From Acidimicrobiales bacterium (GTDB taxonomy: Bacteria > Actinomycetota > Acidimicrobiia > Acidimicrobiales > RAAP-2), in contig JANYFR010000004.1 of assembly GCA_025362585.1 (NCBI GenBank), positions 1-64,000 on the forward strand: a stretch of DNA of 64,000 nucleotides, given 5' to 3'. This document shows, one piece after another, positions 1 through 64,000 of this stretch (position 1 is the stretch's first letter; each line of letters opens with the position of its first letter). The position numbers were made by a program, and so were the translations under genes. The notes beneath the pieces were generated by a model. That model was not told where the DNA came from, searched no databases, and saw only the letters and a list, made by a program, of their open reading frames with translations.

Positions 1-496
<496 letters not shown>

Positions 497-579
497 AGTT
501 TGATGTTCGTGCTCGTTCTAGGACGCTCAAGGAGCCGGTTCACGCCGGTTCTGATCTCGAGAGAGATCGGGCGCACAGT

Positions 580-697
580 TTCCGGTGGTTATGGCGGTGG
601 AGATATACCTGTTCCCATTCCGAACACAGCAGTCAAGCCCACCAGCGCCGATGGTACTTGGGGGTTCCTCCCTGGGAGAGTAGGTCGCCGCCGGATT
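580..697 (+). rRNA. 5S ribosomal RNA
   Basis: Typical 5S text (ggtggttatggcggtggagatatacctgttcccattccgaacacagcagtcaagcccaccagcgccgatggtacttgggggttcctccctgggagagtaggtcgccgcc). Ends approximate. Confidence 0.95.
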
Positions 698-702
698 TCT
701 TG

Positions 703-732
703 AAAGGCCCCCGCCGCAAGGTGGGGGCCTTT
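703..732 (+). terminator. Rho-independent-type terminator after the rRNA operon
   Basis: aaaggccccc-gccgcaaggt-gggggccttt hairpin directly after 5S. Confidence 0.85.
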
Positions 733-820
733 CGCATGTCGCGCGGCACCACGTCGGCGACATCGTTGTCACGGTTGGCCGGCCAGGACGGCGCACGCGG
801 GGTCGCGCGACAGTCCCGCC

Positions 821-1471
821 TCATGCCTCTGGGCCGTCGACGTAGCGCAGGCCACGCGCGGCGAGGTGTGCGCGCATTTCGAAGAGGTCGAGGCTCAGTT
901 CCCCGCTGGCGAGGCGCCCGCGTTTCGCGACCTCGCCGGCCTCTCGCTCGGTCGCCGCCACGAGCACGGATGCGGCGTCCTCGCGCTTCACGACGACCAC
1001 TCCGTCGTCGTCGGCGACGATGACGTCACCGGGCCGCACACTCATTCCGCCACAAAGTATTGGTACCTGCACGTCACGCGGCACCTCCTTCACCGTTCCC
1101 CGTGCGCTAATCGTTCGTGACCAGACGGGAAAGCCCATGGCGGTGAGTTCGGCCACGTCACGCACTCCCGCATCGATAATCAGTCCGCGCACCCCCCGAG
1201 CGTGAAAACTGGTCGCGAGCAACTCACCGAAGTAGCCGTCACTGCACGGTGCGGTAGGCGAAACGACGAGAATGTCACCCGGTTCAGCCAACTCGGCGGC
1301 GACGTGGATGGACCAGTTGTCGCCGGGTTCGACTTCGCAGGTCAGTGCGTTGCCGGCGATGCGCACTGGACGGTAAATTGGTCGCAGGTTCACGTCCAGC
1401 AGTCCAGTACGGCCCTGGGCCTCGTGGACGGTCGCGACGCCCCTGAGGGCGAGCTCGTCGACGATGCTCAT
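821..1471 (-). CDS. RraA-like / 4-hydroxy-4-methyl-2-oxoglutarate aldolase family protein
   Basis: Translation MSIVDELALRGVATVHEAQGRTGLLD...GDNWSIHVAAELAEPGDILVV...GVRGLIIDAGVRD; RraA/HMG aldolase fold signature. Start at the internal Met. Confidence 0.8.
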   Translation of the reverse strand: MSIVDELALRGVATVHEAQGRTGLLDVNLRPIYRPVRIAGNALTCEVEPGDNWSIHVAAELAEPGDILVVSPTAPCSDGYFGELLATSFHARGVRGLIIDAGVRDVAELTAMGFPVWSRTISARGTVKEVPRDVQVPILCGGMSVRPGDVIVADDDGVVVVKREDAASVLVAATEREAGEVAKRGRLASGELSLDLFEMRAHLAARGLRYVDGPEA

Positions 1472-1600
1472 ATCGGTCCTGGCGGTGTTCCTGACGGCTC
1501 TCGCCACTGGGCCACTCCTCATTTACGTTCCTCGACCGGGCGTCGCGGCGTCGCGTCAACCCCACCGAAGTGTCGCAACGCGCTTTAGTAGCATTGCACG

Positions 1601-3124
1601 GTGTCTCCCTCTAATCCCACCCCTCGCCGCGGTTCGGGGAACGGCCGACCAACGGGCAAAGGGCGACCCGCACCCCGGGGTGTCGGTTCGAAGAGCCAAG
1701 GTGCCGGACCACGACCGCCGCGCGGCGACGACCGGGGTCGCGCGGCCGCGAGGGCGCCCCGCGACGGTGCCGAGCGACGGATCGATTCCCGTCCCAGTGA
1801 CGAACGACCCCAGCACCGTGTCGAGCGAGATTCGCGGGCCGGCGAAGCACGTCGGCCACGTCCTACCGACGCCGGGCGCGACGCGCGACCCGGACAGCGC
1901 CCCGAGCGTCCGAGTGGACGTCCGTCGTACCCGCGCCGTGGCGTCGCCAACGATGGGCGCGGTCCCCGTGACCGCGACCGTTTCGAGCGCGACGCTCGAC
2001 CGCCTCGACCGTCAGACGAAGGCCCCTATCGCTCCGCTTCGGCCCGTCCAACGCGTCCGAGTCGTGCTGGGGGACGAATTGACGCCGAGTCCAGTGATCG
2101 TCGCCCGAGCCTGCCACCTCGAAACGCGCGCCCCATCGGACGCGACGAACGCGCCCGAAGCGGTCCCGCTGCTCGAGGGGTCCGGCGTCTCCGCGAACTG
2201 ACGCCCGAGGAGCTCGAAAGGAAGAAGGCCGACTCGTACGGGCGAGGAAAGGGCTGGGGCGGCGTCGCGCGAAAGGGGGGAGCGAACCTCAAGTCGACCG
2301 GCCAGGCGATGGAGGTCACGCCGAGTAGTGGTCGTACCCCCGATCCGTTGGCGCAGTGGGTCGAGGAGGTTCGCCCCACTCGGGGCGCGCCCGTGCCAAA
2401 GGTGAAGGCGAAGGTCAAGTACGCGCTGCCCGGTGACGTAGCGGCCGACATTCGTAAGGCCTTCATCGGGACCGCCTACATGCGCGAGAAGATGGTTCTT
2501 ACGCTGACGCGCGCCGCCGAGGCGTACGACCGTCATCGTTATGAGGAGGCGCTGCGCCTCGGGCGCGTTGTCGCTGACGCCGTGCCGGGTGTCGCACCAG
2601 TTCGAGAACTGACCGGCCTCGCCGCGTACCGCGCCGATCGTTGGAGTATGGCCAAGATTCACTTGCGCGCGCACTTCACCATCACCGGGGACCCCGAGCA
2701 CCTGCCCCTCGTGATGGACTGTGATCGGGCGAACCGCCGCTACCGCGCGGTGGAGAAGACCTTCGCAGAACTCGAAGAGAGTGAGCCGACGGCCGAAGTA
2801 CTCGTCGAGGGCCGAATCGTCATGGCCTCGGCCTGGGCCGATCAACGGATGTACCACGAGGCGATCGAACTGCTGACCAAGGCCGGCGGGACGAAACAGT
2901 TGCGCAATCCCTCGTTTCGCCACGTGCGCCTCTGGTACGCCCTCGCCGACGTCTTCGATCGTGCGGGCGACACCGTCTCGGCGCGAGAGCTCTTCGCACG
3001 AGTCGTGATTGCTGAACCGGACGCCTACGACGCCCAGAGCCGTCTGGCCGATCTCGGGGCGACGGCGCCGCCGAAGAATCGCAAGCGCCGCACGACCCCG
3101 GTGTCGAAGAAGAAGGTCGATTAG
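1601..3124 (+). CDS. TPR-containing protein with long basic, Arg/Pro-rich low-complexity N-terminus
   Basis: ORF with GTG start; ~200-aa R/D/P/G-rich N-terminus, then helical TPR-like repeats (YEEALRLGRVVADAVPG..., YHEAIELLTKAGG...). Confidence 0.75.
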   Translation: MSPSNPTPRRGSGNGRPTGKGRPAPRGVGSKSQGAGPRPPRGDDRGRAAARAPRDGAERRIDSRPSDERPQHRVERDSRAGEARRPRPTDAGRDARPGQRPERPSGRPSYPRRGVANDGRGPRDRDRFERDARPPRPSDEGPYRSASARPTRPSRAGGRIDAESSDRRPSLPPRNARPIGRDERARSGPAARGVRRLRELTPEELERKKADSYGRGKGWGGVARKGGANLKSTGQAMEVTPSSGRTPDPLAQWVEEVRPTRGAPVPKVKAKVKYALPGDVAADIRKAFIGTAYMREKMVLTLTRAAEAYDRHRYEEALRLGRVVADAVPGVAPVRELTGLAAYRADRWSMAKIHLRAHFTITGDPEHLPLVMDCDRANRRYRAVEKTFAELEESEPTAEVLVEGRIVMASAWADQRMYHEAIELLTKAGGTKQLRNPSFRHVRLWYALADVFDRAGDTVSARELFARVVIAEPDAYDAQSRLADLGATAPPKNRKRRTTPVSKKKVD

Positions 3125-4248
3125 GCCATCGTCGCGGTCACCGCGCCGAGGGCGAATTCGAATCCTCTGGTGTCGCCAACGATGCCCACGCGCATCTTGT
3201 TCATGACGTAGGCCAGCGTGAGGTCGAGGTCCTGGTCCATGATGACGAGCGCACCACCGAAACCCATCCAGAAGCACGTCCGTGGTCCGAGCGGCAGGGT
3301 GTCGCTCGCGAGGCCGTACCCCATTCCGAAATTGACGTTCACGCCGAGTACCTGGTCGACACCCTGGGCCTGGCTCTCGAAGATCCTTTCGCCGGTGCGT
3401 TCGGAGAAGAAGCGATGGCCCCGAGCCCGGCCCCGATGAGCCACGATCTGCTGGATCGACGCGAGCGACCGCGCGTTTCCCTGCCCGTTACCTGCCGGAA
3501 TCTCTGCGGCGCGGAACCATCGCTCGTTGGCGTGGCCCGCGTCGAGCGGTGGCGAGGTGAACGTCCGGTAGGCAACGGAGTCCGGATCGAGCGTCGAGAG
3601 GTCGATCGCGGGACAGGTGAAGACGGGACTGACCCGCGATTCCTCGGACGCGGGCAGTCCAATGTGGAAGTCGGCGTCGAGGACGTCAGCGACCTCCTTC
3701 TTTAAGAACGCACCGATACTCGTGCCGGTGACACGCCGCACCAGTTCGCCGAGTAGGTAGCCTTGGGTGATCGCGTGGTACCCCGACGAGGTGCGGTCGT
3801 CCCACCAAGGTGCTTGGCGCGCGAGAGCACTAGTGCAGCGCTCCCAGTCGGCGAGGTCTTCGCCGACAATGGGCTCGGTCCACCCTGAGAGACCTGCGGT
3901 GTGGCCCATGGCGTGACGAACCTTAATATCCCCCTTGCCGTTGGCCGCGAACGCGGGCCAGTAGTGCGCGATTCGCTCGTCAAAGTCTAATTGACCCTGA
4001 TCAACGAGCATGAGCGCCACGAGGAAGTTCATGGTCTTGGTGGTCGACCAAGTGTTGACGATGGTGTCGCGCTGCCATGCCACGGTGCGTGCCTCGTCGC
4101 AGTGCCCCCCCCACAGGTCGACGACGAGTTCGTCGCCCAGGTAGACCGCGAGCGACGCGCCGACGTCGGCGCCGACGCGAAAGCTCTCCTCGAATTGGTC
4201 GCGCAGCGGCGCGAATTGCTCGGTGCATGCCCCATGGACCAGTGTCAC
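3121..4248 (-). CDS. Serine hydrolase, beta-lactamase / EstB-like family
   Basis: STTKTMN (SxxK) motif, HAMGHTAGLSGW, YHAITQGYLLGELVRRVTG. Confidence 0.85.
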   Translation of the reverse strand: MTLVHGACTEQFAPLRDQFEESFRVGADVGASLAVYLGDELVVDLWGGHCDEARTVAWQRDTIVNTWSTTKTMNFLVALMLVDQGQLDFDERIAHYWPAFAANGKGDIKVRHAMGHTAGLSGWTEPIVGEDLADWERCTSALARQAPWWDDRTSSGYHAITQGYLLGELVRRVTGTSIGAFLKKEVADVLDADFHIGLPASEESRVSPVFTCPAIDLSTLDPDSVAYRTFTSPPLDAGHANERWFRAAEIPAGNGQGNARSLASIQQIVAHRGRARGHRFFSERTGERIFESQAQGVDQVLGVNVNFGMGYGLASDTLPLGPRTCFWMGFGGALVIMDQDLDLTLAYVMNKMRVGIVGDTRGFEFALGAVTATMA

Positions 4249-4297
4249 AACGACTCCGCTGCTCGGTTGCTCAAATCTAACCCGGTAGGGCGACCGA

Positions 4298-4864
4298 CTA
4301 GGAGGTCATGCCTCCGAGACCTACGAGCGCCCTCGCGTGCTCGATTTCGCCCAGGTGTCGAAGGGCGTGTTGATAGATCCACGATTCGAGCACGTCGCTG
4401 CGCGAGATGCCGTCGTGGCCAGCGACGCGCGCGCAGAAGGTGTGGTCGAGGGTCGGACCGTACGGAGGGGCGACGATGACGTCGGCGAGGCTGACGGGCT
4501 CAATGGACGCGACGAACGATTCGGTGGCTCCGAAGACCAAGCGCTGGAACTCGAGAAGGGCGTCGTAGTCGCCAATGCGCTGGTGCATCATCTCCTCGAC
4601 GGCCCTCCCCTTGCCATGGTCGCTCACGCCGAGGCCAATGCGCGTCGCCCACCCATCATTGAATTGGGGCTCTGGTCCACCGACGAATTCCACGCTGAGG
4701 TCCTCGATGAGGAGCTGGTGGACAAGCGAAAAGGCGATCGGCAGCGCGCCGTCGAGGACGACGCGGTTGACTTGATCGAGCTCCATGGTCGCGCAGGCGT
4801 CGTAGTACAGCGAGTGGACGGCCCGGAGGCGACGCAGCAGTGACGAAAGGTAGTCGAACTCCAT
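4298..4864 (-). CDS. Hypothetical protein, possibly DinB-like
   Basis: Long [38 protein letters not shown]. Divergent from the aldolase gene. Confidence 0.5.
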
Positions 4865-4956
4865 GGCCCATTCTCGCCGACGAATCTCGAACCGTGTCGA
4901 ACGTCGCGTCAAAGTCGGCCACGGACATGGTTCACGGGCATCTTGTAGCCTTGGGC

Positions 4957-6006
4957 ATGGACATTGCCGCACTTTTGGGCGACGAAGCGTCGTCACTGCT
5001 GGACCACACGGCCACCGCCTTCCCCAAGGAGTTGCTGACTCTCCCGGGACCGGATTACATCAACGACGTCTTTACCCTTAGCGATCGTTCGCCCACGGTG
5101 CTGCGCAATTTGGGGACGCTTTACGGCCACGGCCGCCTCGGCGGGACCGGCTACCTGTCAATCCTCCCCGTCGATCAGGGCATCGAACATTCGGCGGCGG
5201 CCAGTTTTGCGCCGAGTCCCGGGTACTTCGACCCCGCACGACTCTGCGATCTGGCGATTGAGGGTGGTTGCAACGCGATTGCCTCCACGCTCGGGACCCT
5301 CGGATCGGTGTCGCGTCGCTACGTCCACCGAATACCGTTCATCGTGAAAATCAACCACAACGATCTGCTGCGCTACCCCAATACGTACGATCAGCGGCTT
5401 TTCGCGACCGCTCGCCAAGCTGCCGACCTCGGCGCCGTCGGTATTGGCGCCACGATTTACTTCGGTTCGGAGGGCTCGGTGCGCCAGATCGAGGAGATCT
5501 CGGCGGCCTTCGCCGAAGCGCACCGCCTCGGCCTCTTTACCGTTCTTTGGACGTACCTGCGTAACGACGCCTTCAAGGTCGGCGGCGTCGACTACCACCT
5601 GAGCGCCGATCTGACCGGACAGGCCAATCACCTGGGTGTGACCATCGAGGCCGACATCATCAAGCAGAAACAGCCCGAAAACAATGGCGGGTACAACGCC
5701 GTCAAGTTCGGCAAGACGAGCCCGTTGGTCTACTCTCAGCTGACCACCGACCACCCCATCGACCTCACCCGTTGGCAGGTCGTCAACTGCTACGCCGGCC
5801 GCATTGGTCTCATCAATTCCGGCGGCGAATCGAAGGGTGACGACGACCTCGCCGGCGCCGTGCGCACCGCCGTGATTAACAAGCGCGCGGGGGGCCAGGG
5901 TCTGATTGTGGGACGTAAGGCCTTCCAACGGCCCCTCAATCAAGGCGCGGCGCTCGTCCACGCCGTGCAGGACGTGTACTTAGACCGGTCGATTACGGTC
6001 GCGTAG
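4957..6006 (+). CDS. Class I fructose-bisphosphate aldolase
   Basis: [28 protein letters not shown]...[13 protein letters not shown]...[15 protein letters not shown]. Confidence 0.88.
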
Positions 6007-6021
6007 TAATACGCTCGAGCG

Positions 6022-6633
6022 GTGAGCACTGACGCGGTCCTTGACGCCGGATGGTGGACGTGGGCGAACCTCATCACCGTCGTGCGCCTCGCTCTGCTGC
6101 CACTCTTTCTCGGCCTGCTCTTCACGACCGATCACCGCGCCGAGGCGGCGTGGTTGCTCGCCTTCCTCGGCGCGACCGACTGGATTGACGGGTTCGTGGC
6201 CCGGCGACTCCACCAGGTCTCCGAGGTCGGCAAGATCATCGATCCGGTGGCCGACCGAATTCTCGTTATCGTCGGTCTGTTGGCCGTTGCCGCCGCCGGG
6301 GGCGTCCCGTGGTGGTTCGCACTCACGACCCTCGCGCGCGAACTAATTGTTTCGGTTCTGACCCTCGTCCTCGCCGCCCTGGGAGCCGCGCGCATTGACG
6401 TGTTGTGGTGGGGCAAGGTCTCCACGTTTGCCCTGATGACGACCTTCCCACTATTCCTGCTTACGACGAACCCGCACCACGCCGCACTCGCCACGTGGCA
6501 ACACGTCATCCGTGACGCCTGCTGGGTCACCGCGCTCGCCGGCCTGACGCTCTCGTGGATCGTCCTCGCCGGCTACGTCCGACCGGCCCTCGACGCACTG
6601 CGCACGGGACGCCGGGGTCGGGGAATCTTGTAG
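6022..6633 (+). CDS. pgsA: CDP-diacylglycerol--glycerol-3-phosphate 3-phosphatidyltransferase family protein
   Basis: CDP-alcohol phosphotransferase motif (D..DG..AR...G..LDPVAD): ATDWIDGFVARRLHQVSEVGKIIDPVADR. GTG start. Confidence 0.85.
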   Translation: MSTDAVLDAGWWTWANLITVVRLALLPLFLGLLFTTDHRAEAAWLLAFLGATDWIDGFVARRLHQVSEVGKIIDPVADRILVIVGLLAVAAAGGVPWWFALTTLARELIVSVLTLVLAALGAARIDVLWWGKVSTFALMTTFPLFLLTTNPHHAALATWQHVIRDACWVTALAGLTLSWIVLAGYVRPALDALRTGRRGRGIL

Positions 6634-6642
6634 GTTTGCTCC

Positions 6643-7023
6643 ATGCAGATTCCCCCGGAACTTCGATACTCCAATGACCACGAGTGGGCGAAGGCGAGTG
6701 GCGAGGTCGTTCGCGTCGGCATCACTGACTACGCCCAGGACGCGCTCGGCGACGTCGTGTTCGTGGAGCTTCCAAAGGTCGGTACCGCGGTGAAGTCCGG
6801 CGCCACCATTGGCGAGGTCGAGTCAACAAAATCGGTGTCGGAGATTTACTCGCCGGTGTCGGGGACAATCAGCGCCGTGAATGAGGCGCTGACGAAGGGA
6901 CCCGAAGCGGTGAACGCCGACCCCTACGGTGCGGGTTGGATCTGTGAGATCACCACGACGAGCCGCGACGATTTTGACGGGCTGCTCGACGCCGATGGCT
7001 ACCAGACCCTCACCAACAACTGA
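6643..7023 (+). CDS. gcvH: Glycine cleavage system H protein
   Basis: RYSNDHEWAKASGEVVRVGITDYAQDALGDVVFVELPKVGTAVKSGATIGEVESTKSVSEIYSPVSGTI (lipoyl Lys in ESTKS). Confidence 0.95.
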   Translation: MQIPPELRYSNDHEWAKASGEVVRVGITDYAQDALGDVVFVELPKVGTAVKSGATIGEVESTKSVSEIYSPVSGTISAVNEALTKGPEAVNADPYGAGWICEITTTSRDDFDGLLDADGYQTLTNN

Positions 7024-7053
7024 CCTCGACGAATTGACGCGAAACTAAGTAGT

Positions 7054-7524
7054 GTGAGTCCGATGAACTGCCGACGCTGTGGGGAAATTCTCAACGCCAA
7101 CGCCAATTTCTGTTGGTCGTGTGGTGCCCCCCAGCACGACGCGTCGTCACCCGAGACCATCGCCGTTCCCATTGTCAGCGCACCCGAAGCGATGTATCCG
7201 GGCTCGAACAAGGGTCCGCACGGGGAACACAGTGACGAGTTGGTGATCGCTTCGGGTCTCGAAGCCGGCACGCGTATCGAACTGACGAAGGAGATCACGA
7301 CGGCCGGACGTCACGAGGAGAGCGACATGCTGCTCGACGACGTGTCGGTGTCGCGTCACCACGCCATCATCACTCGCACGGCGAGTGGGCGCATTACGCT
7401 GCGCGACCTCAACTCGCTGAATGGCACGTACGTGAATGGGACGAGGGTCGAGGAGACGACACTGCACTCGGCGGACGAGGTCCAGATTGGGAAGTTCAAG
7501 TTGGTGTTCTGGGAGGCGACGTAA
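7054..7524 (+). CDS. FHA-domain protein with N-terminal zinc ribbon (GarA-like)
   Basis: CRRCGEILNANANFCWSCGAPQ zinc ribbon; FHA core TAGRHEESDMLLDDVSVSRHHAIITR...LRDLNSLNGTYVNGTRV. Confidence 0.88.
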   Translation: MSPMNCRRCGEILNANANFCWSCGAPQHDASSPETIAVPIVSAPEAMYPGSNKGPHGEHSDELVIASGLEAGTRIELTKEITTAGRHEESDMLLDDVSVSRHHAIITRTASGRITLRDLNSLNGTYVNGTRVEETTLHSADEVQIGKFKLVFWEAT

Positions 7525-8318
7525 TGAGCGATCAGGGAGTGATGCGTATTGGAGAGGTCCACGCCCAGTTACGTCTGGACTATCCCGAAATCGAGCTCTC
7601 AAAGATCCGCTACTACGAGGACAAGGGACTCGTCCAGCCCAGTCGAAGTCGCAAGGGCTACCGTCTCTACTCTGAGCGCGACGTGCAGTGCTTGCGCGAA
7701 GCGATCCGTCTGGCCCAAGAGGAGTTTGTGCCGCTTCGCGTGGTCCGAGTGCGCCTGATCGAACAGGGACTCTTGAAGGACACGCCGGTTACCACGAGTC
7801 CGCGACACGCTGCGCGCGATGCGACAACCAACGTGGTGTCGATGGCCGCACCGGAGAGCGCACCAGCCGCGCGACCGGCACTGAAGGTCGTGGTCGCGCC
7901 GACCGCTCTGGGCGACGACGACCCCGGGGCGGACGAGGTGCAGTACTGCTCGGCCACGGAGTTCCAGGATCGCACCGGTCTTGATCCCGCGACGATTCTC
8001 CACCTCCAATCGCTCGGCCTGCTCGCACCCGTCTCAATCGATCGCCAGACGACCTTCACGACATTCGACCTTCGCGTCGCCGACGTGGTGCAACTGCTCC
8101 TGCAGCGCGGCGTTGACGCCCGTTTGCTCGCGCCGCTTCGTCGCGTGGGCGAGCGCGAACTCGGGGTGGTCGAGGACGTGACCCAACCGTTGTGGGCGAA
8201 GGGCAGCGACGTGTCGATGGAAAAGGCCCGCACGATCAGTGAAGAGGTGGCCGCTGAGGTGGCGAGGTTGCGAGCCGTGCTGTACGAACGCTCTCTGGCC
8301 GACTACCTCGATCGCTAG
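7524..8318 (+). CDS. MerR-family transcriptional regulator (Rv1828/FtsR-like)
   Basis: HTH IGEVHAQLRLDYPEIELSKIRYYEDKGLVQPSRSRKGYRLYSERDV; position after the garA-like gene. Confidence 0.85.
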   Translation: MSDQGVMRIGEVHAQLRLDYPEIELSKIRYYEDKGLVQPSRSRKGYRLYSERDVQCLREAIRLAQEEFVPLRVVRVRLIEQGLLKDTPVTTSPRHAARDATTNVVSMAAPESAPAARPALKVVVAPTALGDDDPGADEVQYCSATEFQDRTGLDPATILHLQSLGLLAPVSIDRQTTFTTFDLRVADVVQLLLQRGVDARLLAPLRRVGERELGVVEDVTQPLWAKGSDVSMEKARTISEEVAAEVARLRAVLYERSLADYLDR

Positions 8319-8355
8319 ACGGAGAGATTCACGGCGACGGGTCTAGGCTGGCGCC

Positions 8356-8865
8356 ATGGTTGAAGTGGTCCTGCGCGCGGTCCGAGTCGACGTGGGGTCG
8401 TCAACGCCGTTGTTGTTGCTCGAAGAGGTCGGGGGCCACCGGGTCCTACCGATTTTCATTGGCGCCCCCGAAGCGACGGCCATTGCCTACGCACTCCAGG
8501 GCGTCAAGGCGCCTCGGCCAATGAGCCACGACCTACTCGGCCACGTCATCACCGCGCTCGGAGCCCAGCTCTTCGCCGCCGAAATCACCGAGTTGGTCGA
8601 CAATACCTTCTACGCCAACCTTCGCCTCGTGCGTGCGCGCGAAGAGATCGTGGTCAGTGCTCGCCCGAGCGACGCGGTCGCGATCGCTTTACGAGTTGGT
8701 GCTCCGATCCTCGTCAGCGACGACCTCATGGCCGCGGAGGGGAAGGTCATGGACCTCGAGGGGGAGAACGACGACGATCAATTGGAACCACCGAACGAAG
8801 CCGAGCTCGTCGAAGAGTTGCGGGCCTTTCTTGACTCAGTGCGGCCCGAGGACTTCGGCCAGTGA
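8356..8865 (+). CDS. Bifunctional nuclease family protein (DUF151)
   Basis: VLLLEEVGGHRVLPIFIGAPEATAIAYALQGVKAPRPMSHDLLGHVI...ARPSDAVAIALRVGAPI. Confidence 0.9.
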   Translation: MVEVVLRAVRVDVGSSTPLLLLEEVGGHRVLPIFIGAPEATAIAYALQGVKAPRPMSHDLLGHVITALGAQLFAAEITELVDNTFYANLRLVRAREEIVVSARPSDAVAIALRVGAPILVSDDLMAAEGKVMDLEGENDDDQLEPPNEAELVEELRAFLDSVRPEDFGQ

Positions 8866-9470
8866 GGCGCGGTCTCGTCTCAGTCTTAATTTTCGCCGCC
8901 TTTGTCGCCGTATTCACCCTCAGTCGCCACCACACGACCACCCCGATCACGTCGCCGACCTCCGTCACTACGACGACAACGTCAACGACAACGTCATCGG
9001 CGTCGTCATCGACGTCAACCACCGCGGTGCGCACGACCTGTCGGGGCGCTGACTTCAGAGGCACGTTCAACCAGGGACAGGGAGCGGCCGGGACGATTTA
9101 CGCGAGCGTGACCCTCACGATGACCGGCCCGGGACCCTGTGAACTTAAGGGATTTCCAATTTTGACGCTCCAGGATGCCAAGGGCGCCGTGTTGGCCGTC
9201 CGAGAGGTGCAAATAGGTTCCTCGACCGGTCCCGTCCAGTTCCAGGTTGCCCGGGCCAATCAGGCACCGATGACCGTGGCCCTGCACAAGGGTTCGACGA
9301 CCACTTTCTCGTTCGCGTATTCCGACGTTCCGCCCGGACCGGCGGCGTGCGAGAGCGCCACAACCATGAACGTCCAACTCACGCCCGCCAACACGACGAT
9401 CCCCATCACGCCGCAGTACCCGATCACCCCGTGCAACGACGGCACGATGTGGGTGAGCCCCTTCTACTAA
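8862..9470 (+). CDS. DUF4232-like secreted/membrane-anchored protein
   Basis: N-terminal hydrophobic segment, Ser/Thr-rich linker, then CRGADFRGTF...GAAGTIYASVTLTMTGPGPCELKGFPILTLQDAKG. Confidence 0.7.
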   Translation: MRRGLVSVLIFAAFVAVFTLSRHHTTTPITSPTSVTTTTTSTTTSSASSSTSTTAVRTTCRGADFRGTFNQGQGAAGTIYASVTLTMTGPGPCELKGFPILTLQDAKGAVLAVREVQIGSSTGPVQFQVARANQAPMTVALHKGSTTTFSFAYSDVPPGPAACESATTMNVQLTPANTTIPITPQYPITPCNDGTMWVSPFY

Positions 9471-9607
9471 TTGGGCAGTTGGCGCTCGAAGTGTCCGCGT
9501 CAATTCCACCCATCGTCGCGCTCACTCATGTAGGTTTCTCCTGAGGGTCGATGTTGAGGTAATTCCAGTGGCGACAGGGTGTCGCGCGCGACGGGGAGTG
9601 GGGGACA

Positions 9608-11083
9608 ATGACGGACCGATTGAGTGCGGACTTTATGGGGGCGAAGCAACCCGAACACGAACGGCTTCGTCGAGGGCAGTTGAGTACTCTCGACATCTCT
9701 GCGGCGACGATGGCCAATATCGGCCCAGCCATGAGCTTCTACTTCGGCGCCGGATTCCTGTTCATTACGGCCGGCAAGGCGGCACCACTCACAATCGTCG
9801 TGGCGATCATCGCCATTGCGTTTCTCGGCAATACGCTCTCCGAATTTACGAAGGTTTTGCCGTCAACCGGTGGTTTCATCTCGTTCGTCGGCAAGACCTT
9901 CGGAGGTCGTACGGCCGTCACCACCGCACTGATGACCGGAGCGGGCTACATCGTGGCGATGGCCTCGGTCATTGCCATTGTGGGCGGCTTCTTCCAAATC
10001 GTGATGCAGTATTACAACGTCGCGGGACTGAAGAGCGTGCCATGGATTGTGTGGACTCTTATCTTCCTGGTGTTCGCCGTGATCACGATGATTCGAGGAA
10101 TCTCAATCTCAACCCGAGTGGCCGGAATCTTCTTCGCCTTCGAAATGGTCGTGATGTTGGTAGTAAGCGTGGCGGCCTTGATCAAGTTCCATTCCCACAT
10201 CAACTTTCAGCCGTTCGAACCGAAGAACATCACCAACGGATTCAAGGGACTCGCCGAGGGCTTCCCGCTCGCCGTCTACCTCTTCATTGGGTGGGAGAAC
10301 TCGGCGGCGCTCGCTGAAGAGACGGACAACCCCCGCAAGAACGTTCCCAAGGCGGTGTTCGCATCGATCGCCATTATGGGCACCGCGTACCTACTCTTCG
10401 CGTTCTCGACCATCGTTGGCTTCAAGGACAACGTCGGTGCGCTCGGCGGGGCGGCGATCCCGTTCCTGAGTGTGGCTCACGGCGTCATTGGCGGACTGGT
10501 CTTCTTTGCGCTGCTCGCCGGTATGACGTCGACACTCGGCGCGATGATTGCGGGCACCAACTCCCAGGCCCGGTTGATCTTCAACGCCGGACGTGAGGGC
10601 CTGCTACCAAAATTCATTGGCAAGGTCGACGACACAAGGCGTACACCCGTGAACGCCCTGTTCATCTTCCTCGGCATCGCCCTGCTCATCATTGGCGGTT
10701 GGGGCCTGGGCCACATTTTTGGGGGGCACGCCAATTCAGGAAGCATGAGTGCCATCAACTTCTTCGTCGAGTCCTCAACCTTTGGCACAATCCTGGTCCT
10801 GCTGGTCTACGGTCTCAGCAATCTCGCGCTGCCCTTCTACTACCGGAAGTACCACCCGGAACTCTTTAATATCGTTCGCCACGGGGTTCTGCCGATGATC
10901 GGCGTGGTCTTCATCGCCTTTCCGATTTACTACCTGGCCAAGCCCGGACAACCCAACCCCTATGACTGGTTCCCGTGGGTCGCGCTGGCCTTCATCGTCG
11001 TTGCGGTGATCTACGCGAGCATCCTCGTGTCGCGTGATCCAGGTCTCGGCGATCGCGTTGGATCGATTGTCGCCGACGAGTAG
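9608..11083 (+). CDS. APC-family amino-acid permease
   Basis: Multiple TM helices; GWENSAALAEETDNPRKNVPKAVFASI motif. Confidence 0.85.
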   Translation: MTDRLSADFMGAKQPEHERLRRGQLSTLDISAATMANIGPAMSFYFGAGFLFITAGKAAPLTIVVAIIAIAFLGNTLSEFTKVLPSTGGFISFVGKTFGGRTAVTTALMTGAGYIVAMASVIAIVGGFFQIVMQYYNVAGLKSVPWIVWTLIFLVFAVITMIRGISISTRVAGIFFAFEMVVMLVVSVAALIKFHSHINFQPFEPKNITNGFKGLAEGFPLAVYLFIGWENSAALAEETDNPRKNVPKAVFASIAIMGTAYLLFAFSTIVGFKDNVGALGGAAIPFLSVAHGVIGGLVFFALLAGMTSTLGAMIAGTNSQARLIFNAGREGLLPKFIGKVDDTRRTPVNALFIFLGIALLIIGGWGLGHIFGGHANSGSMSAINFFVESSTFGTILVLLVYGLSNLALPFYYRKYHPELFNIVRHGVLPMIGVVFIAFPIYYLAKPGQPNPYDWFPWVALAFIVVAVIYASILVSRDPGLGDRVGSIVADE

Positions 11084-11092
11084 CACCGGTGC

Positions 11093-12079
11093 TCAGCTCG
11101 AGGTCGGATCCACGATGATCCGACCTCGAGTCCTGCCGTGACGAATCAGTTCAAGAGACTCGGGCACCCCGTCGAGTTGCACCACGTGGTCGATCAAGGC
11201 GGCGAAGTCGATCCGTGGTGCGAGGTCACCGAGGGCCGACCACACGCGCGACCTCGTCTCGCCGGTCGCCTCGACGCAGTCGACGCCGAGGAGGGCCACG
11301 TTGCGCGTGATGAAGGGATAGACGGTGCTGTGCAGTTCGGGGTTGGACACCAGTCCACAGGCGGCCACGGCCGCGCCGTAGCGCAGTGAACGCAAGATGC
11401 TCGCCAGTGTTTCGCCGCCAACACAGTCGATGGCTCCGTCCCAGAGCTCAGTGCCCAGCACCCGGCCGGGTTGATCGCTCACGTCCTCACGACCAATGAC
11501 GCGCTCGGCGCCTCGTTCGAGGAGCCACGGCGTTTCGTCGGTCGACCCGGTTGACGCTACCGGGCGATGGCCGAGGGCCGCGAGGTAGGCCACGGCCTGA
11601 GATCCGACACCGCCGGTGGCCCCGGTCACCAGCACGAGTGAACCTGGATTGAGGCCACGGTCCTGCAGCGCGAGGACACTCTCCATCGCGGTGAAGCCAG
11701 CGGTGCCGATGATCATCGCGTCGCGCGTCGAGATGGTGTCGGGCAGTGGGGAGATGAATCGGGCGGGCGTGTAGACGAACTCCGCGAAGCCGCCGTCGCG
11801 CCCGACGCCCATGTTGCCGCCGTGCACGGCGACGCGGGTGCCCACGGGAAGTTGATCACTGGTCGATCGAACTACTACACCTGCGGCGTCGACGCCACCG
11901 ATGAGCGCGGGCACCCGTCGCACGCGGCTCATTGCCGTAGCCACCATGGCGTCCTTAAAGTTGATGGCACTGAAGTCGACTTGCACGAGGAGATCGTCAA
12001 CGTCGCTCGCCGTCGGTTCGAGGTCGGCGACCGTACAGGTCAGAACGCCGGCGTCGTCACTGATTAAGAATGCGCGCAT
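11093..12079 (-). CDS. Zinc-free MDR oxidoreductase, YhdH/AcuI-like (acryloyl-CoA reductase family)
   Basis: FSAINFKDAMVAT...PALIGGVDAAGVVV...VLVTGATGGVGSQAVAYLAALG. Confidence 0.82.
   Translation of the reverse strand: MRAFLISDDAGVLTCTVADLEPTASDVDDLLVQVDFSAINFKDAMVATAMSRVRRVPALIGGVDAAGVVVRSTSDQLPVGTRVAVHGGNMGVGRDGGFAEFVYTPARFISPLPDTISTRDAMIIGTAGFTAMESVLALQDRGLNPGSLVLVTGATGGVGSQAVAYLAALGHRPVASTGSTDETPWLLERGAERVIGREDVSDQPGRVLGTELWDGAIDCVGGETLASILRSLRYGAAVAACGLVSNPELHSTVYPFITRNVALLGVDCVEATGETRSRVWSALGDLAPRIDFAALIDHVVQLDGVPESLELIRHGRTRGRIIVDPTSS
11097..11130. repeat. Perfect 14-bp inverted repeat (6-nt loop), possible bidirectional terminator
   Basis: CTCGAGGTCGGATC-cacgat-GATCCGACCTCGAG between convergent genes, inside the 3' end of the AcuI-like CDS. 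Confidence 0.6.
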
Positions 12080-12132
12080 CGTCCAAGTTTACGGGTTCGG
12101 GTGGACGTGGCGTCAACGCCTACGATGACCTC

Positions 12133-12915
12133 GTGACAGTGATCTCCTTGAATGGGCACCCCACGTGGGCGACACTGCCCAGGGCCAAGGGCAGCGTCAT
12201 CGTACTGTTGCACGGCGGCATGTCGTCGAGTGCATCGATGCGTCGCACGATTGGCCCATTGCTCGCGAAGCGCTTCGCGATGGCGTCTTTCGACCGGCGC
12301 GGCCACGGACGCACCGGGGACAGCGACCGCCCGTTCTCCTACGACGACATGGCTGACGAAACAATTGCGTTCATTCAATTGCTCGGTCGACGGGTCCACC
12401 TGGTCGGTCACAGTGACGGAGGCAACGTGGCGCTGCTGGTGGCGATGCGCCGCCCTGAGCTCCTCAAGCGGATCGTTATTGTCGGCGCGAACTATCATCA
12501 CGAGGGTTTGATGCCCCTTCCGGAGTTTGACACCGACGGTGATGACTTTGCGCGGTGGGCCGAACGATTTGCGACTCGATCACCCGACGGCCTCGCGCAC
12601 GCCCGGATTGTCGCCGCGAAGACCCAGGCGATGTTCGCGACGGAACCGACACTCACCAAGGACGACCTCGCGACTATTCGAGTACCGGTGCTCGTGATGG
12701 CTGGCGATGACGACGTGGCGACACTCGAGCACACCTGTTCGATGTACCAGTCAATTCCCGAGGCGCAGCTGTGCATCGTGCCCGGGACGTCCCATTCGGT
12801 CCTGCGGGAGCGAACCGGGCAAAGTGCACGAATCATCGATCATTTCCTTCGCAGCCGGCTGCCGGTGGTCACCGAGACGCCGATTCGGCGCTCGGGGGCA
12901 ATAATCAAGGCGTGA
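12133..12915 (+). CDS. Alpha/beta hydrolase
   Basis: VIVLLHGGMSSSASMR...FDRRGHGRTGDSDRPFSYDDMADE...HLVGHSDGGNVALLVA. GTG start inferred. Confidence 0.85.
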   Translation: MTVISLNGHPTWATLPRAKGSVIVLLHGGMSSSASMRRTIGPLLAKRFAMASFDRRGHGRTGDSDRPFSYDDMADETIAFIQLLGRRVHLVGHSDGGNVALLVAMRRPELLKRIVIVGANYHHEGLMPLPEFDTDGDDFARWAERFATRSPDGLAHARIVAAKTQAMFATEPTLTKDDLATIRVPVLVMAGDDDVATLEHTCSMYQSIPEAQLCIVPGTSHSVLRERTGQSARIIDHFLRSRLPVVTETPIRRSGAIIKA

Positions 12916-12957
12916 CAGTTGGCCCCGGGATCGGCGGCGCTCAGTAGAATCGGCCCA

Positions 12958-14214
12958 ATGTTGGCGCAGCTCTCGATCGCGCGCTCCCGCTTGGGCCAGC
13001 GATGGATTGCGCTCAACGGACTAAGTAGCGACGCAATACTGTACGGGCTGTCGGCCATGTTCGCGATCGGGCTGGGAGTCAGTTCGAATGAAGCGGCGCA
13101 GTGGCATTGGGGCTATCTGGCGGCGGGCCCCTACGCGCTTATTGGCTTGCTGGCACTCTCGTTGAGTCGTCTGAAACTGCGGCGCGCGTCGATGGTCCGC
13201 GTCGGGCTCCTCGGGCTCGTGATGCTCGGCTCGGTCGCGATCCCGCTGAGCCTCGAGGCACGCTGGCGAATCGCCCAGCCCGAGGTCTCGGTCATCTCGC
13301 GTTCGGGCAAGTTCCTCAGTGAAGGTCTCGATCCCTACCAGACCTACTGGCTGCACGGCCGTCTCGTCAACGCGGTGCCCGGCGTACCCTCCTACGAGTC
13401 GTTCTTCCCCTACTTTCCGCTCATGGGCGTCTTCGGACTCCCCTCGGCCGAAACCCACCTGGGCAAGGGCCTGACCGACGCACGAATTGCCATGTCGGTG
13501 ATCACGTTGTTGATTGGCTGTACCGCACTTGGACTGATGCGGGCGTCGGGCGACAAGAAGATCCGGGTCGCCCAGTCGCTCCTCGCCCTTCCGACCGGCG
13601 CGCTCTTCTTGGCCACTGGGGGTGACGATCTTCCGATTCTCGCACTGCTGCTCCTCGGTGTCGTCGCCCTGCAACGACGACAAAGCAACTTGGCCGGCAT
13701 CAGTTTCGGTGTGGCCGCGGCCCTGAAGTTGACGGCGTGGCCCCTCGCCGTCGGCTCTCTGCTCGTCGCGAGGAAGTCCAAGGACCGCACCGCGTGGCAC
13801 CACGTCGCGGCGTGGACGGCGGCCATTGTCGCGGTCACCGTCGTGCCCTTTGCCGTCCGTGCGCCCTGGGCCTTCCTGTCGAATGTGTTTGAGTTTCCAC
13901 TCGGCCTCGCGGGAGTGTCGTCGCCCGCGGCGAGCGCCCTGCCCGGTCACGTGCTCACCACCCTGTGGTCGCCACTCGGTCACGTCTTCGCCCCACTGAC
14001 GTTCATGGTCGGTGGGTACTTCGTCGCGAAGTACCTTCAGCGCAGCTGGCCCCTCACGCTTTCTCAGATGCTGGCGCTGATGAGCGTCTGCTTTGCGGTG
14101 ATGATGTGTGTTGCTTCCGCGACGCGCGTGGGCTACATGATCTACCCGATCAACTTCGCGCTATGGTCGTGGGCCTGCGCGGACGAAGTCGTCCGAGCTC
14201 CGGTACTCGTCTAG
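12958..14214 (+). CDS. Polytopic membrane protein (glycosyltransferase-87/DUF2029-like)
   Basis: Many hydrophobic segments; GLDPYQTYWLHGRLVNAVPGVPSYESFFPYFPLM. Start codon uncertain. Confidence 0.55.
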   Translation: MLAQLSIARSRLGQRWIALNGLSSDAILYGLSAMFAIGLGVSSNEAAQWHWGYLAAGPYALIGLLALSLSRLKLRRASMVRVGLLGLVMLGSVAIPLSLEARWRIAQPEVSVISRSGKFLSEGLDPYQTYWLHGRLVNAVPGVPSYESFFPYFPLMGVFGLPSAETHLGKGLTDARIAMSVITLLIGCTALGLMRASGDKKIRVAQSLLALPTGALFLATGGDDLPILALLLLGVVALQRRQSNLAGISFGVAAALKLTAWPLAVGSLLVARKSKDRTAWHHVAAWTAAIVAVTVVPFAVRAPWAFLSNVFEFPLGLAGVSSPAASALPGHVLTTLWSPLGHVFAPLTFMVGGYFVAKYLQRSWPLTLSQMLALMSVCFAVMMCVASATRVGYMIYPINFALWSWACADEVVRAPVLV

Positions 14215-14768
14215 ATCGTTTGTGAGTTTTGGTACACCCGGAAGGTCCAGTGAATCGAACCGGGTGATGAGCGCGTGACCGTCACGCCCACGACCCAATA
14301 GAAGCCATCGGTGCCCGCCTTTTGGAAGAGCAGTTGGGGCGCGCCGTTGCTTGCGCCTTGAGAGAAGAGGCTCCAGCCCCGCGTCTGGAGCTGCGCGCCG
14401 TAGAAGCCAAGCAGCGCTGAACTGCTGACGGGGGTGGTGAGGGGCTGGAAGCAGTCAAATTCACCGGCGCCGCCGTTTGGGATGTTGGCGCCGGGTTGCA
14501 CTCTCGTGGCGACTGGCACGAGGAACGCGTCGATGATATTCGAAGGAATCTCAGAAGTGTGACGACAATAGTCGAGCGCTGAACTTGACGGCGCGACCGC
14601 CAGTCCACCGACGATAAGGGGTGTGGTGGTCGTCGGGGTGACGCCCGGATCGGCCACGAGATTGATCAGCATGAAGATGCCGAGCATCGCCACCGCGACG
14701 ATGAGGACGACGGCGGCGGGCCAGATGCTCGTAGTGGTGGTGAGCGGCGCCTTCGCCTCGCCACTCAC
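14211..14768 (-). CDS. Hypothetical single-TM protein
   Basis: ORF with one TM segment; GTGA overlap with the upstream thiD-like stop. Confidence 0.55.
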   Translation of the reverse strand: MSGEAKAPLTTTTSIWPAAVVLIVAVAMLGIFMLINLVADPGVTPTTTTPLIVGGLAVAPSSSALDYCRHTSEIPSNIIDAFLVPVATRVQPGANIPNGGAGEFDCFQPLTTPVSSSALLGFYGAQLQTRGWSLFSQGASNGAPQLLFQKAGTDGFYWVVGVTVTRSSPGSIHWTFRVYQNSQTI

Positions 14769-15586
14769 TCGCCCCACCCCAGGTGGTCGATGGGACCGTG
14801 ACCTTGCCCGAGTCGCCACGTCACCGCGCTCTCGATTGCGGCCAGGACGAAGGACTTCGCGTCGCGCGTCGCGTCTGACATCGAGCGCTCGAGGCCGAGT
14901 CCCGCGGCGATCGCCGCCGAGAGTGAGCAGCCCGTGCCGTGGTCGTTCGAAGTCGTAATGCGATCGGCGTCGAAGATCACGACGTCGTGGGCACTAACGA
15001 GGATGTCGGGCGCGTGGTGCTCGGTCGGTGAGGACGCCACGAAGTGTCCACCCTTTACGAGCACGTAGGTTGGTCCAAAACCCAGAATGGTTGTGGCCAT
15101 CGCCGCCATATCGTCGTAGGTCTTTACGTCTCGTATGTCGAGACCGCAGAGGAGGGCCGCCTCGCGCAGGTTGGGTGTCACCACTTCGGCGTGGCGCAAG
15201 AGCGCGTCGCGGTACAGTTCAACGCCTCCGTCTTCCATGAGGCTCTGACCCGTTGACGAGACGAGCACCGGATCGACGACGAGGTGGGGGAGGAACCCCT
15301 CGCTCGCGAGCTGGGCCACCGCCTCGATCGTGCTCGGTTGAGCCAGCATGCCGGTCTTTACGGCGCGCACCTGGAGGTCGGTCACCACGGCGAGGATCTG
15401 GGCGACGACGATTCGAGTGTCGATCTTCTGGACCGCGGTCACCGCGACGGTGTTCTGCGCCGTGACCGCGGTGACGGCGGTCGTGCCGTGCACCCCGAAG
15501 GCGCCAAAGGTCCGAAGGTCGGCCTGAATGCCGGCTCCGCCGCCCGAATCAGACCCGGCGACGCTCAAAACGGTGATTGGCTGCAC
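14765..15586 (-). CDS. thiD: Hydroxymethylpyrimidine/phosphomethylpyrimidine kinase
   Basis: [43 protein letters not shown]...[15 protein letters not shown]. Confidence 0.92.
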
Positions 15587-15661
15587 CCCAATTACCCTAG
15601 TGAGCACTATCGAAGGATTAGTACGCTGGGGACCGTGGGTGCACTCTTCCAAGTCGGATCG

Positions 15662-16414
15662 ATGAGTTCGGCGTCGCGCCTCGTCGTCGGTACCGGTGGA
15701 TTTCGCTCGATGGACGTGCTCGGATCGTCGCTGGTGGCCTCCGAGGCCACCATCGCGACGGTGGCGCTGCGTCGGGTCGACCCGAGTGTCGAGGGCTCGA
15801 TCTACGACCTGCTCGGCCGCCTCAACTTCACCCTCCTGCCCAATACTGCTGGCTGCTTTAGTGCCGCCGAGGCCGTGAAGACCGCTGAACTGGCGCGAGA
15901 GGCCTTCGCGACCACGGCCATCAAGCTCGAGGTGATCGGCGACGATCTCACGCTCTTGCCCGACACGACCGAGACCCTGGTGGCCGCCGATCAACTCGTG
16001 CGCCGAGGATTCGAGGTGTGGGCCTACACGAGCGACGATCTCATCGTCGCACTGCGACTCGAACAGTTGGGCTGCGTGGCCGTGATGCCCCTCGGCTCGC
16101 CGATCGGCTCGGGCCTCGGCATCCGCAACCCGCACGCCATCGCGACCCTCGCTGAGCGCGTCAGCGTGCCGGTGCTGCTCGACGCGGGCGTCGGGACCGC
16201 CTCGGACGCCGCGCTCGCAATGGAGTTGGGCTGTGACGGGGTGCTGGCGGCCTCGGCGATCAATCGAGCACTCGATCCGGTCATGATGGCCGAGGCCATC
16301 CGTGATGGGGTGAGGGCCGGGTATTTGGCCCGTCGCGCCGGACGGATACCGCCTCGGCTCCACGGTGAAGCGTCGTCGCCGTCGCTCGGCCGCCCAGATT
16401 TATTTGTGGATTAG
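15662..16414 (+). CDS. thiG: Thiazole synthase
   Basis: [14 protein letters not shown]...[28 protein letters not shown]...[27 protein letters not shown]. Confidence 0.92.
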
Positions 16415-16483
16415 ACGACGACAAACTACAATCGTGTAGTCCTTCGGGTAATCTGAATAGACCTCGGTCGGGAGGAACATCGT

Positions 16484-16942
16484 ATGACAGATTCCGTGAC
16501 TACTGGATTTAGTGGCCCGATGGTGTGTCGCCTCACCGGGGTGACCTACCGTCAGTTGGACTACTGGGCGCGCACCGAACTCGTGACGCCTTCAATCACG
16601 CCCGCGCAGGGCAGCGGTTCGAAGCGCAAGTACTCCTACTCCGATGTCCTCGAAGTCAAGGTGATCAAGTCATTGCTGAATTCGGGTGTCGCGCTCTCGC
16701 GTGCGCGCCAAGCCGTTGTCTGTCTTCGTAACTCACTCGGGGCGGACCTCGCGTCCAGCAGTCTCGTCTTGAGCGACGCGGGCTCGGTCTTAGCGCGCGA
16801 CGATGACGACCTCGTGGACCTCCTGCGCGGTGGCCAAGGGGTCTTCAACATCGTTCCTCTGGCGAACGTGGTCGCCGAACTCACGACCACGATTCGCCAG
16901 AACCGTCTCGTAACGTCGGAGAAGGAGCACCGCTCGGCGTGA
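16484..16942 (+). CDS. MerR-family regulator
   Basis: VCRLTGVTYRQLDYWARTELVTPSITPAQGSGSKRKYSYSDVLEVKVIKSLLNSGV. Confidence 0.85.
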   Translation: MTDSVTTGFSGPMVCRLTGVTYRQLDYWARTELVTPSITPAQGSGSKRKYSYSDVLEVKVIKSLLNSGVALSRARQAVVCLRNSLGADLASSSLVLSDAGSVLARDDDDLVDLLRGGQGVFNIVPLANVVAELTTTIRQNRLVTSEKEHRSA

Positions 16943-17337
16943 CCATTCCGTCGTCGTTCGACGAGTCCCGTCGACGGCACCCCAGTCTGGCCGCTCCCGT
17001 CACGGACCGCTTCGCGCACCCGAGCGAAAAGGCGTTCGCGCACCTACTGACGCTCTACGGCCACTCGTGGTCGTATGAGCCTCTGGAGTTCCCCCTCGCG
17101 TGGAACGACGCTGGTCAGCCCGTGCGAGCGTTTCGTCCCGACTTCTACCTACCCGAGCGCCGACTCTTCATCGAGTTGACGGTGCTCGAGCAGCGACTCG
17201 TGACGAAGAAGAACCAGAAAGTGCGCCAGTTTCGGACGCTCTATCCCGAGGTCGATCTGCTCGTTGTCTATCAACGTGACTTCGTGGCATTGATCGCCCA
17301 ACACGGGCTTGGAACAATTGCCAATCTTGCCGCCTAG
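16939..17337 (+). CDS. Hypothetical protein, PD-(D/E)XK nuclease-like motif
   Basis: RAFRPDFYLPERRLFIELTVLEQRLVTKKNQKVRQ; GTGA overlap with the preceding merR stop. Confidence 0.55.
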   Translation: MTIPSSFDESRRRHPSLAAPVTDRFAHPSEKAFAHLLTLYGHSWSYEPLEFPLAWNDAGQPVRAFRPDFYLPERRLFIELTVLEQRLVTKKNQKVRQFRTLYPEVDLLVVYQRDFVALIAQHGLGTIANLAA

Positions 17338-17342
17338 GTAGA

Positions 17343-18404
17343 GTGACTGACGTGAACGATCGACGCCCCTTCCTGTACGACACGCACGTCGAATTCGGGG
17401 CCAAGATAGTTCCCTTCGGCGGTTGGGAGATGCCACTGCAGTACGCCACGGGGACCGTCGCCGAACATCTCGCTTGTCGTCACGACGCCGTGGTCTTTGA
17501 CGTGAGCCACCTCGGCACGGTCCGCTGCGATGGACCGGGAATGTTTGACGTGTTGCAGAACACGTTGACGAACGACCTTCGAAAGATCTCCACCGGTCGG
17601 GCGCAGTACACCCATCTATTGAACGCCGACGGCTTCGTCGTCGACGACATCATTGTCTGGTGGGTCGGGGACGACGAATTCGACGTGATGCCGAACGCGT
17701 CGAACACATCGGGAGTCACCGGAGCCCTGCCGGGAGTGGACGTGACCTTCGAACGGTGCATCCTCGCGGTCCAGGGCCCCCGGGCCCGGGCCATGGTTGC
17801 CGCGGTCGACCAGCGCTTCGCCGCGGTCGAGCGTTTTCGAGTGACCCGCTTCGATTTCGCGGGCGTGGAGGTGCGAGTGGCCGGCACCGGTTACACCGGC
17901 GAGGAGGGCCTCGAAATCGCGGTGCCCAACGAGGCCGCGGAGGGACTGTTGCGCGCCCTCGTGGGCGCGGGCATCACGCCCGCCGGACTCGGCGCGCGTG
18001 ACACCCTGCGACTCGAAGCGGCCCTGCCGCTCTACGGTCACGAGCTCAACTCCAACTCCACGACGCTCGAGGCGCGCCTCGGGTGGGTGCTGGGCTGGAA
18101 CAAAGAGACCTTTCGGGGACGGGCGGCCGTGGAGCGTGAGCGTGATCGAGGGATTGCGAGGGGTCTGACCGGTATCCTCGCCGACAGTCGTCAGCCGCTG
18201 CGCGACGGTGGCGAGGTGTTCGTCAACGGTGACAGCATCGGGATGCTGACCTCGGGGAACTTTTCGCCCGTCCTCGGACGTGGTATCGGCCTCGGCCTCC
18301 TCACCGGTGAACACGCGTCGGGTGCCGTCGTGAGTGTGGAGATGCGTGGACGAGAGATTCCCGCGAGCGTGACGACGCTGCCATTCGTTCGAAAGGCGAA
18401 GTGA
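17343..18404 (+). CDS. gcvT: Aminomethyltransferase (glycine cleavage T protein)
   Basis: LYDTHVEFGAKIVPFGGWEMPLQYATGTVAEHLACRHDAVVFDVSHLGTV. GTG start. Confidence 0.93.
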   Translation: MTDVNDRRPFLYDTHVEFGAKIVPFGGWEMPLQYATGTVAEHLACRHDAVVFDVSHLGTVRCDGPGMFDVLQNTLTNDLRKISTGRAQYTHLLNADGFVVDDIIVWWVGDDEFDVMPNASNTSGVTGALPGVDVTFERCILAVQGPRARAMVAAVDQRFAAVERFRVTRFDFAGVEVRVAGTGYTGEEGLEIAVPNEAAEGLLRALVGAGITPAGLGARDTLRLEAALPLYGHELNSNSTTLEARLGWVLGWNKETFRGRAAVERERDRGIARGLTGILADSRQPLRDGGEVFVNGDSIGMLTSGNFSPVLGRGIGLGLLTGEHASGAVVSVEMRGREIPASVTTLPFVRKAK

Positions 18405-18405
18405 C

Positions 18406-19770
18406 GTGGCCGACTACCTTCCCCACACCCCCGACGAAGTTGCCGAGATGCTGGCTTTTCTCGGCATGGACTCTATCGAAGAACTCTTCGCCCACATCCC
18501 TCCGGCCGTACGACTGTCCCAGGGTCTCGACCTGCCCGTGGGCGTGAGCGAGCCCGACGTGGCCGCCGACTTCGTGCGACTGACGGACGCCAACCGGGCC
18601 AAAGCGTCAGCGATGACCTGCTTCGCCGGGGGCGGCGTCTACGACCACGAAGTGCCCGCAGTCGTGAAGATGTTGTCGGGCCGTTCCGAGTTCGTCACTG
18701 CCTACACCCCCTACCAACCCGAAGTGGCCCAGGGAGTCCTTCAGGCAATCTTCGAATTTCAGACGCTGGTGTCGCGCCTCAGTGGCCTGCCGATTCCGAA
18801 CGCCTCGCTCTACGACGCTGCGTCCGCACTCGTCGAAGCACTCAACATGTCGGCCGGCGCCACGCGTCGAGAGAAGATGGTTATCTCCTCGGGGGTGCAC
18901 CCCCACTGGCGCGCTGTCGCGCGAACCTTCGCGCGCGGCACGGGACACGAGATCGTCGAAGTACCGCTCAGAGATGGCGTGACCGACTGGGGGAGCGTGG
19001 ACGTGTCGGGCGCGGCCGCGATCGTGGCGGCCTATCCCAACTATCTCGGGCTCATGGAGGACATGACCGAGGCCAAGCGCATCGCCGTCGAACAGGGTGC
19101 GCTCTTCGTCCTCGGCGCGGACCCCGTCGCCGCCGGTGTCTTAAAGACGGCTGGCCAGTGGGGCGCGGACGTGTTCATTGGTGAGGGCCAGCCATTTGGC
19201 ACGCCGCTCGCCTTTGGCGGCCCGTTTCTCGGACTCTTCGCCTGCACCCTCGATCAGGTGCGGCGACTGCCGGGGCGCATCGTTGGCGAAACCGTCGACT
19301 CGAACGATCGTCGTTCGTTCGTGACGACCCTTCGTGCTCGAGAGCAGGACATCCGGCGCGAGCGTGCGACGTCAAACGTCTGCACGAATCAGACGTTGAT
19401 GGCGGTCACCGCGGCCATTCAGCTCGGTTGGCTCGGCACGCAGGGTCTGCGCGAAGTGGCCACGCGCTGCGCCCAGGGAGCGCACTACCTCCACGGAGAG
19501 ATGCTGAAGATCGATGGCGTACGAGCCGCGTCCACTCAGCCGTTCTTTCGTGAGTTCGCCGTTCGCCTCGAAGGCGACGCCGCGACGGTCCTGTCGGACA
19601 TGGCGGACAACGGCGTTCTCGGGGGCCTCGCGATCAAGGCCCTCTGCGACGGTGACGACCCCTCAATCGAGGACGCTGTCGCAGAGCACCTCCTCGTCAC
19701 CGTGACCGAGCGGCGAACCAAGGAAGAGATTGACCAGTACGTTGACGTGCTGCGAAAGTCGGTGGGCTGA
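18406..19770 (+). CDS. gcvPA: Glycine dehydrogenase (decarboxylating) subunit 1
   Basis: DYLPHTPDEVAEMLAFLGMDSIEELFAHIPPAVR...FAGGGVYDHEVPAVVKMLSGRSEFVTAYTPYQPEVAQGVLQAIFEFQTL. Confidence 0.95.
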   Translation: MADYLPHTPDEVAEMLAFLGMDSIEELFAHIPPAVRLSQGLDLPVGVSEPDVAADFVRLTDANRAKASAMTCFAGGGVYDHEVPAVVKMLSGRSEFVTAYTPYQPEVAQGVLQAIFEFQTLVSRLSGLPIPNASLYDAASALVEALNMSAGATRREKMVISSGVHPHWRAVARTFARGTGHEIVEVPLRDGVTDWGSVDVSGAAAIVAAYPNYLGLMEDMTEAKRIAVEQGALFVLGADPVAAGVLKTAGQWGADVFIGEGQPFGTPLAFGGPFLGLFACTLDQVRRLPGRIVGETVDSNDRRSFVTTLRAREQDIRRERATSNVCTNQTLMAVTAAIQLGWLGTQGLREVATRCAQGAHYLHGEMLKIDGVRAASTQPFFREFAVRLEGDAATVLSDMADNGVLGGLAIKALCDGDDPSIEDAVAEHLLVTVTERRTKEEIDQYVDVLRKSVG

Positions 19771-21284
19771 TGACGACCGAGCCACTCGCGGGAGGACGGG
19801 CCATCTCGGCTCCCTTGCTCGGACACGGCACCGAGCCGACGCTCTTCGAGATGTCCGTCGCCGGCCGTTCGGCGATTCAACTGCGCACGACCGGCGTGCC
19901 TGCTACGACCCTGCACGACCTCGTGCCCGCGGCGCACCTGAATCCCCACGTTGTGGCAATCGCCGAAGTCTCAGAGCGCGACCTCGTCGGCCACTTCACT
20001 CGTCTCTCGCACCGTCAGTTCTCAGTGGACCTGGGAATGTACCCGCTGGGTTCGTGCACCATGAAGTACAACCCGAAGTTCTGTGACGCGGTGGCGGCCG
20101 ACCCCGGATTTAACTCCGTGCATCCCGGCGCTCCGGCCGAACTCATTCAGGGCTGGCTCGAACTGCTGGTTGAACTCGAGGAAAAACTTTGTGCGGTGAC
20201 GGGGATGAGCGCCGCCACACTCCAGCCGGCGGCCGGCGCCGCGGGCGAGTTGACCGGTCTGTTGCTCATGCGCGCCTACCACGACGCGAACGGCGACGCG
20301 CGCACGCGGGTGCTCATCCCCGACTCTGCACACGGCACGAATCCAGCATCGGTGACCCTCGGTGGCTATCAGGTGACGACAATCCCATCGAACAGTCGGG
20401 GCCTCGTTGATCTCGATGCGCTGAAGGCGGCGCTCGGTCCCGACGTCGCGGGCATCATGCTCACTAACCCCAACACCCTCGGACTTTTCGAAGAGGAGAT
20501 TACCGAGATTGCAGAGGCCGTCCACGACGTCGGGGGACTGCTCTACTACGACGGCGCCAACTTGAACGCCATTCTCGGCGTGGTTCGACCGGGTGACATG
20601 GGCTTTGACATCGTGCATATGAACCTACACAAGACCTTCGCCACTCCGCACGGCGGAGGAGGGCCCGGCGCCGGTCCCGTCGCGGTCTCCGAGCGGCTCG
20701 TGGACTTTCTCCCCGGACCACGCGCGACACTCGCGCCGCACGGCACTTACGAGTGGAAGAAGAGTGCGCGCTCTATTGGCCGAGTTCACGGATGGCACGG
20801 CAACGCGATGGTGCTGGCTCGGGCCCTCGCCTACGTTAACGTTCACGGCGGTGACGGTCTGACTCGTGTCGCTCACCACGCGGTTCTCAACGCGAACTGG
20901 CTGCGAAAACGTCTCGATTCCACACTGCCTGCCGCCCACGATCGAGTCTGCATGCACGAATGCGTCCTCACCGCAACCGATCTCAAAGCTAAGTACGGCG
21001 TGCGGGGTCTCGACGTCGCGAAGGGTCTGCTGGAAGAGGGATTCCATTCGCCGACGGTCTACTTTCCTCTGATTGTCGAAGAGGCCCTCATGTTCGAACC
21101 GACCGAAACCGAGAGTCTCCAGACGCTGAAGGCACTCGCCGACGCCGTAGAGCGAATTGCGCAGCGCGCCATCAATGACCCCGAGTCCCTGCACCGTGCA
21201 CCCCAGACGACGCCGGTCTCTAGGGTCGATGAGGCGCGAGCGGCGCGACATCTGATTCCGACCGAAGACGCAGCCGGTCGCTAA
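19770..21284 (+). CDS. gcvPB: Glycine dehydrogenase (decarboxylating) subunit 2
   Basis: YPLGSCTMKYNPKFCDAVA...PDSAHGTNPASVTLGGYQV...NLHKTFATPHGGGGPGAGPV. Confidence 0.95.
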   Translation: MTTEPLAGGRAISAPLLGHGTEPTLFEMSVAGRSAIQLRTTGVPATTLHDLVPAAHLNPHVVAIAEVSERDLVGHFTRLSHRQFSVDLGMYPLGSCTMKYNPKFCDAVAADPGFNSVHPGAPAELIQGWLELLVELEEKLCAVTGMSAATLQPAAGAAGELTGLLLMRAYHDANGDARTRVLIPDSAHGTNPASVTLGGYQVTTIPSNSRGLVDLDALKAALGPDVAGIMLTNPNTLGLFEEEITEIAEAVHDVGGLLYYDGANLNAILGVVRPGDMGFDIVHMNLHKTFATPHGGGGPGAGPVAVSERLVDFLPGPRATLAPHGTYEWKKSARSIGRVHGWHGNAMVLARALAYVNVHGGDGLTRVAHHAVLNANWLRKRLDSTLPAAHDRVCMHECVLTATDLKAKYGVRGLDVAKGLLEEGFHSPTVYFPLIVEEALMFEPTETESLQTLKALADAVERIAQRAINDPESLHRAPQTTPVSRVDEARAARHLIPTEDAAGR

Positions 21285-21505
21285 AACGCGCAGTCCGGGG
21301 CGTTGCTACGTTGGGCGAACGACCCGCGGTGTGTCCCATAACCCGTCGTCTTGTGGGAGGAGTCGCCTCACGATCAGGTCATCGACCGAGACCTGCGTGC
21401 TGACCGTTGTGTGATTCGAGAACCCGAATGTGCGCCTCTATGTCCCAGAACACAGCGCCAAAAGGGCGAACGAAGTGAAGACAGTGACCGTCCAGCGCGG
21501 TCGTG

Positions 21506-22486
21506 CTAGGCCACTGGCAGCATTGAGGTGAACACCGTCGGATCGGTGAAGTTGAGCCGTTTCGAGATCGGATGTTTCGGCAGATACTCGAGCAGAGCGC
21601 GGGTTCGTAGAGCGGTCAGAGAATCGGGCGCGTCCGTGCGGATCGCAATTGAAAAATACGGCACCGCGCTTTCGTCGATGGCGCGCGATGCGAGATCCCA
21701 GTAGGTGTGTGGATCCGGCCATTTTTTCCACGAGCTCAACGGGAGCGGGCCCCGTGGGCGGCGAAGGACACGCTTCGCGGTCTTACGCGCGAATCCATCG
21801 AGCTCCTTGCCGTAGTCGAAGGTCGTCACCGGGATTTCGACAAGCGATCGGGCGTCGCCGCGGTCTCGTGCCGGACGACTGACGTCCGATTTCGAAGGAC
21901 GGTAGGGATGGCGGGGATAGTCGCTGAAGTTAGTACTCGCGGCAGTGGTGTAGCCGCCGAAAGAGGGATCTTTCGCTATGGACACCTGTCCGGGTTCGAC
22001 CGTGAGATCAACTACGATTCCCGCCCGCTCGAACGCGTCCACAACCTGCTCAGGGAGAAAATATCCTCCTTGTCGGACGGACAAGGGTGGTTGACCGAAG
22101 CATTGTTCGAATGTCTGCGCCGCCACGGCAATGCAGTGACTTGCCCAATCGAGGTCGGCGTAGTCAGAGTAAACGACGTTTTTTTCCTCGCTCCACCGTT
22201 GCGTGTGCACGTGAATACCAAAGAAGTCACCACGTTTCTGGAGTTGGTCGATGAGATCGCCGTGTCGGTAAAAGACGTAGTCCAGGCGACCGAAGCACCG
22301 TTCCACTAAGGGGTCCATTCGAAAGAACCACGAGGGATGAGGCGGCGCGCCCGACTGCTCCGCCAGAGGTTCACGCAGACTCTCTACGAGCTCAACCGTG
22401 GAGGCAAACCCCTCCCAGGGCCCTTCGCCGATGTTTGGAGTATGTTCGTCGTACTCCACGTCAATACAGAGGAACGCTGGAATCAT
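21506..22486 (-). CDS. Polysaccharide-deacetylase-like hypothetical protein
   Basis: MIPAFLCIDVEYDEH...GDFFGIHVHTQRW (D-V-E and HxH motifs of the NodB-like fold). Start at internal Met. Confidence 0.5.
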   Translation of the reverse strand: MIPAFLCIDVEYDEHTPNIGEGPWEGFASTVELVESLREPLAEQSGAPPHPSWFFRMDPLVERCFGRLDYVFYRHGDLIDQLQKRGDFFGIHVHTQRWSEEKNVVYSDYADLDWASHCIAVAAQTFEQCFGQPPLSVRQGGYFLPEQVVDAFERAGIVVDLTVEPGQVSIAKDPSFGGYTTAASTNFSDYPRHPYRPSKSDVSRPARDRGDARSLVEIPVTTFDYGKELDGFARKTAKRVLRRPRGPLPLSSWKKWPDPHTYWDLASRAIDESAVPYFSIAIRTDAPDSLTALRTRALLEYLPKHPISKRLNFTDPTVFTSMLPVA

Positions 22487-22925
22487 CAGTCGATTGTACC
22501 AGCCTCCGACCGCGCCAGTACCTGAGAGTTTTGATTGTCCCAAGTGGAATAATGGTCTTGCCAGAACTATTTTCACATTCCCATGCATCGAATTTCCGTG
22601 CAGACCACGGTCGGAGGCAGGTTGCCCGAACGGTCACGCCACTTCGTTGGGAGAAAATTGTGTCGGGCTATAGACCTTGGTCGTCGCACCTGGGGGCGTG
22701 CACCTTCGACGATGTCGAGCATCGGGCGTCTGCCGGTAGCGTCGCGAAAGGACAAACCCCAGGCCACGCTGCGTCGTCCTGGAATTGTCTCGTCGAGCCC
22801 AGCTCAGTTGACGTTTCCGTGCGTCGACTCGTCCGCCAGCAAGAGTGATTTCGCTCGGCCGTTGGCATGCGGCAACGGGGATCGGGGTCGCCAATGACCG
22901 AACGCCCCCTGGCCCGACGACTCGT

Positions 22926-23744
22926 TTAGTCGTTAAGAATTGAGGCGACGACGCTGATGTCCGGGAGCCAGAGGTCGGCGCCGAGCGCCTCGGCCACAGC
23001 AGCATCCACGCCCGCGCCACCGAGATAGATGGGCACGGAGATTTCAGAAATGCGCAGCGCCTCGATTAGCTCTGCGGCACTCGATCGGCTGATCGGTGTC
23101 ACAACGCAAATCGCGATCGCGAGGAGCCGATTCACGTTGTGCACGCACTGCACGAAGGCGGCGGTCGGGACGTCGGCTCCAAGTTCGACGACGTCAAAAT
23201 GCTTGGCCCGAAGAATGTCGGCGGCGAACGAAGTCGCCAGTGCGTGCATCTCGCCCGCCGGGGCGCCCACGACCACAGTCCCGGTTCGCGTGCCCCGGCT
23301 TCGAAAGAAGGGACCACTTCGTCCAACGAGCCGCGTCATCACCACCGACGCCCGATGTTCGTCAGCGACCGTGACCTCGCCACGGGACCACCGTTCACCG
23401 ATGATCCTCATCGCCGGAGCGAACAACTCCTGGTACACGTAGGTCGGCGTTGCTCCGCCGCTGAGGGCCTCTTGGGCAATAGCCCAGCTCCCATTCTCGT
23501 CACCCTCGAGGAGCCGACGAACGAGACGGACTACCGGATCCCCCCCGCTGCGCTCACGTGGCGTGGCGGCGATTGCGTGTCGCGCAACGTCGAATCGGCT
23601 GAGCTCGGACTCTTGCACCACCCACTGAGTACCTTCGAGTTGCGCCGGCAGTCGACCGGTGCGAACGTAACGGTAGGCGGTCATGTAGTGGACGCCAAGT
23701 CGCTCGGCAACGTCGGGCAAGGTGAGGCGGTCACCGTCGCTCAG
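22926..23744 (-). CDS. HTH + cobalamin-binding (CarH/LitR-like) regulator
   Basis: HTH DRLTLPDVAERLGVHYMTAYRYVRTGRLPA; W-x9-EH motif WSRGEVTVADEH; cobalamin-binding GEMHALATSFAADILR. Start probably CTG at 23744 (TTG at 23720 alternative). Confidence 0.82.
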   Translation of the reverse strand: MSDGDRLTLPDVAERLGVHYMTAYRYVRTGRLPAQLEGTQWVVQESELSRFDVARHAIAATPRERSGGDPVVRLVRRLLEGDENGSWAIAQEALSGGATPTYVYQELFAPAMRIIGERWSRGEVTVADEHRASVVMTRLVGRSGPFFRSRGTRTGTVVVGAPAGEMHALATSFAADILRAKHFDVVELGADVPTAAFVQCVHNVNRLLAIAICVVTPISRSSAAELIEALRISEISVPIYLGGAGVDAAVAEALGADLWLPDISVVASILND

Positions 23745-24736
23745 GGTGTTCCCCGATTCTGGCCCTGCAGGCCCGATTTTTGCTCACAGAACGACCAGAG
23801 GCGTTCGCGCTGTTGGGGCGTGTCGCTATTGCGTGTGCGGGCGAAACGGTGCCGCGATCGGACGCGTCGGTCGAGCCATAATGTTCCCGGCGTTACGGAG
23901 TCGTCGGACGTCGTGGCCAACCAAGCAACGGTGTCGATGCCCTCGTTCAAGGTACGAAGGAGCGGTCGAACTACTCGGCGAAAGGCCGGCAGGCTTTGAC
24001 GAAGACCGGGCGTGTCCACCCACCCAGGGTGCATCACCGTCATCGTTACGTGACGGGAGGTCAGACGGGGCGCCCAGTGCTCGACCAACGTAACTTGGGC
24101 GCGCTTCACTTTCGCGTAGGCCTTCACACCGTCGTACGCCGAACTCGGGGTGGCCAGCCAGTCGAGGTCGAGGGGCTCAGCATACATTCCGCCCGAAGTC
24201 ACCCAGATCACTCGGGCCCGACCGGCGACGAGTTCGGGCTCGATCAGGTTAGTCAATAGGTACGGCCCAACCAAGTGCACCGCGGTCGTGAGTTCAATCC
24301 CGTCGCGGGTCGTTGCCAGCGAGCGTGAGAGCGCACCAGCGTTATGGACTAGTACATCTATTGCTCCGAATGCGCGCAGTTCCTGCGCACAGTGTCGGAC
24401 GCTCTCGAGGTCGCCCACATCGCCAACCACGATCGAGACATCCGTATTGCCCGTCGAACTCATGATCTCGTCGCGAGTGCGTTGCGCGCGTTCTTGATTG
24501 CGTGCAACGAGAACGACGCGGGCTCCGGCCCGCGCGAACTGCACGGCGATCTCTCGCCCCAGTCCGGACGTCGACCCGGTGACGACCGCGGTGCGGCCCT
24601 TCAAGGTCTGCCACTCGGGCTCGGTCCAGTGGAAAAGCCGTCGACGCACCACGGCTCCAACCCGCGAGAAACTCCCAACGATGCTGGCCTCGAGCGCTGC
24701 GTCGATTGCGACGGCGAGTGGACTAGCTGCCGTCAC
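23741..24736 (-). CDS. SDR-family oxidoreductase (DHRS12-like)
   Basis: LKGRTAVVTGSTSGLGREIAVQFARAGARVVLVARN...VHNAGALS; start GTG 24736 inferred from overlap with the upstream stop. Confidence 0.85.
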   Translation of the reverse strand: MTAASPLAVAIDAALEASIVGSFSRVGAVVRRRLFHWTEPEWQTLKGRTAVVTGSTSGLGREIAVQFARAGARVVLVARNQERAQRTRDEIMSSTGNTDVSIVVGDVGDLESVRHCAQELRAFGAIDVLVHNAGALSRSLATTRDGIELTTAVHLVGPYLLTNLIEPELVAGRARVIWVTSGGMYAEPLDLDWLATPSSAYDGVKAYAKVKRAQVTLVEHWAPRLTSRHVTMTVMHPGWVDTPGLRQSLPAFRRVVRPLLRTLNEGIDTVAWLATTSDDSVTPGTLWLDRRVRSRHRFARTRNSDTPQQRERLWSFCEQKSGLQGQNRGTP

Positions 24737-25169
24737 GCGATGAGCCAAGCATTCTGCGAAGCGAATCGCGGGCGCGATCACCAATCTTGCGAAAGGTCAG
24801 CGCCAACAGCGGGTTGGCGATCGCGGCAACGCCGGTCAGTTGCAGATCGGCGTCGTACGTCATTTCACATCCGGCCGGGCGCGCTTCGAATGAAAGCGTG
24901 TCCACCGAGCGCAACATCGAGGTCGTCGAATTGAACGTCACTCGCCGGCCCGGTTCGAACTCGGTGATGCGGTAGCGCAGGATCTTGTCGCGACCCGCAA
25001 CGGGAACGGTCAGGTCAAACTCCGAGCCGAGGCCGACCTCACCAGTGCCGACGCGACGCGCCCTAGTGACGCCCGGGTCCCACTCAGCGGCGTTCGAGAA
25101 GTCGGCCATGAACCCGAAGGCCTCGTCGAGGTCCCAGACGGAGGTGATGACGGTGGTGTAGCGGGGAAT
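24723..25169 (-). CDS. SRPBCC-family (polyketide cyclase/START-like) protein; probable ATT start
   Basis: PRYTTVITSVWDLDEAFGFMADFSNAAEWDPGVTRARRVGTGEVGLGSEFDL; AGGAGG 5 nt upstream of ATT at 25169-25167. Confidence 0.78.
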   Translation of the reverse strand: MPRYTTVITSVWDLDEAFGFMADFSNAAEWDPGVTRARRVGTGEVGLGSEFDLTVPVAGRDKILRYRITEFEPGRRVTFNSTTSMLRSVDTLSFEARPAGCEMTYDADLQLTGVAAIANPLLALTFRKIGDRARDSLRRMLGSSRDGS

Positions 25170-25198
25170 GGCGCCCTCCTCGTTCGGGAATTTGACAA

Positions 25199-25224
25199 AA
25201 CTGAGTTTAGCACTAAACTCAGTT
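25199..25224. promoter_or_regulatory. Perfect 12-bp inverted repeat (2-bp spacer) in the divergent promoter; candidate operator
   Basis: AACTGAGTTTAG-CA-CTAAACTCAGTT, overlapping the TTGACA (25192-25197)...TAAACT (25214-25219) promoter region. Confidence 0.8.
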
Positions 25225-25226
25225 GC

Positions 25227-26519
25227 GTGCCGCAATCCCGAATCGACGAGCGCATTGCCGTCATTGGCAGCGGGGTATCGGGACTCGTCGCGGCGCATCT
25301 GCTGCATCCGCACGCCGACCTCACGATCTTCGAGGCCGATTGGAAGGTCGGTGGCCACGTCAACACCGTCGACGTACTCGACGGCGATCAGACCCTCGGG
25401 ATCGATACCGGTTTCATTGTCTACAACGATCGAAACTACCCCCGCTTCACGGCGATGCTCGACGCACTGGGCGTCGAAACGCAACCGAGTGATATGAGTT
25501 TCAGTGTCTCGTCACTTCGGTCGGGTCTGGAGTACGCCGGTACGAACTTCAATACCCTCTTCGCGCGACGGACTAATGCGCTGCGCCCCACGTTCTTCAA
25601 GATGCTCGTAGACGTCACGCGCTTCAATCGTGCCGCACGCGAGCTGCTCTCGCGGGACGACCTGTCGATCTCCATCGGACAGTTCCTCGACGACGGCCAC
25701 TATTCTCGATCGTTCGTCGACGACTACCTGATACCGATGGGTGCGTCGATTTGGTCCGCCAATCCTCAGACCTTCACTGAGTTTCCCGCGGCTCCACTGG
25801 CCCGATTTTTTGATCAGCACGGTTTACTCTCGTTGGGCAATCGGCCGTCGTGGCGCACCGTCACCGGCGGTGCGCGTCAATATGTTGACGCGTTGACCGG
25901 GCCACTGGGCGAGCGGGTGCGCACGAACTGCCCGGTTGTCAAGGTCGTGCGCGATGAGAGTGGGGTCAGCGTTCACTCGGCGGTTCGCCCAGAGGGTGAG
26001 CGTTTCGACCGTGTCATCTTCGCCACGCACGCCGACACCGCGCTGACCCTGCTCGAACGTCCGACCGACGATGAGGAGTCCGTTCTGGGCGCCCTGAAAT
26101 TCCAGAGCAACCGCGCGACGCTCCACACGGACTCGAGCCTGCTGCCGCGCCACCGTCGTGCGCGAGCCAGCTGGAACTACCGCCAAACTGGCGATGGACG
26201 CTCGCTGCCGGTGCTCACCTACTACGCCAATCGACTTCAAAATCTCGTCTCGGAGAGCGATTATTGCATCACGCTCAACGCCGACGACGCAATTGATCCC
26301 ACGCGGGTCATCGCGTCGTTCGACTACACCCATCCGGTATTCGATGAAGCGGCCCTGCGCGCACAGCGTCGCCACCAGGAGATTGACGGACGTCATCGGA
26401 CCCACTTCGTCGGGGCGTACTGGGGCTATGGCTTCCACGAAGACGGTGTCCAGAGTGCGCACCGAGTTGCCGCTCGAATTCTCAGTGCGCGCGCGGGTGA
26501 GGTACCCGCGACACCGTGA
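25227..26519 (+). CDS. FAD-dependent oxidoreductase (amine-oxidase-like, NAD(P)-binding)
   Basis: RIAVIGSGVSGLVAAHLLHPHADLTIFEADWKVGGHVNTVDV...GFIVYNDRNYPRF. GTG start. Confidence 0.88.
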   Translation: MPQSRIDERIAVIGSGVSGLVAAHLLHPHADLTIFEADWKVGGHVNTVDVLDGDQTLGIDTGFIVYNDRNYPRFTAMLDALGVETQPSDMSFSVSSLRSGLEYAGTNFNTLFARRTNALRPTFFKMLVDVTRFNRAARELLSRDDLSISIGQFLDDGHYSRSFVDDYLIPMGASIWSANPQTFTEFPAAPLARFFDQHGLLSLGNRPSWRTVTGGARQYVDALTGPLGERVRTNCPVVKVVRDESGVSVHSAVRPEGERFDRVIFATHADTALTLLERPTDDEESVLGALKFQSNRATLHTDSSLLPRHRRARASWNYRQTGDGRSLPVLTYYANRLQNLVSESDYCITLNADDAIDPTRVIASFDYTHPVFDEAALRAQRRHQEIDGRHRTHFVGAYWGYGFHEDGVQSAHRVAARILSARAGEVPATP

Positions 26520-27259
26520 CTAGTTCTGCGATTTACGAAGGCACGGTGGTGCACGAACGTCCTAACGGGCCGCGTCGGCGATTCACCAATCACGTCGCGA
26601 TGCCACTGGTGGATCTCAGTGACGTGGCATCACTGGCGCTGGCGCCGGTATGGCGCGCAGAGCGATGGGCCCCGATGGCGTTCCGTCGTCGCGACTATAT
26701 GGGCGACCGGTCAGTCTCGCTGGACAGAACGGTGCGCGACCTGGTCGAGGAGCGCCTCGGTTGGCGTCCTGATGGATCGATCAAGTTGTTGGCGCACCAC
26801 CGTACGTGGGGATGGTGTTTCAATCCAATTGCTCTTTACTACTGTTACGGCTCTGACAGTGAGACGCTCGCGGTGGTGGTCGCGGACGTCACCAATACTC
26901 CGTGGGGCGAATCGCGCTCGTACGTAATCGACGTACGCGACGGGCTCGACAATCTCACCGATCAGCCCAAAGTCCTACACGTCTCACCGTTCCTACCATT
27001 GGACCTGAAGTACCGGTTCCGACTCACGGACCTTTCGGAGCGATGTGGTTTTTCGGTTACTGTGCTGCGCGGCGAAGAGATGGTCTTCCGCGCGGGACTC
27101 GTTCTCCGGCGTCGAGCGCTGAGCCGGCGCGAGGTCGCCCGAGTACTGTGGCGGCGACCTTTCCAGACCCACCGATTGTCACTCTCTATTTACCTGCACG
27201 CCGCTCGCCTCTGGCTGTGCCGGGTACCGGTAGTTCGACACGCGAGGCCCGTGGCGTGA
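26516..27259 (+). CDS. DUF1365 family protein
   Basis: SAIYEGTVVHERPNGPRRRFTNHVAMPLVDLSDV...LLAHHRTWGWCFNPIALYYCYG...FLPLDLKYRFRL. GTG start overlapping upstream stop. Confidence 0.85.
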   Translation: MTSSAIYEGTVVHERPNGPRRRFTNHVAMPLVDLSDVASLALAPVWRAERWAPMAFRRRDYMGDRSVSLDRTVRDLVEERLGWRPDGSIKLLAHHRTWGWCFNPIALYYCYGSDSETLAVVVADVTNTPWGESRSYVIDVRDGLDNLTDQPKVLHVSPFLPLDLKYRFRLTDLSERCGFSVTVLRGEEMVFRAGLVLRRRALSRREVARVLWRRPFQTHRLSLSIYLHAARLWLCRVPVVRHARPVA

Positions 27260-28512
27260 GCGTCCGTCCCTCACTGCAACTGCCCTCCGCCTTGAAGGGT
27301 TCCGGCGCCGCTCGCCTGTTACTGAAACTGCTCGCCCGATACCTGCGGCACGGAACATTGACCGTGAACGAATCGGGCCGCACCTCGGTGTACGGCACTT
27401 CAGCCGAGGGAGCTTTGACGGCCCGCCTCGACGTGCACGACGCCTCCTTCTGGCGCCGTGTGATCACCCGCGGCGGTATTGGTCTCGGGGAGTCCTACAT
27501 CATGGGGGAGTGGGACAGTGACGATATCGTGGCAGTCCTGCGGCTCCTGACGCTCAATCTCGATCGCATCAACCGCTGGTCGGGTCGGCTGGCGAGAGTG
27601 CGCGCTGTGCTGCGACTCCCTAAGCGACGAGTTCGTACCGCAACTCGCGAGATTGATCGCGAGAACATCACCGCCCACTACGACCTCGGAGACGACTTTT
27701 TCAAACTATTCCTCGATCCGACGTTGGCCTACTCGAGCGGCGTCTTTGTCACTCCGGAAAGCTCGCTCGAAGAGGCCTCGATTGAGAAATTTGACCGAAT
27801 CTGTCGCAAGCTCGGACTTGGAAGTGGCGACCACGTGATCGAGATAGGCACGGGCTGGGGCGGTTTTGCGATCCACGCCGCCTCGCGATACGGCTGTCGC
27901 GTGACCACGACGACAATCTCGCCAAGTCAGTACGCCCACGCCAGAGACGCGGTCCACGAGGCCGGGCTCGACCACCTCGTGACCGTTCTCAACCAGGACT
28001 ATCGCGACCTGCACGACACGTTCAGTCATCTGGTCTCCATCGAGATGATTGAAGCGGTTGACTGGCGCCAGTACGAGACCTACTTCACCACCTGTCAACG
28101 GCTCCTGCGTCCCGACGGAGTCGCGGCGTTTCAGTGCATTGTCATTGACGACCGTGAGTTCGAGCGCTACAAAACTCGCCAAGACTACATCCGACGCTAC
28201 ATTTTTCCGGGCGGGGGCCTACCCTCGATCTTCGCGATGAATCGGACAGTCGCTGGGTTCACGGACTTCGCACTGGTCGATCTTGAAGATCTTGGTGCCC
28301 ACTACGTGCGCACGCTCAACCTCTGGCGCGAACGCCTTGACGCCCGCGCCGACGACGCCTCGGCTATTGGCTTCGACGATCGCTTCCAGCGAATGTGGCG
28401 CTTCTACTTCGCCTACTGTTCGGCCGGCTTTTCGGAGCGTCACGTCTCGGTGGTGCAGATGGTCTTCGCCCGGAAGGGTTGGCGGGGACCGCTTCGACCC
28501 CGCGGTGTGTAG
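27256..28512 (+). CDS. Cyclopropane-fatty-acid-synthase-family methyltransferase
   Basis: ENITAHYDLGDDFFKLFLDPTLAYSSGVF...VIEIGTGWGGFAIHAASRYGCRVTTTTISPSQY...EMIEAVDW. GTGA overlap. Confidence 0.9.
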   Translation: MSVRPSLQLPSALKGSGAARLLLKLLARYLRHGTLTVNESGRTSVYGTSAEGALTARLDVHDASFWRRVITRGGIGLGESYIMGEWDSDDIVAVLRLLTLNLDRINRWSGRLARVRAVLRLPKRRVRTATREIDRENITAHYDLGDDFFKLFLDPTLAYSSGVFVTPESSLEEASIEKFDRICRKLGLGSGDHVIEIGTGWGGFAIHAASRYGCRVTTTTISPSQYAHARDAVHEAGLDHLVTVLNQDYRDLHDTFSHLVSIEMIEAVDWRQYETYFTTCQRLLRPDGVAAFQCIVIDDREFERYKTRQDYIRRYIFPGGGLPSIFAMNRTVAGFTDFALVDLEDLGAHYVRTLNLWRERLDARADDASAIGFDDRFQRMWRFYFAYCSAGFSERHVSVVQMVFARKGWRGPLRPRGV

Positions 28513-28934
28513 CTTGTCGGCAGTGGTGGCGACGAGGTCAGAGCAGTGCGAGATATGGCCGCGTCCACAATCGCGTGGCTTTCCCTCGCAGTTGTTGTAG
28601 GCCAGCGTTGCGGCAACGCACGATAGTGAAGGAGTCCTTCCGACGTGAGGGCCTCTCGCTCGGGCACCCGCAAACCGACCCGTTTTGTAGGGACTTGCAA
28701 ATTACCGGCGACTCATTCATTCGGGCGAAGAAATTCAATCGCTCGGTTTCCGTCGTCGGAATGGAGCCACTCGCTGGATGTGGGCCCGCAGATCGGCACT
28801 GACTCACTGGGAAGGAGTGCGCAAATCGGTCAATCTCGACTCTCTCACCGCCGTCGCGGACAGGGTGACGAGGCGCGGAGGGAGGTGACATGTTGAGGAC
28901 GAGTTGCACACTGACCATCCGCGCGGAAGCGGCC

Positions 28935-29267
28935 TCACCCGCCGTCGGGGCCCCCGACGGCCGCCGGATGGTAGTGCTCATGGTCCAACACACATCCAGA
29001 GCTCCGGTACCAGGCGTAGAACTCACGCTGTCCACGACCCATCGCCATCTGGTGATCAGGGTGTGACGCCCACAGACGTGCTCCTTCGAGCGACCCGAAA
29101 CGTTCGATGACGACGCCCGCCGTGGGACTTGTGGCGAAATCACTCATGTCGAGGAACTCGAATCGCTCGTCGCTACTCACGAGGGTGTACATGGCAAGTG
29201 AAAGTTCGTCGTACGCGGCCGCGTCAAAGTCCGAGCGCATCCGATACTCAAATATGTTCACGAACAC
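28935..29267 (-). CDS. Antibiotic-biosynthesis-monooxygenase-like small protein
   Basis: FVNIFEYRMRSDFDAAAYDELSLAMYTLVSSDERFEFLDMSDFATSPTAGVVIERFGSLEGARLWASHPDHQMAMGRGQREFYAWY. Confidence 0.65.
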   Translation of the reverse strand: MFVNIFEYRMRSDFDAAAYDELSLAMYTLVSSDERFEFLDMSDFATSPTAGVVIERFGSLEGARLWASHPDHQMAMGRGQREFYAWYRSSGCVLDHEHYHPAAVGGPDGG

Positions 29268-29468
29268 GACTTCACCTCAACTCCTTGACATCAGATTTAC
29301 TGCACAGTAGTTGGATAGAAGCGTCCAGCACCATCGTTTCATACGGCCGTGGCCAAAGAGTTGAACACGACGCCGTCAAATTCAGGTGTCATGGACCTTG
29401 AGTGAAACCGCACTCCCCAACGATTGCTGGTGAATGGGACCGGTCCATGCCCGTTGCGATTTCAGAAT

Positions 29469-29984
29469 CTACGTATTTATGACGCTGTTGGTGATTTTGC
29501 GCAGAAGCCGTGCGAGCTGTCGTTGCTCTTCGATTGAGAGTTCGTTGACTGCCCTTCGCTCATGGGCATTGAACTGTGGAAACAGTTCCGCAATGAGCTT
29601 CTCGCCGCGAGCCGTCAGTTCTACCGAGACTCTCCGACGATCGTCTTTGTGGGGAAGCCTTCGTACCATTTTTCGCGATTGCAACGTCTTTATAACCCCA
29701 GTCAAGGTACCCTTGGTGACGCCGGCCTCTTCGGCCACGTGGGCGGTCTCCTGGGGGCCCCATATCCAAAGGACCCAGAGCACCGTAAAGGCCACCCAAC
29801 TGAGCCCATATTCGGCGAGCACGGTTCGCTCCATGTGGTTGCGCACCGCGGTGCCCGCCCGGTAGACATTCGAGATGGCGCTCATCGCCGTGAAATCGAA
29901 GTGCTGACCCCTCAGTCGAGCTCGAATGTCCTTTTCGGCTTGCAGAACAACGGCCGAAGAGGCCGAACCAATACGCCGGCTCAT
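29469..29984 (-). CDS. MarR-family transcriptional regulator
   Basis: YGLSWVAFTVLWVLWIWGPQETAHVAEEAGVTKGTLTGVIKTLQSRKMVRRLPHKDDRRRVSVELTARGEKL. Confidence 0.9.
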   Translation of the reverse strand: MSRRIGSASSAVVLQAEKDIRARLRGQHFDFTAMSAISNVYRAGTAVRNHMERTVLAEYGLSWVAFTVLWVLWIWGPQETAHVAEEAGVTKGTLTGVIKTLQSRKMVRRLPHKDDRRRVSVELTARGEKLIAELFPQFNAHERRAVNELSIEEQRQLARLLRKITNSVINT

Positions 29985-30781
29985 GGGGTCGAGCGCAAGG
30001 TCGTGCCCCCCGCGAAAGTGGTGCCCACGCTTCGGAAGTAGCCCCCGATGATTTCGAGTGGCGTCAGTTGCGCGAGCTCTTCGGTCGGGGACTCGAAAAA
30101 CTCGAGAGTCGCGCTGCCTCCCCATACGGGACCGAGTTCCACGTCGACGCCGGCCATGGTGACTACTTCGTTGAGGGCGTCGTCACCAGTAAGTTCAATT
30201 CGCGGAAACCATCGATGGTGCAGCATCGCGTGACCATTGACGAATCCGCTGGCCTCAACCTCTTTCACGAGCGTGACTGACGCGTTGGCGAGGCGTCGGT
30301 CCGCTGCTGCGAGGGTCATGCCGAAGCGGCCGCCTGGCGCGAGGCGCGGTCCGGCACGCCCGACATTGATCGGTCGAGTTTGGTGGATCGAACCGAATTT
30401 CTTGGGATAGCCCTGAATGTAGCCGCGCACCAGCGCGAAGTCCTTGTCAACCCAAATAAAGACGCAGCGACTGTAGAGAGCGCCCTTGTAGCGACAGCGC
30501 ACGACGACGAAAGCTTCTCTGTACTGGGAACGCACCGGGTCGAGAAGCTCCTCGCCACTGTCGCCACAACTCTGCCAGTCGGCCCAGATTATGGCAACGG
30601 CGCCGGGGTCTTCGTCATGGTTCGCGAGGTCGACGTCGGGCGGAAGGACCGCACGGATGTTCGCCGGGTCGGTTCGATACTCGACAGTCAGTAGGTCGCC
30701 GGAGTAGTGCCACGGTGGCGGCGGGAGTAGTGACGCGGCGCCCGAGATAGTTCGGGGAAACGGGAGACCCTGCAAAGCCAT
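29981..30781 (-). CDS. Acetoacetate-decarboxylase-family protein
   Basis: WHYSGDLLTVEYRTDPANIRAVLPPDV...YREAFVVVRCRYKGALYSRCVFIWVDKDFALVRGYIQGYPKKFGSI. Confidence 0.82.
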   Translation of the reverse strand: MALQGLPFPRTISGAASLLPPPPWHYSGDLLTVEYRTDPANIRAVLPPDVDLANHDEDPGAVAIIWADWQSCGDSGEELLDPVRSQYREAFVVVRCRYKGALYSRCVFIWVDKDFALVRGYIQGYPKKFGSIHQTRPINVGRAGPRLAPGGRFGMTLAAADRRLANASVTLVKEVEASGFVNGHAMLHHRWFPRIELTGDDALNEVVTMAGVDVELGPVWGGSATLEFFESPTEELAQLTPLEIIGGYFRSVGTTFAGGTTLRSTP

Positions 30782-31665
30782 CAGCGCGCTCCCGTCCAGC
30801 CCTTGCTCGGCTGATCGAACCACACGTGTACTTGACCAGTGCCGATTGAGTTCTCGTACTCGGAGTACATCCGACCAGGGGCCGTGCAGGCGGCTCCGCC
30901 GAGGGCGTGAACCATCATCTGGTAGTGGCCGAAGTGACCCTCGGGTCGTACCGCCGCGAACTGGTCCATCTCGTCGACGACGAGCGCGTGATCGCCGCGT
31001 ACCAGGGCGTCGATCACGCGGTGATCCCAGTAGCGCGCTTCACTCGAGTAGATGTTCTCCTCGGGGGCAGCTTCATGACGACGTAAGTCCCGCAGCTTGT
31101 GAAAGGTGTGGCTCACCGCGCCCGACGCTATCAACATCACGCGGTAGTCGCTCTGGGCGATGGCGTCGGCGACGACCTTTCCCACGGTCTCGAAGTCGCG
31201 GCTCTCGGCGGTCTGGCAGACACCGAGAGAGATCCACGCCTCGCTACCTTGCAGAAAGGGCAGAAAATTCAGCGTCGCGTACTCAACCGGAAGATGCTCG
31301 TTGTCAATGGGAGTAATCCAGCAGTCGTCCGTCTGGTCAGCGATCGTGCCGATCAGGGCAGCGAGTTCGGGACAGCCCGGCATGTCGTAGGGGACACTCG
31401 ACATTCCGCGAGGAAGTTCGCCGCTCGTGAAGAAACCGCTCCGACGTTTGGCGGACGTGACGACGAACTCAACGGTGGTGAACCAGTGACTATCAAAGAC
31501 GATCACCACGTCGGGTCGAACTACGTCGAAGACCTCGCGGCGCAGTTGGTGGAGACCGCTGTGCAGAGTGCTCTCATTGCCGTCGTTGAGTTCGCGGCGC
31601 AACTCGTCAGGCAGCACGATGGTCGGTACGTGCGCGAGTAGTCCCGCGCCGACAATCTCACCCAT
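30781..31665 (-). CDS. Class III (LigB-type) extradiol ring-cleavage dioxygenase, HpaD/HpcB-like
   Basis: GEIVGAGLLAHVPTIVLP...VVIVFDSHWFTTVEFVV...MPGCPELAALIG...LIASGAVSHTF. Confidence 0.85.
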   Translation of the reverse strand: MGEIVGAGLLAHVPTIVLPDELRRELNDGNESTLHSGLHQLRREVFDVVRPDVVIVFDSHWFTTVEFVVTSAKRRSGFFTSGELPRGMSSVPYDMPGCPELAALIGTIADQTDDCWITPIDNEHLPVEYATLNFLPFLQGSEAWISLGVCQTAESRDFETVGKVVADAIAQSDYRVMLIASGAVSHTFHKLRDLRRHEAAPEENIYSSEARYWDHRVIDALVRGDHALVVDEMDQFAAVRPEGHFGHYQMMVHALGGAACTAPGRMYSEYENSIGTGQVHVWFDQPSKGWTGAR

Positions 31666-33127
31666 GGGTAGTTCCTTCCTTAATCTGCAAGGTTTTGAGA
31701 TCGGAGTAGAAGTCGAGTGCGTAGTCGCCGCCCTCGCGGCCGACTCCACTGATGCCGGTCCCGCCGAATGGTGCGGTGAGGTCGCGCACGAGAAAGCAGT
31801 TCACCCAAATTGTGCCCGCCCGCAGTCGCTCGCCGAGTCGCTGCGCGCGCGCCTCGCTGCCCGTGTAGATAATCGCTGAGAGCCCGTAGGGCGTGGAGTT
31901 GGCCAGGCGTATGGCGTCGGACTCGTCCTCAAAGGTCTGAATGGTGAGTACTGGGCCAAAGACCTCGCGTTGGACAATCTCTGATTCGTTCGACCGCGGT
32001 TCGATAAGTGTTGGCTGGTACCAGAGGCCGCCCGCGACGCCGACGGTGCCACCAAAGAGAATGGCGTCGCCGTTCGTGCGAGCGCGCTCGACAAAGCCCG
32101 CGACTCGCGCGAGGTGGTCGGGATGAATGAGCGGCGAGATTGTCGTCGTCGGGTCACGGCTGTCGCCCAGGCGGTGACCTTTCGCTGCGGATTCGAAGAG
32201 TCTGACGAACTGGCTGCGCGCGGACGATTCAACGAGGAGCCGAGTCCCCGCGAGACAGACCTGACCGGCGTCGTCGTACATGACGGCGGCCTTCTCCGCC
32301 GCCGCTTCGAGGTTTGCGTCGGCGAAGACGAGGAAGGGTCCCTTGCCACCTAGTTCGGCGGTGAAGGGGATGAGGTGCTTTGCCGCCGCCTCGCCGATGC
32401 TGCGCCCAGTCTCGGGTGATCCAGTAAAGGAGATTCGTCGAACGCGCGGGTCGTTCACGAGCGCCGCGCCCACCTCCTCGCCGTAACCCTGGACCATGTT
32501 GAAGACACCGGGTGGAAACTCGGCTTCGGCGACGAGGTCCATGAGCAGTGAGCAGCTGAGGGGCGACCACTCCGCCGGCTTGAGGACAACGGTGTTGCCC
32601 GCGGCGAGTGCGGGCGCACACTTCCAAGTCGAGAGCATGAAGGGAGCGTTCCAGGGGGTGATCACGACCGTGGGACCAGCGGGCATGCGCAGCACCGTGT
32701 TCTGAGTGCCATTGGAGGACCAACGCCGTGAGGCGTAGTTTCGCGCCAGATCGGCATAGGCACGAAAATTCCGCGCACCTCGGGCGATGACGCGCAGCCG
32801 CAGGCTCTCCTCGAGCATGGCCATATCCAGGCTCTCGAGGTGCGCAATTTGGTCCACGTCGCGGTCAATGAGTTCGGCGAGCCGGTGCAGAAACGCACCA
32901 CGTTGCTCGGTGGAGAGTGAGGACCATGGGAGGAAAGCGCCGAGTGCCGCCGTGACGGCAAGGTCGGCTTCGGGCTCGCCACCTCGGGCGACGTCGGCGA
33001 GCTTCCAGCTCCAATCGAGGGGCGAACGATCCTCGAAGGTGCGACTCGACGCCTGTCGTTCTCCGTTGATGAAATGGTCGGGCGAGACGGAAACGCCGTC
33101 GACGTCGATGCGCGGGGTCGGCCTCAC
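31658..33127 (-). CDS. Aldehyde dehydrogenase (HpaE-like)
   Basis: TPWNAPFMLSTWKCAPALAAGNTVVLKPAEWSPL...FTGSPETGRSIG...AELGGKGPFLVF...QVCLAGTRLLVES. Confidence 0.9.
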   Translation of the reverse strand: MRPTPRIDVDGVSVSPDHFINGERQASSRTFEDRSPLDWSWKLADVARGGEPEADLAVTAALGAFLPWSSLSTEQRGAFLHRLAELIDRDVDQIAHLESLDMAMLEESLRLRVIARGARNFRAYADLARNYASRRWSSNGTQNTVLRMPAGPTVVITPWNAPFMLSTWKCAPALAAGNTVVLKPAEWSPLSCSLLMDLVAEAEFPPGVFNMVQGYGEEVGAALVNDPRVRRISFTGSPETGRSIGEAAAKHLIPFTAELGGKGPFLVFADANLEAAAEKAAVMYDDAGQVCLAGTRLLVESSARSQFVRLFESAAKGHRLGDSRDPTTTISPLIHPDHLARVAGFVERARTNGDAILFGGTVGVAGGLWYQPTLIEPRSNESEIVQREVFGPVLTIQTFEDESDAIRLANSTPYGLSAIIYTGSEARAQRLGERLRAGTIWVNCFLVRDLTAPFGGTGISGVGREGGDYALDFYSDLKTLQIKEGTTHG

Positions 33128-34017
33128 GACTGGAACGTCGGATGAACCTGGGGGTACGGCAACTGATCTTTCGTCGTCGCGACTGGTCGGCGCTGTCCGC
33201 GGAACTCCCAGTCACCACCGAGTGCTGTCGAGAGGACCTCCTCGGTAGCGGTGGGCTGTGCGCCAATTTCTTCGCTCACGGGCATCGGGCCCTCGACGAC
33301 GTGGTTGGTCAGTACGCCGAGACCCTCGATTTCCACCGATACGGTATCGCCGGGTTTCACTGGACGCGAATTCTTCGGTGTGCCCGAGAGGACAATGTCA
33401 CCGGGCACCAGCGTGATGAGTCGCGCGAGGTCAGCGACCAGGTAGTACATGTTCCAAGCCATCTCGTCGGTCGAACCGTCTTGCATGACGACGCCGTTCA
33501 CGGTGGTGGTCATTTGCTTCTTGGTGAAGTCCCAGTCGGTGACGAGGCCCGGACCAATGGGGCAGAGCGTGTCGGCGCCCTTCACTCTGAGCATGGAACC
33601 AGCGTCAGTGTCTCGAAAGTCGTGTAGTCCGTAATCGTTCGCGACGGTGTAGCCCGCGATGTAGTGCGGGGCCTCTGCGAGTGTGACATTGCGGGCTGTT
33701 CGGCCAATGACGATCGCCACCTCTCCCTCGTAGTTGAGGTAGTGACAGTTGCGCGGTCGGACCACCGCCCCACCGTGACCATTGAGAGACGAGATCGGTT
33801 TGTGAAAGTACGTGGGTGCCGGTGGCAACTCGACGCCGTACTCGCGAACTCGCGAGACGTGGTTCAAGTGACAGCAGATGATCTTGGTCGGCGTCACTGG
33901 GGGGAGGTGCGTCGCGTTCGCCGCTTCAACGCGACGCCCGTCGCGCGCGACCAGGCTGTCGCCGTCTAGAACGACGTCCGTGGCGTTGCCGTCCAGCAGA
34001 ATCCTTCTAAACTCCAC
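33124..34017 (-). CDS. Fumarylacetoacetate hydrolase family protein (HpaG-like)
   Basis: KIICCHLNHVSRVREYGVELPPAPTYFHKPISSLNGHGGAVVRPRN...NYEGEVAIVIGRTARNV...AGYTVANDYGLHDFR. Start codon inferred (GTG). Confidence 0.88.
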   Translation of the reverse strand: MEFRRILLDGNATDVVLDGDSLVARDGRRVEAANATHLPPVTPTKIICCHLNHVSRVREYGVELPPAPTYFHKPISSLNGHGGAVVRPRNCHYLNYEGEVAIVIGRTARNVTLAEAPHYIAGYTVANDYGLHDFRDTDAGSMLRVKGADTLCPIGPGLVTDWDFTKKQMTTTVNGVVMQDGSTDEMAWNMYYLVADLARLITLVPGDIVLSGTPKNSRPVKPGDTVSVEIEGLGVLTNHVVEGPMPVSEEIGAQPTATEEVLSTALGGDWEFRGQRRPVATTKDQLPYPQVHPTFQS

Positions 34018-34028
34018 GTCGTCCCCAA

Positions 34029-34048
34029 ATCGTTTGCATCTAAATGAT
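34029..34048. promoter_or_regulatory. Candidate operator, imperfect palindrome ATCGTTT-gcatct-AAATGAT
   Basis: In the FAH/GS-like divergent intergenic region; matches the 36850-36867 palindrome at 13 of 18 positions. Confidence 0.6.
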
Positions 34049-34127
34049 GTTCTTAGGATAGTAAGTTGCTTCCTACGTTTCATCACGACAAAGTGTTACT
34101 TTTCCGGTGGGGCCGTAAGGGGGAATC

Positions 34128-35417
34128 GTGTCGAGTGAGTACAACCGGCTGAGGGTTCTATGGCCCGACCACCTGGGACTGGCGCGCGGTAAGTACGTAC
34201 CGGCGGAACTGGCGAGTCACGGCGTGCGACACTGTACTGGTCTGTGGGCGCTCGGCTACGACCGGGTCATGACTCCAGAGACACCAGGTTCGAACTGGCA
34301 CGAAGGACTGCCCGACCTCGACGCCACCTACCCACTCGATGAGGTCCGTCCTAGCTGGGAGCCCGGCACGAGGGTCGTAGTCGCTGACCTGATGCGTCTC
34401 GGCGCACCGGTCGAGGTTTCACCACGGCACGCGCTGCGTCGGGCCATCGCTGATTGGGGCGCGCTCGGCTACACGCCGTACGTGGGGATGGAGTTCGAGG
34501 CCTACGTCTTTGAACCAGACGGTGAGGGTGGCTGGCGCCCCATCGACACGCCCGGTGCCTTCGTTTACGGCACCGGACCATCCGTCGACCCGCACGGCTT
34601 GCTCGACGCAATCTGGGATGCCTGTTTGGTCGCCGAGATTCCGCTCGAGTCGGTGAACTCCGAATACGACACGCCCCAGTTCGAGTTCACGCTTCGCTAC
34701 ACCGACGCACTCAGAGCTGCGGACGAGGGATTCCTTTTCAAGGTTCTCGCGCGCGAAGTTGCCCACCGCCTCGGACTCCTCGTCACTTTCATGGGGAAGC
34801 CGATATCGGATCGTGGGGGGTCCGGACTGCACTTCAACATCTCGTGGCGCAACGGCGACGGTGACAACGTGGTCCACGATCCCACCGAGCACGATGGCGT
34901 CTCGGTGATGGCCAAACACGCCATTGCGGGCATGCTCGCGCACCACCAGTCACTTGCCGGACTGTGCGCCCCCAACGTCAACGCCTACAAGCGGCTTCGT
35001 CCGGCGTCGCTGTCGGGTTACTGGGCCAACTGGGGATACGACCACCGGGGAGCGACGGTGCGAATCCCACCCGAACGGGGCGCCGGTTCACGGCTCGAAC
35101 ATCGCCTGAGTGATGGCGCGGCTGTCGTCCACACGTCGATGGCCGCGGTTTTGCAGGCCGCTCGACTGGGCGTGGTCAATCAGCTACCACTCGGGCCGGT
35201 GGAGACGGGCAACGGTCTCGACACCATTGACGCCACGGTTGGTGTGCCGTCGTCCCTCGAAGCCGCTCTCGATGCCCTCGAGGCGGACACGGAGCTCGTC
35301 AGCGCCGTCGGTCCTCAGATTGTGGCCCAACATATAGCGGTCAAACGCGCCGAATGGGACCGATTCACGGGTGCCACGACCGACTGGGAGATGCGCGAGT
35401 ACCTGCCCTTCCTTTGA
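34128..35417 (+). CDS. Glutamine-synthetase-family protein (gamma-glutamyl-amine/anilide synthetase-like)
   Basis: VGMEFEAYVFEPDG...ESVNSEYDTPQFEFTLRY...DRGGSGLHFNISW...NAYKRLRPASLSGYWANWGYDHRGATVRIP. GTG start. Confidence 0.85.
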   Translation: MSSEYNRLRVLWPDHLGLARGKYVPAELASHGVRHCTGLWALGYDRVMTPETPGSNWHEGLPDLDATYPLDEVRPSWEPGTRVVVADLMRLGAPVEVSPRHALRRAIADWGALGYTPYVGMEFEAYVFEPDGEGGWRPIDTPGAFVYGTGPSVDPHGLLDAIWDACLVAEIPLESVNSEYDTPQFEFTLRYTDALRAADEGFLFKVLAREVAHRLGLLVTFMGKPISDRGGSGLHFNISWRNGDGDNVVHDPTEHDGVSVMAKHAIAGMLAHHQSLAGLCAPNVNAYKRLRPASLSGYWANWGYDHRGATVRIPPERGAGSRLEHRLSDGAAVVHTSMAAVLQAARLGVVNQLPLGPVETGNGLDTIDATVGVPSSLEAALDALEADTELVSAVGPQIVAQHIAVKRAEWDRFTGATTDWEMREYLPFL

Positions 35418-35570
35418 CGCGGATCCAGGTCGCCACGCTGGTCGCGTCGACCACGCCATCGAACCGGCGGTACTCTGAACCGGCGACGTCAGGGGTTCGA
35501 ACACGGATTCAGATGATGGTGAACCTCCCTCGATTGGACGTCTTTAATCGTCTGCCACGGAGGCCCTCAA

Positions 35571-36821
35571 CTATCGCCAGGTGACGTGCACCGGCAGTCG
35601 TTTCGTTCCGCTAATAAAGTTCGACCGGAAGCGCTCGGCGGGACCCGCCGATTCAATGCTCGACCAGGCCTTCGCCATCTCCTCGAACATGACTCGTAGT
35701 TCGAGCCGGGCGAGGTGGGCGCCGAGGCAGAGGTGCGCACTGTGCAGACCGAAGGCCACGTGGTCGTTCGGCGTCCGCTCCGCGAGGAACTCGTTCGGAC
35801 GATCGAACTGCTCCTCGTCGAAGTTCGCTGAGACGTACCAGAGGACTACTTTGTCGCCTTTCCTCAGGGTTTGGCCGCGCAGTTCGGTCTCCTCGACGAC
35901 CGTGCGACGAAAGTGCATCGTGGTCGTCGACCATCGCAACACCTCGTCGACCAGCGTTTTGCGCTGCGCGTCGTCCATCGTCGCTAGTGCCGCGAATATC
36001 TCGGGACGCTCGATGAAGATTTGTGCGCCGGCGGTCGTCGTGTAGCGGGTCGTGTCGTTACCGGCGGCCACCATGAGTGTGAAAAAGTTCTTCAGGGTCA
36101 TGTCGTCGAGGGAGTCGCCCTCTCGGTTGGGTTCAATCAGCGCCGTCAGGACGTCGCTGGTTGGCACCATGCGCCTCTCTTCGAGGGCGATCTGGGCGTA
36201 CTCGAAGAGTTCGAGAGCGACCGGACTGCGAAACGGCAGCAGGCGGTAGTCGCTCGTGTCAGTCTGGTCAACGACGTAGTCCGTGAAGTCGGGATCGGTG
36301 TTGCCGATTAGGGCGTCACCCCGGCTCACGAGCCAGTCGAGGTCGTTGTCGGGAAGTCCGAGGAGCCGACCGAGCATCTTCATTGGCAGTTCTCGAGCAA
36401 CGTGTTGCACGAAGTCGAACTCCGTACGTGCGCCCAGGTTGGCGATGACTTCCCGCGCGAGATTTCGCACGACCTCCTCGTAGTCCGCCACGACCCGAGG
36501 GGTGAACGGGCGCGACACTAGGCGACGGAGGCGGGTGTGTTCGGGGGAGTCCATCTCCATCATCGTGCGACGGGCCTCGGTCTCCTCCGCGTCCATGTCC
36601 TCCATACGGATGCCGAATCGGCTGGAGAAGAGTTCGGCGTGACGACTGGCGAAGAGGACGTCTTCGTACTTGGTGAGGCTCCAAAAGCCTCGCCCGCCGT
36701 CGGCCTCCTCGGTCCAGGCGACCGGGCTCTCGGCGCGCATCCGGGCGAAGACTTCGTGCGGAACCCGTTCCACGTAGGTGTCGTGGGACGTGATGTCGAT
36801 GAGGTGCGAATCATTCGCCAT
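35571..36821 (-). CDS. Cytochrome P450 (CYP125/124-like architecture)
   Basis: MDSPEHTRLRRLVSRPFTPR; I-helix AAGNDTTRYT; ExxR DEVLRWSTT; heme loop VAFGLHSAHLCLGAHLARLEL. Confidence 0.9.
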   Translation of the reverse strand: MANDSHLIDITSHDTYVERVPHEVFARMRAESPVAWTEEADGGRGFWSLTKYEDVLFASRHAELFSSRFGIRMEDMDAEETEARRTMMEMDSPEHTRLRRLVSRPFTPRVVADYEEVVRNLAREVIANLGARTEFDFVQHVARELPMKMLGRLLGLPDNDLDWLVSRGDALIGNTDPDFTDYVVDQTDTSDYRLLPFRSPVALELFEYAQIALEERRMVPTSDVLTALIEPNREGDSLDDMTLKNFFTLMVAAGNDTTRYTTTAGAQIFIERPEIFAALATMDDAQRKTLVDEVLRWSTTTMHFRRTVVEETELRGQTLRKGDKVVLWYVSANFDEEQFDRPNEFLAERTPNDHVAFGLHSAHLCLGAHLARLELRVMFEEMAKAWSSIESAGPAERFRSNFISGTKRLPVHVTWR

Positions 36822-36849
36822 GGATCCCCCCTGTCGTTGGAGAGCGTAC

Positions 36850-36867
36850 TCGTTTGGCGCCAAACGA
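36850..36867. promoter_or_regulatory. Candidate operator, perfect 18-bp palindrome TCGTTTGGCGCCAAACGA
   Basis: Between divergent P450 and PuuD-like genes; 9-bp arms, no spacer. Confidence 0.75.
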
Positions 36868-36909
36868 ATTGATCTGGCTTTCACTCGGTGGGCTTCCTAC
36901 TATGGAGGG

Positions 36910-37644
36910 ATGACGAAGCCACTTATTGGCATGACCGGGCGCCGCTGGCCGGTGGCGTGGCTGGACCGCAACGTCCCCAAGGCCATGCATGAGTTGCAGT
37001 TTGACCTGCATTTCTCGGACTATCCGGCCTCCGTCGCGGCCGCGGGCGGCATCCCCGTCGAACTCACTCGCGACGCCGACGTCGAAGAATTGATGGCCCG
37101 CCTGGATGGGCTGATTCTGAGCGGGGGAGCGGACGTCGAACCGGCCCGCTACGGTCACGATCCCGATGACGATCTCGGCTCCACTGAACCCGATCGAGAC
37201 GAGTGGGAGTTGGCGCTGTTGCGCGAGGCCCGCCGGATCGAAATGCCGGTCCTCGCCATCTGTCGCGGCGCGCAACTGACCAACGTCTTCTATGGCGGAA
37301 CGCTCAATCAGCACGTGGAGCTCGAAGAAGGTTCGGGCCACCCCCAGTGGGACATTGACGGGCGCGAGACGAGTCACGAGGTCCATATCGTGCCCGGTTC
37401 GCTCCTGTCGTCGCTCTATCCACAGAAGGTGGGCGTGAACTCTCTGCATCACCAGACCCTGGCGGAGCTCGGCAAGGACTTGGTAGTGTCCGCCACGGCT
37501 CCGGACGGGGTCGTCGAAGCATTGGAACTACCGGGCCACGACCTGCTCGGCGTGCAGTGGCATCCCGAGTTGTTGGAGAAGCCCGACCCCACCTTCCGCT
37601 GGCTCGTTGAACGCAGCTCTGCCTTTCTCGAGCGCAGGCTCTAA
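36910..37644 (+). CDS. Gamma-glutamyl-gamma-aminobutyrate hydrolase-like (PuuD-like) class I glutamine amidotransferase
   Basis: PLIGMTGRRW...LDGLILSGGADVEPARYG...MPVLAICRGAQLTNVFYGGTLNQH...VNSLHHQTL...VQWHPE. Confidence 0.88.
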   Translation: MTKPLIGMTGRRWPVAWLDRNVPKAMHELQFDLHFSDYPASVAAAGGIPVELTRDADVEELMARLDGLILSGGADVEPARYGHDPDDDLGSTEPDRDEWELALLREARRIEMPVLAICRGAQLTNVFYGGTLNQHVELEEGSGHPQWDIDGRETSHEVHIVPGSLLSSLYPQKVGVNSLHHQTLAELGKDLVVSATAPDGVVEALELPGHDLLGVQWHPELLEKPDPTFRWLVERSSAFLERRL

Positions 37645-37742
37645 TGCGCTCGATGCGGCGATCGAGGCCACCGTCGAGCTGGGCGACGAGAGGTTGGTCG
37701 ACGTTCCCGCTGGCGGTGCTCGGCACGAGGAGCAGCTGGTCC

Positions 37743-37771
37743 TTGACAAAAGTCGTTTGAGTCCGTACATT
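37743..37771 (+). promoter_or_regulatory. Predicted promoter of the permease gene, TTGACA-N17-TACATT, with TCGTTTG in the spacer
   Basis: ttgaca aaagtcgtttgagtccg tacatt, upstream of ATG 37819. Confidence 0.6.
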
Positions 37772-37818
37772 CTTGCGATTGCCGTCGTGGCATAAAGTTC
37801 GAGCGTCCGGGGGATTCG

Positions 37819-39291
37819 ATGGCTACTGGTGACCAACTGCAGAGGCTGGGTGGCCGCAAGAAACTGACGCTGAAGGACGCGGTGGCCCAGTCAGTTGGAC
37901 TCATGGGGCCGGTCTTCTCGATCGCCTTCCTGGTGCCGCTCCTCGTGGGCCTCAATGCGTCGGGCCGCGGCGCCGGCAACGCGGCAGCCCTCTCAGTCCT
38001 GATCGCGGCCGTCGGGGTCGTCGGACTCGGTTGGATCGTCGCGGAGTACACCCGTAAGATCCAGGCTGCGGGCTCGCTTTACGACTACGTCACCGACGGT
38101 CTCGGTGGACGGGTCGGTTCGGCCGCGGGCTGGCTCTACTACACCGGAATCATTGCGCTCGGTTCGGCGATCCTGCCAATGATCGGCGGCACCATTCACG
38201 ACACGATTCTGACCGAGTTCAGCGTCGAGCCGTTTCCCCAGTTGGTGTGGGATATCCTCTTGCTCCTCCTGGTGGCGTTGGTCATGTACCTGGGCGTGGC
38301 CCTGTCGACCAGGTTGCAGTTAATCCTCGCGCTTATTTCTCTCAGCGTGGTCGCAGTCTTCTCGATCTTCGTCATCGTCCAGAGCAGTGGCGTACACCAC
38401 GTCGCTGCCGGTTTCTCGCCCAACAGCTCGCCGACGCACTGGAGTGGCGTGCTCTTCGGCGTGCTCTACGGGGTGCTCCTCTTCACCGGCTTCGAGACCT
38501 CGGCCAACCTCGGTGAAGAGACCGAACACCCTCGGCGTGACATTCCCCGAGCCGTCCTCTTCTCGGTGCTGGCAATTGGCGGCTTCTACATCGTTGCGAC
38601 GTTCGCCCAGATTTCGGGCTTCCATTTCAACCTCACGACCCTCTCGAAGAACGCCGGTGCGCCACTGTTCACGCTCGCGGGACCGAAGGCCGCCGGCGGT
38701 TACGCCACGGTGGCGATGCGCCGCATCGTCGAACTCGTCGTCATCTTTGACATGATTGCCGTGCTCGTGGGCTGCGCCGTGTCCGCGTCGCGCGGTGTCT
38801 TCGCCATGGCGCGCGACAGTCGACTGCCGCGTTCCTTTGGCAAAATATCCGCCAAAGGAACACCGACGGGAGCGAGCAACGTCGTCATGGTGGTGTACGC
38901 CGTCGTTATTGTGCTCACCGTGACGACGTCGATTTTCGCTATCAAAGGACTTCCTCACTACGTTGCGATCTTTAGCTGGTTCTCGACGTACGGCGCCTTC
39001 GCCATCGCGGTGATCTACTTGCTGATTTCGGTCGGGGCACTCGTTGGACTGAAGGATCGCGGAAAGACGGTACCGCTCTACCTGGCGAGCTCGGTCGGCT
39101 TCCTCGTCACCGCGGGGGCGATCTTTGGATCGATCTACAAGGTCACGGCGCCGACGATCTGGGCGCCGTACGCGGCGGGCGCAATCTTGTTCGTTGGCTT
39201 GATTGCGGCATTCTCAATGAAGAACACCTCGCGCGCCAGTTCCAACTTCTCGTTGCTCATCGAGTCCGAGCAGGGTCCGCTCAAGCTGTAG
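37819..39291 (+). CDS. APC-family amino-acid/amine permease
   Basis: MATGDQLQRLGGRKKLTLKDAVAQSVGLMGPVFSIAFLVPLL...GFETSANLGEETEHPRRDIPRAVLFSVL; many TM segments. Confidence 0.88.
   Translation: MATGDQLQRLGGRKKLTLKDAVAQSVGLMGPVFSIAFLVPLLVGLNASGRGAGNAAALSVLIAAVGVVGLGWIVAEYTRKIQAAGSLYDYVTDGLGGRVGSAAGWLYYTGIIALGSAILPMIGGTIHDTILTEFSVEPFPQLVWDILLLLLVALVMYLGVALSTRLQLILALISLSVVAVFSIFVIVQSSGVHHVAAGFSPNSSPTHWSGVLFGVLYGVLLFTGFETSANLGEETEHPRRDIPRAVLFSVLAIGGFYIVATFAQISGFHFNLTTLSKNAGAPLFTLAGPKAAGGYATVAMRRIVELVVIFDMIAVLVGCAVSASRGVFAMARDSRLPRSFGKISAKGTPTGASNVVMVVYAVVIVLTVTTSIFAIKGLPHYVAIFSWFSTYGAFAIAVIYLLISVGALVGLKDRGKTVPLYLASSVGFLVTAGAIFGSIYKVTAPTIWAPYAAGAILFVGLIAAFSMKNTSRASSNFSLLIESEQGPLKL
38831..38861. 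repeat. Perfect 11-bp inverted repeat (9-nt loop) inside the permease CDS
   Basis: GTTCCTTTGGC-aaaatatcc-GCCAAAGGAAC. Confidence 0.7.
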
Positions 39292-39335
39292 GGAGCCGAA
39301 CAGCGTTCGGCGGGTCGCCGATTAGCCTTCGGTCG

Positions 39336-39845
39336 ATGGTGCTACGACTCCGGCCCTACACCGTTGACGACGAGCAAGAAGCCGTCGCGGCGCACGAGCT
39401 CGCGCGCCTCGATCAATCGCAATTCTTGCTGGGCTGGGAGCCCTCGATGGCCTGGGTCGACTTCATCGAGAGCATCCGGACCCAGCGCCTCGGACTCGAC
39501 CTCTCCGAATACCGAGTGCGGGGCTGTCAGCTCGTCGCGGACCTCGACGGCGAACTGGTCGGCCGCGCGTCAGTCCGTTTTGAGCTCAATGAGTTCTTCG
39601 CGACGAAGGGCGGTCACATTGGCTACGTCGTACTGCCCCAGCATCGTCGTCGGGGCTTCGCCACCGAGATTCTTCGTCAAGCGCTCGTGATTGCTCGCGA
39701 TCACGGCGTCGCACCCGCGCTGCTGATTTGCGACGACGACAACCTGGGATCGGCGACAGCAATTGAGCGCTGCGGCGGAGTCCTGGAGGCAGTCGAAATG
39801 CCCACCGACGGGGACCGTCTGATTCGTCGGTACTGGATAGCTTGA
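39336..39845 (+). CDS. GNAT-family N-acetyltransferase
   Basis: GRASVRFELNEFFATKGGHIGYVVLPQHRRRGFATEILRQALVIARDHG. Confidence 0.88.
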   Translation: MVLRLRPYTVDDEQEAVAAHELARLDQSQFLLGWEPSMAWVDFIESIRTQRLGLDLSEYRVRGCQLVADLDGELVGRASVRFELNEFFATKGGHIGYVVLPQHRRRGFATEILRQALVIARDHGVAPALLICDDDNLGSATAIERCGGVLEAVEMPTDGDRLIRRYWIA

Positions 39846-39886
39846 GCGATCATCTCGAGCCCGACGAACCGGGCGCTCTGGCGCTC

Positions 39887-40447
39887 TCACTTCTGGGTCG
39901 TCACGTAGATCACCGCGGTGGGGGAGTGCGTGTTGTTGGTCGCGAAGGACGTGACGGTGATGACGTAGTTCGTGTGGCGAAGCAATCCGGTGAAACTCCC
40001 CGAGGTGGTGCTGAGGAGTCTGCCGCGATGTTGGGGGCCACCGCTGGAAGTCTCCACCGCTTGCAAGGCGAAGAAGCTCAGTCCGTTGCTGTACGTGTCG
40101 CTCGAGGTCCACGCGACGTAAATCGCGTGCGACGTGACGAGCGTCGTTCGCAAGTTTCGGACCTGCGTAGGCGCTCGCTTCATGGTGGGGGAGAGCTGGA
40201 GGACGGCGATAAGAACCGCCACGACCGCGAGGACGCCGAGAATCGTGATCCTTCGCGGAGCCCGGCTCTTCACGATCTCTTCCATTGCGGCCCGGTTGAA
40301 GGGCATGCCGCCGATCGTGAGCGGCGCCTCGGCGTTCTGACGAGGGATCTGGCGCGTCGCGGAGAAGTCGACGCCGCAGCGCGCACAGCGCACTGATCCC
40401 TTGACGTTCTCCTCAAAACAGTCGGGACAGACGACGATCGAGCTCAC
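39887..40447 (-). CDS. Hypothetical zinc-ribbon protein with TM and fibronectin-III-like C-terminus
   Basis: VCPDCFEENVKGSVRCARCGVDFS; one TM; C-terminal Ser/Thr-rich beta-type region. Start approximate. Confidence 0.55.
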   Translation of the reverse strand: MSSIVVCPDCFEENVKGSVRCARCGVDFSATRQIPRQNAEAPLTIGGMPFNRAAMEEIVKSRAPRRITILGVLAVVAVLIAVLQLSPTMKRAPTQVRNLRTTLVTSHAIYVAWTSSDTYSNGLSFFALQAVETSSGGPQHRGRLLSTTSGSFTGLLRHTNYVITVTSFATNNTHSPTAVIYVTTQK

Positions 40448-40508
40448 GGGCCGCAGTCTCTCACTCTCGCCGAGCGATGTTTCGCCGTCGACACGTCGCC
40501 GCGTGCGG

Positions 40509-40868
40509 CTAATGGGCGACTGTGGTCCCAACGACGAACGCACCGGCGCAGAGCAGTGGGGTAGAGAGAATCAGAGCGAGTGAGGAGCGCCAGTGGTGTT
40601 CTCGCTGAAGGACGGCCGGTATCGCGAAGGCGGAAGAGAACGTCGTCAGTCCCCCACAGAATCCCGTGAGGATCACTGACTGCAGTTGCCTGTCGGCGAA
40701 GGTCGTCAACGAGTACAGGGAGATTCCGGCGATGAAGGTGCCCACGACGTTCGCCGCGACCGTCGCCCAGGGTCGGAGCGTCGGATCATGACGTCGCACG
40801 AGGTACTCGGCAAGGAAGCGGACGACGCAGCCAAGCGCTCCGGCGACGGTGACCAGGAGCAGCGTCAC
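40509..40868 (-). CDS. crcB: Fluoride exporter Fluc/CrcB
   Basis: VAGALGCVVRFLAEYLVRR...WATVAANVVGTFIAG...ILTGFCGGLTTFSSAF. Confidence 0.9.
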   Translation of the reverse strand: MTLLLVTVAGALGCVVRFLAEYLVRRHDPTLRPWATVAANVVGTFIAGISLYSLTTFADRQLQSVILTGFCGGLTTFSSAFAIPAVLQREHHWRSSLALILSTPLLCAGAFVVGTTVAH

Positions 40869-41335
40869 CGCGCAAACCTCAGTAGTCCGAGCCACGCCGC
40901 AAAAACGCCGCTGAGGATGGCCCCTGCGGCGACGCTGAGGCATCCGGCAATGGAATAGTGCCACAGGACGGATAAATCGACAAAGAGGCCCGAATAGGAC
41001 GTTAGGCCACCAAAGAACCCGGTGATCAGCAGGAGTCGAATCGGATCATTCGGATCGTGGCCCCGCAAGCGCCCACGCAGTAATCGCGTCGCGACGAACA
41101 CGCCGACGAAATTGATGGTGAGCAGGACCCACGGGACGTAGTAGATCCAACTTTTCTGAAGTTGCAGGGGTGCGTAACCGGTCCAGCCCGTGAACTGCCG
41201 CTGGTGGTCGTCGATCTTCGACAGAAGATCGCGTAACAACGTGCCGAACGCGCCACCCGACGCCACCATGATCAGCGCAAGCACAAACTGTCGCGGACTG
41301 AGCGAGGTGTTAGGGCGCATGGGTACTCTGAACAT
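40865..41335 (-). CDS. crcB: Fluoride exporter Fluc/CrcB, second paralog
   Basis: ASGGAFGTLLRDLL...LLTINFVGVFVATRLL...LLITGFFGGLTSYSGLFVDL. 4-bp overlap with the other copy. N-terminal start approximate. Confidence 0.82.
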   Translation of the reverse strand: MFRVPMRPNTSLSPRQFVLALIMVASGGAFGTLLRDLLSKIDDHQRQFTGWTGYAPLQLQKSWIYYVPWVLLTINFVGVFVATRLLRGRLRGHDPNDPIRLLLITGFFGGLTSYSGLFVDLSVLWHYSIAGCLSVAAGAILSGVFAAWLGLLRFAR

Positions 41336-41463
41336 ACTGGAGGCCCTAATGTCCAGAGAGCGGAGGGAGGGGCCGAATTGGGCCGTGCAACCTTCGGATT
41401 CGGAGATTTCGCGTTAACTTTACATAACGTACATTATCGGCGAATTGTTGTGGAATTGCTGTT

Positions 41464-41871
41464 ATGATTGGAATCATGCGTCGGCTACTCTGTGCTGCAG
41501 TTTTTGTGGCCTCCACTCTTGGAGTCATGGCACTGCCGGCCGCGGCCGATCCAATTCCCAATCGAGTCTCGTTGTCGTTCGACTACAGCGACAATGACAT
41601 AGCGGCGTCGGTCAGCAAGGGATCGTTCAACATCATCGTGAACGTGCTGCCCGAACACGCCACGGGCCTGATTCGAATGGTGGCAGTCGCGCCCGCGGGC
41701 GCCAACGTGAACAATCTGGTCTGCTCCTTCCAGTGGATCTCCAAGAGCCAGTCGGAGTGTTCCTTCGATTTCACGGCGACCGGGGTGTGGGGGGTACACG
41801 CCCAGTACCAGGTAGTGCCAAAGACTGACGTCGTTTCCTCGGCGGTCACGAATCTGCGCGTCGGCGACTAG
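41464..41871 (+). CDS. Secreted hypothetical protein
   Basis: Signal peptide MRRLLCAAVFVASTLGVMALPAAADP, beta-rich remainder. Confidence 0.6.
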   Translation: MIGIMRRLLCAAVFVASTLGVMALPAAADPIPNRVSLSFDYSDNDIAASVSKGSFNIIVNVLPEHATGLIRMVAVAPAGANVNNLVCSFQWISKSQSECSFDFTATGVWGVHAQYQVVPKTDVVSSAVTNLRVGD

Positions 41872-42047
41872 GTCTTCGGCCTCCGAGCCGCAATAGTTCA
41901 CGTCAACTGGGTTGACCGTTGCAGAGTTGCGCTCACGATGAGGCTCGACGAGATTGCCGCTCGACCGGTGACGGAACGCCGCTTAGTTGTGTGCCACGTG
42001 CGAGCGTCCCATCCCTTCCGGACTCGTACTGTCCTACACTTCGACGA

Positions 42048-42815
42048 ATGAACTCTCTCTTTGACGTACAGGGCAAGGTGGTGTTGGTGACCGGCGGTAG
42101 TCGCGGCATTGGCGAGATGATCGCGCGCGGATTCATCGATGCCGGCGCGAAGGTCTACATCTCGTCTCGTAAGGCCGAGGTCGGCGAGTCGCTCGCGCAG
42201 GAACTCTCTGCGATGGGATCGTGCACGTCACTGCCGGCGGACCTGTCCAAGGAGTCCGAGTGCCAACGCCTCGCGAGCGAGCTCACGGCGCGAGAAGCTC
42301 ATCTCGACGTACTCGTCAACAACGCGGGCGCGACCTGGGGCGCCTCGATGGCCGACTACGACGAGGCGGCGTGGGAGCGGGTTCTGGCGCTCAACGTGAA
42401 GGGCGTGTTCCACATGACCAAGTTCCTGCGACCCCTGCTAGAGGCCCAGGCCACCGCCGCGCTGCCGTCGCGGGTCATCAACATTGGCTCTATTGACGGC
42501 ATACACGTTCCGTCGATGGAGACCTTCGCCTACTCGGCGTCGAAGGCAGCGGTGCACCAATTGACTCGTCACCTCGCCAAGCAGCTGGCGCCGAAGGTGA
42601 CCGTGAACGCCATCGCCCCTGGCCCCTTCGAGTCCAAGATGATGCACTCGACGCTCGAGGCCTTCGGCGACGATATTGCCAGGGCGGCACCGATGAAGCG
42701 AATCGGCCAACCCTCCGACATGGCCGGAGCGGCGATTTTCCTGGCGTCACCGGCAGCGAGTTACATCACCGGCGTGGTGCTACCGGTCGACGGGGGTATC
42801 GCGACGTTGGCCTAA
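42048..42815 (+). CDS. SDR-family oxidoreductase
   Basis: GKVVLVTGGSRGIGEMIARGFIDAGAKVYISSRK...VNNAGATWGA...YSASKAAVHQLTRHLA. Confidence 0.9.
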   Translation: MNSLFDVQGKVVLVTGGSRGIGEMIARGFIDAGAKVYISSRKAEVGESLAQELSAMGSCTSLPADLSKESECQRLASELTAREAHLDVLVNNAGATWGASMADYDEAAWERVLALNVKGVFHMTKFLRPLLEAQATAALPSRVINIGSIDGIHVPSMETFAYSASKAAVHQLTRHLAKQLAPKVTVNAIAPGPFESKMMHSTLEAFGDDIARAAPMKRIGQPSDMAGAAIFLASPAASYITGVVLPVDGGIATLA

Positions 42816-44149
42816 CCGGCCGGTTGCGTGCCGAGCGTCACCTTGAGCGACAAGTGCGTGGCACCGCGCACGATGTGCAGCGTGACCGTGTCGCCGGGGT
42901 GTAAGACCGAGATCAGACTGCTCACGTCCTGGGCGCCGGCGACCGACGTGGCGTTGATTGCTACGATGACGTCGCCCTGCTTCAGTCCGGCGCTCGCGGC
43001 GCCGCTGCCCGAAATGACACTCATGACCACCGCACCGGCCGAAACCGTAAACCCGTACTGGGCCCGCAGCGAGGGCGTCATGGACATAATTTCGACACCG
43101 ATGAAGGCGTGGTGATTAACGACGCTCTCCCCCGCTTCGAGCTTCTTCAACAGCGACTCGATCGTCGCGACTGGAATGGCGAAACCAATGTTCTGGGCAC
43201 TCGTGCCGTCGGGCAGCGATCCGGCGACCGCGGTGTTCATCCCTATGACGTCACCGTGGGCGTCCAGCAAAGGTCCACCGGAGTTACCGGGATTGATCGC
43301 CGCGTCGGTTTGAATCATGTTGTTCAACGTCTCCGACGACGACGTGGAGCCCGCCGTGACGGTCCGTCCCAGGGCGGACACGATGCCCTGGGTCACCGTT
43401 GGCGTCCCGGCCGCGAGACCGAGGGCGTTGCCAATGGCGACCACCGCGTCACCGACGACCAGTGCGTTCGAGTTACCAAAGGTGACCGACGGCAGCCCGG
43501 TGGTGCTGTTGATGCGAATGAGCGCGACGTCGTCAATGGGGTTGGTGCCAATGAGCGTCGCCGGAAGAGCTTTGGTTGAACCGGTGCGGGTCACGGTGAT
43601 GGTGCCGCCCCCCACCGCGGCGGCGATCACGTGATTATTCGTAATGACGTAGCCGTTGGCGGAGATAATCATGCCGGTGCCTTGATCCTCGGTCCCCTGA
43701 CCCTTCACGTCAATGGACACAATCGACGGCTCGACCCTTTGCACGAGGCTCGGTATGGTCAGGCCGCTCGGCAACACGGCTGCGCCCGGAGCATCGTTGT
43801 TCGACGTGACCGGAATTGTGCCGTTGTTCGACGAGGAGGCGTAGTGACCGGCGAGCCCACCGACGAGAGCGGCCACGAGCAGTAGGGAGATCCGACTTGA
43901 CCACATGGTTCGCTTGCCGCGGTCCTGAGACGCCAAGGGCGTCTCATCAATCGGCGCGATCGCGGCGTGGCTCACTGGTTCGGAGAGTGCCTCGGGAGCG
44001 ACGCCGAGAGCGCCAGCGACGACGGCGCCGAACGGCTCATTCGAAACGGTCGAGTCGACTCCGACGGTAGTGTGCTCTCCCGGCGACATCGGAAGTTCGA
44101 TTCCTTCGTCGACAGAGGCGCCCGAAGGGCCATTTGGATGATCGCTCAC
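42812..44149 (-). CDS. Trypsin-like serine protease with PDZ domain (HtrA/DegP family)
   Basis: GMIISANGYVITNNHVIAAA...DDVALIRINS...TDAAINPGNSGGPLLDAHGDVIGMNTAV; C-terminal PDZ; N-terminal TM. Confidence 0.92.
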   Translation of the reverse strand: MSDHPNGPSGASVDEGIELPMSPGEHTTVGVDSTVSNEPFGAVVAGALGVAPEALSEPVSHAAIAPIDETPLASQDRGKRTMWSSRISLLLVAALVGGLAGHYASSSNNGTIPVTSNNDAPGAAVLPSGLTIPSLVQRVEPSIVSIDVKGQGTEDQGTGMIISANGYVITNNHVIAAAVGGGTITVTRTGSTKALPATLIGTNPIDDVALIRINSTTGLPSVTFGNSNALVVGDAVVAIGNALGLAAGTPTVTQGIVSALGRTVTAGSTSSSETLNNMIQTDAAINPGNSGGPLLDAHGDVIGMNTAVAGSLPDGTSAQNIGFAIPVATIESLLKKLEAGESVVNHHAFIGVEIMSMTPSLRAQYGFTVSAGAVVMSVISGSGAASAGLKQGDVIVAINATSVAGAQDVSSLISVLHPGDTVTLHIVRGATHLSLKVTLGTQPAG

Positions 44150-44236
44150 CGAGCCATGCTAGGCACTGGTTTCTAAACTTGGCCTCAACCCGGGAGAAAT
44201 GTTTGTTCATTGGTGAGCGACTAGATTAGAGACCCT

Positions 44237-45625
44237 ATGTCGCGTCGCATTGAGATTGAAATCACCAGTCTGAAGGGTGACGTGGCCACGTGGCGCGCCG
44301 CGGGAGCAAAACTTCCCAAGGGAGTCCTCAGCGCGGCGCTGGTACCCGGTGGCGCAGTGGTCGGCAACGTCTATCGCGCCGACGTCGAACAGTACATGGA
44401 GGGCATTGAGATCCTCTCGGTCATGGCCCCGAAGACCGCTTCGCCCGTGGACCCGCGAAACGAGCGCGTCGAAATGATTCCCACCGTGAAACAGGGCCCC
44501 GACGTCGTGGTCACCTACGCCCCGAAGGGGCGCGGCGGCCCCCGTCGAGAGGGAGGACGCGACGGTGGACCAGGTCGTCGCGAAGGAGGACCCAGTCGTC
44601 GTGAAGGCGGCCCTGGGCGTCGAGAAGGATCCGAGGGACGAGAGTCCGGACCTGCTCGACGAGAGTCGGGCGCCAGTCGCCGTGCACCGAGCGAAGCACG
44701 TGCGGACAGCGCGGGCCACACCGACAGCCCGAAGCGACCGGCCGGCCGATCAGCCTCGACAGAGCGCACGACCCCCACTGGAGACGAACGAGCGGCCCGT
44801 GGTCCACGGAGTGACCGGCCAGCGCGATCGGCCCGACCGGATCGTTCGAACCCCGGACAGCCGCCGATGTCGACCACTCATCGAAACGCCCTCCTCGCAA
44901 CGCTCTCGCCCGAACAGCTGCCCGTGGCTGAGCAGCTCTTGCGTGGTGGCATGCCCGCCGTCCGTACGGCAGTCGCCGAGCAAAACAAAAACGCCACGGC
45001 GCAAGGTCGACCCACTATCGACGCCGTCACTATCGACCGGATTGCCGAGGAGCTTCTGGGAAAGACGAACCTCGCCCTCTGGAAGGACCGCGCGACCGGC
45101 GCCATCGGAGCCGGCCGGGAGTTGCGTTTGCGCGATCTGCGGGCCGTCGTCACTTCCGCCAAGACCGTCTCACTCGATGACGATGCTCGCACTCAGTTAA
45201 AGGAGCTGCAGGTTGCGCTCACGGCCCGACTCGAACACCTGCGTACGCAGTGGAACGAGCGGCTCGAAGCGGCCGTGAGTTCCAAGAACGTGCGAGAGGC
45301 GCTGGGACTCGTCGCTCGACCACCGGACATGTCGACCCGGGTCAGCGCCGAAATGGCCGCCAAAGTCGTGGCGATCACCTCCGAGGCCCTCACCGCCGAG
45401 CAGGACCCGACGCTCTGGAAGGAGATCGTCACGTTGACGATCGATACCTCGATTAGGCGAAACGTGAAGCCCGTCGGCATACCCAGTGACGACTCGTGCA
45501 AGGCGCTCGCGATTCACAACGCCGGTGCGATACCGGAATTGGCGAAACTGCTGGGCATGAGAGTGCCGCCGCCGCCGCCCCCGACGAGGGTCGTGCGTCG
45601 ACCGGCTACGCGCCGCGCATCGTAA
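44237..45625 (+). CDS. Hypothetical protein with central Arg/Gly/Glu-rich repeats
   Basis: Long ORF; MSRRIEIEITSLKGDVATWRAAGAKLPKGVLSAALVPGGAVVG; central GPGRREGGPSRREGGPGRREG; helical C-terminus. Confidence 0.65.
   Translation: MSRRIEIEITSLKGDVATWRAAGAKLPKGVLSAALVPGGAVVGNVYRADVEQYMEGIEILSVMAPKTASPVDPRNERVEMIPTVKQGPDVVVTYAPKGRGGPRREGGRDGGPGRREGGPSRREGGPGRREGSEGRESGPARRESGASRRAPSEARADSAGHTDSPKRPAGRSASTERTTPTGDERAARGPRSDRPARSARPDRSNPGQPPMSTTHRNALLATLSPEQLPVAEQLLRGGMPAVRTAVAEQNKNATAQGRPTIDAVTIDRIAEELLGKTNLALWKDRATGAIGAGRELRLRDLRAVVTSAKTVSLDDDARTQLKELQVALTARLEHLRTQWNERLEAAVSSKNVREALGLVARPPDMSTRVSAEMAAKVVAITSEALTAEQDPTLWKEIVTLTIDTSIRRNVKPVGIPSDDSCKALAIHNAGAIPELAKLLGMRVPPPPPPTRVVRRPATRRAS
44567..44629 (+). 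repeat. Three tandem 21-nt heptapeptide-coding repeats GP(G/S)RREG
   Basis: ggaccaggtcgtcgcgaagga / ggacccagtcgtcgtgaaggc / ggccctgggcgtcgagaagga. Confidence 0.85.
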
Positions 45626-46016
45626 GCAGTCGGGCCTTCCAGCCGATTGACTCGTAGAGGGACTTCATCGCACGGTCCCCCGGCAACGCGAAGGCGTCGC
45701 GTGGCGGATCCGCGAGCGCGAGCAGGGTCGTGATCATCAATCGGGCGTCGCCCTGACGTCGACGTCCGGGTGTGACGTAAATCGCCTCAACCACAAATTC
45801 GCGAACGATGGCGAATCCCTCCGGTACGCCGTCGTGGTCGAGGACCCAAAGTTGGCCACTCGTGACGAGACGCTCGAGTAGCTCGTCGACGGAGGACTCC
45901 CCCACGAGTGTCGCCAGGAGTTCGGGGCCGCCCCGGTGACTCACCAGTCGCCGCTGCGCGTCAGTCATAAGTTTGACGAAGTCCGGCGTCGACGCGGTTG
46001 CTCGCTCGAACGTCAT
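45606..46016 (-). CDS. GNAT-family acetyltransferase
   Basis: VLDHDGVPEGFAIVREFVVEAIYVTPGRRRQGDARLMITTLLALADPP. Confidence 0.75.
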   Translation of the reverse strand: MTFERATASTPDFVKLMTDAQRRLVSHRGGPELLATLVGESSVDELLERLVTSGQLWVLDHDGVPEGFAIVREFVVEAIYVTPGRRRQGDARLMITTLLALADPPRDAFALPGDRAMKSLYESIGWKARLLTMRGA

Positions 46017-46055
46017 CGTCGTCCTTAGACTTCGTACGTTGACGTGCGGACGCCG

Positions 46056-46505
46056 TCAGACACAGTCGCGACAGAGCATCTGCGCCCTATTGGCGAGTTG
46101 GCTCGTCTTCTTAAGCAATCGACACGAGGCGCAACGGAACTCATCGTCCTGTCTCGGCAGGATTGTCTCGGCCGGGTCGATGAGCGTGTCGACCTCGCCG
46201 GGCGCCTCCTCGTCGTCCTCGGGAACCGAGGTGCGACGAATGGTCTCGGCGAGGACCTCATCGAGTGCCAGTTCGATGTCGGCGTCGTCAACGACGTCAT
46301 CGTCCTCAACCACCACCACTTCAGGCACCACATCTTCGTCCTCGACGTCCTCGACGTCCTCGACGTCGACCACCCCTTCTGGGTCATCGACCTCTTCGGC
46401 GTCGATGACGCCCTCAATGTCGTCATCAGGGACGATCTCTTCGTCGAAGCCTTCGGCGAGTTCTTCCTCGTCGAACACTTCTTCTGATTCAGCGTCACTA
46501 GACAT
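46056..46505 (-). CDS. DUF4193-like acidic protein with C-terminal zinc ribbon
   Basis: Highly acidic N-terminal region then DEFRCASCRLLKKTSQLANRAQMLCRDCV. Confidence 0.7.
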   Translation of the reverse strand: MSSDAESEEVFDEEELAEGFDEEIVPDDDIEGVIDAEEVDDPEGVVDVEDVEDVEDEDVVPEVVVVEDDDVVDDADIELALDEVLAETIRRTSVPEDDEEAPGEVDTLIDPAETILPRQDDEFRCASCRLLKKTSQLANRAQMLCRDCV

Positions 46506-46595
46506 AAGTTCCTCTTCTATAGCGCTGGAAGTGTAGAGCCTTTTCGCACGCGGGTGACCCCGATTCGCATAAAGAATCCGTAATCTCGCCATTTT

Positions 46596-48203
46596 CTAAC
46601 GATTTAGGCGATTCCTCTCAGCGGTCCGCTCGGCCTCGAGTCGTTCGAGGTCGACGTCGGAGAAATCGACGTAGCTCATGGCGTTGGCAATCATGCTGTG
46701 ACCAGCCTCTTCACGAATCAGCCGAACCATTGCTTGGGCGACGCGCCGATAGCTCGGGTGGCCCTGGGGACCTGAACGAAGTTCAATTAAGTGCATGGCC
46801 TCGCGGGCGTTCATCTGCATCACGTAACGGATGCGAAACGCCAAGGCGACGGCGTACTGCGACTGTTCGGGGAACTCGTTGCGCATGTCACGATGGAGGT
46901 CCGCCGATCGCCGTAGCGACTCCTCGTAGGGACCGGCGAGTCCGGCCTCGATGACGATACCGGGCACGTCGTAGCCCAGTTCAACGGTCAGCGGCTGCCA
47001 CTCAATGGTGAGGAGGCGATGACGTTGGAGGTCGCGAAAAGCTCCGTAATCGGTCACTAACTCGAATCGATAGTCGGTGCGTTCGAACGCCCGTCCGGGT
47101 CGATGTCGCCGGTTGCGTCGATCACCGACGTACGTCGTCATCAGTTGTTGACGTTCCGGGTCCGTCATGGTGGCCACTCGTCGCTGCGCCTCGCCGTGCG
47201 AATCCGTCGAGTTGGCGAAGATGATCGCTTCGAGCACCCGCTGTTCGCCGAGGCGGTCATAGGCGACGAGCCGCACCTGTTCTCGGGGATCGTCGAGCGC
47301 GAGCGTGCTCCCCATCGAGTTGACGAGTTCCCTTGTGGCACTTTTCGTCTGGGCCATGTAGGTCGTCCACGCGACGCCGCGTTCTGGCACGTCGAGCCGC
47401 TTGAGGAATGATGGAATGACCTTGACGAGTTCGTCGAGCATTAGCTGGGCGTACTGGCGAACCTCGGGTAGGGGGTGGGCGCGCATGTGCAAGAGCAGTG
47501 ACTCGTAAGCCTGGCCCGAGGCGTAGATGCCCAGATTCGAGAGGGCGCTGGACGGCAACAGTCCCCGCATGGCGTCGAGGGCCTTGGCGCGAATGGCCTG
47601 GCGGTAGACGAAGTCGGTGTCGTCCGGGGTCTTGGGGTACTTCTTCGAGAGCCAGTCCGTCAGGGTGGGCAACAGCTCCGCGTAGGTGTCGAACATTCGG
47701 TCCATCTCACCGACGTAGCGGGCGCCGAAGCGCGACTCCAGGACATCGTGGTCGCGGTAGAAGCGGTAGTGGCCGTTGGTGAAGCGCCGGTCGTAGCCGA
47801 GATACCGGGTTGACTGCTCGAAGTAGCTCATCAGGCGACCCCACTCGAGCACCTTGGTCAGGATGTTGCTTGCCTGCTCACAGGCCAAGTGCACTCCCCC
47901 GAGTTGGGCCACCGAGTCGTCACCGTACTCGTAGAAGATCCGCTGGTAGAGCTCATCGGCGCGCTCGAGTCCGACGGTGGCGTCGATGCCGACGTCGCCG
48001 GTCAGGTCGAGGTCGCCCACGAACTCGTCGAGGAACAGTCGTCGCAGGCTCTTCGAGGACCTCGAGTAGCGCGCGAAGAGGGCGCCCTTGACCACCTCGG
48101 GCAGATTCACCAGGGCGAAGACGGGGCCCTCCAGGTTGGTGAAGTACCGTCGCAGCACCGCCGCCTCGGCCTCGGTGAACTCTTCGGCGACGTAGGTGTG
48201 CAT
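46596..48203 (-). CDS. ThyX-like (FAD-dependent thymidylate synthase family) protein, tandem domains
   Basis: ALFARYSRSSKSLRRLF...LVTDYGAFRDLQRHRLLTIEWQ...YVMQMNAREAMHLIELRSGPQGHPSYRRVAQAM; EQSTRYLGYD in the N-terminal half. Confidence 0.75.
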   Translation of the reverse strand: MHTYVAEEFTEAEAAVLRRYFTNLEGPVFALVNLPEVVKGALFARYSRSSKSLRRLFLDEFVGDLDLTGDVGIDATVGLERADELYQRIFYEYGDDSVAQLGGVHLACEQASNILTKVLEWGRLMSYFEQSTRYLGYDRRFTNGHYRFYRDHDVLESRFGARYVGEMDRMFDTYAELLPTLTDWLSKKYPKTPDDTDFVYRQAIRAKALDAMRGLLPSSALSNLGIYASGQAYESLLLHMRAHPLPEVRQYAQLMLDELVKVIPSFLKRLDVPERGVAWTTYMAQTKSATRELVNSMGSTLALDDPREQVRLVAYDRLGEQRVLEAIIFANSTDSHGEAQRRVATMTDPERQQLMTTYVGDRRNRRHRPGRAFERTDYRFELVTDYGAFRDLQRHRLLTIEWQPLTVELGYDVPGIVIEAGLAGPYEESLRRSADLHRDMRNEFPEQSQYAVALAFRIRYVMQMNAREAMHLIELRSGPQGHPSYRRVAQAMVRLIREEAGHSMIANAMSYVDFSDVDLERLEAERTAERNRLNR

Positions 48204-48227
48204 GGAGTAACGAGGCTAGGGGCGAAT

Positions 48228-50357
48228 TCAGACGCGCGGGTGGACGCTCGACGAGCCCGCCACGACACTGCGCAAGACCGCGTCGCGGGCCTCCGCGGCG
48301 ACGTCGGCGACGCGGGTCAGCGTCGTCATACGCGCCAACTGCTCACAGAGGTCGGCGACCTGTTTGGCGTTGCGTACGAAGTCGCCCGGCGAGGTCTGAC
48401 CAATCTCGACGTCGGCGAGGTCCAGTACCGTGCCCAGCGACGCTCCGCGCGCCCACGCGGCGATGGTGGTCGCGAACTTGCCGTCGGGCTCTTTCGCCGA
48501 CGGCACCGTGAACCGGCCCTCGACTTCGCGAATCGTCGCGGCGATGACGGTGATCTCATTGAGGCGATCGTTTAGATTGCCGCGCCGTTCCTGACCGAGG
48601 CGGTCGTTCAGTGACCGCTTCTTCTTGGTCGTCACTTGCTTGGCCACGTTCGCGGTGCGGGCCGCGCGCTTGGATTCGTAGACGAAGCACGACAGCACCC
48701 CCGCGAGCTGGGCGGCCTCGAGACCCTCAAAGACACCACCGCTGATTGATTCGGCAATCACCAGGTCACACTCGTGGTAGATCGAACGCAAGAGCTGACC
48801 GCTCGTCGTCAGGTGCCAACCGTTGGCGTAACCGAGCTCTTCGAGCACGTGATGACGGGCCACCATCTGATCACCGAGCGGACGCTTCGAGCCCGTAGGA
48901 CGGTGGTCGGCCTCAAACTGGGCGAAGGAGCGCTGCACAACTTCAAGGGCAGTCTCGTACTCGAAGTGATTGATGAGATTGGCGGTGAAGTTGTACGTCG
49001 GACGGAACGACGAATGGAGGTCTGACGGCGGAGCGAGGGCCACGCGTCCCACGTCGTGGAGGGCCACCTCGTTCGCGAAGCAGACAATCGCGTGTCCCTC
49101 GTCGTCGAGTCCGCGTCGACCGGCCCGCCCGGTCATCTGCGAGAACTCGCCACTCGTCAAGAATTTGCGTCCGGCGTCCGAGTACTTGGAGAACCTCTCG
49201 AGCGCCACCGAGCGGGCGGGCATATTCACGCCCAGGGCGAGCGTCTCAGTGGCGAACACCACGGCGAGCAGGTTCAACTCAAAGCAGGCCTCGACAATCT
49301 CTCGGAAGGCCGGAACCATTCCGGCGTGGTGGGCCGCGAGCCCCCGACGGAGACAGTCGATAAAGTCGGCGTATTCGAGCGCCGTAAGGTCTTCGTCGGA
49401 GAAGCCGGTAAGGCGCGATTCGGCAATCCGCTCAATCTGGCGTCGCTCCTCGGGCGCGGTGAAGACCAGGCCGTCGCGTCGGCACTGGTGGACGGCGTCG
49501 TCGCAGGCCGCGCGCGAGAAGATGAACACGATGACCGGCAGGAGATCGTCGCGCTCGAGGGCGAGGAGGAGTTCGCTGCGCCGGGGCGCACGAAAGGGCG
49601 GTGGTGGTGCGCCGGTCGGGGGCCCCTTCCACTTCGGCCCCGGCCGAAAGCGTCGGGTTGCCTTCATCATGTTGTCGATGCGACGAGCCTCGCTGGATAG
49701 TCGTTCGCCGTCGAGGAGATCGATGACCTCGGCCCCCGGCTGTCCGCGGCGAACGATGGCGAGATGGTTGTGCAGTTGGATCGGTCGGGTCTTCTCGACG
49801 ACGATGGCGGTCGGTCCGCGCACCTCGGTGAACCATTCGCCAATGAAGTCAGCGTTGCCAATGGTCGCCGAGAGCGCGACGAAGCGCACCGCACTCGGCG
49901 TGAGGATAATGACCTCCTCCCACACACCGCCGCGAAAGGGGTCCTGGAGGTAGTGGACCTCGTCGAGGATTACGAGACCGAGCGTTCGCAGCTGGTGCGA
50001 TTCGGTCAGCAGCATATTGCGCAGCACCTCGGTGGTCATCACGATGACGTCCGCTCCGTGGTTCAGCGACGTGTCACCGGTCAACAGTCCCACTCGGCTC
50101 GGTCCGTAGAGCGCGCTGAGCTCGTTGTACTTCTGGTTGCTGAGCGCCTTCAGCGGCGTGGTGTAGAACGCCCGCTCCCCTCGCTCGAGTACCCGTCCGA
50201 TGGCGTAGTTGGCGATAAGGGTCTTGCCAGATCCGGTCGGCGCACTCACCAGGACGTTGACGTGCTCGTCGATCGCTTCGATCGCCTCGAGTTGAAAGTG
50301 GTCCAGTCCGAAACTGAGGCCGTCGACGAACCGATTTCGGTAGTCGACCGTCGTCAC
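48228..50357 (-). CDS. DEAD/DEAH-box helicase, HelY/Mtr4-like
   Basis: VLVSAPTGSGKTLIANYAIG...VILDEVHYLQDPFRGGVWEEVI...SATIGN...MTGRAGRRGLDDEGHAIV. GTG start overlapping tatC stop. Confidence 0.92.
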   Translation of the reverse strand: MTTVDYRNRFVDGLSFGLDHFQLEAIEAIDEHVNVLVSAPTGSGKTLIANYAIGRVLERGERAFYTTPLKALSNQKYNELSALYGPSRVGLLTGDTSLNHGADVIVMTTEVLRNMLLTESHQLRTLGLVILDEVHYLQDPFRGGVWEEVIILTPSAVRFVALSATIGNADFIGEWFTEVRGPTAIVVEKTRPIQLHNHLAIVRRGQPGAEVIDLLDGERLSSEARRIDNMMKATRRFRPGPKWKGPPTGAPPPPFRAPRRSELLLALERDDLLPVIVFIFSRAACDDAVHQCRRDGLVFTAPEERRQIERIAESRLTGFSDEDLTALEYADFIDCLRRGLAAHHAGMVPAFREIVEACFELNLLAVVFATETLALGVNMPARSVALERFSKYSDAGRKFLTSGEFSQMTGRAGRRGLDDEGHAIVCFANEVALHDVGRVALAPPSDLHSSFRPTYNFTANLINHFEYETALEVVQRSFAQFEADHRPTGSKRPLGDQMVARHHVLEELGYANGWHLTTSGQLLRSIYHECDLVIAESISGGVFEGLEAAQLAGVLSCFVYESKRAARTANVAKQVTTKKKRSLNDRLGQERRGNLNDRLNEITVIAATIREVEGRFTVPSAKEPDGKFATTIAAWARGASLGTVLDLADVEIGQTSPGDFVRNAKQVADLCEQLARMTTLTRVADVAAEARDAVLRSVVAGSSSVHPRV

Positions 50358-51082
50358 TTGCGCAGCAGTTTGCCAACACCGATGGCGAGGAAGTAGAAGA
50401 CGACCAGCGGCAGCGCGAGGGCCATCATCGACAGCGGATCGCCGCTCGGAGTAAAGACCGCCGACGCCACCGTAATCGCGATCAGGGCGTAGCGCCACGA
50501 GCGCAGCAGTTGACGCGGCGTCACGACGCCGGCGAGTTCGAGGGCGACCAGCACGACCGGGAACTCGAACGTCACGCCGAAAACGAACATCATCAACAGG
50601 AACAGCGTGAGGTACTGGTTCGGGTTGTACTCGGTGATCAGGGCCCGTCCGCCGACCGACTCTAGAAAGGAGATCGCGTGACCGAAGCTGTAATAGGCGA
50701 CCGCGATCCCCCCGGCGAAGAACAGAATGGACGTCGCCACGAAGGGAATGGCGTAACGGCGTTCCTTCGCCTTGAGACCGGGCGTGACGAATCGCCACGC
50801 CTGCCAGAAGAGGATTGGTGATGAGAAGAGGAGGCCCCCAAAGAAGCCGATCTTGATGCGCAGCGTCAGTCCGTCAAGCGGGTTCGTCACGAGGAACTTG
50901 CAGTGTCGCGGCGTCGCGGCGCAGTAGGGCTTTTGCAGCACGTGCAGGATCGAGGGATAGATCAAGAAGGCCACGACCCCGAGCGCGAGCACCGCTCCCG
51001 CCGAGATCAGGAATCGTCGTCGCGCCTCGGCGAGGTGCTCGGCCAGAGTCATGCCGGTCGCGGCTCTTTGGAATCGGGACAC
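50354..51082 (-). CDS. tatC: Sec-independent protein translocase TatC
   Basis: MTLAEHLAEARRRFLIS...GLTLRIKIGFFGGLLFSSPILFWQAWRFVTPGLKAKERRYAIPF. Confidence 0.94.
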   Translation of the reverse strand: MSRFQRAATGMTLAEHLAEARRRFLISAGAVLALGVVAFLIYPSILHVLQKPYCAATPRHCKFLVTNPLDGLTLRIKIGFFGGLLFSSPILFWQAWRFVTPGLKAKERRYAIPFVATSILFFAGGIAVAYYSFGHAISFLESVGGRALITEYNPNQYLTLFLLMMFVFGVTFEFPVVLVALELAGVVTPRQLLRSWRYALIAITVASAVFTPSGDPLSMMALALPLVVFYFLAIGVGKLLRK

Positions 51083-51089
51083 GACTCCC

Positions 51090-51479
51090 CTAGTTCAGTG
51101 ACGGATCGGGCGGCGAAGTTGCCGGGTCGCTACGAATCACGGACCGCGGCGGCGTCGGAGTCCGTAAGGGAGCGGGCTCCGCACTCGCACTCGCCGCGGC
51201 CCCGGCGGTGCTGGCCGCCGAGACGTCGCGGGCCTCGGCCCGGTCGGCGAGTTGGTTCAACAGATTCACCGGACTGCGCGCCATGCGCGCCATGTCACCG
51301 GTGCTCGGCAGGTCCGGCAGGGCCTCGCGCACTTCAGTCTCGACACGCTCTTGCATGCGCTTCAGTGCGCGCCAACTTGATCCCAGTTTTTGGGCCACCT
51401 CGGGCAGTTTGTCGGGCCCGAGTAGGAGCAAGACGACGGCAATGATGACCATTATCTTGATGGGGTTGACGCCGAACAT
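51090..51479 (-). CDS. Twin-arginine translocase TatA/TatB-type protein
   Basis: MFGVNPIKIMVIIAVVLLLLGPDKLPEVAQKLGSSWRALKRMQERVETEVREAL. Confidence 0.85.
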   Translation of the reverse strand: MFGVNPIKIMVIIAVVLLLLGPDKLPEVAQKLGSSWRALKRMQERVETEVREALPDLPSTGDMARMARSPVNLLNQLADRAEARDVSAASTAGAAASASAEPAPLRTPTPPRSVIRSDPATSPPDPSLN

Positions 51480-51502
51480 CGCACCATTCTAGGGGGCCAG
51501 CG

Positions 51503-52114
51503 TTAGAGGAAACCAAGTCGGCCAATGGGCCATATCCGCAAGAACGCTTTTCCGATGATATATGAACGCGGCACCGTCCCCCACATCCGACTATCACACG
51601 AGTTTCCGTGATTGTCGCCCATCATAAAGTACTGATTCGGCGCGACGGTGACGTTGCCAATGGCCGATCCGAGTGGCTCGGTGTGCGTCCAGGCCTCTTT
51701 GAAGGCGGCACCATTCACGTAGATGGTGTTTCCCTTGGAAGTCAGGTGATCTCCCGGGAGCCCAATGACGCGCTTGACGAGGTCGGTTACCGGTTCGCCG
51801 CAGTTCTCCGCGGGCGGCGCCCTAAACACCAGGACGTCACCGCGATTGATAGTGCCAAAGTCGACGCTGAGTTTGGAGACGATAATTCGGTCGCCGATCT
51901 GGAGCGTTGGCTCCATTGACGCCGACGGGATGAAGAAGGTTTGGAACGCGAATGTGCGCATGAAGAACGAAACGAGAACTGCCGCGACAACGATGATGAC
52001 CCACTCGATGAAGACGCGCCGTCGCCGACGCGGCTTGATTGGTCGTGGGGTGACGTGGGGCTCGACATCGGGCGTCGCGACGACGACTGGCAGCGCGGGG
52101 GCGTCTTCAGGCAC
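51503..52114 (-). CDS. lepB: Signal peptidase I
   Basis: TFFIPSASMEPTLQIGDRIIVSKL...DLVKRVIGLPGDHL...YFMMGDNHGNSCDSRMWGTVPRSYIIGKAFLRIWP. Confidence 0.94.
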   Translation of the reverse strand: MPEDAPALPVVVATPDVEPHVTPRPIKPRRRRRVFIEWVIIVVAAVLVSFFMRTFAFQTFFIPSASMEPTLQIGDRIIVSKLSVDFGTINRGDVLVFRAPPAENCGEPVTDLVKRVIGLPGDHLTSKGNTIYVNGAAFKEAWTHTEPLGSAIGNVTVAPNQYFMMGDNHGNSCDSRMWGTVPRSYIIGKAFLRIWPIGRLGFL

Positions 52115-52132
52115 GACGCAAGGTTAGTCGGG

Positions 52133-53503
52133 TCATCCGTGACGCTCGAGCGAGGCAAGGAGTCGCTGAAATCGTTCATCGGTACTTTTGAACGGATCCT
52201 TCAGCAGAACCGTGCGCTGCATCTCGTCATTCAGTTTCAGATGGACCCAGTCGACCGTGTAATCACGGCGCCACTCCTTGGCCGCCTTGATGAACGTGCC
52301 ACGCATGTGGGCCCGGGTCGTCGGAGGCGGGGTGTGGGTGGCGGTGGCCACCTCTTCGTCGGTGACGACGCGCTGAAAGTGCCCGCGGGCCTGGCGACGG
52401 TAGTAGAGACCACGCTCGAAGCTCGTGTCGTGGTACAGCAGATCGATCAGCGCAATCTTGGGATCGCTTAGTGCAACGCCACTGCGCTCGCGCTCACGTT
52501 CAATGATCTGCAGCTTGGCAATCCAGTCGACGCGGTCGGCCAGTCCCATCGGGTCGTTGCGGTACTGTTCGATCACTTCGCGCCAAAGGCGCACGGCGTG
52601 CACCTGATCGACCGGCAGGTCGCGACCCTCGAGGAACATCTCGGCGCGCTCGCACAGGTCGTCTTGGATCTCGAGGGCCGTGAGGTCGCGACCGTTCGTG
52701 AGCTTGACCGGCTCCTTGCTCCAGAGGTCGTAAGAGATGTCGCGCAACGCGTTGATCGGCGACGCCATGTTGTAGTCGCGCAGGACGGTATTGCGGTCCT
52801 CTATCATCGCGAGCACGACCGACGCAGTTCCGAGCTTGAGATACGTCGCGAACTCACTCATGTTGGAGTCGCCCACGATGACGTGGAGCCTTCGGTACTT
52901 CTCGGGGTCGGCGTGAGGCTCGTCTCGGGTATTGATGATCGGTCGGCTTCGCGTGGTCGCCGAGGAGATCGCCTCCCAGATGTGCTCGGCGCGCTGGCTC
53001 ATGGAGTAGGCCGTGCCCTTCGCGTTGGTGACGACCTTGCCAGCGCCCGTGAAAATCTGACGGCTGATCAGATACGGAATGAAGACCTGTTCGAGGCGTG
53101 AGAGGTCGTCAATGCGCTCGATGCAGTAGTTCTCGTGACAGCCGTAGGAGTTGCCGGTCGAGTCGGTGTTGTTCTTGAAGAGGAAGATGTCCCCACGAAT
53201 CCCCTCGGCGCGCAACTGGCCCTGGGCGTACTCCGCGAGTTCGCGCAGAATCGACTCACCGGCCTTGTCCTGGGCCACGGCGTCGCTGAGCGAGTCACAT
53301 TCGGCGGTCGCGTACTCGGGGTGGCTTCCCACGTCGAGGTAGAGCCGGCTCCCGTTCTCCAAAAAGACGTTGCTTGAACGGCCCCACGCCACGACCTTGC
53401 GAAAGAGGAATCGTGAGACCTCGTCGGGGCTGAGCCGTCGCTGACCCTTCAGGGAGAAGGTGATCCCGTACTCGGTCTCTATTCCGTAGATCCGTCGCAG
53501 CAT
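52133..53503 (-). CDS. pafA: Pup--protein ligase
   Basis: RRIYGIETEYGITFSLKGQRRLSPDEVSRFLFRKVVAWGRSSNVFLENGSRLYLDVGSHPEYATAECDS. Confidence 0.95.
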   Translation of the reverse strand: MLRRIYGIETEYGITFSLKGQRRLSPDEVSRFLFRKVVAWGRSSNVFLENGSRLYLDVGSHPEYATAECDSLSDAVAQDKAGESILRELAEYAQGQLRAEGIRGDIFLFKNNTDSTGNSYGCHENYCIERIDDLSRLEQVFIPYLISRQIFTGAGKVVTNAKGTAYSMSQRAEHIWEAISSATTRSRPIINTRDEPHADPEKYRRLHVIVGDSNMSEFATYLKLGTASVVLAMIEDRNTVLRDYNMASPINALRDISYDLWSKEPVKLTNGRDLTALEIQDDLCERAEMFLEGRDLPVDQVHAVRLWREVIEQYRNDPMGLADRVDWIAKLQIIERERERSGVALSDPKIALIDLLYHDTSFERGLYYRRQARGHFQRVVTDEEVATATHTPPPTTRAHMRGTFIKAAKEWRRDYTVDWVHLKLNDEMQRTVLLKDPFKSTDERFQRLLASLERHG

Positions 53504-53524
53504 CGCGTCACCGTTGCCGATCCC

Positions 53525-54202
53525 TCAGCGCAGGAGCTCACTCACGTCGTTGTCGGTCAGGCGCGCGAAGGTCCGACGGTCGCCCCGATCCTCCAGTATT
53601 CCGACCTCCAGCTCGCTGACCCCGATGGTGCGGTCGAGGCCCGCCAGGGCAGCCACCGCGTTCTTCAGCGTCACGTTGAGCGGTTCGAGCGAGTCCTCCG
53701 ACGCGGCGAAGCGGCCCTTGATTGTTTCGGCGTCGCCGCCGAGTACCGCGAATCGCGGTTCGTCCGAGATGGTGCCCTCGTAGGCGATGCGGTAGAGCTT
53801 CGTGGGGCGAATCCGATTGCCGAGCTGGGCCACCAGAATTTCGACCTCCAGGGGCTTTTGACCCTCGGTGAACATGTCGCCGAGGTGCTGGGCGTAGTAG
53901 TTGGCCAGCGCCCGCGCGTCGACGTCACCGCGCGAGTAGGTGAAGCCGGTGCCGTCGGCCCAACGGATCCCCGCCTCTCGCAGTCGATCGAACTCGTTGT
54001 ATTTGCCAACGCCCGCGAAGGCGATCCGGTCGTAGACCTCGGAGATCTTATTGAGGGACGCCGACGGGTTCTCCGCCACCAGGACAATTCCACTGTCGTA
54101 GATCGCGGCGACGATGGAGCGACCGCGGGCGATGCCCTTCTGGGCGAATTCGGCACGGTCGCGAATCAGCTGTTCGGGCGAGACGTAGAAGTAGTTCGTC
54201 AT
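53525..54202 (-). CDS. prcA: Proteasome subunit alpha
   Basis: YVSPEQLIRDRAEFAQKGIARGRSIVAAIYDSGIVLVAENPSASLNKISEVYDRIAFAGVGKYNEFDRLREAG. Confidence 0.95.
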   Translation of the reverse strand: MTNYFYVSPEQLIRDRAEFAQKGIARGRSIVAAIYDSGIVLVAENPSASLNKISEVYDRIAFAGVGKYNEFDRLREAGIRWADGTGFTYSRGDVDARALANYYAQHLGDMFTEGQKPLEVEILVAQLGNRIRPTKLYRIAYEGTISDEPRFAVLGGDAETIKGRFAASEDSLEPLNVTLKNAVAALAGLDRTIGVSELEVGILEDRGDRRTFARLTDNDVSELLR

Positions 54203-54993
54203 CGCAACGAACCGCCCGCGACGCCTCCGGACCGCGTCCGGCGTTCGTTAATCACCCGGAACCGTTCGGCGACCTGTTCGTGGGCCAACTCGTGGAAGCC
54301 GGCGCTCGAAATGGTGACCATCATGGGAAAGAGGTTGCGCACGAAATCCGGTCCACCGGTGCTCGGATCGTTATCACCGGCCTCGTAGAGTGCGAGGGCC
54401 CCGAGATCGAGGGCGCCCTCCAGATCGAGATCGGCGGCGTAACCGAGTCGGAGCGTGCTCTCGGCGAAGGGTGATCCTGATCCAATGGTCGAGAAGTCGA
54501 ATCGCTCGTAGCAGCCGCCGGCGCCGTCGTACTCGAAGATCCGGCCCCTCTCGTGGCTCTGGTCCCATCCCGCGAGGAGCGGCAGCACGATCAGTGGGGT
54601 CGAGAGGTTGTTGCGCTGAATGATCGGTGAGAGGTAGTTGGCTTTGCCCTCGAGGCTAAGGGCGGTGTCGGTCATTTTCTCGTAGTGCTCGAAGGACAGC
54701 TGAGCCATCCGGATGAACTCCATGCCTCGCGCCGCGGTGCCCGATATCGCGAGCGCAGTAAAGCGGTCGGCCGCTTCAATCTTGCGCACGTCGCGGCTGG
54801 CAATGTAACTGCCGGTCGCCTGGCGGTCGCCCACCATGACGACGCCGTGGTCGTAGCGCACCGCGACCACGGTCGTCGCGTGAGGCGACGCGGCGTCGCT
54901 GCCACTGCTCGACGTGCTCAGCCCTGCGCCTCGCGCGTAGTGGTAAAACGAGGGCCCGGGATCATCGTGGGCGCTGAAGAGCGGGAGCCCCAT
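54199..54993 (-). CDS. prcB: Proteasome subunit beta
   Basis: HATTVVAVRYDHGVVMVGDRQATGSYIASRDVRKIEAADRFTALAISGTAARGMEFIRMAQ. Confidence 0.95.
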   Translation of the reverse strand: MGLPLFSAHDDPGPSFYHYARGAGLSTSSSGSDAASPHATTVVAVRYDHGVVMVGDRQATGSYIASRDVRKIEAADRFTALAISGTAARGMEFIRMAQLSFEHYEKMTDTALSLEGKANYLSPIIQRNNLSTPLIVLPLLAGWDQSHERGRIFEYDGAGGCYERFDFSTIGSGSPFAESTLRLGYAADLDLEGALDLGALALYEAGDNDPSTGGPDFVRNLFPMMVTISSAGFHELAHEQVAERFRVINERRTRSGGVAGGSLR

Positions 54994-54995
54994 TC

Positions 54996-55190
54996 CTATT
55001 CGCCGCCCTTTTGGACGTAGTTTCGTACAAACTCTTCGGCGTTCTCCTCGAGGACCTCGTCGATCTCGTCGAGCAGGTCGTCGAGATCGGCCTTCAGCTG
55101 GTCGCCCTTCGTCGCGTCGACGGTCACCTCGGGCGCCGGTTGGCTCGCCCGCTCGGTGCGCTGCTTCTGGATCCGCTCTTGTTCACTCAT
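54996..55190 (-). CDS. pup: Prokaryotic ubiquitin-like protein Pup, C-terminus GGE
   Basis: MSEQERIQKQRTERASQPAPEVTVDATKGDQLKADLDDLLDEIDEVLEENAEEFVRNYVQKGGE. Confidence 0.95.
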   Translation of the reverse strand: MSEQERIQKQRTERASQPAPEVTVDATKGDQLKADLDDLLDEIDEVLEENAEEFVRNYVQKGGE

Positions 55191-55200
55191 ATTGTCTGTT

Positions 55201-56688
55201 CTACCTGTCTAATGCTTCAAGAAGGGCATCTGCCGTCGCACTCGTTTCTAGCAACTTTGCGGTCAAATGTTGCGTACCCCTCAGGGGATCGAGCATGGGT
55301 ACCCGTCGGAGTGGTCCAGATCCGAGGTCGAACACGACCGAATCCCAGTTGGCTGCCACGATCTGGTCGGGGTAGCGCGCGACGCATTGGCCGCGAAAAT
55401 ACGCCCTCGTGGTCGTTGGTGGGTTGTGAACGGCTTCACGAATGGCCTCGGGACCGTGCAGTTCGCGCAGACCCACGCGCTGGGCGAGGGAGCGCTCGGG
55501 ACGCAGGTCGTGGTACTGAAGGTCGATGGCCCGCAACTTTGCGTCGTGGGCCGAGAGGTCGTAGCGCTCCCGGTAGCCGTTGACGACACGCAGTTTCGCG
55601 ACCCAGTCCACCCGGTCGGCGATCGCGGCGCGGTCGTCGCGGACTCCGTCGAGCATTTCACGCCACTGGGCGAGCACGAGGGCCACCTCGGCAGCGCCCG
55701 CGACGGCGTCGGCCCCCCTCGTCGACGCGTGGTCGTTGGCGAGATGCCACAGTTCGTCCTGAAAATCCCAGGCGGTGCGCCGCTTCTCGTCCTCGCAGGC
55801 CACCGTGACCGAGAGTGACGGGTCGAGGGAGTAGGCCCGAACGGCATCGACGGGGTGACGCGGGAGGCCCGGGAAGACCCCCGCGCCCCGCTCCTCGAGC
55901 ACCATCAAGAGCAGGGCGGTCGATCCGAGCTTGACGAGGGTCGCCACCTGGCTCATGTTCGCGTCACCGATGATGACGTGGAGACGGCGGTAGCGCTCGG
56001 CGTCGGCGTGGGGTTCATCACGCGTATTGACAATCGGTCGCTTGAGTGTGGTCTCGAGGCCCACGACCTCTTCGAAGAACTCGGCGCGTTGACTGAGCTG
56101 AAATGCCGGGTCGCCTTCCATACCCGCTTCGGTCTCGGCGCCGACCTTGCCGGCCCCAATAACGACCTGGCGCGACACGAAGTGCGGGACCATTGCTCGC
56201 ACGATGTGGGTGAACTCGACCTCGCGGTTGACGAGGTAGTTCTCGTGGGTGCCGTAGGAGTTGCCCTTGCCGTCGGAGTTGTTCTTGTAGAGCGTAATGG
56301 CCTGGCTCGGATCGAGCGACTGGTTCGCAACGGCCAGGGCGCGGCGCATGACCTCCTCGCCCGCGGCGTCGTAGAGAGTGGCCTCCAACGGGGTGCGACA
56401 CTCGGGCGACGAATACTCGGGGTGGGCGTGGTCCACGTAGAGACGGGCGCCGTTCGTCAGCACGGTGTTGGCGAGGTGGGTCTCCACGATCGGCGCGTAC
56501 GAGGTCAGGTTCGCGAGGCCTCGCGCGTCCACGCCGGGCGTCTCGCCTTCAAAATCCCAGTTGATCCGCGTGTGACCACGCTGAGCGTAGGCGTTGACGA
56601 TGATGCTCGACGCCACAATCGGATCGAAGTCCGGCCCCCCCGCGACGCCGTACTCGGTCTCGATACCGAGGACCTTCGCGATGGGCAT
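55201..56688 (-). CDS. dop: Depupylase/deamidase Dop
   Basis: AKVLGIETEYGVAGGPDFDPIVASSIIVNAY...YVDHAHPEYSSPECRTPLEATLYDAAGEEVM. Confidence 0.94.
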   Translation of the reverse strand: MPIAKVLGIETEYGVAGGPDFDPIVASSIIVNAYAQRGHTRINWDFEGETPGVDARGLANLTSYAPIVETHLANTVLTNGARLYVDHAHPEYSSPECRTPLEATLYDAAGEEVMRRALAVANQSLDPSQAITLYKNNSDGKGNSYGTHENYLVNREVEFTHIVRAMVPHFVSRQVVIGAGKVGAETEAGMEGDPAFQLSQRAEFFEEVVGLETTLKRPIVNTRDEPHADAERYRRLHVIIGDANMSQVATLVKLGSTALLLMVLEERGAGVFPGLPRHPVDAVRAYSLDPSLSVTVACEDEKRRTAWDFQDELWHLANDHASTRGADAVAGAAEVALVLAQWREMLDGVRDDRAAIADRVDWVAKLRVVNGYRERYDLSAHDAKLRAIDLQYHDLRPERSLAQRVGLRELHGPEAIREAVHNPPTTTRAYFRGQCVARYPDQIVAANWDSVVFDLGSGPLRRVPMLDPLRGTQHLTAKLLETSATADALLEALDR

Positions 56689-56691
56689 TGG

Positions 56692-58437
56692 TTAAAGGTA
56701 CTGGCCGGTGCCGACGTGTTGGATCGACCGACCACCCTCTTCGGCCTTCTCCTCGCGGTTGATGAGGGTGCGGATGAAGATGATGCGCTCGCCCTTTTTG
56801 CCCGAAACCCGTGCCCAATCGTCGGGATTGGTGGTGTTGGGCAGGTCCTCGTTCTCCCGGTACTCCTGACGAATGGATTCGAGCAGGTCACTCGCGCGCA
56901 GTCCGCGACCCTTGCCCGCGATTTCGCGCTTCACGGCAAGCTTCTTGGCACGACGAACAATGTTCTCAATCATCGCGCCCGACGCGAAGTCCTTGAAGTA
57001 CAGGACCTCCTTGTCGCCACCCTGGTACGTGACCTCGAGGAATCGATTCTCGTCGTGGACGCGGTACATGTCGGTCACGGTCTCTTCGATCATTATCTGA
57101 ATGGCCTTCGCGCGGTCACCCCCGCCGAGATCGAGGACTGTCGACTCGTCAATTGGCAGATTGGTGTGCAGGTAGCGCTGAAAGATCTGGGCCGCGGCGT
57201 CCACGTCGGGCCGCTCGATTTTGATCTTGACGTCCAGTCGTCCCGGTCGCAGGATTGCCGGGTCGATGAGGTCCTCCCGGTTGGTCGCCCCGATCACGAT
57301 GACGTCGCGCAGAGACTCCACGCCGTCGATCTCGGCGAGCAGCTGAGGCACGATGGTGGACTCCATGTCCGAGCTGATGCCGGTGCCGCGGGTGCGAAAG
57401 AGCGAGTCCATCTCGTCAAAAAAGACAATGACCGGCACGCCCTCCTCGGCCTTCTCGCGGGCCCGCTGAAAGACGACGCGGATCTGACGTTCCGTCTCGC
57501 CAACGTACTTGTTCAGCAGTTCGGGACCCTTGATATTCAAGAAGTAGGAACGAACGTTGCGGTTGCCCGTCAGTTCGGCGACCTTCTGGGAGAGCGAGTT
57601 CGCCACCGCCTTGGCGATCAGGGTCTTACCGCAGCCGGGCGGACCGTAGAGCAGGATTCCCTTGGGCGCCGGCAGGTCGTAGTCGTTGAAGAGCGCGCGG
57701 TGGAGGTAGGGCAATTCGACGGCGTCGGTGATGGCTTCGATCTGGGCGTCGAGACCGCCCACGTCGGCGTAGGTGATGTCCGGAACCTCTTCGAGGACGA
57801 GCTCCTCCGCCTCTTGGCGCAGCAACTTCTCGGTGAGCAGGTTCGAGCGCAGGTCGAGCAGTAACGCGTCACCGCTGCGCAACTTCACGTGACGCAGTGC
57901 GTCGGCGAGCTCAACCACTCGCTCCTCGTCGGCGCGGCCGTAGACCAGCACTCGCCGGTCGTCGAGGACCTCTTTGACCGTCACGACTTCACCCTGTCCG
58001 TCCGATTCGCGTACCCCGATGACCGTGAAGGACTCGTTGAGTACCACCTCGTTGCCGCGATCGATCTGTCCGGGATCGAGCCCGGGGTGCAGTGCCACGC
58101 GCATTTTTCGCCCCGAGGCGAAGATGTCAACGGTGCCGTCTTCGTTGAAGTCAATGAACGTGCCATAGACCGCGGGCGGTTGGGTAAGTTTTTCGACCTC
58201 GTCGCGCAGCGACGCGATCTGATCGCGAGTCTGTTGAATGGTGATCGTCAACTTCTCGTTGTTGGAGCGCGTCTGGGCGAGCTGCCCGCGGGCTTCGAGC
58301 AGTTTCTCTTCGAGCATCTCAATTCGGCGCATCGACTGCTCGACGTCCGAAAGCGTGGCGTCGCGCGGCGACTGCAGGACGACCTGGTCGTCGTCCTCGG
58401 GGCCGGGTCCGCGATTGAAGGGCTCGGAGCGGTCCAT
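56692..58437 (-). CDS. arc: Proteasome-associated AAA ATPase (ARC/Mpa)
   Basis: Coiled-coil N-terminus; [24 protein letters not shown]...[40 protein letters not shown]-terminal GQYL. Confidence 0.95.
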
Positions 58438-58536
58438 GACTTCACCATAGTGAGCGTCGTGGGTTGGCGTAAGTCACGAACTTGGGACCCTGCCCGCTAG
58501 AGTTACTTGACACATTCGCCCACGGAGGACAGCTAG

Positions 58537-58773
58537 ATGAAGGTTTGGATCGATCAGGACCTGTGCACGGGTGACGGACTCTGTGAGGAGATCTGTCCCT
58601 CGGTGTTCACCCTGCTCGACGACGGTCTGGCCTACGTGAAGGAGGGTGCGGACGTGAAGAGCGCCCCCGGAGGAGCCGAGGGCCTCGCCGTCGTGCCCGC
58701 GGGTATGGAAGATGCCGTGACCGAGGCCTCCGAAGAGTGCCCCGGCGAGTGCATCTTCATCGAACAGGACTAG
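58537..58773 (+). CDS. Ferredoxin
   Basis: MKVWIDQDLCTGDGLCEEICPSVFTLLDDGLAYVKE...EASEECPGECIFIEQD. Confidence 0.9.
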   Translation: MKVWIDQDLCTGDGLCEEICPSVFTLLDDGLAYVKEGADVKSAPGGAEGLAVVPAGMEDAVTEASEECPGECIFIEQD

Positions 58774-59555
58774 GCCGGCTCCGCTCGGCGAACCAGGCGA
58801 CGCGCCGAGGTCAAGAAGCCCGTGTGGGCGACCATGCGGTGATCTGGTCGGACGGAACGGCCGTCGACGTGCCAGGTGCGACGAAGGATCTCGACCGTCT
58901 CCTCGAGGCCGAACGAGTGACGGCGAAGCGTCTCGCGCAACAGCTGCGTCTGATTGATGGTCGGCAGGTACGCGAGCAGGATGCCGCCCGGGCGAAGGGC
59001 GCCCTCGGCGTGGCTCACCACGTCCCAGGGTTCGGGCATGTCCAAAATGATGCGGTCGAGGTCGACTTCGTCGATGCCCTGAGTCACGTCGCGAATGTGG
59101 ATGTCGTAGGCGACGTCGTTGCCGAGCATGTCGTAGACGTTCTTCTTCGCCTGAGCGGCGAAGTCTTCGCGGATCTCGTAGCCCGTGATGATCGCGCCGG
59201 CTCGCAGCAGCGTCATGGAAAGGGCACCCGACCCAATGCCCGCCTCAAGTATCCGCATCCCCGGGCCGACGTCGGCCTGCATGAGTATGGCGCCAAGATC
59301 CTTCGGGTAAATGACCTGGGCGCCGCGGGGCATCTTTAAGACCACGTCGGAAAGGGTCGGCCGCAGCACCAGGAAGCTGCGTTCGGTACTTCCTCGCACG
59401 AGGGACCCCTCCAGTGCTCCAATCACGTCATCGTGCTGGACAATGCCGGCGTGCGTGTGGAAGGCGGCTCCTTCGCGCAGAGTGATCAAATAGTGGCGAT
59501 CTTTCGCGTCGATCAACATCACGCGCTCGCCGAGTGCCAGTACTGCGCCGCTCAC
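58770..59555 (-). CDS. trmI: tRNA (adenine-N1)-methyltransferase, TrmI family
   Basis: GAQVIYPKDLGAILMQADVGPGMRILEAGIGSGALSMTLLRAGAIITGYEIREDFAAQAKKNV. Start at GTG 59555 inferred. Confidence 0.88.
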   Translation of the reverse strand: MSGAVLALGERVMLIDAKDRHYLITLREGAAFHTHAGIVQHDDVIGALEGSLVRGSTERSFLVLRPTLSDVVLKMPRGAQVIYPKDLGAILMQADVGPGMRILEAGIGSGALSMTLLRAGAIITGYEIREDFAAQAKKNVYDMLGNDVAYDIHIRDVTQGIDEVDLDRIILDMPEPWDVVSHAEGALRPGGILLAYLPTINQTQLLRETLRRHSFGLEETVEILRRTWHVDGRSVRPDHRMVAHTGFLTSARRLVRRAEPA

Positions 59556-59722
59556 GCCTTGCTCTTGTTTGCGGCCTTCTGGTTGTGTCGTTGCGTACGG
59601 GCTTCGACCAGTCGCACGAGGGTGAGGGCAATGGCGGTGAAGAGCCACTTGCGTGACTTCAGACTCCACGCTCGACCGAGCGACGAAACCATCGCAATTC
59701 GCAGGATGCGACCAAGAATCAT
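59552..59722 (-). CDS. Small hypothetical basic membrane protein
   Basis: MILGRILRIAMVSSLGRAWSLKSRKWLFTAIALTLVRLVEARTQRHNQKAANKSKA; 4-bp overlaps with neighbours. Confidence 0.5.
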   Translation of the reverse strand: MILGRILRIAMVSSLGRAWSLKSRKWLFTAIALTLVRLVEARTQRHNQKAANKSKA

Positions 59723-59913
59723 GCGCGATTCCTCTTTCTTACTTGACGTCCACGTAGCCGACCCCAGAAGTAGCCGGCGACAATGCTGCCGACGCCGACG
59801 GACGCCACCGTGGGCTTTTGGGAGAGATCCAGTGCGGCGAAAGTGCCGCGCTCGGGTAGCTTTGCACGAATCGACGCCTCGAGAGCTCGTCGCGTCGACG
59901 ATAGCTCTCTCAC
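59719..59913 (-). CDS. Small hypothetical protein with TM
   Basis: VRELSSTRRALEASIRAKLPERGTFAALDLSQKPTVASVGVGSIVAGYFWGRLRGRQ; overlaps both neighbours. Confidence 0.45.
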   Translation of the reverse strand: MRELSSTRRALEASIRAKLPERGTFAALDLSQKPTVASVGVGSIVAGYFWGRLRGRQVRKRNRA

Positions 59914-60263
59914 TTCGAGCCGCCCACACGACGCTTGGCGGCACCGCTGGCGATCCGCCACACCGTCAGCGCGACGATGATGCCAGCGAGGACCACCACG
60001 ATCAGGTAGGGGATGAACGAGAGCGTCCCGTCGAGGACCTTGAACTGTTCTTGGAGGAAGCGAAGGGCGCCGAGAAGGAGCAGCACGACGCCGAAACCAA
60101 CGAAGACACTGCCGACGGTGCCCCAGGCGACGAAGCGTCCGAGGTCCTTCACCGGTTGGACCGTCTCCTCCTTCAGGTACTTGACGGCGAGGTCTCGAAT
60201 CTCCTCGAGGTCGCGCTGCATCGACGCTCCACGAAGAAACTTACGCCACGGCAGAGTTTTCAT
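59910..60263 (-). CDS. Holin-superfamily-like small membrane protein
   Basis: Two TM segments (TVGSVFVGFGVVLLLLGAL; FIPYLIVVVLAGIIVALTVW). Confidence 0.6.
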   Translation of the reverse strand: MKTLPWRKFLRGASMQRDLEEIRDLAVKYLKEETVQPVKDLGRFVAWGTVGSVFVGFGVVLLLLGALRFLQEQFKVLDGTLSFIPYLIVVVLAGIIVALTVWRIASGAAKRRVGGSK

Positions 60264-60272
60264 TGACCCAGC

Positions 60273-60671
60273 CTACTCGTGGCGATCCCTGATTAGGTAG
60301 GTGGAGCTCGCGGTCGCCACCAACCGATCCTGATCGTCGACGACGCGTGCGGTCAGGAACGACACGACCGAACCGGGCTTCAGCACCGTGGCGGTGCAGG
60401 TGAGCACGTCGCCGCGGCGCGCCGCGCGCACGAAGGAGACCTTCATCTCAGTATTGGCCACGTAGGCCCGGCGATCGGCGAGACTCGAGACCGCTGAGGC
60501 CCCCATGGCCGAGTCCATCATCGCCGACAGGAAGCCCCCTTGGACGACGCCGGCGGTATTAAGAAAACGGTCGTCCACCTTCATCTGCCAGACCGAGGTC
60601 CCCGGTTCCGACTTGTCCACGCAGGTGAGGCCCAGCGTGAGGTCGCAGTTCGGAGGTATCTGCAGTGCCAC
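60273..60671 (-). CDS. PaaI-family (hotdog) thioesterase
   Basis: DDRFLNTAGVVQGGFLSAMMDSAMGASAVSSL...EMKVSFVRAARRGDVLTCTATVLK. Confidence 0.85.
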   Translation of the reverse strand: MALQIPPNCDLTLGLTCVDKSEPGTSVWQMKVDDRFLNTAGVVQGGFLSAMMDSAMGASAVSSLADRRAYVANTEMKVSFVRAARRGDVLTCTATVLKPGSVVSFLTARVVDDQDRLVATASSTYLIRDRHE

Positions 60672-60729
60672 GGCTGCAGGCTACCGCCCGTGCAGCGGCA
60701 ATCGCTGGCGATTCACTACTCTCGTGTCC

Positions 60730-62727
60730 ATGGCTGATCCAATGTTCCCCGGCGCGACCGCCCTCGAGGGCCGGGCTATTCGTGAGATCTCGGCCCTGGC
60801 GATGGACGCTCCCGCAGCAGCGCAATCGGGCCACAGTGGCACCGCGATGGCGCTCGCTCCGCTCGGCGTGATGCTCTTCTCTCGTGTACTACGTCACGAC
60901 CCGTCCGACCCCCTCTGGAGTGACCGCGACCGCTTCATCCTCAGCTGTGGTCACGCGGTGATGCTGCAGTACGGGCTCGCCCACGCGTTCGGCTACGACG
61001 TGCAGATTGCCGACCTGCGCGCGTTTCGCCAGGCCCACTCGCGCACGCCCGGTCACCCCGAAGTCGGCGTGACCGAAACCGTTGAGGTGACGACCGGACC
61101 GCTCGGTCAGGGAATCGCTGATGGCGTCGGCATGGCGATTGCCGAGCGAATCCTTCGAGACGACTTTGGCCCGGACCTCGTCGATCACCGCACGTGGGTT
61201 ATCGCGGGCGACGGCTGCCTCGAGGAGGGGATCAGTCACGAGTCCGCGTCACTGGCCGGCTCGCTCGGTCTCGATCGCCTGACCGTGTTCTACGACGACA
61301 ACCACATTACGATCGACGGACCGACTGAACTGGCCCAACACGACAACGCGCCGGCCCGCTTTGCCGCTTACGGGTGGCACGTGATCAACGTCGGCGAACA
61401 GTCGAACGACCTCGACGTCCTCGAGGTGGCCGTGCGGGCCGCCGTCGCCGAGACTGCTCGTCCGACCCTCATCGTGATCCGCTCGCACATTGGCTTCCCC
61501 TCGCCCACCATGATGGACCGTCGCGAGGCTCACGGTACGCCGTTCAGCGCGGCCGCGATCACTGAGGCCAAGGCTCTCCTCGGGGTGCCCGACGAAGCCT
61601 TCCACGACGAGCCCGGGATCGCCCGTGAGTTCGCCGTATCGCTGACGGCCAGTCGTGAGGCCCGCGAAGCGTGGGAGGCGCGCGTGAAGGAGGCGGGGGC
61701 CAAGGGGGTTCAACTGCTCGTCCAGCTCGAAACCAACGGCGCGGCGCTCATCGCGACCGAGCCGGAGCCGTTCGAGCCCGGGTCCCAAGTCGCAACGCGC
61801 AAGGCAATGCAGCGAGCGATGGACACCTTCGCACCCCAGAGTGCCGGTCTCACTGCCGGCTCGGCCGACCTCACCGACAACACGGGCGTCGTACTGAAGG
61901 GCGCCCTCGCTCAAGGCGCGGCCCATCCTGGCGGCCGTCAGATCTACTACGGGATCCGCGAGTTCGCGATGGGCGCGGTGATGGTAGGTCAAGCCAAGCA
62001 CGGGGGGCTGCGCCCGGCCGGGTCCACGTTCTTCGTCTTCAGTGACTACATGCGTCCAGCGATCCGCCTCGCCGCCCTGAGTCACGCCGGGGTGCTCTTC
62101 GTGTTCACGCACGACTCGGTGGGCGTCGGCGAAGACGGCCCCACTCACCAGCCGGTCGAGCAGCTCATGGCACTTCGCGCGATGCCGCGGCTCCACGTCG
62201 TGCGACCCTCGGACGCCAACGAAACCCTCGACCTCGTCGGAAGGTTTCTCGCGGACGTGAGCCCGCCGCCGACGGCCCTCGCGCTCTCACGTCAAGATAT
62301 TCCGGTCTACAACGAGGCCGACGCCGCCGCGTCGAGGCGGGGCGCGCGCCTCGGCGCCTACGTGGTGCGCGAGCACGCCGACGCCGCCTTTACGATGGTC
62401 GGCACCGGCTCCGAGGTGGGGCACTGTTTGGCGGCGTGCGATGAGCTGGCGGCCCTGGGCGTCACGACGCGAGTGGTCGCAATGCCGTGCTGGAGGTGCT
62501 TTGACGCACAGCCGGACTCCTATCGCTCCGACGTGCTTCGCCGTACGATTCCCTCGGTCGCCCTCGAGGCCGGTGCGACGCTCGGGTGGACCAAGTACGT
62601 GGACGAGGCTCTCGGCATTGACGAGTTCGGGATGTCGGCACCGGGCCCCGCCGTCTTCGAGCATTTCCACATCACGCCCGCGGCACTCGTCGCGCACGTG
62701 CGAGACCGTATCGGAGTGCCGTCATGA
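60730..62727 (+). CDS. tkt: Transketolase
   Basis: RDRFILSCGHAVMLQYGLAHAFG...GPLGQGIADGVGMAIAER...AGDGCLEEGISHESASLAGSLGLDRLTVFYDDNHITIDG...GVGEDGPTHQPVEQLM. Confidence 0.94.
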   Translation: MADPMFPGATALEGRAIREISALAMDAPAAAQSGHSGTAMALAPLGVMLFSRVLRHDPSDPLWSDRDRFILSCGHAVMLQYGLAHAFGYDVQIADLRAFRQAHSRTPGHPEVGVTETVEVTTGPLGQGIADGVGMAIAERILRDDFGPDLVDHRTWVIAGDGCLEEGISHESASLAGSLGLDRLTVFYDDNHITIDGPTELAQHDNAPARFAAYGWHVINVGEQSNDLDVLEVAVRAAVAETARPTLIVIRSHIGFPSPTMMDRREAHGTPFSAAAITEAKALLGVPDEAFHDEPGIAREFAVSLTASREAREAWEARVKEAGAKGVQLLVQLETNGAALIATEPEPFEPGSQVATRKAMQRAMDTFAPQSAGLTAGSADLTDNTGVVLKGALAQGAAHPGGRQIYYGIREFAMGAVMVGQAKHGGLRPAGSTFFVFSDYMRPAIRLAALSHAGVLFVFTHDSVGVGEDGPTHQPVEQLMALRAMPRLHVVRPSDANETLDLVGRFLADVSPPPTALALSRQDIPVYNEADAAASRRGARLGAYVVREHADAAFTMVGTGSEVGHCLAACDELAALGVTTRVVAMPCWRCFDAQPDSYRSDVLRRTIPSVALEAGATLGWTKYVDEALGIDEFGMSAPGPAVFEHFHITPAALVAHVRDRIGVPS

Positions 62728-63842
62728 CCAAGCTCAACGAGTTGTTCGACCAGTACGGCCAGAGCCCTTGGATTGACAACATTCGACGCGACTGGCTCGT
62801 CGACGGCACACTCGCTGGTCTCGTGGTCAAGGGTGTTCGCGGCGTCACGTCGAATCCCTCGATTTTCGCCAAGGCTCTGGCCACGTCGGACGCCTACGAC
62901 GAGATGCTGCGTGACGCTCACGGCGAGGACCCCGAGCAACTCTTCGAACGGTTGGCCGTGACCGACGTGCGCGACGCGTGCGACGTACTGCGGACAACGC
63001 ACCAAAGCGCGAACGACGACTTCGCTGCGGGTCGGCGCCGCTACAGCGACGGCTTCGTTTCACTCGAGGTCTCCCCGCGACTGGCGCGCGACACGCGCGC
63101 GACCATCGACGCCGCGACGCGACTGGCCACGAAGGTCGGCCGCGACAACTTGATGATCAAGATCCCGGGGACGAGGGAGGGACTCCCGGCGGTCACCGAA
63201 GTCCTCGGTTCAGGCATCAACGTCAACGTGACGCTAATTTTCTCTCTGGAGCGCTACGACGAAGTGCTGGGCGCTTGGATGGACGGTCTGGACCTCGCCG
63301 GCGAACGTGGTCACGACCTCGCCACCATTGCCAGCGTCGCCTCGTTCTTCGTCTCACGCGTCGACGCCGCGGTCGACAGTCTCCTCCCCGAGGGTGACGC
63401 TCGGCGAGGGACCGCGGCCAACGCGCAGGTCGCTGGCGCCTACGGCCTCTATCGTCAACGCCTGTCGAGCGCTCGGGCCGTCGCCCTCGTGGCGCGCGGT
63501 GCCCAGGTGCAACGTCCACTCTGGGCATCGACGTCCACGAAGAATCCCTCGTACGCCGATCTGCTTTACGTCGACACGATCGTGGCCGACGAGACGGTCA
63601 ATACCATGCCCGACGCGACGCTCGAGGGCGTCCTCGACCACGGCGAGTTTGGGGCGAGCACGCTCTTGACCGACGAGGGTATTGCTCGGGCCGCGAGGCG
63701 CCTCGAAGATTTGGCACCGGACGTGTCGTTGGCCGCGGTCACCGAGAAGCTCGAGAGCGACGGGGTGACGGCGTTCGTCAACTCCTACGAGGAGCTGCTC
63801 GTCACCATCGCAACGAAGGTGCAAGGTACGAAGGCCCGGTGA
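62724..63842 (+). CDS. tal: Transaldolase
   Basis: LNELFDQYGQSPWIDNIRRDW...GVRGVTSNPSIFAKAL...NLMIKIPGTREGLPAV...RPLWASTSTKNPSYADLLYVDTIVADETVNTMPDATLEGVLDHG. Confidence 0.95.
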   Translation: MTKLNELFDQYGQSPWIDNIRRDWLVDGTLAGLVVKGVRGVTSNPSIFAKALATSDAYDEMLRDAHGEDPEQLFERLAVTDVRDACDVLRTTHQSANDDFAAGRRRYSDGFVSLEVSPRLARDTRATIDAATRLATKVGRDNLMIKIPGTREGLPAVTEVLGSGINVNVTLIFSLERYDEVLGAWMDGLDLAGERGHDLATIASVASFFVSRVDAAVDSLLPEGDARRGTAANAQVAGAYGLYRQRLSSARAVALVARGAQVQRPLWASTSTKNPSYADLLYVDTIVADETVNTMPDATLEGVLDHGEFGASTLLTDEGIARAARRLEDLAPDVSLAAVTEKLESDGVTAFVNSYEELLVTIATKVQGTKAR

Positions 63843-64000
63843 CCGACGAAGACGTCGTTCGGCGACTTCTCGCGAGCGACCCGACACTGTTTACAGGAGA
63901 GAGCGTCGCTCACGGCGTGGGCTGGCTGCGCCATCCCGAACGTTACCTCGGCGACTGGCTCGATCACGTGTCTCGACTCCTGCCACGTCGCCACGAGCGG
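63839..64000 (+). CDS. Truncated CDS at window end (glucose-6-phosphate isomerase expected from synteny only)
   Basis: GTG start overlapping the transaldolase stop; VTDEDVVRRLLASDPTLFTGESVAHGVGWLRHPERYLGDW, open to window edge. Confidence 0.45.
   Translation, partial: MTDEDVVRRLLASDPTLFTGESVAHGVGWLRHPERYLGDWLDHVSRLLPRRHER

Follow-up and report, generated by a model that had tools for sequence, protein, structure and literature searches.

A shared palindromic motif at three promoters of a putative catabolic locus of Acidimicrobiales and its probable recognition by the MarR regulator of the locus

The window, the whole 64-kb stretch of Acidimicrobiales DNA that was analysed, carries a group of genes coding for a putative catabolic pathway and a transcriptional regulator. 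A gene run on the minus strand, which would be transcribed as one operon, codes for an HpaG-like enzyme of the FAH family (first gene, 33124-34017), an HpaE-like aldehyde dehydrogenase (ALDH, 31658-33127), an HpaD-like extradiol ring-cleavage dioxygenase of the LigB type (30781-31665), an enzyme of the acetoacetate decarboxylase superfamily that is closest to MppR (ADC, 29981-30781) and, in last position, a MarR-family regulator of 171 amino acids (29469-29984). Divergent from the FAH gene, the plus strand codes for a glutamine-synthetase-like (GS) gamma-glutamyl-amine ligase whose best PDB relative is a glutamate-methylamine ligase (34128-35417). A cytochrome P450 gene of the CYP125/124-like type on the minus strand (35571-36821) is in turn divergent from a plus-strand gene for a PuuD-like class I amidotransferase/gamma-glutamyl hydrolase (Peptidase_C26; 36910-37644), which precedes the gene of an APC-family amino acid/amine permease on the same strand (37819-39291). 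The similarity of these enzymes to well-known systems stays below the equivalog level. Scores and cut-offs are 112 and 316 bits for HpaD, 484 and 638 for HpaE, and 205 and 276 for HpaG-C, which separates the locus from hpa homoprotocatechuate clusters, while the values for PuuA (NF045547, 195 and 650 bits) and PuuD (NF008471, 102 and 266 bits) separate it from true Puu clusters.

Three sites of related sequence lie in the promoter regions of this locus, at the positions given by the sequence-only reading that first noticed them by eye. They share an architecture of two 7-bp arms, TCGTTTG and CAAACGA, with a gap of 4 bp. Operator 1, TCGTTTGCATCTAAATGA, is found at 34030-34047 in the FAH/GS divergent intergenic region. 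The FAH start codon is most likely the GTG at 34017 (minus strand), so that operator 1 lies upstream of the FAH coding region and not within it, as a longer, mechanically called open reading frame would have it; its distance is 12 bp to this start codon and about 80 bp to the GS gene. Operator 2, TCGTTTGGCGCCAAACGA (36850-36867), lies between the starts of the P450 gene (36821, minus strand) and of the PuuD-like gene (36910, plus strand). It is, as had been claimed, a perfect 18-bp palindrome, and the earlier count of 13 matches in 18 positions between operators 1 and 2 is correct. Operator 3, TCGTTTGAGTCCGTACAT (37753-37770, plus strand), is embedded in the promoter of the APC permease gene, TTGACA-N17-TACATT (37743-37771, plus strand), which is the sole sigma-70-like promoter found in the region. 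Its left arm (37753-37759) is intact and sits in the -35/-10 spacer, while the right arm is degenerate and overlaps the -10 box. The position of the motif relative to the core promoter thus differs: it is in the spacer at the APC promoter and after the putative -10 boxes, recognized from conserved sequence, at the FAH and P450 promoters. At the divergent GS and PuuD promoters the operators lie upstream of the likely -35 boxes.

The heptamer TCGTTTG/CAAACGA occurs five times in the window, both strands counted, and four of these occurrences fall within the three promoters. Shuffling of the window sequence gives 2.2 expected matches at up to two mismatches against 4 found, a modest excess that is not decisive alone. 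The claim that three copies are unlikely by chance gains its significance from the whole genome and from the conservation in orthologs. Pattern searches across the 2.09-Mb genome detected only two exact matches to TCGTTTGNNNNNAAAYGA, both at this locus; the clustering for which a genome scan had been proposed was found here and in relatives. Near-matches elsewhere in the same genome (C7, C48, C53 and C58) have unrelated genes as neighbours and were counted as background. No operator with two mismatches or fewer lies upstream of the PLP decarboxylase genes of this genome (C46, C58 and C53), which were considered as a possible fourth target.

A scan with the GS-like protein yielded 80 loci, of which 44, together with the window, form a set of 45 Acidimicrobiaceae loci whose gene order is the same or partly so. 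All three sites are kept at fixed positions in the orthologs. Of the 45 syntenic loci, 43 carry the FAH/GS site with no more than one mismatch. Its position hardly varies, 12-22 bp from the end of the FAH match (L086, where this match is partial, is the exception), and the site forms a conserved island while much of the adjoining intergenic DNA has diverged. At the P450 promoter, 33 of 37 orthologs have the site when two mismatches are allowed. The APC site is retained as T.GTTYGNNNCCNTAC in 24 of 25, and the -35 TTGAC and -10 TACNNT elements recur in nearly all of them. The right arm of the latter site reads CGTACGG/CGTACAT in these promoters and doubles as the -10 box, which explains why only a half-site had been noticed at the APC gene; that half-site is real, its left arm being kept and its second arm fused with the -10 box. 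In the remaining 773 kb of the same loci the motif has four matches at up to one mismatch (one exact and three with one mismatch), corresponding to a background rate of 5e-6 per bp. Phylogenetic footprinting, proposed with the sequence-only reading as a check, therefore favours the motif, and neither of the outcomes that would have spoken against it, occurrence at background frequency or lack of conservation in orthologous promoters, was observed.

The putative reader of these sites is the protein encoded at the end of the FAH operon. It matches the MarR helix-turn-helix family PF01047 with 43.2 bits (cut-off 24.6), and its AlphaFold2 model (pLDDT 89.6) displays the helical dimerization region and winged helix-turn-helix of the MarR fold. 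The Foldseek matches listed for this model are MarR-type regulators. Close structures include the MftR-DNA, HosA and HpaR-DNA complexes, and several of the MarR proteins were solved with aromatic ligands. The protein is predicted to consist of a standard MarR winged helix preceded by an extra N-terminal helix, which spans residues 10-23 in the model. Such a helix is a feature of UrtR-type regulators such as MftR, HucR and PecS. The MftR-DNA complex (8ylg) is the first structural match, with a TM score of 0.80 over the query and 164 aligned columns, and PecS (8yli) and HucR (8ylm) are also among the longest matches, in agreement with the additional helix. Sequence identity to these proteins is only about 20-25%, however, their pathway and likely ligand differ, and the UrtR operator consensus is a different 18-bp sequence. 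The DNA-reading helix, TKGTLTG, is largely conserved in the corresponding MarR proteins across phyla.

The operator, written TCGTTNGG-NN-CCNAACGA, was also detected by a permutation-controlled search in Nitriliruptoria, in Alpha- and Gammaproteobacteria and in other Acidimicrobiia, with a weaker site in Deinococcales. The distant set comprises 33 loci from Nitriliruptoraceae, Alpha- and Gammaproteobacteria, other Acidimicrobiia, Deinococcales, Chloroflexi and other groups. The pattern TCGTTNG-N4-CNAACGA has 15 matches at up to one mismatch in 17.3 kb of upstream DNA, against three for the best of 59 permuted palindromes. A site with at most two mismatches is present in 13 of the 14 distant loci that carry the MarR gene and in 3 of the 19 that lack it, in a count of loci that ignores their relatedness. 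A similar association is seen within the genus, where a hand tally that likewise ignores relatedness places MarR in 49 of the 53 genomes that carry a GS-like gene and in 4 of the 46 others.

The site also accompanies the MarR gene where the latter is relocated. In L074 the gene is isolated and has a site of its own 47 bp upstream, in L119 the site is 71 bp upstream of MarR, in L117 it lies between MarR and GS, and in L192 (G077), where no GS ortholog was found, it separates MarR-ADC from a divergent PuuD-like gene. Operon membership, the sites carried by relocated MarR genes and the co-occurrence across phyla support one common regulon controlled by the locus MarR, as the sequence-only reading had suggested, as the best reading of the data. 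The sites are very probably the operator of this protein, a strong assignment that falls short of proof. A clean joint loss of site and regulator was expected in loci devoid of MarR, and it was met in part: L090 (G146) lost both sites, L092 (G142) lost the FAH/GS site and kept a perfect palindrome at the P450 promoter, and L091 (G122, 96% complete) kept both. Note that these loci were paired with their genomes through matching sites and the absence of MarR. The sites that persist in L091 and L092 would be accounted for if the motif belonged to some other regulator with its gene elsewhere in the genome, MarR being a linked bystander. So would the palindrome TCGTTTGGGTCCAAACGA found upstream of cydA in G098 and in G091 (near-match TCGTTTGGGTCAAAACGA in G078), because G091 has no MarR; another regulator is thus probably able to use a near-identical sequence, and a second factor with such a preference probably exists in this group. 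That it, rather than MarR, governs the locus is nevertheless improbable given the sites that travel with relocated MarR genes, their distribution across phyla and their loss in L090. In addition, the locus and those flanking open reading frames that were scanned yielded no further transcription factor.

The overlap of the right arm with the -10 box at the APC promoter could also suggest that the motif belongs to the core promoter or is the signature of a shared sigma factor. This is very unlikely: its place relative to the -35 and -10 boxes varies between promoters, it is palindromic and all but missing from the remainder of these loci, and it follows MarR and not promoters in general. An origin by chance or local composition, to which the shuffled windows taken alone would leave some room, deserves practically no credence, being refuted by the ortholog conservation and the permuted-palindrome controls.

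It is thus considered likely, with good confidence, that TCGTTTGNNNNCAAACGA and its variants serve as the operator of the locus MarR. In this reading the protein is an autorepressor that keeps the FAH, P450 and APC promoters closed as long as no ligand is bound, the genes under control being those of a putative gamma-glutamyl-amine/aromatic meta-cleavage pathway. MarR would bind as a dimer, contacting both 7-bp arms across the 4-bp gap. At the FAH and P450 promoters it would cover the start site, immediately after the putative -10 box, and at the APC promoter the regulator bound in the -35/-10 spacer would block RNA polymerase. All three positions suit occlusion of the polymerase and repression is therefore the expected sign. 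MarR would also repress itself, since its gene is the last of the FAH-ALDH-LigB-ADC-MarR operon. Release of MarR would come from an inducer, probably an aromatic amine or acid that the pathway makes or uses, and would switch on together uptake (APC), gamma-glutamylation (GS), hydroxylation (P450) and ring cleavage (LigB). Whether the GS and PuuD promoters respond is uncertain because the operators there are upstream of the likely -35 boxes.

Among the closest parallels is HpaR, likewise a MarR-family protein, which represses the HpaG/E/D-type meta-cleavage (homoprotocatechuate) operon of Escherichia coli W, Yersinia and Acinetobacter. All 21 regulators of the present MarR family match the NCBIfam HpaR model TIGR02337, and an HpaR-DNA complex (7el3) is among the structural matches. 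The mode of action would be the same, HpaR recognizing TTAA-N4-TTAA arms that are 4 bp apart, with one of its operators over the -10 box (PMC7180172). The systems differ in several respects. The present protein scores 51.7 bits against the TIGR02337 equivalog cut-off of 121.2, its operator arms are TCGTTTG-N4-CAAACGA instead of TTAA-N4-TTAA, the solved HpaR (7el2, 141 residues) aligns only from residue 42 of the 171, and the enzymes encoded here include the GS-like ligase, the P450 and ADC. The regulator is accordingly an uncharacterised member of the MarR family, distantly HpaR-like. A second parallel is the Puu pathway of gamma-glutamyl-putrescine, with which the locus shares a GS-like ligase, a Peptidase_C26 hydrolase and an APC permease; it differs by its MarR regulator and by the presence of extradiol ring-cleavage enzymes and a P450. 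Other gamma-glutamyl-amine routes are those of isopropylamine (IpuC) and aniline (AtdA1/AtdA2), and the GS-like ligase, Peptidase_C26 hydrolase and APC permease are the elements common to them and the locus.

The enzyme set suggests, from its gene content, a role in aromatic amine catabolism. Many of the distant loci also encode a PLP decarboxylase related to the aromatic-amino-acid decarboxylases, often beside GS. The locus and its distant counterparts may, more tentatively, represent a regulon, shared between phyla and so far undescribed, for the catabolism of an aromatic amine or amino acid, in which decarboxylation, gamma-glutamylation by GS, hydroxylation by the P450 and ring cleavage by LigB would be followed by processing by ALDH, FAH and ADC and by release of glutamate by the PuuD-like hydrolase; this is a possibility to which we give somewhat less than even weight. 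A literature search returned nothing matching a gamma-glutamyl aromatic-amine pathway that includes a P450, nor a description of this gene set.

The proposed regulon is new while its type, a MarR autorepressor of a catabolic operon, is familiar. What began as a motif seen by eye is now a regulon that can be tested, with a named candidate regulator, in a lineage of soil and peat that is largely uncultured, and it also offers a candidate biosensor for aromatic amines. Because operator and regulator recur with the same enzymes in several phyla, the motif can serve to trace the limits of a catabolic pathway that is apparently uncharacterised and to look for genes still missing from it, and this cross-phylum pathway is a more interesting lead than the regulon itself.

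The only other perfect 18-bp palindrome within the window, TCGCGAAGCGCTTCGCGA (12263-12280), has no sequence kinship to the operator palindrome. A gene group neighbouring the catabolic locus (window 23741-28512) codes for short-chain dehydrogenase, polyketide-cyclase-like, flavin amine-oxidase-family and cyclopropane-fatty-acid-synthase-like proteins. In distant loci the GS-like gene is adjoined by, or lies close to, a gene coding a PLP decarboxylase akin to aromatic-amino-acid decarboxylases (L124:8542-9951, L139:5389-6837 and further distant loci); this enzyme probably carries out the initial step that is otherwise missing from the putative aromatic-amine pathway. No PLP decarboxylase gene was found beside the window locus, and the operator is absent at the PLP decarboxylase genes present in the window's own genome.

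The MarR gene is seemingly broken in some relatives (genomes G086, G093 and G089), by split frames or an internal TAG, possibly reflecting loss of control or an assembly error. The genome of locus L092, which has no MarR, retains the perfect palindrome TCGTTCGCCGGCGAACGA at P450 (L092:12553-12570) while its FAH/GS site is decayed.

Related palindromes are also found upstream of secreted-protein-like genes (L025:1179-1219, L213:2040-2057, L214:2237-2254, L215:2178-2195). On contig C43 of the window's own genome two of them stand in tandem, preceding a gene whose product has no Pfam match, and three relatives have similar sites. Three relatives carry TCGTTTGGGTCCAAACGA or TCGTTTGGGTCAAAACGA upstream of the cytochrome bd gene cydA (L216:2301-2318, L217:1481-1498, L218:2119-2136). 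Since one of them, G091, is devoid of MarR, these cydA palindromes suggest a second regulator that recognizes a near-identical operator.
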